NCBI GenBank assembly: GCA_902516065.1
Contig: CABXXB010000009.1
Span: forward strand, 1-32,091
Reading direction: 5' to 3'
Length of the DNA stretch: 32,091 bases
Origin: an uncultured Pelagibacteraceae bacterium
GTDB taxonomy: Bacteria > Pseudomonadota > Alphaproteobacteria > Pelagibacterales > Pelagibacteraceae
Positions 1-32,091 of this stretch are shown piece by piece; position 1 is the stretch's first letter, and every line of letters begins with the position of its first letter. Both the position numbers and the translations under genes were made by a program. Under the pieces are notes generated by a model, which saw nothing but the letters and a program-made list of their open reading frames with translations, was not told where the DNA came from and searched no databases.

Positions 1-106
1 TCTTTTTTATAATCTCTCTAAATAAAGTATAATGACCATCATGAAATGGTTGCCATCTTCCTAACATTTGTGCTGTTGGTTTTTTATTATCCCATTCGTA
101 AGTCAT
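1..106 (-). CDS. Nucleotidyltransferase-like protein, N-terminal part only
   Basis: A minus-strand reading frame starts at an ATG (106 to 104) and runs off the left edge. The 35 visible residues contain LGRWQPFHDGH, which fits the HxGH-type nucleotide-binding motif at the start of cytidylyltransferase/adenylyltransferase-like proteins. The sequence AAGGAGATA lies just upstream and serves as a strong ribosome binding site. Its start codon overlaps the stop codon of the upstream minus-strand remnant (TAATG), so the two genes were translationally coupled. Substrate cannot be told from this fragment. The family assignment rests on the single motif. Confidence 0.6.
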   Translation of the reverse strand, partial: MTYEWDNKKPTAQMLGRWQPFHDGHYTLFREIIKK

Positions 107-243
107 TATTTTATCTCCTTTAGTATTTTTGGTGCCCAATTTTTAGCATCTTGAGTTGTAACATGAAAGTCATACTTATCAGGTTTTACAAACATTTTAT
201 TCGTATCATCAAATCTTCCTTCTTTTATTGTGTCAACCCAAAT
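106..243 (-). pseudogene. C-terminal remnant of a minus-strand kinase-like gene
   Basis: Reading the minus strand from about 243 down to a TAA at 108-106 gives a sensible protein tail that includes WVDTIKEGRFDDTNKMF and ends WAPKILKEIK. It resembles the C-terminus of adenylylsulfate-kinase-like P-loop proteins that sit beside nucleotidyltransferases in marine alphaproteobacteria (inference from memory of the family). No start codon or P-loop is present: upstream of about 243 the frame becomes low-complexity and hits a stop at 270-268, exactly where the plus-strand enoyl-CoA hydratase homology begins. The 5' part of this gene is therefore missing. Confidence 0.5.
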
Positions 244-888
244 GACAAAAAAGTTAAGGTAATAATTCTAGAAGGTGCTGGAAAAGGATTTAGTGCTGGT
301 CATAATTTAAAAGAAGTAAAGGGTTTAAAAAAAAAGGAAAAATATCAAAAACTATTTAATTTATGTTCAAAGCTAATGCTTCAAATAATTGAAGGAAGGA
401 AACCTGTAATAGCCAAAGTCCATGGTGCTGCTTATGCTGCAGGATGTCAATTAGTTGCAAGTTGTGACTTAGCATACAGTACAAAAGATGCACTGTTCGC
501 AACACCTGGAGTAAATATAGGTTTATTTTGTAGTACACCAATGGTTGCTGTTAGTAGAAAAATTAATAGAAAACCAATGATGAAAATGTTGCTTACAGGA
601 GAACCAATAAAAGCTACTTACGCAAAAGAAGTAAATCTAATTAATGATTGTTTTCCAAAATCAAAATTAAATAGTGAAGTTTTGAAGATTGCTAAAAAGA
701 TTGCTTCTAAATCAAATCTTACAATTAAAATTGGTAAACAAGCTTTTTACAAACAATTAGAAATGCCATTAAGAAAAGCTTACGCCTATACCAGTAAGAT
801 GATGACATTAAACATGATGGCTATGGATGCTAAAGAGGGAATTTCAGCTTTTTTAGAGAAAAGAAAACCTAAATGGAAAAATAAATGA
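151..888 (+). CDS. Enoyl-CoA hydratase/isomerase family (ECHDC3-like), 5'-truncated
   Basis: From about position 241 the frame encodes a crotonase-fold protein: VKVIILEGAGKGFSAGHNLK is the usual segment before the oxyanion-hole region, followed by KVHGAAYAAGCQLVASCDLA and a C-terminal helical tail. The catalytic glutamates of classical crotonase are not obvious (GCQL where GCEL is usual, PGV where PEI is usual), as in ECHDC3-type members. Family proteins have roughly 45-50 more residues before this point. The open frame upstream (TTG at 151, ATG at 163) instead translates the antisense of the minus-strand remnant and looks like noise. The gene is therefore probably broken at its 5' end or joined by an assembly error. 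It overlaps the next gene by ATGA. Confidence 0.7.
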   Translation: MSCNMKVILIRFYKHFIRIIKSSFFYCVNPNDKKVKVIILEGAGKGFSAGHNLKEVKGLKKKEKYQKLFNLCSKLMLQIIEGRKPVIAKVHGAAYAAGCQLVASCDLAYSTKDALFATPGVNIGLFCSTPMVAVSRKINRKPMMKMLLTGEPIKATYAKEVNLINDCFPKSKLNSEVLKIAKKIASKSNLTIKIGKQAFYKQLEMPLRKAYAYTSKMMTLNMMAMDAKEGISAFLEKRKPKWKNK

Positions 889-1073
889 AAATAAAAAATA
901 TTTTGATTATTTTATTTATAATTGTGGGTCTCTATATTGTTTTAGATTTTAGAGATCATAATTTTAAAAGAGCTACGGATGCTTGCATTGCAGGAAGTCA
1001 AAAATTAGAACAGCCAATGACACAACAGGAAGCTAAAAAATTTTGTGAAGACAAAATTAAGAACAAAAAATAA
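885..1073 (+). CDS. Small membrane-anchored hypothetical protein
   Basis: This 62-residue protein has one N-terminal hydrophobic segment (about residues 3-22) followed by a short charged domain with two cysteines (C34 and C54), suggesting a single-pass protein whose small soluble part may carry a disulfide in the periplasm. The start ATG overlaps the TGA of the enoyl-CoA hydratase gene, and its TAA overlaps the ATG of the CoA-binding protein gene, so it is translated within that operon. I do not recognise a family. The tight coupling on both sides supports that it is a real gene. Confidence 0.6.
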   Translation: MKIKNILIILFIIVGLYIVLDFRDHNFKRATDACIAGSQKLEQPMTQQEAKKFCEDKIKNKK

Positions 1074-1507
1074 TGAGTAAAATTAAAGATATTCTTTCTA
1101 AATATAAATCTATTGCAATGATTGGAGTTAGCAATGACCCAACTAAAGCATCAACTATTGTCATGAAATATATGCAAAATTATGGATTTAAAGTTTATCC
1201 AGTTAATCCATCTGCTAAAGGTCAAAAAATTTTAGGTGAAGAGGTTTTTGCAAAGATAACTGATATAAAAGAACCAGTAGATATTGTTGATGTTTTTAGA
1301 CCATCCAGAGAAGTTTTGGATATTGCAAAAGATACAGTAAATATTGGAGCTAAAGTTTTATGGTTGCAACTTGGTATTAGAAGTGAGGAAGCAAAAAAAA
1401 TTGTTGAAAAAAATAAAATTGAATATATTGAAGATAAGTGTACTAAAATGGAATATCAAAAAAATTTTTTAAAAGTACGTCAGGCATTTCCAGTTTTACA
1501 AAGTTAA
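1073..1507 (+). CDS. CoA-binding domain protein (YccU-like)
   Basis: The 144-residue product matches the stand-alone CoA_binding_2/YccU family: IAMIGVSNDPTKAS near residues 14-27 is the Rossmann-type nucleotide loop, VYPVNPSAKG follows the second strand, and VDIVDVFRPS and KVLWLQLGI are typical family blocks. The predicted role is cytoplasmic binding of CoA or a related nucleotide; no precise reaction is established for this family. The ATG shares a base with the preceding TAA, indicating coupled translation. Length is normal for the family. Confidence 0.85.
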   Translation: MSKIKDILSKYKSIAMIGVSNDPTKASTIVMKYMQNYGFKVYPVNPSAKGQKILGEEVFAKITDIKEPVDIVDVFRPSREVLDIAKDTVNIGAKVLWLQLGIRSEEAKKIVEKNKIEYIEDKCTKMEYQKNFLKVRQAFPVLQS

Positions 1508-1508
1508 A

Positions 1509-1723
1509 ATGAAAAAAATATTTCTTGTGTATGGACACTATGATGACAAGTCATTTAATGCGGCCATTAGAGATACTTTTATTCAAACAGCTAAAAAAGG
1601 GTTTTTCATATGTGCGGCATTTATAATATCAATTATAGAAGATATTTTGCTGTACCATTTGTAAGTGATAAAAAAAGAAAAGAATTCCTTAATGATGTTA
1701 AAAAAACTGCACTTAACGTTTAG
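1509..1723 (+). pseudogene. Internally deleted NAD(P)H dehydrogenase (quinone), flavodoxin-2 fold
   Basis: An ATG at 1509 opens a frame whose first 28 or so residues (KIFLVYGHYDDKSFNAAIRD) are a clear N-terminus of a flavodoxin-fold NAD(P)H:quinone oxidoreductase. After about 1596 the frame becomes nonsense and stops at 1665-1667. In another frame, about 1598-1723, a sensible C-terminus appears (CGIYNINYRRYFAVPFVSDK, ending ALNV before TAG at 1721-1723). Family members are about 190-200 residues and only about 70 remain, so some 120-130 residues are deleted with a frame change. That the two pieces come from one gene is an inference; the N-terminal family call is secure. Confidence 0.6.
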
Positions 1724-2168
1724 TGTAATTGTAATTTTTTTCTTTAATGTTTCATTTTTAAAAGCAGATTTATTAATTCCAAAAAATTCAATTTTACCTG
1801 CTGAAGTGGTAAAAATACAATTAGTTGGGCTTATGAATAACGATAGAGAGTACAAAGATAGTGGAATTGAACAAACTTGGCAATTTGCACATCCAAAAAA
1901 TAAAAAAGTAACTGGCCCTTTAGACAATTTTAAAAGAATGATAAAAGGGGACACATACCAAATGATGCTTAATCATTTAAGTCACACAATTACACAGCTC
2001 GGAAGTGGTGATAAATGGGCTCAATTTGAAGTAATTATTTTAGATAAGAATAAGATTTACCATAAGTTTAATTGGCAGGTTGAAAAATATATCGAGGATG
2101 GAGACCTTAAGGATTGCTGGCTGACTACTATGGTCTCAAATCCCATCCCACTTGGAAGTTCAATTTGA
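1692..2168 (+). CDS. Exported DUF4864-like protein
   Basis: The protein starts with a signal peptide: lysines, then the hydrophobic run SVIVIFFFNVSF, then LKA before the mature chain. I chose the ATGATG at 1692 because the open frame upstream is hydrophilic and would spoil the signal peptide. The mature part contains VKIQLVGLMNNDREYKDSGI, WQFAHPKNKKVTGPLDNF and a C-terminus with DGDLKDCWLTTMVS, which resembles DUF4864 proteins of alphaproteobacteria; their function is unknown. The start lies inside the C-terminal remnant of the deleted oxidoreductase gene (32 bp overlap). The 56 bp after it hold no recognised element beyond the ribosome binding site for the next gene. Confidence 0.65.
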   Translation: MMLKKLHLTFSVIVIFFFNVSFLKADLLIPKNSILPAEVVKIQLVGLMNNDREYKDSGIEQTWQFAHPKNKKVTGPLDNFKRMIKGDTYQMMLNHLSHTITQLGSGDKWAQFEVIILDKNKIYHKFNWQVEKYIEDGDLKDCWLTTMVSNPIPLGSSI

Positions 2169-2224
2169 TTATATCTAGTTACAATTTTGTTTCGTTATTA
2201 CAAAAAATTTAGTAGGAATCGCTC

Positions 2225-4657
2225 ATGAAAACAAAAACCAAAGTTGTAGTAGTTGGTGGTGGAGTAGTTGGTGTAAGCGCTCTTTATCATTTAGCTAAAA
2301 AGGGTTGGTCAGATGTTGTTCTTGTAGAACGTAAAGAATTAACTTCAGGTTCAACTTGGCATGCTGCTGGACTATTACCTTTGTTTAACATGAGCTATTC
2401 AGTAGGACAGCTTCATAAATATGCTGTTGATCTTTATAAAAAATTAGAAGAAGAGACAGGAAAAAATGTTGGTTTTAGTGTTGTATCAAATATTCGTTTA
2501 GCAAGTACTAAAGATAGAATGGATGAATACCACCAATATGCTGGTGTTGCTCAAACAATTGGAGTTGATGTAAAATTTTTAACTCCTAACCAAGTAAAAG
2601 AAATTTGGCCACTATGTCATACTGATGATTTAGTGGGTGCAATTCAACATCCAGAAGATGGCTATATTCAACCAGCAGATTTAACCCAAGCACTTGCTAC
2701 TGGTGCAAGAAATATGGGTGCAGAAATTTATAGAAACACCGCAGTTGTTGCCATGAAACAAACTAAAGACGGTTGGGTTGTTGAGACGGATAAAGGTTCG
2801 ATTGAATGTGAACATGTAATCTCTTGTTCAGGTAATTTTGCAAGACAGACTGGTGAGATGGTTGGATTAGATATTCCTGTTATACCAGTTGAACATCAAT
2901 ACATTGTAACAGAACCACATCCTGAAATTCAAAAAAGAAAAAAAGATGGTCTTCCTGAGATGGGGGTTTTAAGAGATAGTGATAGTAGATGGTATATGAG
3001 GGAAGAAGCAGGTGGATTAATTCTAGGTCCATACGAAGATGGCGCTCCAGCTTGTTATGTTGAAGGACCTTCAAAAAATTCTGAGTATGAATTATTTCAA
3101 GAGGATTTAGATAGATTAGCACCACATATTGAGGGTGCAATTCATCGTGTTCCTGCTTTTGGAGAAGTTGGAGTTAAAAAAGTTTATAATGGAGCTATTT
3201 GTTATACACCTGACGGGAATCCAATTGTAGGTCCTGCTTGGGGACTAAAAAATTTTTGGATTAATGAAGGACACAGTTTTGGAATTACTGCAGCAGGCGG
3301 TGCTGGTTGGCAATTAGCAGAGTGGATAGTTGATGGTGAACCAACTATAGATATGCTTGGTGTTGAACCAAGACGTTATGGAAATTACGCAACTAAATCG
3401 TATTTAAAAGCTAAAAACGAAGAAGCTTACAGCCATGTTTTTATAACACACTATCCTGATGAAGAAAGACCTGCAGCTAGACCATTAAGAACTGCTCCTT
3501 GTTATGAGAGAATGAAAAATTTAGGTGCTGTTTTTGGTCAAAAGTTTGGTTGGGAAAGACCAAATTTTTTTGCAACAGATGGTATGGAACAAAAAGATGA
3601 TTGGTCTTTCAGGAGATCTAAGTGGTTTGATGCAATTAAAAAAGAATGCCAGAATGTAAAAGAAAACGTTGGTCTTTTAGATATGACAGCATTTGCCAAA
3701 TGTAGAATAAAAGGACCTAAATCTGAAGAGTTTTTAGATTATTTAGTAGCTAATAAAATTCCAAAAAAAATTGGTAGAATTAATTTGTGTCATGCACTTA
3801 ATACTAAAGGTGGGGTTCATTCAGAATTTACAATTATGAAGGAAGCAGAAAACTCTTATTATCTAGTTTCTGCTGGTGCAAATTTAAGACTTGATCATGA
3901 CTGGATCCAAAAGTGGATGCCTAATGATGGTTCAGTTATATTTGAAGATCTTACTAATAGTACAGGTGTTCTTGTAGTGGCAGGACCCAAAGCTAGAGAA
4001 TTAATGCAAAAAGTTTCTACAGATGATTTTTCAAATGAAAATTTCAAATGGTTAACAGCTAAAAATGTTAACGTTGGATATGCTCCAGTAAATGCTATGA
4101 GAGTAAATTTTGTTGGTGAATTGGGCTGGGAATTACACCATCCAATTGAATATCAAAATCATATTTTTGATAAGTTAATGGAAGCAGGTAAGGACTTAGG
4201 AATAAAACCTTTCGGCATTAGAGCTATGAATAGTTTAAGAGTAGAAAAGTCTTATAAGTTAGTTGGAACGGAATTATCAATTGAATATTCCCCATATGAG
4301 TCTGGCCTAGATAGATTTGTTCATCCTAATAAAGGAAATTTTATAGGTTTAGAGGCTCTTAATAAGTGGAGAGAGAAAGGTTTTGATAACAAATTAGTAA
4401 CTTTAGAAGTTCATAATACTAAAGATGCAGATGTTTTAGGAAATAACCCAATATATAAAGATAATAAGGTAGTGGGAAGAGCCACAGGCGGAGAATTTGG
4501 ATTTAGATTGGATAAATCAATAGCTCTTGCAATGGTAAAACCAGATTTTGCAAATGTGGGTGACAAATTACAAGTTGATATCTTGGGCGAAATGTACGAC
4601 GCTACAGTTCTAGATGAGAGTCCTTATGATTCTGAAAATAAATTATTGAGAGCTTAA
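2225..4657 (+). CDS. FAD-dependent dimethylglycine/sarcosine dehydrogenase with GcvT domain
   Basis: This 810-residue enzyme has an N-terminal FAD-binding oxidoreductase domain (dinucleotide loop [13 protein letters not shown], residues 7-19) and the STWHAAGL motif whose histidine (H46) is the covalent FAD attachment site in dimethylglycine and sarcosine dehydrogenases. A linker (FAO_M-like) and a C-terminal GcvT-type folate-binding region (about 440-810) follow. Expected chemistry: oxidative N-demethylation of dimethylglycine or sarcosine, with the methyl passed to tetrahydrofolate and electrons to ETF. AGGAATC precedes the ATG. EtfB, EtfA and ETF-QO directly downstream supply the electron path. 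Whether dimethylglycine, sarcosine or another N-methyl amine is the substrate cannot be decided from motifs alone. Confidence 0.85.
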
Positions 4658-5406
4658 TGAAAATATTGGTCGCTGTTAAAAGAGTAATAGATTATAACGT
4701 TCAAATAAGAATTAAAGAAGATGGCTCAGGAATTGTGACAGACAATGTAAAAATGTCTACTAATCCACCAGATGACAATGCAATTGAAGAAGCAGTAAAA
4801 ATAAAAGAAGCCGGTAAAGCAACAGAAGTAGTTGCGGTAACAGTTGGTGAGGAGAAAGCTCAAGAAACAGTTAGGAAAGCTTTAGCAGTTGGTGCTGATA
4901 GAGGTATTCACGTTAAAGCAGATGGCATTATTGAGCCTTTAGCAGTTTCAAAAATATTACAAAAAATAGTAGATAAAGAAAAACCAGATTTAGTATTCAT
5001 GGGTAAACAAGCAATTGATGATGATTGCAACCAAACAGGACAAATGTTGAGTTCTTTATTAGATTGGCCTCAAGCAACATTTGCTTCTAAAATTGACGTT
5101 AAGGATGGAAAACTTGAAGTTGTTAGAGAAATTGATGAAGGGTTGGAGACAATTGAAATTGCTACACCAGCAATAGTTACATGTGATTTAAGACTTAATG
5201 AACCAAGATATGCTTCATTGCCAAACATAATGAAAGCAAAGAAAAAACCAATTGAACAATTAAATGCTTCCGACTTAGGTGTCGACGTAGCTCCAAAAAT
5301 ACAACAAATAAAAGTTGAAGAGCCTCCTAAGCGTAAGGCTGGAATAAAAGTTTCAAGTGTTGCTGAGTTAGTTCAAAAATTAAAAAATGAGGCTAAAGTC
5401 ATATAA
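4657..5406 (+). CDS. etfB: Electron transfer flavoprotein beta subunit
   Basis: The 249-residue protein begins [18 protein letters not shown] and carries the ETF-beta signature region ([18 protein letters not shown], then [21 protein letters not shown]). It pairs with EtfA to form the soluble heterodimer that takes electrons from flavoprotein dehydrogenases; the beta subunit normally binds AMP. Its ATG overlaps the TAA of the dehydrogenase (TAATG), which ties it to that enzyme as its electron acceptor. Length is normal. Confidence 0.95.
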
Positions 5407-6359
5407 TGTCTGTATTATTAATAGCAGAACATAACAATAAAGAGCTAAAAGCATTTACTTTAAATGCAGTTACAGCAGCTTCTCAAATTGATACAGATAT
5501 TCATGCATTGGTTATAGGAAATAATTGTACTGATGTTGCTAAAGCTGCATCTCAGTTACCTTTAGTTAAAAAAGTAATCTCTATTGAAGCAGCACATTAT
5601 GAAAATTTTATTGCAGAAAATTTTGCGCCAGTTGTAATTAAACTTGCGGAAAATTATTCTCACATTGTTTGTTCAGCAAATACATTTGGAAAAAATTTAA
5701 TGCCAAGGATTGCCGCCAAATTAGACACATCTCAAATAAGTGATATTATTAAAGTAGAGTCACCTGACACTTTTATTAGACCAATTTATGCTGGTAATGC
5801 TTTTGCAACGGTTAAAACTACTGATTCAAAAAAATGTGTTACCATAAGACCTACTTCTTTTGATCCTTGTGAAAGTTCAGGAGGTTCAGCCCCAATAGAA
5901 AGTGTTGAAGCAGGAGAAGAATTCGTATCAACAAAATTTATAAAAAGAGAAGAAATTAAATCAGATAGACCTGAGCTTGGTACGGCAAGAGTAGTTGTTT
6001 CTGGCGGCAGAGGAATGCAGAATGGGGATAATTTTAAATTAATTACAGCTATTGCAGATAAATTAAATGCTGCGATAGGAGCATCAAGAGCTGCAGTTGA
6101 TGCAGGATATATAAGTAACGATCATCAAGTCGGCCAAACAGGTAAAGTGGTAGTTCCAGATCTTTATATCGCAGTTGGAATTTCTGGTGCAATCCAACAT
6201 TTAGCTGGAATGAAAGAAAGTAAAGTGATTGTCGCAATCAATAAAGATGGTGAAGCACCAATTTTTAGTGTCGCAGATTATGGTTTAGAGGCCGATTTAT
6301 TTGAAGCCCTTCCACAGTTCATAGAAGAACTGAATAAATTAAACACTATACAAAAATAA
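5406..6359 (+). CDS. etfA: Electron transfer flavoprotein alpha subunit
   Basis: The 317-residue product shows the ETF-alpha C-terminal FAD-binding domain: [41 protein letters not shown] and [19 protein letters not shown]. The N-terminal half is the weaker ETF domain. It forms the FAD-carrying half of ETF and passes electrons to ETF-ubiquinone oxidoreductase at the membrane. Its ATG overlaps the EtfB TAA by one base, giving coupled, roughly equal translation of both subunits. Length is typical. Confidence 0.95.
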
Positions 6360-6381
6360 TTCTTAAAGATAAAAATATCAC

Positions 6382-8001
6382 ATGGGTAAAGAGTCGATGG
6401 AGTACGATGTGGTGATAGTTGGGGGTGGTCCTTCAGGCTTAGCGACAGCAATAAAATTAAAACAATTAGACTCAGAATTAAATGTATGCTTGCTTGAAAA
6501 AGCATCTGAAATTGGAGCTCATATTCTGAGTGGTAATGTTTTTGAAACAAGAGCTTTGGATGAACTTTTGCCAAATTGGAAAGAACTTAATTCACCAATT
6601 AAAACAAAAGTTTCAAAAGAAAAATTTTTATTTTTAGGAAAAACTAAATCTCTAAGTTGGCCAACATGGTTACTTCCCAAAGTTCAACAAAATCATAATA
6701 ATTATATAATTAGTTTAGCAAATTTGTGTCGATGGCTTGCTGAACAAGCTGAAGCTTTAGGTGTTGAAATTTTTCCTGGATTTCCAGCAAGTGAAATTTT
6801 GTATAATGAAGACGGTTCTGTCAAAGGTGTTGCCACTCAAGATATGGGTATAGATAAAGAGGGCAATCAAAAAGATAGTTTTGAACCTGGTATAGAACTT
6901 TTAGGAAAAGTAACTGTATTTGCAGAGGGTTGTAGAGGTCATTTAGGAAAACAATTAATTGAAAAGTTTAGTCTTTCAAAAAACAAAAACCCTCAACAGT
7001 ATGGAATTGGTTTTAAGGAAATTTGGGAAATAGAAGAAAAAAACCACGAAGAAGGAATGGTCATGCATACTGCTGGGTGGCCTTTAGATAACAGCACATA
7101 TGGGGGAAGTTTCATGTACCATGCAGAAAATAAGCAAGTTTTTTTAGGCTATGTAATAGGCTTAGATTATAAAAACCCTTATCTCTCCCCTTATGATGAA
7201 TTTCAAAGATTTAAAACTCATCCAGCTATAAGAAAGATAATTTCTGGTGGTAAAAGAATTTCATATGGTGCTAGAGCTTTAATTGAAGGTGGTCTCCAGA
7301 GTCTTCCCAAAATGCATATGCCTGGTGCTTTACTAGTTGGATGTGATGCTGGAACTTTGAATATGCCTAAAATTAAAGGTTCTCATACTGCTATGAAAAG
7401 TGGAATGATTGCTGCTGAAACAATAATTGAAAATATTAAAGAAAATAAAGATTTATCAATTTACGAGGAAAAATTTAAAAATAGTTGGGTATATAAAGAA
7501 CTTCATGCAGCACGTAATGTTAAGCCAAGTTTTAGCTGGGGTTTAATTCTTGGAATAATTTTTACAGGAATTGATCAAATTTTATTTAGAGGAAAATTAC
7601 CTTTTACTTTAAGACACAAACATGCAGATCACGAAACTTTAAAGCCTGCAAGTGAAATGAAAAAAATAGATTATCCAAAATATGATAACGTTATAACATT
7701 TGATAAAACTAGTTCAGTTTATTTGACTGGTACAAATCATACAGACAACCAACCAGTACATTTAAAACTTAAAGATCCTAATTTGCCAATTAGTTATACA
7801 TTAGAAAAATTTGATGAACCTGCTCAAAGATATTGTCCAGCTGGTGTTTATGAAGTTCAAAGAGAAAATGATATAAATAAATTTGTAATTAATTCTCAAA
7901 ATTGTATACATTGTAAAACTTGTGATATTAAGGAACCCTCTCAAAATATTACCTGGGTAACACCCGAAGGCGGTGGTGGTCCTAAATATGGAAATATGTA
8001 G
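6382..8001 (+). CDS. etfD: Electron transfer flavoprotein-ubiquinone oxidoreductase
   Basis: The 539-residue protein has an N-terminal FAD loop (VVIVGGGPSGLATAIKL, about residues 10-26), the ETF-QO block LLEKASEIGAHILSGNVFE, and a C-terminal 4Fe-4S site with four cysteines at C485, C508, C511 and C514 (YCPAGVYE and CIHCKTC), ending WVTPEGGGGPKYGNM as in the family. It is a monotopic inner-membrane enzyme that oxidises reduced ETF and reduces ubiquinone. It lies 22 bp after etfA and completes the electron path. Its stop is separated from the convergent DUF2237 stop by one base. Confidence 0.95.
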   Translation: MGKESMEYDVVIVGGGPSGLATAIKLKQLDSELNVCLLEKASEIGAHILSGNVFETRALDELLPNWKELNSPIKTKVSKEKFLFLGKTKSLSWPTWLLPKVQQNHNNYIISLANLCRWLAEQAEALGVEIFPGFPASEILYNEDGSVKGVATQDMGIDKEGNQKDSFEPGIELLGKVTVFAEGCRGHLGKQLIEKFSLSKNKNPQQYGIGFKEIWEIEEKNHEEGMVMHTAGWPLDNSTYGGSFMYHAENKQVFLGYVIGLDYKNPYLSPYDEFQRFKTHPAIRKIISGGKRISYGARALIEGGLQSLPKMHMPGALLVGCDAGTLNMPKIKGSHTAMKSGMIAAETIIENIKENKDLSIYEEKFKNSWVYKELHAARNVKPSFSWGLILGIIFTGIDQILFRGKLPFTLRHKHADHETLKPASEMKKIDYPKYDNVITFDKTSSVYLTGTNHTDNQPVHLKLKDPNLPISYTLEKFDEPAQRYCPAGVYEVQRENDINKFVINSQNCIHCKTCDIKEPSQNITWVTPEGGGGPKYGNM

Positions 8002-8016
8002 ATTAAGATAAATCTA
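7999..8016. terminator. Possible weak hairpin across two convergent stop codons
   Basis: TAGATT (7999-8004) and AATCTA (8011-8016) are inverted repeats with a 6-base loop. The left arm holds the TAG of ETF-QO and the minus-strand stop of the DUF2237 gene falls at 8005-8003. A 6-bp A+T-rich stem is weak and could be chance; there is no other candidate terminator between the genes. Confidence 0.25.
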
Positions 8017-8377
8017 TTGCAAACTTTTTTAATATTTCAATAGGCACATGTTTAAGAGTATTTTCATGTGTTCTTTTCAAAAATATTGGACATCCTTTAC
8101 CTGCTTGGACTGCTCTTGCATACCAACTTGCGCATAAACACCATCCATCTCCATCTTTTAAACCCGGAAATCCAAATTCAGGATGTGGGGTTATTAAATC
8201 GTTACCTTCTTTTTTCATCCATTCTAAGCATTCAGTAGTCACCTTAGCACAAACTGTATGAAGTCCATGATCATTTTCATCTGTGTTACAACAACCATCC
8301 CTAAACCATCCTGTTACAGGATCGTTAGAACATTCCTCTAAATCTTCTCCAAGAACATTTTTTTGTTTATCTGACAT
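8003..8377 (-). CDS. DUF2237 family protein
   Basis: The 124-residue product carries the DUF2237 pattern: NVLGEDLEECSNDPVTGWFR with DGCC, then HTVCAKVT, FLEWMKKEGNDL in the form ECLEWMKKEGNDL, and the C-terminal block DGDGWCLCASWYARAVQAG with APPIFL-like GCPIFLKRTHE. Cysteines are numerous and conserved, suggesting a metal or redox role, but no function is established. It starts directly after the hisI stop codon with no spacer, so it is cotranscribed with hisI. Confidence 0.85.
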   Translation of the reverse strand: MSDKQKNVLGEDLEECSNDPVTGWFRDGCCNTDENDHGLHTVCAKVTTECLEWMKKEGNDLITPHPEFGFPGLKDGDGWCLCASWYARAVQAGKGCPIFLKRTHENTLKHVPIEILKKFAIDLS

Positions 8378-8845
8378 TTAAATTTTAGTTGGATTTGGTT
8401 GTCCTTTATAGACTTTCTCTGGATCAAACTTTTTTTCTTTTTCAGTAAACTCCATTTCAACTTTTCTACCGTTATCAATTGGACCCAATGGAATTGATCT
8501 ATAAAAGCATGATCGATATCCTACATGACAGCTAGCTCCATCACCAATATCAACAGTTAACCAAATTGAGTCTTGATCATCATCAATTCTGATTTCAGTG
8601 ACTTTTTGAGTAAAGCCACTAGTTTTACCTTTATGCCAAATAGCTTTTCTTGATCTGCTAAAATAATGAGCCTCTTTTGTTTCAATAGTTTTTTTTAATG
8701 CTTCAACATTCATATATCCATGCATTAAAATTTCTTTAGTTTTAGAACACATAGTAATGACCGGAATAAGCCCATCATTATCAAATTTTGGTGAAAGTAG
8801 ATTTCCCTCTTCAATTTCAACCACATTCTCTCTTTTTTTGAACAT
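8378..8845 (-). CDS. hisI: Phosphoribosyl-AMP cyclohydrolase
   Basis: The 155-residue protein has the HisI core: MHGYMNVEALKKTIETKEAH, then HYFSRSRKAIWHKGKTSG, VTEIRIDDDQDSIWL and ASCHVGYRSCFYR. The aspartates of the DDDQD stretch and C106 and C113 fit the Mg2+ and Zn2+ sites. It opens the ring of phosphoribosyl-AMP in histidine biosynthesis in the cytoplasm. The HisE (pyrophosphohydrolase) domain is absent, as is usual for stand-alone alphaproteobacterial HisI. It is divergent from folE; the 76-bp spacer is A+T-rich and must hold both promoters. Confidence 0.95.
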   Translation of the reverse strand: MFKKRENVVEIEEGNLLSPKFDNDGLIPVITMCSKTKEILMHGYMNVEALKKTIETKEAHYFSRSRKAIWHKGKTSGFTQKVTEIRIDDDQDSIWLTVDIGDGASCHVGYRSCFYRSIPLGPIDNGRKVEMEFTEKEKKFDPEKVYKGQPNPTKI

Positions 8846-8921
8846 AATATGTAATTATGTAGCACAAATAAGTATATTTTAAATATTTTAAAAATACAGA
8901 TTTATAGGTATAAAACTCTTC

Positions 8922-9536
8922 ATGAAATTAGTTAAAGACACAGACAACGATAAAATCTCAAATAAAGTTTCAGATAAAGAGGCTGAAGAAGCTTTTAAAA
9001 CAATATTGTCTTGGATGGGTGAAGACCCAAATAGGGAGGGATTGTTAGAAACTCCCAAGAGAGTTGTAAAAGCATTCAAAGAATATTTTAAAGGATATAA
9101 AGAAGATGCTAATCAAATTTTAGATAAAACTTTTGGTGATGTTGAGGGCTACGATGATATGGTTGTTCAAAAAAATATTTCAGTTCAAAGTCACTGTGAG
9201 CATCACATGGCACCTATTATAGGTAAAGCACACGTAGCTTACATTCCAAAAGAGAGAGTAGTAGGTCTAAGTAAGTTAGCTAGAGTTGTAGAAGTTTTTT
9301 CAAAAAGACTACAAACACAAGAGAGACTTACTATGCAAATAGCGAATACATTAATGGAATCTTTAGATGCAAAGGGAGTAGCCGTAACAATAGACTCCAC
9401 ACATCAATGTATGACTATGAGAGGTATTAAAAAAGAACAAGCTTCAACAGTTACAAACTATTATTTAGGTCAATTTAAAGAAGATCTTAGTTACCAAAAT
9501 AGATACTTAAGATTTATTAGTATAGCAAAAGATTAA
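8922..9536 (+). CDS. folE: GTP cyclohydrolase I
   Basis: The 204-residue enzyme shows the FolE signatures: EDPNREGLLETPKRVVKAF, the zinc and catalytic motif SHCEHHMAPIIGKAHVAYIP (C92, H95), LSKLARVVEVFSKRLQTQER, and the third zinc ligand in HQCMTMRGI (C163). It converts GTP to 7,8-dihydroneopterin triphosphate, the first step towards folate, which links it to the folate-dependent one-carbon reactions elsewhere in the window. The stop is one base before the next gene's GTG start. Confidence 0.95.
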   Translation: MKLVKDTDNDKISNKVSDKEAEEAFKTILSWMGEDPNREGLLETPKRVVKAFKEYFKGYKEDANQILDKTFGDVEGYDDMVVQKNISVQSHCEHHMAPIIGKAHVAYIPKERVVGLSKLARVVEVFSKRLQTQERLTMQIANTLMESLDAKGVAVTIDSTHQCMTMRGIKKEQASTVTNYYLGQFKEDLSYQNRYLRFISIAKD

Positions 9537-9537
9537 A

Positions 9538-10542
9538 GTGTCAGAACAATTTAAAGCTCTTATACTTAATCAAGATGGTGAAAGTTTTAATAGAGAGGTA
9601 AAATCTGTTGAAAAAAGTTTTTTAAAACACGGAGATGTAACCGTAAAAGTTGAATATTCTGGATTGAATTATAAAGATGCCCTTATCTTAAAAAATGGAG
9701 CAAGATTAGTTAAAGAGTTTCCACATATCCCAGGAATAGATTTTAGTGGTGTTGTAGAAGAAAGTAATCATAAAGACTTTAAATCTGGTGATGAAATTAT
9801 TTTAACTGGATGGAGAGTCGGTGAAATATTTTATGGTGGATACTCTCAATATGCAAAAGTTAATGGAGATTTTTTAGTTAAAAAACCAAAAAGTCTATCT
9901 CTTAAACAAGCTATGATAATGGGTACAGCTGGATTTACTGCACTACAATGTTCATTTACTGCAAAAACTACTAGAGAAGAATTATTGTTAGGTGAAAAAG
10001 TTCAAAGTGTTATTGTTAGTGGTGCTTCAGGTGGAGTAGGAAGTATAGCAGTAATGATACTTAACAAACTTGGATGTGATGTTACTGCCGTTACTGGAAA
10101 AGATAGTAATAAAGATTATTTAAAATCAATAGGCGCCAAAAATGTTGTAAATACTAGTGAATTGATGAAAGATGCAAGACCTCTAGACAAAGGTTTATGG
10201 GATGGTGCAGTTGATACTGTTGGAGGCAAAGTTCTAGAAAATATTTTATCACAAACAAAAGATGCAGGTATTGTAGCATCGTGTGGTAATGCAGCAGATA
10301 TCAAATTAAACACTACAGTTATGCCATTTATAATTAGAGGAGTTAAACTTTGGGGCATAAACTCTGTAACTGCATCAATTAAAAGAAGACAATTTTTATG
10401 GAGTGAAGCTGCAAAATTGATTGATTTCGAGATTCTTGAGAAATCAGTTAAAGAAATTAATTTAGATCAGGTCATAGATATTTATCCTAAGATGTTGAAA
10501 GGAGAAACATCAGGAAGATATATTATAAATTTGAACAAATAA
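9538..10542 (+). CDS. acuI: Acrylyl-CoA reductase AcuI/YhdH-type quinone oxidoreductase
   Basis: This 334-residue member of the zinc-free medium-chain reductases belongs to the YhdH/YhfP/AcuI group: SGLNYKDALILKNGARLV, the IPGIDFSGVVEES block, DEIILTGWRVGE, and the NADPH-binding loop SGASGGVGS (161-169). In DMSP-degrading marine bacteria AcuI reduces toxic acryloyl-CoA to propionyl-CoA. A GTG start is used, one base after the folE stop; no better ATG fits the N-terminus. It overlaps the LysR gene by TAATG. The subgroup fits well, but assignment to AcuI rather than a general YhdH oxidoreductase needs phylogeny. Confidence 0.75.
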   Translation: MSEQFKALILNQDGESFNREVKSVEKSFLKHGDVTVKVEYSGLNYKDALILKNGARLVKEFPHIPGIDFSGVVEESNHKDFKSGDEIILTGWRVGEIFYGGYSQYAKVNGDFLVKKPKSLSLKQAMIMGTAGFTALQCSFTAKTTREELLLGEKVQSVIVSGASGGVGSIAVMILNKLGCDVTAVTGKDSNKDYLKSIGAKNVVNTSELMKDARPLDKGLWDGAVDTVGGKVLENILSQTKDAGIVASCGNAADIKLNTTVMPFIIRGVKLWGINSVTASIKRRQFLWSEAAKLIDFEILEKSVKEINLDQVIDIYPKMLKGETSGRYIINLNK

Positions 10543-11429
10543 TGGATTGGGACAAATTAAAAATATTTCATGCTGTCGCTGAGGCTGGAAGTTTTACAAA
10601 TGCAACAATCAATTTAAATTTAAGCCAATCAGCTATAAGTAGACAAATTCAATCATTGGAACAAGATCTTAAGGTTCAATTATTTGAGAGACATGCAAGA
10701 GGATTAACTCTTACTGAAAATGGCGAATATGTATTCAAAACAGCTCATGAAGTTATCAGTAAGTTAAAAGAGGTAGAAACCTCTTTAGGTGATCAAAAAA
10801 ATAAGCCCACAGGAAAATTAACAATCACTACTGTAAGAAGCTTTGGGACTCACTGGTTAACACCTAGAATTGAAGAATTTATGAGACTTAATCCCGAAAT
10901 TGAAACTGAACTCGTATTTGATGATAAGGAGTTAGATTTGAGTACTAGACAAGCTGATATCGGTATTTTCATGAGAAGACCTAAACAACTTAATTATATT
11001 CAAAAAAAGCTAGTTGATATTAAGTATTATATATATGGTTCAAATAAATATTTAGAAAAACACGGAATGCCTAAAACTGTTGGTGATTTAAACAAACATA
11101 AATTTATATCTTTTGGAAAAGGTGCTCCTTCACCAGTTTATAATCCTGATTGGGCGTTAAAACTTGGAATGCATGATGGAAAAAAAAGAAAAACTATAAT
11201 GAAAGTTAACAGTGTTATGGGTTTACTTTTAGCAGTTGAGTCAGGGGTTGGATTAGCCGCTTTACCAGAATATTTAGTTACAAATTCAAACAATGTTATA
11301 AAAGTCCTCCCAAAATCAGAGGGACCTATAACAGAGGCCCACTTTGTTTATCCTCAATCACTTAAAAATACTGCTAGAGTCCAGGCTTTTAGAAACTTCT
11401 TGTTTAGCAAGATAGGTGATTGGAAATAG
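10542..11429 (+). CDS. LysR-family transcriptional regulator
   Basis: The 295-residue protein has an N-terminal winged helix-turn-helix (residues 1-60, FHAVAEAGSFTNATINLNLS and SAISRQIQSLEQDLKVQLFER) and a periplasmic-binding-protein-like effector domain from about 90 to the end. Its ATG overlaps the TAA of the acuI-like gene, an unusual arrangement for LysR regulators, which are mostly divergent from their targets. It may control its own operon or act elsewhere; the effector cannot be predicted from sequence. Confidence 0.9.
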   Translation: MDWDKLKIFHAVAEAGSFTNATINLNLSQSAISRQIQSLEQDLKVQLFERHARGLTLTENGEYVFKTAHEVISKLKEVETSLGDQKNKPTGKLTITTVRSFGTHWLTPRIEEFMRLNPEIETELVFDDKELDLSTRQADIGIFMRRPKQLNYIQKKLVDIKYYIYGSNKYLEKHGMPKTVGDLNKHKFISFGKGAPSPVYNPDWALKLGMHDGKKRKTIMKVNSVMGLLLAVESGVGLAALPEYLVTNSNNVIKVLPKSEGPITEAHFVYPQSLKNTARVQAFRNFLFSKIGDWK

Positions 11430-11491
11430 CCTAATAGATAAATATAAGTCTATAAATTCTTAAAAAAACTCTTTACAACTGCGACACTATA

Positions 11492-11528
11492 TGCGATTGA
11501 TAATCATTCGCATTGAGAATAATTCTCA
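11492..11528 (+). promoter_or_regulatory. Tandem Fur-like iron operators
   Basis: Two adjacent palindromes lie 31 bp before the iron-binding protein gene. The first (11492-11512) is a 21-bp inverted repeat with arms TGCGA, TGAT and ATCA, TCGCA, mismatched only at three A/T positions. The second (11514-11528) is TGAGAATAATTCTCA, a 7-1-7 repeat that resembles the classic Fur box (TGATAATNATTATCA). TCATTCGCA occurs at 11504-11512 and 11526-11534, 22 bp apart, so two dimers could bind the same face of the helix. Iron-dependent repression is inferred from the gene downstream. The strong SD AAGGAG lies at 11550-11555. Confidence 0.7.
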
Positions 11529-11558
11529 TTCGCAAAATAACGTAAATTTAAGGAGATT

Positions 11559-12587
11559 ATGAGAAAAATATCAATATTTGCATTAATAATGTCTTTATGT
11601 GTATCTGCTTTTGCAGTCGCAAACGAGGTTAACATTTTTAATGCAAGACACTACAAAGCAGATTCTGAGCTTTATTCGAAGTTTACAAGTATGACTGGAA
11701 TTAAAGTTAATCTGATAAATGGAAAATCTGGAGCCCTAGAAAAAAGAATAATTGAAGAGGGTGCAGATTCTTCCGCAGATCTTTATATCACTGCTGACGC
11801 TGGAAGATGTGGCGCTATGGATGCAAAAGGGCATCTTCAAAGTGGTTTATCATCTAAAGCTATAAAAGCTGCTGTTCCAAAAACCTTTAGAACAAGTAAA
11901 TGGGTTGGAATCGCAAAAAGAGCTAGAATAATTTATTATTCACCTGAAAGAGTTACTGGTGCTGAACTATCTGGAATGACTTATGAAGGTCTAGCTGATC
12001 CTAAATGGAAAGGAAGATTAGTAATAAGAAAATCTAGCAACATATATAATAAATCTCTTGTAGCTTCATTAATTGAAAATAATGGAAAAAAAGCTACAGC
12101 TGAATGGGCAAAAGGGGTTGTTGCAAATATGGCTAGAGACTCTAAAGGAAATGATAGAGCTCAAATTATGGCAGTAGCTGCTGGTGAAGCGGATATAGCT
12201 GTAGCTAATACTTATTATTTAGCTTTAATGTTATCTGGTAAAAAAGGTGCAGAGCAACAAGAAGCTGCTAAAAAGGTTAAAGCTTTCTTCCCTAATCAGA
12301 ATGATAGAGGAACACATATGAATGTTAGTTGTGCAGCTCTAGTCAAAGGAGCTCCTAATAAAGCTAATGCTATTAAACTTGTAGAGTTTTTATTAACTCC
12401 ACAATCTCAAGAGCACTTTACAAACAATACTTTTGAGTTTCCAATGATTGATGGTGTTTCACCAAGTCCATTAGTAGTGAATAACTTAGGATTAGATTTC
12501 AAACAAGATATGAATACTAAGTTGGCTTCTTATGGAAAAAATCAAGCTGCTGCATTAGAAGCAATGACAGCTGCAGGTTGGAAGTAG
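11559..12587 (+). CDS. fbpA: Iron(III) ABC transporter substrate-binding protein
   Basis: The 342-residue protein has a signal peptide (IFALIMSLCVSAFAVANE) and the FbpA/FutA fold: VNIFNARHYKADSELYSKF at the N-terminus, an ADLYITADAGRC block, and the NTYYLALM segment whose adjacent tyrosines are iron ligands in this family. It captures ferric iron in the periplasm for the permease and ATPase downstream. A clean GGAG ribosome binding site precedes the ATG, and Fur-like operators lie upstream. The permease is more than 300 bp downstream, separated by a small ORF and an RNA-like hairpin, so the binding protein may be expressed above the rest of the system. Confidence 0.9.
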   Translation: MRKISIFALIMSLCVSAFAVANEVNIFNARHYKADSELYSKFTSMTGIKVNLINGKSGALEKRIIEEGADSSADLYITADAGRCGAMDAKGHLQSGLSSKAIKAAVPKTFRTSKWVGIAKRARIIYYSPERVTGAELSGMTYEGLADPKWKGRLVIRKSSNIYNKSLVASLIENNGKKATAEWAKGVVANMARDSKGNDRAQIMAVAAGEADIAVANTYYLALMLSGKKGAEQQEAAKKVKAFFPNQNDRGTHMNVSCAALVKGAPNKANAIKLVEFLLTPQSQEHFTNNTFEFPMIDGVSPSPLVVNNLGLDFKQDMNTKLASYGKNQAAALEAMTAAGWK

Positions 12588-12593
12588 TAATAA

Positions 12594-12782
12594 GTGAAAA
12601 AGAATTTATTTACTTTTAATTTAAATAATTCTTCTGAGAAGAGGGGTTCATATAGTAGTCAGGAAACTTGTGAACCTTGCTCTTCAGAGTGTGAGAAGAT
12701 TAAAAGTAGAATAAATAACAGGAAATTATCTGATATTAAAGACGAAGAGATCTTAAATACTCTTACCCCGTTTAAATATTGA
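12594..12782 (+). CDS. Small Cys-rich hypothetical protein in the iron operon
   Basis: A 62-residue frame begins with GTG 6 bp after the fbpA stop and contains CEPCSSEC (CxxCxxxC, about residues 26-33) followed by a short basic/acidic helix. No signal peptide or membrane segment is visible. The cysteine spacing could bind a metal or an Fe-S centre. I do not recognise a family and there is no obvious ribosome binding site, so translation would rely on coupling to fbpA. The position between iron-transport genes makes an iron-related role attractive but unproven. Confidence 0.45.
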   Translation: MKKNLFTFNLNNSSEKRGSYSSQETCEPCSSECEKIKSRINNRKLSDIKDEEILNTLTPFKY

Positions 12783-12798
12783 TATTTTTTCTTTTTAA

Positions 12799-12862
12799 TG
12801 TGCTCAAAGCTCTGTCTCCGCAGCTAGGATTCTTACCCTTTCCTAAATTAGCTTTGGGCACA
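12799..12862 (+). ncRNA. Candidate structured RNA element ahead of the iron permease
   Basis: The bases 12799-12811 and 12850-12862 form a 13-bp stem (TGTGCTCAAAGCT against AGCTTTGGGCACA) with one T.G pair, which is a wobble in plus-strand RNA but a mismatch (A.C) in minus-strand RNA. Inside are two further helices: CTG/CAG (12812-12814 with 12821-12823) and TAGGA/TCCTA (12825-12829 with 12841-12845), with pyrimidine-rich loops TCTCCG and TTCTTACCCTT. The result is a three-way junction of higher G+C than its surroundings. It is not followed by a U-tract, so it is not a simple terminator. I know no riboswitch class with this sequence. Confidence 0.5.
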
Positions 12863-12916
12863 AAAAAAATTTTATAAGGTATATCAAAAAATCACATTAT
12901 ATTATAAACCAAAGTT

Positions 12917-14536
12917 ATGTTTAAGACTTTAAATATTTGGTTTGTGTTATCACTTTTAGTTTCTATAGGTGTATTAATTCCCATATTTACAGTTTTTTTT
13001 AGTTTCTTTGAAAATACATCAAATTATTATCAAATTCTGAAAGAAACTTTTCTTGTAGAATATATTTTTAACTCAATAATTTTATTAATTTCAGTTTTAA
13101 TTCTAACTTTTATTATTGGAACAGGGTGTGCTTACTTAGTTTCATTTTACAAATTTCCTTTAAGTAATTTTTTTAAATGGGCATTAATATTATCATTTGC
13201 AGTACCTCCTTATATTTATGCTTATTCACTAACTGCTTTTTTTGAAAACTATGGGACCGCTTTCACTATTTTAAAAAATTTGTTTGGCGAGGCAAATTAT
13301 AATCAGAATATCCCAAAATTTGATGGTATTTTTGGAGCAATACTTTCGCTATCTTTTTCATTATATGCTTATGTATATATTCTCACTAGAGCATCTTTTT
13401 TATATCAATCTCAAAACCTAATTGATTTAGGAAGAAATCTTGGTTTTTCAAAATTTAAATCCATTTTTTCTTTAATTTTACCGTCTGCTCGGCCTGCTAT
13501 TGTAGCAGGGTTATCTCTTGTTGCGATGGAAACATTAGCTGAATTCGGTGCAGTTGACTTTTTTTCTATAAATACTCTTACAACAGGAATTTATAATTCT
13601 TGGATAACTTTTGATGATTTGGCTTTTTCAAATAGATTATCTTTTTTTTTACTCTTGTTTATATTTGCACTCTTTATTTTAGAGAACCTATCAAGAAAAA
13701 AAGCAAGATATCATTTAAATGTTAGAGGTGGTTTTAAACAAAAAGAAAAAATACAATTATCTGGAAGTAAATCCTTTTTAGCATTTATATTTTGCTTTAC
13801 TATTTTTTCATTAAGTTTTTTATTTCCTTTAAGTCAAATGTTGTATTGGACAATTAAATTTCCCGAAAATTTATTTGACTTAGATATTATTTCATTAACT
13901 TTAAATACTGTTTATTTAGTTTTATTATCTAGTTTAGTGCTGATATTGTTTTCTCTTATTTCTAATTATGGTAATAGAGTATCAAAAAATAAATTTTTGA
14001 ATTTCTTATCCACTTTATCGATTTCAGGTTATGCAATCCCAGGTGTGATTTTAGCTGTTGCTTTTATAACTTTTATAGCTTGGTTTGATGAAAATATTGT
14101 AAAAGCATTTGGCTTCTTATCAATTAAAAAATTATTTATTGGCTCTATACTTGGTTTAATTATAGTTTATTTTGTAAGATTTTACTCGTTAGCTTTTAAT
14201 GGAATCAAATCTGGATATGAAAAAATAAATATGTCAGTCGATGAAAGTTCTTATTTACTTGGTTATTCTAAGAAAAAAACTTTTTTGAAAATTCATATTC
14301 CCTTTTTAAGAAACTCACTTTTATTTGTTTGTATACTTATTTCTCTTGAAATTATAAGAGAATTACCAATCACTTTAATTCTAAGGCCATTTAATTTTGA
14401 AACTTTTGCAACCACAGCTTATATTTCTGCTTCAGAGGATTTATTAGAAGCCGCAGCTGTTCCTTCATTATTTTTAATTTTAATTGCATCCATATTTATA
14501 ATGATTACATCTAAATATATTTTAAGAGAAAAATGA
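12917..14536 (+). CDS. fbpB: Iron(III) ABC transporter permease
   Basis: The 539-residue membrane protein has about 12 hydrophobic segments in two homologous halves, each ending in a binding-protein-dependent permease loop: first near LGRNLGFSKFKSIFSLILPSA (ATPase-contacting EAA-like region), second near ESSYLLGYSKKKTFLKIHIP. This duplicated architecture is typical of FbpB/SfuB. It moves Fe3+ through the inner membrane from the upstream binding protein. The ATG is preceded by TATATTATAAACC and no good SD, so a local promoter is possible. It overlaps the ATPase gene by ATGA. Confidence 0.9.
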   Translation: MFKTLNIWFVLSLLVSIGVLIPIFTVFFSFFENTSNYYQILKETFLVEYIFNSIILLISVLILTFIIGTGCAYLVSFYKFPLSNFFKWALILSFAVPPYIYAYSLTAFFENYGTAFTILKNLFGEANYNQNIPKFDGIFGAILSLSFSLYAYVYILTRASFLYQSQNLIDLGRNLGFSKFKSIFSLILPSARPAIVAGLSLVAMETLAEFGAVDFFSINTLTTGIYNSWITFDDLAFSNRLSFFLLLFIFALFILENLSRKKARYHLNVRGGFKQKEKIQLSGSKSFLAFIFCFTIFSLSFLFPLSQMLYWTIKFPENLFDLDIISLTLNTVYLVLLSSLVLILFSLISNYGNRVSKNKFLNFLSTLSISGYAIPGVILAVAFITFIAWFDENIVKAFGFLSIKKLFIGSILGLIIVYFVRFYSLAFNGIKSGYEKINMSVDESSYLLGYSKKKTFLKIHIPFLRNSLLFVCILISLEIIRELPITLILRPFNFETFATTAYISASEDLLEAAAVPSLFLILIASIFIMITSKYILREK

Positions 14537-15594
14537 GTAATAATTTTTTAGAAGTTAAAAATGTTGATTTCACAATTGGTGGAAAAACAAAGGTTAAAAA
14601 TGTATCTTTTTCTATTGAAAATGAAGGTGATACTATTTGCCTTTTAGGCCCATCAGGTATTGGAAAAACAACAATACTAAGAACAATAGCTGGATTAGAA
14701 AAAATTCAAAAAGGCTTAATTAAACTCAATGGCAAAGTATTATCTTCAAAAGAGATAAATGTAGAACCAGAAGATAGAAAGATTTCCTTGGCGTTTCAAG
14801 AAAATAGCCTGTTTCCACATTACACAGTTGAAAAAAATATATTATTAGGTGAAGAAAGAAATAAAAAACAAAAAAATAAAAAACTAAGTTTTAAAGAAAT
14901 AATAAATTTATTAGATATATCAAATATATTAAAACAATATCCTCATGAAATCAGCGCTGGGGAAGCTCAAAGGGTTTCGCTTGCAAGGTCTTTATTAACT
15001 GGAGCAGATCTTTTATTACTTGATGAACCATTATCTAATGTTGATCAAAGTTTTAAGGAGGAAATACAAGTAAGATTAAAAAAGATTTTAAAAAAACTTA
15101 AGATAACGACTATTATAGTCACTCATGACTCATATGAAGCTTTTTATTTAGGGTCAAAATGTGGAATAATTTTAAATCAAAAACTAAAACAATTTGATGA
15201 TCCCTATAAAGTTTACCACTTCCCAAACTCTATTGAGGTAGTAAATTTTTTAAATAGAGGCATATTGATCCCAGCTAAAGTTACAAGTCCAAAAAGTCTT
15301 GATAATGAAGATTTAGGAACAATAACTGGCAATTTTATAAAACCATTTCCAATAGGATCTAATGTAAAACTTTTAATACAGCCAGAAGATTTACAACATG
15401 ATGATAAAAGTAATTTACAGTTAGAAGTTGTTGATAGAAAATTTAGAGGAACAAGTTTTATATATACTTTAAAAACACCTAGTAATACTCTAATTCCTGT
15501 ATTTGTTCATTCACATCATATTCATCAACACGAGGTGGATGAAAAATTTGGAATTAAAAGACCAATTCATATTGATCATATAGTTTGCTTCTAA
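14533..15594 (+). CDS. fbpC: Iron(III) ABC transporter ATP-binding protein
   Basis: The 353-residue ATPase has a Walker A (GPSGIGKTT), a Q-loop in LAFQENSLFPH, a variant signature ISAGEAQR in place of LSGGQQR, Walker B (LLLLDEPLSNVD) and an H-loop in VTHDSYEA. A C-terminal TOBE-like extension from about 245 is typical of FbpC. It powers the FbpB permease. The start overlaps the permease stop by ATGA. The degenerate signature still keeps the catalytic pattern. Confidence 0.9.
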   Translation: MSNNFLEVKNVDFTIGGKTKVKNVSFSIENEGDTICLLGPSGIGKTTILRTIAGLEKIQKGLIKLNGKVLSSKEINVEPEDRKISLAFQENSLFPHYTVEKNILLGEERNKKQKNKKLSFKEIINLLDISNILKQYPHEISAGEAQRVSLARSLLTGADLLLLDEPLSNVDQSFKEEIQVRLKKILKKLKITTIIVTHDSYEAFYLGSKCGIILNQKLKQFDDPYKVYHFPNSIEVVNFLNRGILIPAKVTSPKSLDNEDLGTITGNFIKPFPIGSNVKLLIQPEDLQHDDKSNLQLEVVDRKFRGTSFIYTLKTPSNTLIPVFVHSHHIHQHEVDEKFGIKRPIHIDHIVCF

Positions 15595-15609
15595 TAAAAA
15601 CTTTCGTAA

Positions 15610-16311
15610 ATGAGCAATAAATCAAAAAACTTTTTTAAAGGCATAAAAGATACAAGTCCATTAATGATACCAGTAGTACCATTTGGGATTATTTTTGGAG
15701 TGTTAGCAATTGATTTAGGGTTAACACCATTAACGACGATTGCAATGTCAGTTATTATTTTTGGTGGTGCATCACAGATAATTTTTCTTCAATTATTTTC
15801 AGCAGGTGCCTCTTCTTTTGTGATTTTAAGTTCAGTTGGGGCTGTAAATTCAAGACATTTATTATATGGAACTGTTTTATCTGAACATCTCTCTGATTTA
15901 AACCTAACATGGAAAATAATTGTTTCATATTTTTTAGTTGATCAAGCTTTTGCAGTTTCAAATAATCATTTTAAGAAAAACAAAGAAGATAAAGATAAAT
16001 ATTTTCATTTAATTGGCGGAGGTTTGAATTGTTGGACAATTTGGCAAATTACAACAATAATAGGAATTTATCTTGGTTCAATAATTCCAGAAAAGTTAGG
16101 TTTAACTTTTGCAATTCCACTAACATTTTTAGCATTACTAGTTAATGATTTTAGAAAGTTTATTAATGTAATTGTAATTATCATATCAGGTTCCATTGCA
16201 ACATTAGGCTATCAAATAATCCCTTATAAGGCATATGTGATTGTTGCAGCTTTTGTAGGATTGTTTGTGGCGTTTATATTAACAAAATTTTTAAAAAAAA
16301 ATTATGAGTAA
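15610..16311 (+). CDS. azlC: AzlC-family branched-chain amino acid exporter, large subunit
   Basis: The 233-residue membrane protein carries the AzlC pattern: PLMIPVVPFGIIFGVLAIDLG, then FGGASQIIFLQLFSAGA and NSRHLLYG, with further hydrophobic segments to the C-terminus. AzlC with AzlD forms a two-component exporter for branched-chain amino acids or similar substrates. It starts 15 bp after the iron ATPase and overlaps the AzlD gene by 8 bp. The substrate is not predictable here. Confidence 0.9.
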   Translation: MSNKSKNFFKGIKDTSPLMIPVVPFGIIFGVLAIDLGLTPLTTIAMSVIIFGGASQIIFLQLFSAGASSFVILSSVGAVNSRHLLYGTVLSEHLSDLNLTWKIIVSYFLVDQAFAVSNNHFKKNKEDKDKYFHLIGGGLNCWTIWQITTIIGIYLGSIIPEKLGLTFAIPLTFLALLVNDFRKFINVIVIIISGSIATLGYQIIPYKAYVIVAAFVGLFVAFILTKFLKKNYE

Positions 16312-16618
16312 TTTAGCATTAATAATTTATTGTGGATTGATTACCTTTTTAACAAGGTTTTCAATGATTGCTCTACTAAAAAAAGAAATGTTTAACGATA
16401 GAATTAGAGAAGTTTTATCTTATGTGCCATCAGCAATCTTTCCTGCAATTATTTTTCCAGCTATATTTTTAGATAATTCTGGATTTATTCAATTAGATGA
16501 TAATCCTAAAATTTTAGCATCAATTATTGCTATGATTATTGGAGTTTTTAGTAAAAATGTTTTAGCAACAATATTTTCTGGTTTATTTTCATACTGGACC
16601 ATAATTTTTATTTTTTGA
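16304..16618 (+). CDS. azlD: AzlD-family small subunit
   Basis: This 104-residue protein has four hydrophobic segments and the AzlD features: an N-terminal LITFLTRFSMIAL and VLSYVPSAIFPAIIFPAIF in the middle. It is the obligate small partner of AzlC, whose reading frame it overlaps by 8 bp. Its length is normal. Confidence 0.9.
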   Translation: MSNLALIIYCGLITFLTRFSMIALLKKEMFNDRIREVLSYVPSAIFPAIIFPAIFLDNSGFIQLDDNPKILASIIAMIIGVFSKNVLATIFSGLFSYWTIIFIF

Positions 16619-16675
16619 GTTATCTAGAAATTAAATAAATTGTTTTTTATATTTTAAGATATATAGTTTTTATAA

Positions 16676-17059
16676 ATGACAATAAAATCATCTCAAACTC
16701 TAGTTCAGGAAGCTTTAAAAGAAATTAAAACAATTAATACCGATGAAGCATATGAGTTATCACAAAATGACAAATGTAACTTAATTGATATAAGAGATGT
16801 TCGAGAATTAGAAAATGAGGGAAGAGTTGAAAATTCACATCATATACCTAGAGGCATGTTAGAATTTTGGTTAGATCCTGAAAGTGCTTACTTTAAAAAA
16901 GGAAAATTAGATCCTAATAAGGAAATGGTTTTATTTTGTGCTGGAGGATTAAGATCAGCACTTGCAACAAAATCTCTTAAAGAAATGGGCTTTGAAAAAG
17001 TTTCACATATTGAAGGTGGATTTGCAGCTTTAAAACAAAGTAAGTTTAAAATAAGTTAA
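16676..17059 (+). CDS. Rhodanese-like domain protein
   Basis: A single rhodanese domain of 127 residues. The family blocks NLIDIRDVRELENEGRVENS and HHIPRGMLEFWLDP are followed by the active-site loop VLFCAGGLRSA with cysteine C88 positioned to carry a persulfide, and HIEGGFAALK at the end. It likely transfers sulfane sulfur in the cytoplasm; the acceptor is unknown. It begins 57 bp after AzlD with no evident ribosome binding site and is followed by the PhyH-like gene after 11 bp. Confidence 0.9.
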   Translation: MTIKSSQTLVQEALKEIKTINTDEAYELSQNDKCNLIDIRDVRELENEGRVENSHHIPRGMLEFWLDPESAYFKKGKLDPNKEMVLFCAGGLRSALATKSLKEMGFEKVSHIEGGFAALKQSKFKIS

Positions 17060-17070
17060 AAAAAAATTAA

Positions 17071-17976
17071 ATGAATAATAAAAGTCTTTGGAATTATATA
17101 ATTAATAAAGGGCATATTCTTCCCTCACCTTTAGCAAATAGGCTTGGAATACCAGTTTTAAGAACAATTTTAGCAAATTTAATAATACGAATTAGAAGAT
17201 TTAAAAATTGTAGACCTCAAAATGATTATGAAAATACATTAATTAAGGATGGAATTGTTGTGATCCCAGATTTTTTACCTGAAGAAGAATTTTCTCAGCT
17301 CAAAAAAGAAATATACGAGGGAATATCTGATCAAAAAGAAGTTATAGTTGCAAATAATGGCTCGTCTCAAGCGACTCTTTATCCTTTTTCTAAAGACAGG
17401 TATAAAAATTTTCCTGCAATACAAAATTTTGTGAAAAATAAAAAATTGATAAGATTAATAGCGGCTGCCGAAGGTATGAAAGTCTTTAATGAAATTTCGT
17501 CATTTAGATTTGAAAAAACAATATTTGGAAATCCAAAAGCAGATACAGATAATAATATCCCATTTCATGCTGATGTTCATTTTCATTCTCATAAAGTTCT
17601 ATTTTATTTGAGCAATGTAACAGAAGACGAGGGTCCCTTTGGGTATTGCCTTAAATCCCATAAAAATGATTTTGATAGATTGTGGTTTGAATTTAAAAGA
17701 GGTCAGCTTAAAGACTCACATAAAAATTCTTGGCGAATAGAGGATCATCTTGATAATAAATTTTTTAAAAATTACTTTCAAAAACTTATGAATATGAAAT
17801 ATAAAGTCGTAGGTAAACCAAATACATTAATCATTGCAAATGTTCACGGTTTTCATCAGAGAGGAGAGGCTTTAGAAGGAGCTAGTAGGTCATTAATTCG
17901 AATCCCATATAGATACAATCCACTAGGACCTCAAAAGGAATTATCACCAGACATGTACTCAGGTTCATTGTTTTAA
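17071..17976 (+). CDS. Phytanoyl-CoA dioxygenase (PhyH)-like Fe(II)/2-oxoglutarate protein
   Basis: The 301-residue protein has the double-stranded-beta-helix pattern of PhyH-type oxygenases: an HxD iron motif in PFHADVHFHSHK (H166, D168), a distal histidine in NVHGFHQRGEAL (H259 or H262) and a 2-oxoglutarate-binding arginine in SRSLIRIPYRY (R273). The region FLPEEEFSQLKKEI near 68-81 is the usual N-terminal entry of the fold. It is predicted to be a cytoplasmic hydroxylase of unknown substrate. The overall identity to named enzymes is probably low. A 105-bp spacer after it holds a promoter for the next operon. Confidence 0.7.
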   Translation: MNNKSLWNYIINKGHILPSPLANRLGIPVLRTILANLIIRIRRFKNCRPQNDYENTLIKDGIVVIPDFLPEEEFSQLKKEIYEGISDQKEVIVANNGSSQATLYPFSKDRYKNFPAIQNFVKNKKLIRLIAAAEGMKVFNEISSFRFEKTIFGNPKADTDNNIPFHADVHFHSHKVLFYLSNVTEDEGPFGYCLKSHKNDFDRLWFEFKRGQLKDSHKNSWRIEDHLDNKFFKNYFQKLMNMKYKVVGKPNTLIIANVHGFHQRGEALEGASRSLIRIPYRYNPLGPQKELSPDMYSGSLF

Positions 17977-18025
17977 GATTAAACTTAGACTAATTGTCTT
18001 TACCCAAAATGAACAAGCATTTTCT

Positions 18026-18054
18026 TTGACACATCTTTATTAATTTAGTTTAAT
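18026..18054 (+). promoter_or_regulatory. Likely sigma-70-type promoter for the betaine transporter operon
   Basis: TTGACA at 18026-18031 is a consensus -35 box; TTTAAT at 18049-18054 follows after a 17-bp spacer, close to TATAAT. It lies 28 bp before the binding-protein ATG at 18082, with an SD GAGGGG at 18071-18076. The consensus -35 is notable in such A+T-rich DNA and suggests strong expression. Confidence 0.5.
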
Positions 18055-18081
18055 TAAATTTAAATAAACCGAGGGGAAAAA

Positions 18082-19044
18082 ATGAAAATAATTAAAACTA
18101 TATTAATAGCTGGATTAATTTCAATTTTTGCAACTTTTTCATCATTTGCTGAAAAAGTAAAAATTGGAGATCCAGGTTGGACTGGTGCTACCGCAATAGC
18201 AAATTTACTTGCAGCAGTTGTTACAGATAAAATGGGTGGAGAAGCAGAGCTTGTTCCAGGAAACAATACGGCAATCTATGGTGCTATCGATAGGAGCAAA
18301 GGTGAAATAGAAGTTCACCCTGATATATGGTTGCCAAATCAACAAGCTTATACAAATGATTTAGTTCCAAAAGGAACTTTAAAATTAAGCAGCAAACCTT
18401 ATGAAGGAAACCAAGGTTATTGTGTTTCACAACAGTTTGCAAAAAAGATGAATATTACTGCAATTGAAGATTTAGGAAGACCTGAAGTTGTTAAAGCTAT
18501 GGATAGTGATGGCAATGGTAAAGGTGAATTTTGGATTGGAGCAGATGGTTGGGCATCAGCAAATGTTAACCAAGTTAAATTAAGAGACTATGGTTTATAC
18601 GATGCTGGTATCGAACCAATAAGAGCAGCAGAGGCAGTTAAAAATGCAAGAGTTCTTGACTCAATTAAAAAAGGTGAGGGATATGCATTCTATTGTTACA
18701 AACCACATGCAATTTGGGGAATGGCTGATGTAGTTATGTTGGAAGAACCAAAATTCGATCCAGCTAAATACAAAATGGTTCAACCAAAAGAAGATGCAGA
18801 TTGGTATAATAAATCATACGTAGCTTCAAAAGATGCACTCAAACAAATACAAATAGGTTGGGGTACGTCTTTAGAGAAAAAATCACCAGCAATTGTAGAA
18901 TTCTTTAAGAATTTTCAATTAACAGCAGATGATGTTTCGTCAATGGCTTATGCAATTTCAGTTGAGAAAAAAGATCCAGCTGATGTAGCAAGGGCTTGGA
19001 TGAAAGCAAACAAATCTACTGTTGATGGTTGGTTAGGACTATAA
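18082..19044 (+). CDS. proX: Glycine betaine/osmolyte ABC transporter substrate-binding protein
   Basis: The 320-residue protein has a signal peptide (TILIAGLISIFATFSSFAE) and an OpuAC/ProX-type fold: VKIGDPGWTGATAIANLLAA, EVHPDIWLPNQQAY and KGEGYAFYCYKPHAIWGM, in which aromatic residues (Trp and Tyr) suit a cation box for trimethylammonium groups. It binds glycine betaine or related methylated compounds (choline, TMAO, DMSP are possible) in the periplasm. A candidate -35/-10 pair lies 28 bp upstream. A strong hairpin follows it, so its transcript is likely more abundant than that of the ATPase and permease. Confidence 0.9.
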   Translation: MKIIKTILIAGLISIFATFSSFAEKVKIGDPGWTGATAIANLLAAVVTDKMGGEAELVPGNNTAIYGAIDRSKGEIEVHPDIWLPNQQAYTNDLVPKGTLKLSSKPYEGNQGYCVSQQFAKKMNITAIEDLGRPEVVKAMDSDGNGKGEFWIGADGWASANVNQVKLRDYGLYDAGIEPIRAAEAVKNARVLDSIKKGEGYAFYCYKPHAIWGMADVVMLEEPKFDPAKYKMVQPKEDADWYNKSYVASKDALKQIQIGWGTSLEKKSPAIVEFFKNFQLTADDVSSMAYAISVEKKDPADVARAWMKANKSTVDGWLGL

Positions 19045-19060
19045 TCTAAATTAAACTATT

Positions 19061-19097
19061 TATACTCGGCAATATTTAATTGCCGAGTATATTTTCC
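19061..19097 (+). terminator. Intercistronic hairpin (partial terminator or mRNA stabiliser)
   Basis: TATACTCGGCAAT (19061-19073) and ATTGCCGAGTATA (19079-19091) form a perfect 13-bp stem with a 5-base loop, followed by TTTT. It lies between the binding-protein gene and the ATPase gene, where such elements usually raise the level of the binding-protein mRNA over that of the transporter components. Confidence 0.75.
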
Positions 19098-19116
19098 TAA
19101 AATATAAGAGAGACTA

Positions 19117-20178
19117 ATGAATTCGTCTGGATCAGCTATTAAAATTGAAAATGTTTGGAAAGTTTTTGGCAATAATTCCAGTGAAGCTTTAGATGCAATT
19201 CAAAATCAAAAAATTTCAAAAACTGAAGCTTTAGAAAAATATAATTCAGTAATAGGTGTCTCTGATGTTTCTTTTGACGTAAAACAAGGTGAAATATTTT
19301 GTGTCATGGGCCTATCGGGTAGCGGAAAATCAACATTAGTAAGACATATCAATAGACTTTTAGAACCTACTTCTGGAAAGATTTTAATTAATGATCAAGA
19401 TGTGATGAAACTTGATAGGGAAAGTCTACAAGAATTAAGAAATAAAAAAATAGGTATGGTTTTTCAAAATTTTGCTCTAATGCCACATAGATCTGTAGTG
19501 GATAATATAGCAATGCCTCTAGAAATTAGAGGGATTAGTAAAAATGACAGATTAGATGTAGCAAATAAAATTTTAGATGTCGTTGAATTACAAGGTTGGG
19601 GTAATAAATTTGCACATGAATTATCAGGCGGTATGCAGCAAAGAGTTGGCCTTGCAAGAGCGTTAGCTGCTGATCCTGAATTTCTTTTAATGGATGAACC
19701 ATTTAGCGCATTAGACCCATTAATAAGAAGACAACTACAATCTGAATTTATTAAGCTTTCAAAACAGATGAAAAAAACAACTGTCTTTATTACACATGAT
19801 TTAGATGAAGCAGTAAGAGTTGGACACAGAATTGCGATTATGAGAGATGGTAAAGTAATACAAATTGGAACACCCGAAGAAATAGTAGTTAGTCCTGCGG
19901 ATGAATATGTGGCAGACTTTGTAAAAGGTATTTCACGATTAAAAGTTGTGCAAGCCAAATCAATAATGCAGTCGGTAAAAGCTTATGAAAAAAAACATGG
20001 TAAATTATGGGATGACCCTGAAAGTGTTCAAGATGACGAACTATTGAGTCAACTAATTGAAAAATCTAAATCAAAAGAAAAACCATTAGTGGTAAAAAAT
20101 TCTGATGAGAATGTTATTGGTGTAATCACACAGGCGGATCTTTTAAAAGCTGTAATTGAGGGTAGTGATGGAGAATAA
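19117..20178 (+). CDS. proV: Glycine betaine/proline ABC transporter ATP-binding protein
   Basis: The 353-residue ATPase has a ProV/OpuAA-type N-terminal extension (about residues 1-50), Walker A GLSGSGKST (65-73), signature LSGGMQQRVGLARAL, Walker B EFLLMDEPFSALD, H-loop FITHDLDEAVRVG and a C-terminal CBS-like segment (PLVVKNSDENVIGVITQADL), which in OpuA senses ionic strength. Only part of a CBS pair appears, so regulation may be reduced. It starts after the hairpin and overlaps the permease start. Confidence 0.9.
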   Translation: MNSSGSAIKIENVWKVFGNNSSEALDAIQNQKISKTEALEKYNSVIGVSDVSFDVKQGEIFCVMGLSGSGKSTLVRHINRLLEPTSGKILINDQDVMKLDRESLQELRNKKIGMVFQNFALMPHRSVVDNIAMPLEIRGISKNDRLDVANKILDVVELQGWGNKFAHELSGGMQQRVGLARALAADPEFLLMDEPFSALDPLIRRQLQSEFIKLSKQMKKTTVFITHDLDEAVRVGHRIAIMRDGKVIQIGTPEEIVVSPADEYVADFVKGISRLKVVQAKSIMQSVKAYEKKHGKLWDDPESVQDDELLSQLIEKSKSKEKPLVVKNSDENVIGVITQADLLKAVIEGSDGE

Positions 20179-21667
20179 AAATAACCCTTCTAGGTCAGAA
20201 TTGATCACAGATTTTGTCAAAACAAACCCTAATTATTATATTGAGCAGTTTCAAAAAATAGGTAGCAAACCAACATTTTCTTACTCATTTAATCTTTATG
20301 CTGCAATTTTTGGACCTATATGGTTTGGGATAAGAAATATTTGGAACTGGGCATTAACATTTTTAATAATTGAAACTTTTGCAGTAGTTCAAATTATAAG
20401 AGGTTTATTTGGTAATATTACAGCTGAGGCAATTCAAAAAATTGAACAAGTTCAATCAACTATAGCATTTAGAAATAAACAATTAGAGGCTGCAATAACA
20501 AATAATCCAGATAAAGTTGATGTTTATAAGCGTAATATCAAATCATTAGAGGATGCAATGCAAGGCTATATTAATGAAGTTGATAGAATTGAGGCCTCAG
20601 CAATTTGGATTACTATTTTTGGAATTGTATTATTAATTTCAATAAAAATAACTCAAGGTATTATTGCAAATTCTAAATTGGAAAAAAGATATTCAGAGTG
20701 GTTATCCGATAAAACTATTAGCCCTGGTATGCAAATAAAGAATTATATTCTAAGTACTATTTTTACTTCAGTGATAATGTTTTTCTCAGTGGTTCACTAT
20801 AGTTTTCCTGGCTTAATAACTATAATGAATGAATTTCCAACACATCCTGAAATTAGATTAACATCTATTAGTTGGGTTGAAACAGTATTTAATTACGCGG
20901 TCATTAAAGGTGATGCTCTATTTACAGCAATTACAATTGGTATTCGTTCTGTTTTAGATTTTTTAGAATTGTTGTTCGTAAAAACACCCTGGATAGTGAT
21001 CATAACTACTATAGTTATTTTAACTGGTTTATCTGCAGGACCGCGTGCTGCAATTTATTCAGCTGGATTTTTGTGCTACATGGGTTTTCTAGGTTTTTGG
21101 GTAAAAGCGATGACTACCCTGGCATTACTTGGAACAGCAGCAATTTTAAGTATTGTAATTGGAATACCTCTTGGAATTTTCTGTGCTAGACGCCAAAGAT
21201 TTTATTCGATGATCAGACCAATAATGGATTTTATGCAAACAATGCCTGCTTTTGTATTTATGATTCCAGTCATAGCATTCTTTGGGACAGGAAAGGTTGC
21301 CGCAGTAATAATCACAATGATTTTTGGTGGAACGCCTGTGGTGAGACTAACAGTGCTTGGTTTAAGAGGAGTGCCAGAAACTATAAGAGAAGCGGCAATA
21401 GCCTATGGTGCAAGTAAATGGTATTTACTTAGAAAAGTAGATTTACCATTAGCAACTCCTTCAATATTAGCAGGGGTAAACCAAACAGTAATGTTAAGTT
21501 TAGCAATGGTTGTAGTTGCATCATTAATTGGTGCAAAAGGTTTAGGACAAGATGTCCTAGAAGCATTACAGTATGCTAATGTAGGACAAGGTATACTTGC
21601 CGGTGTAGCCATATTATTTGTCGCATTAATCCTCGATAGAGTTGTTCAAGGAAAAAAAAGAGTTTAA
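20168..21667 (+). CDS. proW: Glycine betaine/osmolyte ABC permease with N-terminal extension
   Basis: The C-terminal half (about 315-495) is a ProW-type permease with segments ATLLALLGTAAI-like TTLALLGTAAILSIVIGIP and the ATPase loop VPETIREAAIAYGASKWYLL. It is preceded by about 300 residues not found in ordinary ProW: a DUF2628-like membrane domain (FSYSFNLYAAIFGPIWFGIR, residues 37-56), a predicted coiled coil (about 85-140), then further membrane segments. I chose ATG at 20168 because GAGGG lies at 20159-20163; it overlaps the ATPase gene by 11 bp. It probably carries betaine-like solutes through the inner membrane. Confidence 0.85.
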   Translation: MENKNNPSRSELITDFVKTNPNYYIEQFQKIGSKPTFSYSFNLYAAIFGPIWFGIRNIWNWALTFLIIETFAVVQIIRGLFGNITAEAIQKIEQVQSTIAFRNKQLEAAITNNPDKVDVYKRNIKSLEDAMQGYINEVDRIEASAIWITIFGIVLLISIKITQGIIANSKLEKRYSEWLSDKTISPGMQIKNYILSTIFTSVIMFFSVVHYSFPGLITIMNEFPTHPEIRLTSISWVETVFNYAVIKGDALFTAITIGIRSVLDFLELLFVKTPWIVIITTIVILTGLSAGPRAAIYSAGFLCYMGFLGFWVKAMTTLALLGTAAILSIVIGIPLGIFCARRQRFYSMIRPIMDFMQTMPAFVFMIPVIAFFGTGKVAAVIITMIFGGTPVVRLTVLGLRGVPETIREAAIAYGASKWYLLRKVDLPLATPSILAGVNQTVMLSLAMVVVASLIGAKGLGQDVLEALQYANVGQGILAGVAILFVALILDRVVQGKKRV

Positions 21668-21675
21668 AAATAATT

Positions 21676-22038
21676 ATGAAGAAAATTTTTACATTAATTT
21701 TTTGTGTATTTGCGTTTAGTGCAATTGCAAAAGAAACAACTTTTAATAAAGAGTTATTTGATAAAGCCCAATTAGATGGCAAGGTTGTAATAGTTAGTTC
21801 TTGGGTAAAATATTGTACGTCTTGTGCAAGTCAAATGAAAGTTTTAGATAAAGCTAAAAATGATTTTAATAATATTGAATATTTTAAATTCGATGTAAGA
21901 AATAAAGAAATAGCTGATTTATTTAACATTCAATATCAAACAACTCTTTTAATTTTTAAAGATAATAAAGAAGTTTATAGAAGCATTGGTGAAACAAGTA
22001 GAGAAGCAATCTATAAAGCTATTAAATCTTCAATTTAG
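21676..22038 (+). CDS. Exported thioredoxin-like protein
   Basis: The 120-residue protein has a signal peptide (KIFTLIFCVFAFSAIAKE) and a thioredoxin-like domain with a CTSC redox motif (C47 and C50, in YCTSCASQMK), similar to the C-terminal domain of DsbD. It likely reduces or shuttles disulfides in the periplasm. The cis-proline region is YQTTLLIF instead of the canonical TP, which is unusual but occurs in this group. It follows proW after 8 bp. Its stop is 2 bp from that of the convergent gene. Confidence 0.75.
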   Translation: MKKIFTLIFCVFAFSAIAKETTFNKELFDKAQLDGKVVIVSSWVKYCTSCASQMKVLDKAKNDFNNIEYFKFDVRNKEIADLFNIQYQTTLLIFKDNKEVYRSIGETSREAIYKAIKSSI

Positions 22039-22055
22039 GTTTAAGCACCTAAATT
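22032..22055. terminator. Bidirectional hairpin spanning both convergent stop codons
   Basis: AATTTAGGT (22032-22040) and ACCTAAATT (22047-22055) are a perfect 9-bp inverted repeat with loop TTAAGC. The left arm contains the TAG of the thioredoxin-like gene and the loop begins with the complement of the TAA of the ETHE1-like gene, so the coding ends form the hairpin. There is no strong U-tract on either side. Confidence 0.5.
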
Positions 22056-22721
22056 AATATTTCTAGATACATTAGTTTCTATTTCTGCAGGTTTTTTTAA
22101 ATTAAGATTATTCATAATAACAATATACTCATCAACACTGCTAACTTGTAATCTAGGATTATTTTTTTTTTCTTTTCCAATTGTACTTACTTTTTGCCCT
22201 TTATAGTCATGAGCAGGATATAAAAGGGTCTCTTCTGGTAATTTTAAAAGTCTATTGAATATTGAATTATATGCATCTTTTGAACTTCCATTTTGGAAAT
22301 CTGTTCTACCTGTACCATTAATTAATAGTGTATCTCCAGAAAATAAATAGTTATCCATTAAAAAACTATAGCTGTCTGAAGTATGTCCTGGAGTATACAT
22401 TGCTCTAATTTTGAGATTATCTAAATTAATATATTCATCATCTTTAACTTTTATTTCAACCGTTTCCGCAGGAGAATGGGCACCCATAATAGTTGAACAT
22501 TTGGTAATATCTTTAAGCTTAGATGCTCCTGTTACGTGATCAGCATGAATGTGAGTGTCAATCACCTTAACTAATTTTAAATCTAACTCTTTCAACAGTT
22601 TAATATAATCGCCAACATTCTCTTTAACAGGATCAATAATTAATGCCTCTCGACCTTTCCCTGATGAAATTAAGTATGTATATGTTGAAGATTTTGTGTC
22701 AAACAATTGTTTAAAAATCAT
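22041..22721 (-). CDS. ETHE1-like persulfide dioxygenase (metallo-beta-lactamase fold)
   Basis: The 226-residue protein has the MBL motif THIHADHVTGA (H57, H59, D61, H62), H113 in YTPGHTSDSY, D130 in SGDTLLINGTGRTDFQNG and H171 in YPAHDY, matching ETHE1/persulfide dioxygenases that oxidise glutathione persulfide to sulfite; the GTGRTDFQ block is diagnostic. A longer frame to 22925 exists, but the extra residues overlap the opposite-strand cupredoxin and look like noise, so I chose the ATG at 22721. Together with the rhodanese it suggests sulfane-sulfur handling. Confidence 0.9.
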   Translation of the reverse strand: MIFKQLFDTKSSTYTYLISSGKGREALIIDPVKENVGDYIKLLKELDLKLVKVIDTHIHADHVTGASKLKDITKCSTIMGAHSPAETVEIKVKDDEYINLDNLKIRAMYTPGHTSDSYSFLMDNYLFSGDTLLINGTGRTDFQNGSSKDAYNSIFNRLLKLPEETLLYPAHDYKGQKVSTIGKEKKNNPRLQVSSVDEYIVIMNNLNLKKPAEIETNVSRNINLGA

Positions 22722-22791
22722 CTTAATATAATACCATAAAAGAACAAATTGACCCATTGTTAAAATAAAATTTAATATTATTTTTTTAATT

Positions 22792-23294
22792 ATGGAACTG
22801 ATAAAATTTATAATTATATTTCTATTTTTACATTCATTTGCGTATGCAGATAAGAATATGAAAATTGGCTCTAAAGGCAAAGAAAGCGAAGTCTCACGTG
22901 TAGTTAAAGTTTTTATGTATGACAATTATTATGAGCCAAGTTCATTTCAAATTAAAGCCGGCGAAACGATAAAATTTGAAGTAGAAAATGCCGGTATGCT
23001 TGTTCATGAATTTAATATCGCAAATAAAATGATGCATATGAAGCATCAACCAGAAATGTTAAAAATGGTTGAAAATGAAATTCTTTTAGCTGACTCAATC
23101 GACAAAAAAAAATGAAAAAAATGGCAAAAATGGATAAAGCCATGGGTCACTCACATAGTAATAGTGTTTTACTTGAGCCAAAACAAAAGGGAGAAATAAT
23201 CTGGAAATTTGATAATGCAGTTGACATTGAAGTAGCTTGCAATGTGCCCGGTCATTATCAAGTTGGAATGATTGCTAAAGTTGATATAAATTAA
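22792..23294 (+). pseudogene. Cupredoxin gene split by a one-base deletion in a poly-A run
   Basis: Two frames together encode one exported type 1 copper protein. The first (22792-23115) has a signal peptide (IIIFLFLHSFAYAD) and a beta-sandwich N-terminus with a copper histidine in LVHEFNI (H72). The second (from 23112) has HSHSNSVLLEPKQKGEIIWKF and the copper loop EVACNVPGHYQVGM, providing Cys, His and Met. The frame is lost in a run of nine A (23104-23112), where ten would restore a continuous protein, and the ATGA overlap leaves a short restart. Possible explanations are mutation, RNA-polymerase slippage rescue, reinitiation or a sequencing error. DUF4396 follows directly. Confidence 0.8.
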
Positions 23295-23298
23295 CTTG

Positions 23299-23745
23299 AT
23301 GGACACTGCAGCTAAAGCTAATTTTCATTGGTCATGTAAACATACTTGGAAGAAAAGTGCTAAAAACACAGGTTGGTGTTTGTTGGGTTGTGCAATTGGA
23401 GATTTGGGTACAATTTTATTTTTCCAGCTTTCAAAAATTCCTTTTCCTATTTTAGGAATTATGACTTTAGCTATTATTAATGGTTTAATTACAAGTATCA
23501 CTTTAGAAACAATTATTTTGATGAGACAAAATTTTGATTTTTCTAAAGCTTTTAAAACAGCATTGGCTATGAGTTTTATTTCTATGATTAGTATGGAGAT
23601 AACAATGAACTTAACTGACTATTATCTAACAGGAGGTGCTACTTTGACATGGTGGGTTATTCCTATAATGCTTGGAGTGGGTTTTATAACTCCTTGGCCA
23701 TATAATTATTGGAGGTTAAAAAAATTTGGCATCAACTGTCATTAA
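23299..23745 (+). CDS. DUF4396 membrane protein
   Basis: The 148-residue protein has about four hydrophobic segments and the DUF4396 features: FHWSCKHTWKKSAKNTGWC near the N-terminus, GDLGTILFF, and TLTWWVIPIMLGVGFITPWPYNYWRL near the end. I chose ATG at 23299 over TTG at 23296; the two codons are adjacent. Family members often sit near copper genes, which agrees with the cupredoxin immediately upstream. Function is unknown. It overlaps the methyltransferase start by 20 bp. Confidence 0.8.
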   Translation: MDTAAKANFHWSCKHTWKKSAKNTGWCLLGCAIGDLGTILFFQLSKIPFPILGIMTLAIINGLITSITLETIILMRQNFDFSKAFKTALAMSFISMISMEITMNLTDYYLTGGATLTWWVIPIMLGVGFITPWPYNYWRLKKFGINCH

Positions 23746-24445
23746 AAATTGGGATAATAAAACTTGGCTTTCATCTAAGAACTATATTTTAAATTTTAAC
23801 AATTTTTTAATAAAAGCTAACAAATTAGACTCAAATTCACAAATTTTAGATATTGGATGTGGTCGAGGTAAAATCATTGGTTCATTAAGTTCTAAATTAA
23901 AGCTTAGAATGAAACCTATTGGCATTGATTTAGTTTATCACAAAGATAAAGATAAGAGAATTGATTTTAAAAAAACTGATGCCATTTCTTTTTTTTCTAT
24001 AAACAAAAAAAAATTTGATTTAATCTTAATTAAGCAAACTATTCATTTGCTTAAAATTAGTGAAATAAAAACTTTGTTAGTTGAGATGAAAAAAAGTTTA
24101 AAGCCTAACGGAAAAATTTTAATATTCACATTAGAACCACATAAAAATGAAATACCAAATTTTGCATTAATGAGATTAAGATTATTAAAATCTCTAAAAA
24201 GAGATAAAAAAATTTTAAAATTTATTTCAAAACTTTATCCAAAAAGAATTATAAAATATTTTTCTTATAAAGTTACTATAAGTAAAAAAAAATATATTAA
24301 TATGATTTCAAAAAAATTTATTTCTACACTTCTTAATTTAAATAAAAAACAAATTAGCACTGGTATTAATGAAATTAATCTTAAATACAAAAAAGATTTA
24401 AATTTTAATGATAAATTAGTTTGTATAATTATCAAAAATAATTAA
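23726..24445 (+). CDS. SAM-dependent class I methyltransferase
   Basis: The 239-residue protein has the class I methyltransferase core: ILDIGCGRGKIIGSL (motif I, about 40-54), an acidic loop in IGIDLVYH, then FDLILIKQTIHLL, KSLKPNGKILIFTLEPHK. The rest is lysine-rich, and the substrate is unknown. A TTG start at 23726 was chosen because GGAGG lies at 23711-23715, 10 bp before it, inside the end of the DUF4396 gene. No closer ATG leaves the N-terminus intact. Confidence 0.75.
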   Translation: MASTVIKNWDNKTWLSSKNYILNFNNFLIKANKLDSNSQILDIGCGRGKIIGSLSSKLKLRMKPIGIDLVYHKDKDKRIDFKKTDAISFFSINKKKFDLILIKQTIHLLKISEIKTLLVEMKKSLKPNGKILIFTLEPHKNEIPNFALMRLRLLKSLKRDKKILKFISKLYPKRIIKYFSYKVTISKKKYINMISKKFISTLLNLNKKQISTGINEINLKYKKDLNFNDKLVCIIIKNN

Positions 24446-24455
24446 GATCGATTAT

Positions 24456-24866
24456 ATGAATCATTTAATAAAAAAATTTAATAATTTTTTCTTAAATTTT
24501 GAAGCTCTAGGATCTCTTTTATTAAGACTTGCAGTAGGTACAGCTTTTATCATTTATGGTCTTGGAAAGTTTCCTTTACCACCCGAAGGTCTTATAGAAT
24601 ATTTTGATTTATCACCATTTCTTGCAAGTTTAGTTGCGATATCAGAAGTATCCACTGGTATTATTCTTATCATTGCTAATTTTATCAAAAATTCAATTGG
24701 CCACATATTAACCAGATTGGCAGGTTTAAATATCGTCATTTTAATGATTTGTATTTTTGCAGTAGCTCATAGAGATTGGTTTATAACAAAACAACTTTTC
24801 ACCAGTGTGCAAATTTTTCTTTTAATTGGTGGTTTTTATTTTTTAATAAAGGGTAATAAAATATAA
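24456..24866 (+). CDS. DoxX-family membrane protein
   Basis: The 136-residue protein has four hydrophobic segments and the DoxX pattern LLLRLAVGTAFIIYGLGKF near residues 17-36, then SLVAISEVSTGIILIIA. Family members are small integral membrane proteins, some linked to thiosulfate or sulfur oxidation; no specific role can be given. It starts 10 bp after the methyltransferase gene. Confidence 0.85.
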   Translation: MNHLIKKFNNFFLNFEALGSLLLRLAVGTAFIIYGLGKFPLPPEGLIEYFDLSPFLASLVAISEVSTGIILIIANFIKNSIGHILTRLAGLNIVILMICIFAVAHRDWFITKQLFTSVQIFLLIGGFYFLIKGNKI

Positions 24867-24901
24867 ATTGCGTTATAGGTGAATTTATATATTCTTAGAC
24901 G

Positions 24902-25081
24902 ATGAGATATATAAATGGTTTTATAAATTTAATTACAAGCTTAATAGTTTCAACAATTATTATTTATGCAATTAATATCGTTGCAGGCTTTGCAGGTGCA
25001 GATTATTCATTTTCGAACGGTGAAGTATTTGTAATGTGGATTTTAATGGCAATATTAGTTAATAATTGTTTTAAAAAATAG
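24902..25081 (+). CDS. Small membrane hypothetical protein
   Basis: A 59-residue frame with ATG at 24902 and TAG at 25079-25081 has two hydrophobic segments (about 7-29 and 43-55) separated by FAGADYSFSNGEVF. It lies 35 bp after the DoxX gene and 10 bp before the next gene. It fills the gap exactly and its composition is that of a genuine two-pass membrane peptide. I do not recognise a family. Confidence 0.6.
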   Translation: MRYINGFINLITSLIVSTIIIYAINIVAGFAGADYSFSNGEVFVMWILMAILVNNCFKK

Positions 25082-25091
25082 CATTTCTAAA

Positions 25092-25379
25092 GTGAGTAAT
25101 TCAGTAAAAACTGACGACGTAATCTTTAATTTCTTTAAACAAATTTGTGATGAAAAAGATGATAAAAAATGTGTCGAGCTAGGAAATAGCTGGATAAAAG
25201 CTATGGAGACAAATCTAGCAAACATGGAAACAAATTTAGATGAAAAAGATAAAATTAAATATAAAAAAGATATTCAAAATAATCGTAGTCACTTAGATAG
25301 TCTTAAAGAGAAAAATTCATCTGAGTGGAAAGAATATGCAACCAAATGTATGGTTGAAATCATGGATAATAAAGTATAA
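25092..25379 (+). CDS. Hypothetical helical protein
   Basis: The 95-residue product starts with GTG at 25092. It is strongly charged and helical, with no signal peptide or membrane segment, and two widely spaced cysteines plus a third near the C-terminus. A region rich in Met, Asn, Leu and Lys (about 37-70) looks like a short coiled coil. I do not recognise a family. No strong ribosome binding site is seen, so the start is uncertain. Confidence 0.55.
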   Translation: MSNSVKTDDVIFNFFKQICDEKDDKKCVELGNSWIKAMETNLANMETNLDEKDKIKYKKDIQNNRSHLDSLKEKNSSEWKEYATKCMVEIMDNKV

Positions 25380-25390
25380 ATATTCAATAA

Positions 25391-25452
25391 AGGGGTGTCT
25401 TAACAGACTGAGATTAAACCCTAAGAACCTGTCCGGTAATTCAGAAAGGGAT
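25391..25452 (+). promoter_or_regulatory. TPP riboswitch
   Basis: The 5' leader of the symporter gene holds the conserved thi-box landmarks in order: GGGGTGTC (P2/P3 region), CTGAGA (25408-25413), ACCC, GAACCTG, CCGGTAAT and AGGGATA just before the ATG at 25457. The P3 arm is reduced to GTCT/AGAC. The 3' conserved GGG (25448-25450) also forms the Shine-Dalgarno sequence, so thiamine pyrophosphate binding should block translation directly. No terminator hairpin is present. Confidence 0.9.
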
Positions 25453-25456
25453 AACA

Positions 25457-26899
25457 ATGGATAAATCATTTTTTTTAAGTCAATCTACATCATTAACATT
25501 AGTCATTATTATAAGTTTAATATTTGTTTTTTTAGGGCTACTTCATTCGAAAAAATATCAAGGAATAAACAACTATTTAACTGCTAATAGAAATATTGGA
25601 TTATTTTCTTTGACAACTAGTTTAACTGCTTCAGCTTTAGGAGCATGGATTTTATTTGGCCCAGCCTCAGCGGCAACATGGGGTGGAATAGGGGCTATTA
25701 TAGGGTATTCACTTGGTACAGCCTTTCCAATGTTTTTTTTAATATATCTTGGAAAGAAAATTAGAAAAGAATTTCCCAAAGGATCTTCTTTAATTGAGTT
25801 CATGCGTAAAAAGTTTGGAAAAAATTTATTCAAACTTATTCTATTAATGACAATTTTTTATATGTTCATTTTTTTATGTGCTGAAGTTACTGCTGTAGCT
25901 GTTTTAATAAATTATATTTCAGGCACAGAGCTTTGGATAACTGCACTAATTGTTTTGTTATCTACTCTTGCTTATACTTTATATGGAGGCTTAAGGGCAT
26001 CTATATTTACTGACAATATTCAAATGGTCGTTATAGGAGTTCTTTTGTTAATTTCTTTATTTTACATAAACTCATTTACAGGATCTGAATTTTCTTTTGA
26101 TTTTATCAAAGAAAAAAATCCTCAACTTTTAAGCTCATCTTACATTCCTAGTTATACAGCTGGTTTGACTTTTTTTATTGCAGTAGCTGCAACTAATTTA
26201 TTTCATCAGGGTAATTGGCAAAGAGTATATGCTGCTAAAAATTTTGAAACTCTTAAAAAAAGCTTAATTATATCTTTTTTTATTATTATACCTGTCGTAT
26301 TTTATATGGGATTTACAGGAATGGTTGCTTTTTCAATAGACCCTACCACAAGACCTGATCTTGGTTTTTTTACATTATTACTTAAAAAACAGACGGAACT
26401 ACTTTCTATTGTAGTGATTATATTAGGTTTGGCATTAACCATCTCTACTGTAGATACTTTAGTGAATGCAATATCAAGCTTGATTGTTGTAGATGGTAAA
26501 GCAACATTAAATTTAGATAAAAAAACAGATTACTTAAATGTTTCTAAATATATAATTTTATTTTTATCATTAATTTCTTTTATCGTTGCATCTAAAGGAT
26601 TTGATATTTTATATTTATTTTTACTAGCTGATTTATTCTGTTGCGCTTTTGTGCTCACTGTTTTCTACAGCTTTTATAATAAAAATATTAATGAAAAAAC
26701 TGCATATGTATCAATTATTATTGGATTAATAGGAGGTTTTTTAATGTTTCCTTCTCCAGATTTTTCTAAAAGTTTACTGGTTGGTATTCTTTTGCCTAAT
26801 GAATTATTTGCACCATTTGTAACACAGTCATTATTATTTTTGTCTTTTGTAGTAGCAACTTTTTTACCAATTTTAGTTTTTAAAGCTAAAAAGTTTTAA
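25457..26899 (+). CDS. thiV: Sodium:solute symporter, probably for thiamine or its pyrimidine precursor
   Basis: The 480-residue protein has about 13 membrane segments and fits the sodium:solute symporter family (LTASALGAWILFGPASAATWGG near 52-73, TLYGGLRASIFTDNIQMV near 175-192, FHQGNWQRVYAAK near 251-263). The TPP riboswitch directly upstream indicates that its expression responds to thiamine status, so the substrate is likely thiamine or its hydroxymethylpyrimidine precursor, as described for SAR11 ThiV. The symbol relies on this context. The gene starts 6 bp after the riboswitch GGG. Confidence 0.8.
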   Translation: MDKSFFLSQSTSLTLVIIISLIFVFLGLLHSKKYQGINNYLTANRNIGLFSLTTSLTASALGAWILFGPASAATWGGIGAIIGYSLGTAFPMFFLIYLGKKIRKEFPKGSSLIEFMRKKFGKNLFKLILLMTIFYMFIFLCAEVTAVAVLINYISGTELWITALIVLLSTLAYTLYGGLRASIFTDNIQMVVIGVLLLISLFYINSFTGSEFSFDFIKEKNPQLLSSSYIPSYTAGLTFFIAVAATNLFHQGNWQRVYAAKNFETLKKSLIISFFIIIPVVFYMGFTGMVAFSIDPTTRPDLGFFTLLLKKQTELLSIVVIILGLALTISTVDTLVNAISSLIVVDGKATLNLDKKTDYLNVSKYIILFLSLISFIVASKGFDILYLFLLADLFCCAFVLTVFYSFYNKNINEKTAYVSIIIGLIGGFLMFPSPDFSKSLLVGILLPNELFAPFVTQSLLFLSFVVATFLPILVFKAKKF

Positions 26900-26935
26900 T
26901 ATTAGTCGATTGTATTAGAAGAATTAATGTTTATA

Positions 26936-26956
26936 TATCTGACACAATGTCAGATA
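26936..26956. promoter_or_regulatory. 21-bp inverted repeat over an ABC transporter start codon
   Basis: TATCTGACA (26936-26944) and TGTCAGATA (26948-26956) are perfect 9-bp arms around CAA. The ATG at 26947 starts on the last base of the loop. In RNA it would be a tight hairpin hiding the start; as DNA it is a plausible operator. No Shine-Dalgarno sequence is seen nearby. Confidence 0.5.
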
Positions 26957-27882
26957 ACCAAATAGCAATTAAGGATCTTTCAAAAGTATATGACAATAGT
27001 TTTAATGCACTAAAAAAAATTAGTCTTAAAGTTAAGCAAGGTGAAATTCTTGCATTGCTTGGACCAAATGGTGCAGGAAAGACAACCTTAATTAGTATAA
27101 TTTGTGGGATTGTTACCCCATCATCTGGCACCGTTACTGTTGATGGCTTTGATATTATCAAGGATTATCGTGAAACAAGATCTAGAATAGGAATGGTTCC
27201 TCAAGAATTGAACTTAGAGTCTTTTGAAACAGTTTTCGATACCGTATCATATTCAAGAGGCTTATATGGTAAACCTCCAAAACCAGAACATATAGAAAAA
27301 ATCTTAAAAGACTTAAGTTTATGGGATAAAAAAGATCAAAGATTAAAACAATTGTCTGGTGGAATGAAAAGAAGAGTTCTAATTGCTAAAGCCTTATCTC
27401 ATGAACCAAAAATATTATTTTTAGATGAGCCAACAGCAGGAGTTGATGTAGAATTAAGAAAAGAAATGTGGAAAGTAGTAGATTCTTTAAGAAAAACAGG
27501 AGTAACAATTATTTTAACAACTCATTACATTGAAGAGGCTGAAGCAATAGCGGATAGGATCGGCGTTATTAATCAAGGTGAAATAATACTCGTCGAAGAA
27601 AAAAAAGAATTATTAAAAAAGATGGGTCAAAAAACACTTACAATTGAATTACAAGAAAGAATTGAAGAAATACCTAAATCATTAGAAAAATATAACTTAA
27701 ATATTGGAGATGATAATATGTATCTAAATTATACATATAGTCTTAAAGAAAAACAAACAGGTATAACAAATTTATTACAAGATTTAAAAGATACTGGCTT
27801 AAAGTTACGAGATTTAAAAACAGAACAAAGCAATTTGGAGAATATTTTTGTTAATTTAGTAAGGGAGAATAATGAAATTTAA
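26947..27882 (+). CDS. ABC-2 type exporter ATP-binding protein
   Basis: The 311-residue ATPase has Walker A GPNGAGKTT (39-47), signature LSGGMKRRVLIAKAL, Walker B ILFLDEPTAGVDVEL and H-loop TTHYIEEAEAIADR, then a C-terminal extension of about 90 residues typical of the YadG/CcmA-like group. It works with the permease immediately downstream, overlapping its gene by 11 bp. The substrate is unknown. Its start codon sits in a 21-bp inverted repeat. A ribosome binding site is missing. Confidence 0.9.
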   Translation: MSDNQIAIKDLSKVYDNSFNALKKISLKVKQGEILALLGPNGAGKTTLISIICGIVTPSSGTVTVDGFDIIKDYRETRSRIGMVPQELNLESFETVFDTVSYSRGLYGKPPKPEHIEKILKDLSLWDKKDQRLKQLSGGMKRRVLIAKALSHEPKILFLDEPTAGVDVELRKEMWKVVDSLRKTGVTIILTTHYIEEAEAIADRIGVINQGEIILVEEKKELLKKMGQKTLTIELQERIEEIPKSLEKYNLNIGDDNMYLNYTYSLKEKQTGITNLLQDLKDTGLKLRDLKTEQSNLENIFVNLVRENNEI

Positions 27883-28639
27883 TTATTATGGTTTTAAGGC
27901 TATATATGTTCATGAGATGAATAGATTCTTAAGAACTGTAGGTCAGTCTATTCTCTCACCAGTGATATCTACATCTTTATATTTTGTTGTTTTTGGTTCA
28001 GTGATTGGTGGTTATATACAAAAAATTGATGGTGTAAGTTATGGATCATATATTGTTCCAGGTTTATTAATGCTAACGTTACTTACTCAATCAATAAGTA
28101 ACACTTCTTTTGGAATCTTTTTTCCAAAATTTAACGGGACTATTAACGAGATTTTAGCAGCACCTATCTCAACACTTGAGACAGTTTTAGCTTTCGTTGG
28201 AGCGGGAGCTACCAAAACTTTAATCGTTGGTACAGTAATATATATCACTGCTACATTTTTTGCTGAAGTGAGTGTTGAATATCCAATGTTAATGATATTC
28301 TTATTAGTTTTGGTTTCTTTTACTTTTGCATTATTTGGTTTTTTAATTGGTGTTGTTAGTAAAAACTTCGAACAAATGTCTATCATTCCATCATTAGTTA
28401 TTACGCCAATGGTATTTTTAGGAGGTAGTTTATATAGTTTAGATATGTTGCCACCATTCTGGCAAACTGTTTCTTATTTTAATCCAGTAGTTTATCTAAT
28501 TGATGGTTTAAGATTTTCATTTTATGGAATATCAGATTTTAATATTTGGATAAGTGTAGGATCCATGGTGTCATTTTTAGTTGTATGCGTCATCGCTGTC
28601 TCAAAATTATTGAAAAAAGGTTATAATATTAAATCTTAA
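27872..28639 (+). CDS. ABC-2 type exporter permease
   Basis: The 255-residue protein has six hydrophobic segments and the ABC-2 pattern: YVHEMNRFLRTVGQSILSPV at the N-terminus, SYGSYIVPGLLMLTLL in the first loop, and PSLVITPMVFLGGSLYSLDMLP with FNPVVYLIDGLRF at the C-terminus, similar to YadH. A GGGAG ribosome binding site lies in the ATPase gene end. Its stop TAA overlaps the opposite-strand stop TTA, with TTAA serving both genes. Confidence 0.9.
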   Translation: MKFNYYGFKAIYVHEMNRFLRTVGQSILSPVISTSLYFVVFGSVIGGYIQKIDGVSYGSYIVPGLLMLTLLTQSISNTSFGIFFPKFNGTINEILAAPISTLETVLAFVGAGATKTLIVGTVIYITATFFAEVSVEYPMLMIFLLVLVSFTFALFGFLIGVVSKNFEQMSIIPSLVITPMVFLGGSLYSLDMLPPFWQTVSYFNPVVYLIDGLRFSFYGISDFNIWISVGSMVSFLVVCVIAVSKLLKKGYNIKS

Positions 28640-29775
28640 GATGAGACAATTTTCTTTTTAGGATCGTAAAATGGCTTTTCAATTATTTTAGAATTAATCT
28701 CTTTATCATCAAAAATAACTTTCAAATTATTTCCAATTTTTGAATTGTTTATTTCTATCATTGCTAAAGCAATGTTTTTTTTTAATCTAGGAGAATATAC
28801 AGCCGATGTTACTTTACCAATATTTTTACCATCTTTATATATTGCCCAGAAAGTTGTATTTGGTCCTTTTAAAGGGTCACAGTCTAATTCTAAACCAACT
28901 TGTTTTCTTTTAATTCCATTCTGTTTTATTTTTTTTAAAGCTTCTTTACCTATAAAGTTAACCTCATTTTCTAAGTTAACCAATCTATCTAAACCTAGTT
29001 CAAATGGATTTGTATTGATGTCTGCATCTGCATGATAAGAAAGCATTCCACCTTCAATTCTTCTTATAGATGATGTATGACCTGGTTGAAGACCATGTTC
29101 TTTTCCTGCTTCCATTATTTTTTCATAAAGTTGATTACCCTTTGAGCCATCTCTAAGGAATAATTCATATCCAAACTCACTAGACCAACCAGTTCTTGAA
29201 ACAACTAACGGTATTCCATCCAATTTACATTCTCTAAACCAGTAATATTTAAGATCTTTAATATCTTCACCAAATAATTTAATCATTATTTCAGCTGAAG
29301 TAGGCCCTTGTAATTGAAGTGGAGATACGTCTGGTTCTGTAATATTTACATTTAATCCTGAATTCACAGCTACCCCTTGAGCCCATAATAAAACATCGCT
29401 GTCGGCAAGAGATAACCAAAAATGATTTTCGGCTAGTCTTAAAAGAACAGGATCATTGATTATTCCACCCTTATTATTTACGATTAGTACATATTTACAT
29501 TGACCAACTGACAATTTTGAGAGGTCTCTAGGAGTGAGTAATTGAATAAATTTGTAAGCATCTGGACCAGTAATTTCTACTTGTCTTTCAACTGCCACAT
29601 CACAAAGAATTGCTTTTTCAATTAAATTCCAAAAATTTTGTTCGGGACTCCCAAAATCTCTTGGTATGTACATATGATTGTAAACAGAAAAACCTTTGGC
29701 TCCCCATTTGACTGTCGAATCAAAATAAGGCGATTTTCTAATCTGAGTTCCAAAACCAAAATTTTTATTTACCAT
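28636..29775 (-). CDS. GcvT-family aminomethyltransferase, DmdA-like
   Basis: The 379-residue folate-dependent protein is closer to DMSP demethylase (DmdA) than to the glycine-cleavage T protein: VYNHMYIPRDF, ERQVEITGPDAYKFIQLLTPRDLSK (interrupted here), NDPVLLRL, WLSLADSDVLLW, QGPTSAEIM and SRTGWSSEFGYELFL match DmdA blocks. One difference stands out: the GGYEVY segment of SAR11 DmdA, as I remember it, reads FGYELF here, so a tyrosine at the active-site end is a phenylalanine. It may be a divergent DmdA or another tetrahydrofolate-dependent demethylase. It lies downstream of aceA on the same strand, separated by a terminator. Confidence 0.75.
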   Translation of the reverse strand: MVNKNFGFGTQIRKSPYFDSTVKWGAKGFSVYNHMYIPRDFGSPEQNFWNLIEKAILCDVAVERQVEITGPDAYKFIQLLTPRDLSKLSVGQCKYVLIVNNKGGIINDPVLLRLAENHFWLSLADSDVLLWAQGVAVNSGLNVNITEPDVSPLQLQGPTSAEIMIKLFGEDIKDLKYYWFRECKLDGIPLVVSRTGWSSEFGYELFLRDGSKGNQLYEKIMEAGKEHGLQPGHTSSIRRIEGGMLSYHADADINTNPFELGLDRLVNLENEVNFIGKEALKKIKQNGIKRKQVGLELDCDPLKGPNTTFWAIYKDGKNIGKVTSAVYSPRLKKNIALAMIEINNSKIGNNLKVIFDDKEINSKIIEKPFYDPKKKIVSS

Positions 29776-29814
29776 AGAGGCTCATAACATAGACCATAAA
29801 GATTATAAATGTTT

Positions 29815-29846
29815 AAATAACCAACCCATTTCTGGGTTAGTTATTT
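29815..29846 (-). terminator. Rho-independent-type terminator after isocitrate lyase
   Basis: AAATAACCAACCCA (29815-29828) and TGGGTTAGTTATTT (29833-29846) form a 14-bp stem with loop TTTC. The only plus-strand mismatch (C.A) becomes a G.U wobble in minus-strand RNA, which indicates function in the aceA direction. The descending arm ends in A/U bases followed by a weak AAACATTTATAA tail. Confidence 0.75.
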
Positions 29847-29877
29847 AGATTTCTAACATTAAAGAGGAATTATTTTA

Positions 29878-31152
29878 TTAGAATTGTTCAGACTCTGTTG
29901 AGCCATCCATTGCTGTAGTTGAGCTTTTTCCACTACTTATAGTATTAGAAACAGCATCGAAATAAGAAGTACCAACTTCTCTTTGATGTTTAACGCTAGT
30001 GTAACCATCTTTTTCACGAGCAAATTCTTGTTCTTGAATTCTTGAATAAGCTGACATGCCTTCTTTTTTATATTTTTCTGCTAATTCAAAAATAGCAATG
30101 TTTTGAGTATGAAAACCAGCAAGAGTTATGAATTGAAACTTATAACCCATCTTGCTGATTTCTTGTTGAAATGATGCAATTTCTTCATCAGATAAATGTT
30201 TTTTCCAGTTGAATGAAGGAGAACAATTATAAGCTAGAAGTTTGCCTGGAAATTTTTTATGAATAGCATCAGCAAACTTTTTAGCTTCTTCCAAGTTAGG
30301 TGTTGCTGTTTCACACCAAATTAAATCTGAATAAGGTGCGTAAGCTAATCCTCTAGATATTGCTTGATCTATACCTGCCTTAACATAATAAAAACCTTCC
30401 GGAGATCTTTCACCAGTTAAGAAAGGTTTATCGTTATCATCATGATCGTTAGTAATTAGTTTCGCTGCATTTGCATCTGTTCTAGCTAATATAATCAGGG
30501 GCACGTTTGCTATGTCTGCAGCTAATCTTGCAGCTTTTAAATTTTTTATCATCGTCCCAGTTGGTACTAGAACTTTACCACCCATATGACCACATTTTTT
30601 TTCACTAGCTAATTGATCTTCAAAGTGAACACCAGCAGCACCAGCTTTTATAAATTTTTTTGCAAGTTCAAAAACATTTAACGGTCCACCAAAACCTGCT
30701 TCACCATCAGCAATAATTGGCAACATGTAATCAACTTTTTTCTCACTTTTCATATCTCCATCTTTAATTTCCATATGTTGAATTTGATCTGCTCTTATTA
30801 AGGCATTATTCATAGACTCAACTAATTTAGGTGCACTATCGTAAGGGTATAGAGATTGATCTGGGTACATTTCACCAGCACTATTTGCATCAGCCGCAAC
30901 TTGCCATCCACTCAAATAAATAGCCTTTAGACCTGCTTTAGCATGTTGCACAGCATGGTTTCCTGAGAGAGAACCTAGAGTATTTACATATGGTTCTGAA
31001 TTTAATAAGTTCCATAATTTTGTTGATTGGTGTTTGCACATTGAATATTCAATTTTTATTGAGCCTCTCAATCTTTCCACTTCCTCTGGAGTATAATCTC
31101 TTTTAATTCCTGCAAATCTTTTTAAATCGTATGAGATATTTTCTGCGCTCAT
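29878..31152 (-). CDS. aceA: Isocitrate lyase
   Basis: The 424-residue enzyme carries the catalytic motif KKCGHMGGK (K185-K193, with C187 as catalytic cysteine), metal-binding regions in [10 protein letters not shown] and [10 protein letters not shown], and [11 protein letters not shown] near the C-terminus. It splits isocitrate to glyoxylate and succinate in the glyoxylate bypass, allowing growth on acetate-like C2 units. AGGAT precedes its ATG at 31152. A 53-residue ORF, a TGTAAA-rich spacer and a divergent XRE/ScfR-like regulator lie upstream, which suggests direct control by that regulator. A clean terminator follows the gene. Confidence 0.95.
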
Positions 31153-31215
31153 TATTACTATCCTGTGCTGTTAAATGTTACTTTATAAGAAATGAATTAA
31201 GTTGAATAAATTAAA

Positions 31216-31377
31216 TTAGTTTGAGTCGTCAAGGGTCTCAACTAGATCTTTCATTCCACTTGAACCCCAATCACAATGATCATCTCTCATGTAGATTCCT
31301 CTGCTATTATGTCTAGCAAGGTCTTCATGTCTTATGATTTGAGCCTCATTTTCGTTATTTTTTAATTTATCGTTCAT
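31216..31377 (-). CDS. Small hypothetical protein upstream of isocitrate lyase
   Basis: A 53-residue frame starts at ATG 31377 (alternative start at 31413) and ends with TAA at 31218-31216. It is hydrophilic and contains HNSRGIYMRDDHCDWGSSGM in the middle, with histidines, aspartates and one cysteine that could bind metal. No signal peptide or membrane segment is visible. The second ATG is preferred because a TGTAAA palindrome occupies 31377-31396, just upstream. It precedes aceA by 63 bp on the same strand. No family recognised. Confidence 0.5.
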   Translation of the reverse strand: MNDKLKNNENEAQIIRHEDLARHNSRGIYMRDDHCDWGSSGMKDLVETLDDSN

Positions 31378-31478
31378 GTAAATTGTATAATTTACAAGAT
31401 TTACAAAATCCATAAAAAAGTTAAAAAAGCTTGTAAATTATAGAAAAAAAATGTAAATATTAATTTACAAAATTTACA
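31377..31478. promoter_or_regulatory. TGTAAA/TTTACA operator array between aceA leader and XRE regulator
   Basis: Two palindromes are present: TGTAAATT..AATTTACA (31377-31396, 4-base spacer) and TGTAAAT..ATTTACA (31452-31469, spacer ATTA). Further half-sites are TTTACA at 31400-31405, TTGTAAA at 31431-31437 and TTTACA at 31473-31478; each TTTACA pair is repeated at a 9-bp step. The array lies between the small-ORF/aceA operon and the divergent XRE/ScfR-like gene, the expected site for regulation of both by that protein. Confidence 0.65.
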
Positions 31479-31488
31479 AATAGAAAAT

Positions 31489-32091
31489 ATGAGTCAATTA
31501 AATTTAAAAATCGGGCCAAAAATCAAGGCTTTTCGCAGACAGATGGGTCTTCAAGCTAATAAGCTTGCAGAAGACTTAAGTATTTCTCCCAGTTATTTGA
31601 ACTTAATTGAGGGAGGAAAAAGAAAAATTGATGGAGATTTGCTATTAAAAATTTGTGAAAAACTCAATATTGAGCTTTCTCAACTAACCTCAAAAACTGA
31701 TATAAATTTAGAGAACACATTATCAGAAATTTTGGATGATAAATTATTTGAAGACTTAGATATTTTGAGTCCAGAAGTAAAAGATCTTGTAGGAACAAAT
31801 CCAAAAATAGGAAAAGCCATAGTTAGACTCGGTGATATTTTAAAAAAGAAAGATCATGAGATGATTAATAAAATTGAGAGCATATCTGGTAAAATTGTTG
31901 ATGGAAGAAAAAGTTCATTTCCAGGTGAAGTCATTTCAGATTTTTTACAAGAAAATAAAAATTATTTTCCTAAATTAGAAGATTTTGCAAATAAAGTTTT
32001 TGAAAAGATCCAAAAAAATAATAGAACTAGATACATTGCTTTATGTGAATATTTAAGATCAGAATATGGGATAACAGTTATTGATGTAATT
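31489..32091 (+). CDS. XRE-family/ScfR-like transcriptional regulator, C-terminus beyond the window
   Basis: An ATG at 31489 opens a frame of 201 codons that runs off the right edge. The N-terminus (about residues 8-65) is a Cro/XRE helix-turn-helix: IKAFRRQMGLQANKLAEDLS, SPSYLNLIEGGKRKIDGDLL. The end reads IALCEYLRSEYGITV, which looks like the start of an ImmA/IrrE-type domain as in ScfR/RamB regulators of acyl-CoA and glyoxylate-shunt genes. Its position opposite aceA, with shared TGTAAA palindromes, supports regulation of isocitrate lyase. The full domain content cannot be checked here. Confidence 0.8.
   Translation, partial: MSQLNLKIGPKIKAFRRQMGLQANKLAEDLSISPSYLNLIEGGKRKIDGDLLLKICEKLNIELSQLTSKTDINLENTLSEILDDKLFEDLDILSPEVKDLVGTNPKIGKAIVRLGDILKKKDHEMINKIESISGKIVDGRKSSFPGEVISDFLQENKNYFPKLEDFANKVFEKIQKNNRTRYIALCEYLRSEYGITVIDVI

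Follow-up and report, generated by a model that had tools for sequence, protein, structure and literature searches.

A split CopI-like cupredoxin gene in a Pelagibacteraceae draft genome: one gene with a private, probably technical, one-base break at a nine-A run

Two overlapping reading frames that meet at a run of nine A's encode the two parts of what looks like one copper protein in a Pelagibacteraceae genome. Are these frames two genes, one gene whose expression depends on slippage, a phase-variable switch, or one gene that has lost a base and, in the last case, was the base lost in the cell or in the data? The window (the whole stretch of DNA analyzed, 32,091 nucleotides) is contig 9 of the draft assembly referred to here as G000 (678 kb, 44 contigs, about 60% complete). 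The relevant features are as follows:

22792-23115, + strand: ORF1, the 5' part of a CopI-like cupredoxin gene, 107 aa, ending at the stop codon TGA (23113-23115)
23104-23112, + strand: the nine-A run, which is the break point, in the context GAC A9 TGA
23106-23115, + strand: A_AAA_AAA_TGA, resembling a -1 slippery heptamer followed by a stop, identified by sequence fit
23112-23294, + strand: ORF2, the 3' part of the CopI-like cupredoxin gene, 60 aa, with an ATG at 23112
23296-23745, + strand: a DUF4396 gene, directly downstream, which adjoins the cupredoxin gene in 79 of 80 relatives' loci

Between positions 21676 and 24445, the gene order is thioredoxin-like (+), metallo-beta-lactamase-fold (-), cupredoxin (+), DUF4396 (+), and methyltransferase-like (+); the order around the cupredoxin gene is conserved in most of the 80 relatives' loci.

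Two reading frames, one CopI-like cupredoxin

ORF1 comprises a signal-peptide-like N-terminus, the first cupredoxin strands, a His ligand (VHEFNI), and the first His/Met-rich stretch (MMHMKHQPEM). ORF2 has no signal peptide of its own and comprises a Met/His-rich segment, the last strands, and the Cys-His-Met copper loop (CNVPGHYQVGM). The break thus separates the copper His from the Cys-His-Met loop, as the sequence-only reading had proposed, and the predicted copper site is complete in neither product. In profile searches, ORF1 matched PF13473 (Cupredoxin_1) and the front of the CopI model NF051440 (positions 12-106), and ORF2 matched the back of the same model (positions 123-178). Together with the sequence and the ORFs themselves, these successive matches confirm that a cupredoxin is split at the nine A's.

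CopI, known from Rubrivivax and Pseudomonas (NF051440 / NF047895), is a periplasmic green cupredoxin that functions in copper tolerance. An intact gene from a relative gave one continuous match to NF051440 (positions 16-178) with a score of 148 bits against a cut-off of 280, and scored 59 bits against NF047895, where the cut-off is 200. Because both scores lie below the NCBIfam cut-offs, the intact gene is best described, judging by its sequence, as related to CopI and not as a certified equivalog. The relatives' intact protein shares with CopI a signal-peptide-like start, the His-Cys-His-Met ligands, an internal His/Met-rich segment, and an alignment over almost the whole length. The gene studied here differs from CopI in its sub-cut-off score, in the lack of an N-terminal His-rich region, and in the one-base split.

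The predicted structure of the intact protein from relative L223 is a confident cupredoxin fold (pLDDT 89.7). All of its best PDB matches are cupredoxins (4hcf, AcoP, auracyanin, and azurin), several of them copper-bound; a search of solved structures by sequence gave no match. The copper ligands H72, C150, H155, and M160 are invariant in 32 relatives. Mapped on the L223 model, the break point lies at residues 104-107, where a helical Lys/Met-rich insert begins; this insert separates the strand that carries the His ligand from the final strands, which carry the Cys-His-Met loop.

The gene is intact in relatives

Of the 399 genomes searched within the genus, many of them incomplete, 129 (about a third) yielded the cupredoxin gene, a count that is subject to this incompleteness. 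Among the copies listed, the gene is a single frame of ~165-200 aa, save for those in G000 and in genome G362, those cut by contig ends, and doubtful matches. The junction DNA was read in 109 loci from the genus search and 80 loci from the named collection, which correspond to 155 distinct Pelagibacteraceae genes. One open frame was seen in 153 of them. Twelve have ten A's in frame (GAY AAA AAA AAA ATG) and 141 have a shorter or interrupted run, most commonly AAA GAA AAA ATG; all of these are intact. The two split genes, from G000 and G362, each read GAY, nine A's, TGA. Breaks therefore occur only at nine-A runs and in none of the 141 genes with shorter or interrupted ones (Fisher p = 0.008).

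The two-frame arrangement is thus not conserved. The sequence-only reading had named relatives with two clearly independent genes as the observation that would overturn it; with one frame in nearly all relatives, two independent adjacent genes are ruled out and what is seen is a single gene, split. This gene encodes a CopI-like periplasmic cupredoxin of about 167 aa and is called copI below.

How the base was lost is less specific than had been supposed. The nearest gene (G408, L032/L214; 95.5% identity over the compared DNA positions) has the junction AAAAAGAAAATG (AAA AAG AAA ATG), and either loss of the G or a G-to-A change followed by loss of one A would yield nine A's. The earlier claim that an A is missing from the run is correct in that the run is one base short, but a lost G would do equally well. 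The accompanying claim that ten A's would restore the frame holds in nature: L223, the next nearest relative (94% DNA identity), has ten A's and one open frame of 167 aa.

ORF2 starts in the -1 frame relative to ORF1, and the two overlap by ATGA. This overlap had been read as a restart, but a base lost before "ATG A" automatically produces A-TGA, so designed translational coupling is ruled out; the same automatic effect is seen in G362 as ATGATAG.

The split proteins of G000 and G362 are only ~53% identical and each has closer intact relatives, which implies two independent one-base changes. In G362, the split lies on contig 5 at 32390-32871 (L054:2391-2884), where the nine-A run is followed by TGATAG. 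Across the genus, the split was found in these two genomes only. The break is thus private to G000, with an independent parallel in the distant G362. No copies of the gene were found in viral contigs.

ORF2 differs from L223 by four synonymous changes and one nonsynonymous change, and from L214 by four and two, respectively. These counts point to normal purifying constraint on the downstream part, with no decay. The conservation rules out an ancient pseudogene; all the other readings, technical error included, predict such constraint. The lack of decay fits a gene that is really intact or was broken very recently.

Other frame breaks in the same assembly

We surveyed G000 for frameshifts by protein-to-DNA comparison of 616 kb with 1.12 Mb of relative G344. 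The aligned part amounted to 449 kb; about 167 kb of the surveyed sequence had no aligned counterpart and about 61 kb of G000 lay outside the survey. Five frame breaks were detected, four of them at A-runs: in copI, gyrA, folP, and a lolA-like gene. The gyrA gene is broken at ten A's (G000 contig 1, ~26940-26950; L174:6940-6950) where G344 has nine in frame; its product is 296 aa here and at least 850 aa in nearly all relatives listed, the shorter ones often lying near contig ends. The folP gene (dihydropteroate synthase) is broken near its 3' end at nine A's (contig 13, ~805-821; L125), giving 296 aa as compared with roughly 330-371 aa in most relatives. In the lolA-like gene (contig 21, ~1218-1240; L133), the frame is lost at nine A's that precede T6. 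For gyrA and folP, the sequences flanking the break both matched Pfam and NCBIfam models of these genes; for the lolA-like gene, one of the two flanks matched LolA. In other bacteria, gyrA, folP, and lolA are normally essential. The copI gene is intact in relatives, and genes of an essential type are broken at A-runs in the assembly in which it is split.

The fifth break, on contig 17 (~1356-1408), is not at an A-run. It affects a 724-aa-type gene, which by eye we take to be UvrB, with a ~52-base overlap, and it looks like a small duplication or an assembly join.

The reverse survey of G344 (442 kb) revealed no break at a run of at least nine A's. In the single-contig genome G012 (282 kb aligned), there was one low-identity candidate break at a ten-A run, and in G362 (219 kb aligned), copI was the sole break. 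The difference in A-run breaks between G000 and G344 is four versus none (p about 0.03, on small numbers). The folP match in G012 (contig 1, 978432-979190) contains two in-frame TAA codons.

Origin of the missing base

We consider it probable that the missing base is a technical indel, introduced when a draft single-cell genome was amplified or assembled. One base would be missing from a slip-prone A-run within the Lys/Met-rich linker of the copI-like gene; the upstream frame would then meet TGA immediately, and the in-frame Met codon (ATG AAA) would mimic an overlapping start. The nearest relatives are single-amplified genomes by title, most of them named AG-/AH-... and assigned to Pelagibacteraceae (SAR11), and G000 is presumably one as well. 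That copI, gyrA, folP, and the lolA-like gene should all be broken in a living cell is implausible without rescue during decoding; the other possibility is homopolymer indels in the assembly. For single-cell workflows of this kind, a published benchmark gives 3.0 indels per 100 kbp (PMC6122165), so about 13 would be expected in the 449 kb aligned, which exceeds the number of breaks found. The pattern is that of homopolymer indels in single-cell assemblies: one-base changes in A-runs, several per assembly, with essential genes affected and relatives intact; the difference is that here it was deduced from sequence comparison. Counting A's in the raw reads, as the sequence-only reading suggested, would discriminate less well than it seems if G000 is a single-amplified genome, since an early amplification error would then sit in most reads.

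Three points stand against technical error. The excess of broken A-runs in G000 relative to G344 is numerically modest. In G362, the parallel break stands alone within the 219 kb of that assembly that aligned. Finally, by analogy, real changes of this kind might be at work, since Buchnera and Blochmannia show real A-run frameshifts of a similar pattern (PMC3017870).

A real, recent one-base contraction in the lineage of the cell, inactivating the copper protein, is the less likely origin, although it has some evidence on its side. Homopolymers are prone to mutation; a ten-A relative exists in L223; the nine-A break arose independently in G362; and the presence of the gene in only 129 of 399 genomes, many of them incomplete, suggests that it is dispensable in the genus. 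On the other hand, the breaks in gyrA, folP, and the lolA-like gene would need a separate explanation, and the downstream part has not decayed as yet. For these reasons, the copI change is more plausibly technical than a fresh mutation in the cell. A generally useful control is to look for A-run breaks in gyrA and other essential genes of an assembly; where they occur, its A-run splits of accessory genes should not be taken as biology.

Slippage and the ordinariness of nine-A runs

The nine-A run could also be real and be read through. RNA polymerase would add an A, or ribosomes would slip by -1 on A_AAA_AAA before the TGA, so that full-length cupredoxin would be made along with a truncated form, and gyrA and folP would be rescued likewise. 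We regard both the read-through and these products as improbable. It is true that bacterial RNA polymerase slips efficiently at nine A's or T's in vivo, as in Thermus dnaX (PMC5009743, PMC1088944), and that rescue is presumed for Blochmannia genes broken in this way (PMC3017870). In addition, the codons across the junction in the ORF1 frame (GAC AAA AAA AAA TGA) place the heptamer in the correct X_XXY_YYZ phase for a -1 shift, only one tRNA-Lys (UUU) was found in the 1.12 Mb of G344, and the downstream part is undecayed. However, the break is not conserved: in 153 of 155 relatives, the protein is encoded in one frame and needs no shift. Furthermore, shifting is weaker at A_AAA_AAA than at A_AAA_AAG (PMC5009743), RNA folding 3' of the run predicts only a weak hairpin (z -0.2 to -1.0) and no convincing stimulatory structure, and gyrA is open in nearly all relatives listed.

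The genomic frequency of such runs also bears on this question. The window alone contains nine A/T runs of at least nine, and 206 sense-strand runs of exactly nine A's occur in the 536 kb of coding genes of G000, where permutation of synonymous codons within genes predicts 168; runs of at least nine A's number nearly 300. In the four genomes G000, G344, G012, and G362, nine-A runs are observed at 0.96-1.23 times the expected number and ten-A runs at 0.75-1.04 times; the ratio drops to 0.50-0.66 at eleven A's and to 0.21-0.45 at twelve and above. From these ratios, the lineage appears to select against A-runs only from about ten or eleven upward, with a sharp length threshold. In an AT-rich genome with strong slippage, nine-A runs are expected to be avoided (Baranov et al. 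2005, PMC1088944); by this criterion, the lack of avoidance in coding DNA argues against strong slippage at nine.

In Buchnera and Blochmannia, real A-run frameshifts, some of them in important genes, have been attributed to rescue by slippage (PMC3017870). As in those poly(A) genes, here a one-base indel lies in at least nine A's of an A+T-rich genome, the frame is undecayed, and important genes are affected in the same assembly. By contrast, some of their frameshifts are shared between populations or species (PMC3017870), whereas the copI break is private to G000 and the gene is whole in its relatives. In Thermus thermophilus dnaX there are likewise nine sense-strand A's where slippage could shift the frame, but there slippage serves to produce a second, shorter protein of defined function, whereas the cupredoxin relatives make one product from one frame. 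No paper on SAR11 and transcriptional slippage was found in our literature search.

The proposal of an established slippage-expressed gene therefore does not stand: 153 of 155 copies can do without rescue, nine-A runs are not rare and show no avoidance, and the assembly breaks gyrA, folP, and the lolA-like gene in the same way. Rescue in G000 itself is possible, if weakly supported. The broader idea, that a streamlined free-living marine lineage tolerates A-run indels in essential and accessory genes through slippage or -1 shifting, seems very doubtful. So far, insect endosymbionts provide most of the described cases of such tolerance; real breaks here would extend slippage-tolerant decoding beyond endosymbionts to a group that ranks among the most abundant bacteria in the ocean.

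The remaining suggestion is that replication slippage at the A-run switches the copper protein on and off (phase variation). This is highly implausible: nine- and ten-A alleles do both occur across the genus, but about 90% of relatives (141 of 155) have a shorter or interrupted run, which contradicts maintenance of a long tract, no other feature of a contingency locus was seen, and nothing singles out the copI run among the nearly 300 in G000. A one-base loss from an A-run in an A+T-rich draft genome can thus mimic a switch or a two-gene arrangement, ATGA overlap included. Since AAA makes up 86% of Lys codons, codon usage by itself predicts ten-A runs at Lys-Lys-Lys-Met sites; ten A's are found at 12 of roughly 18 intact all-Lys sites, close to the predicted fraction (0.86 cubed = 0.64).
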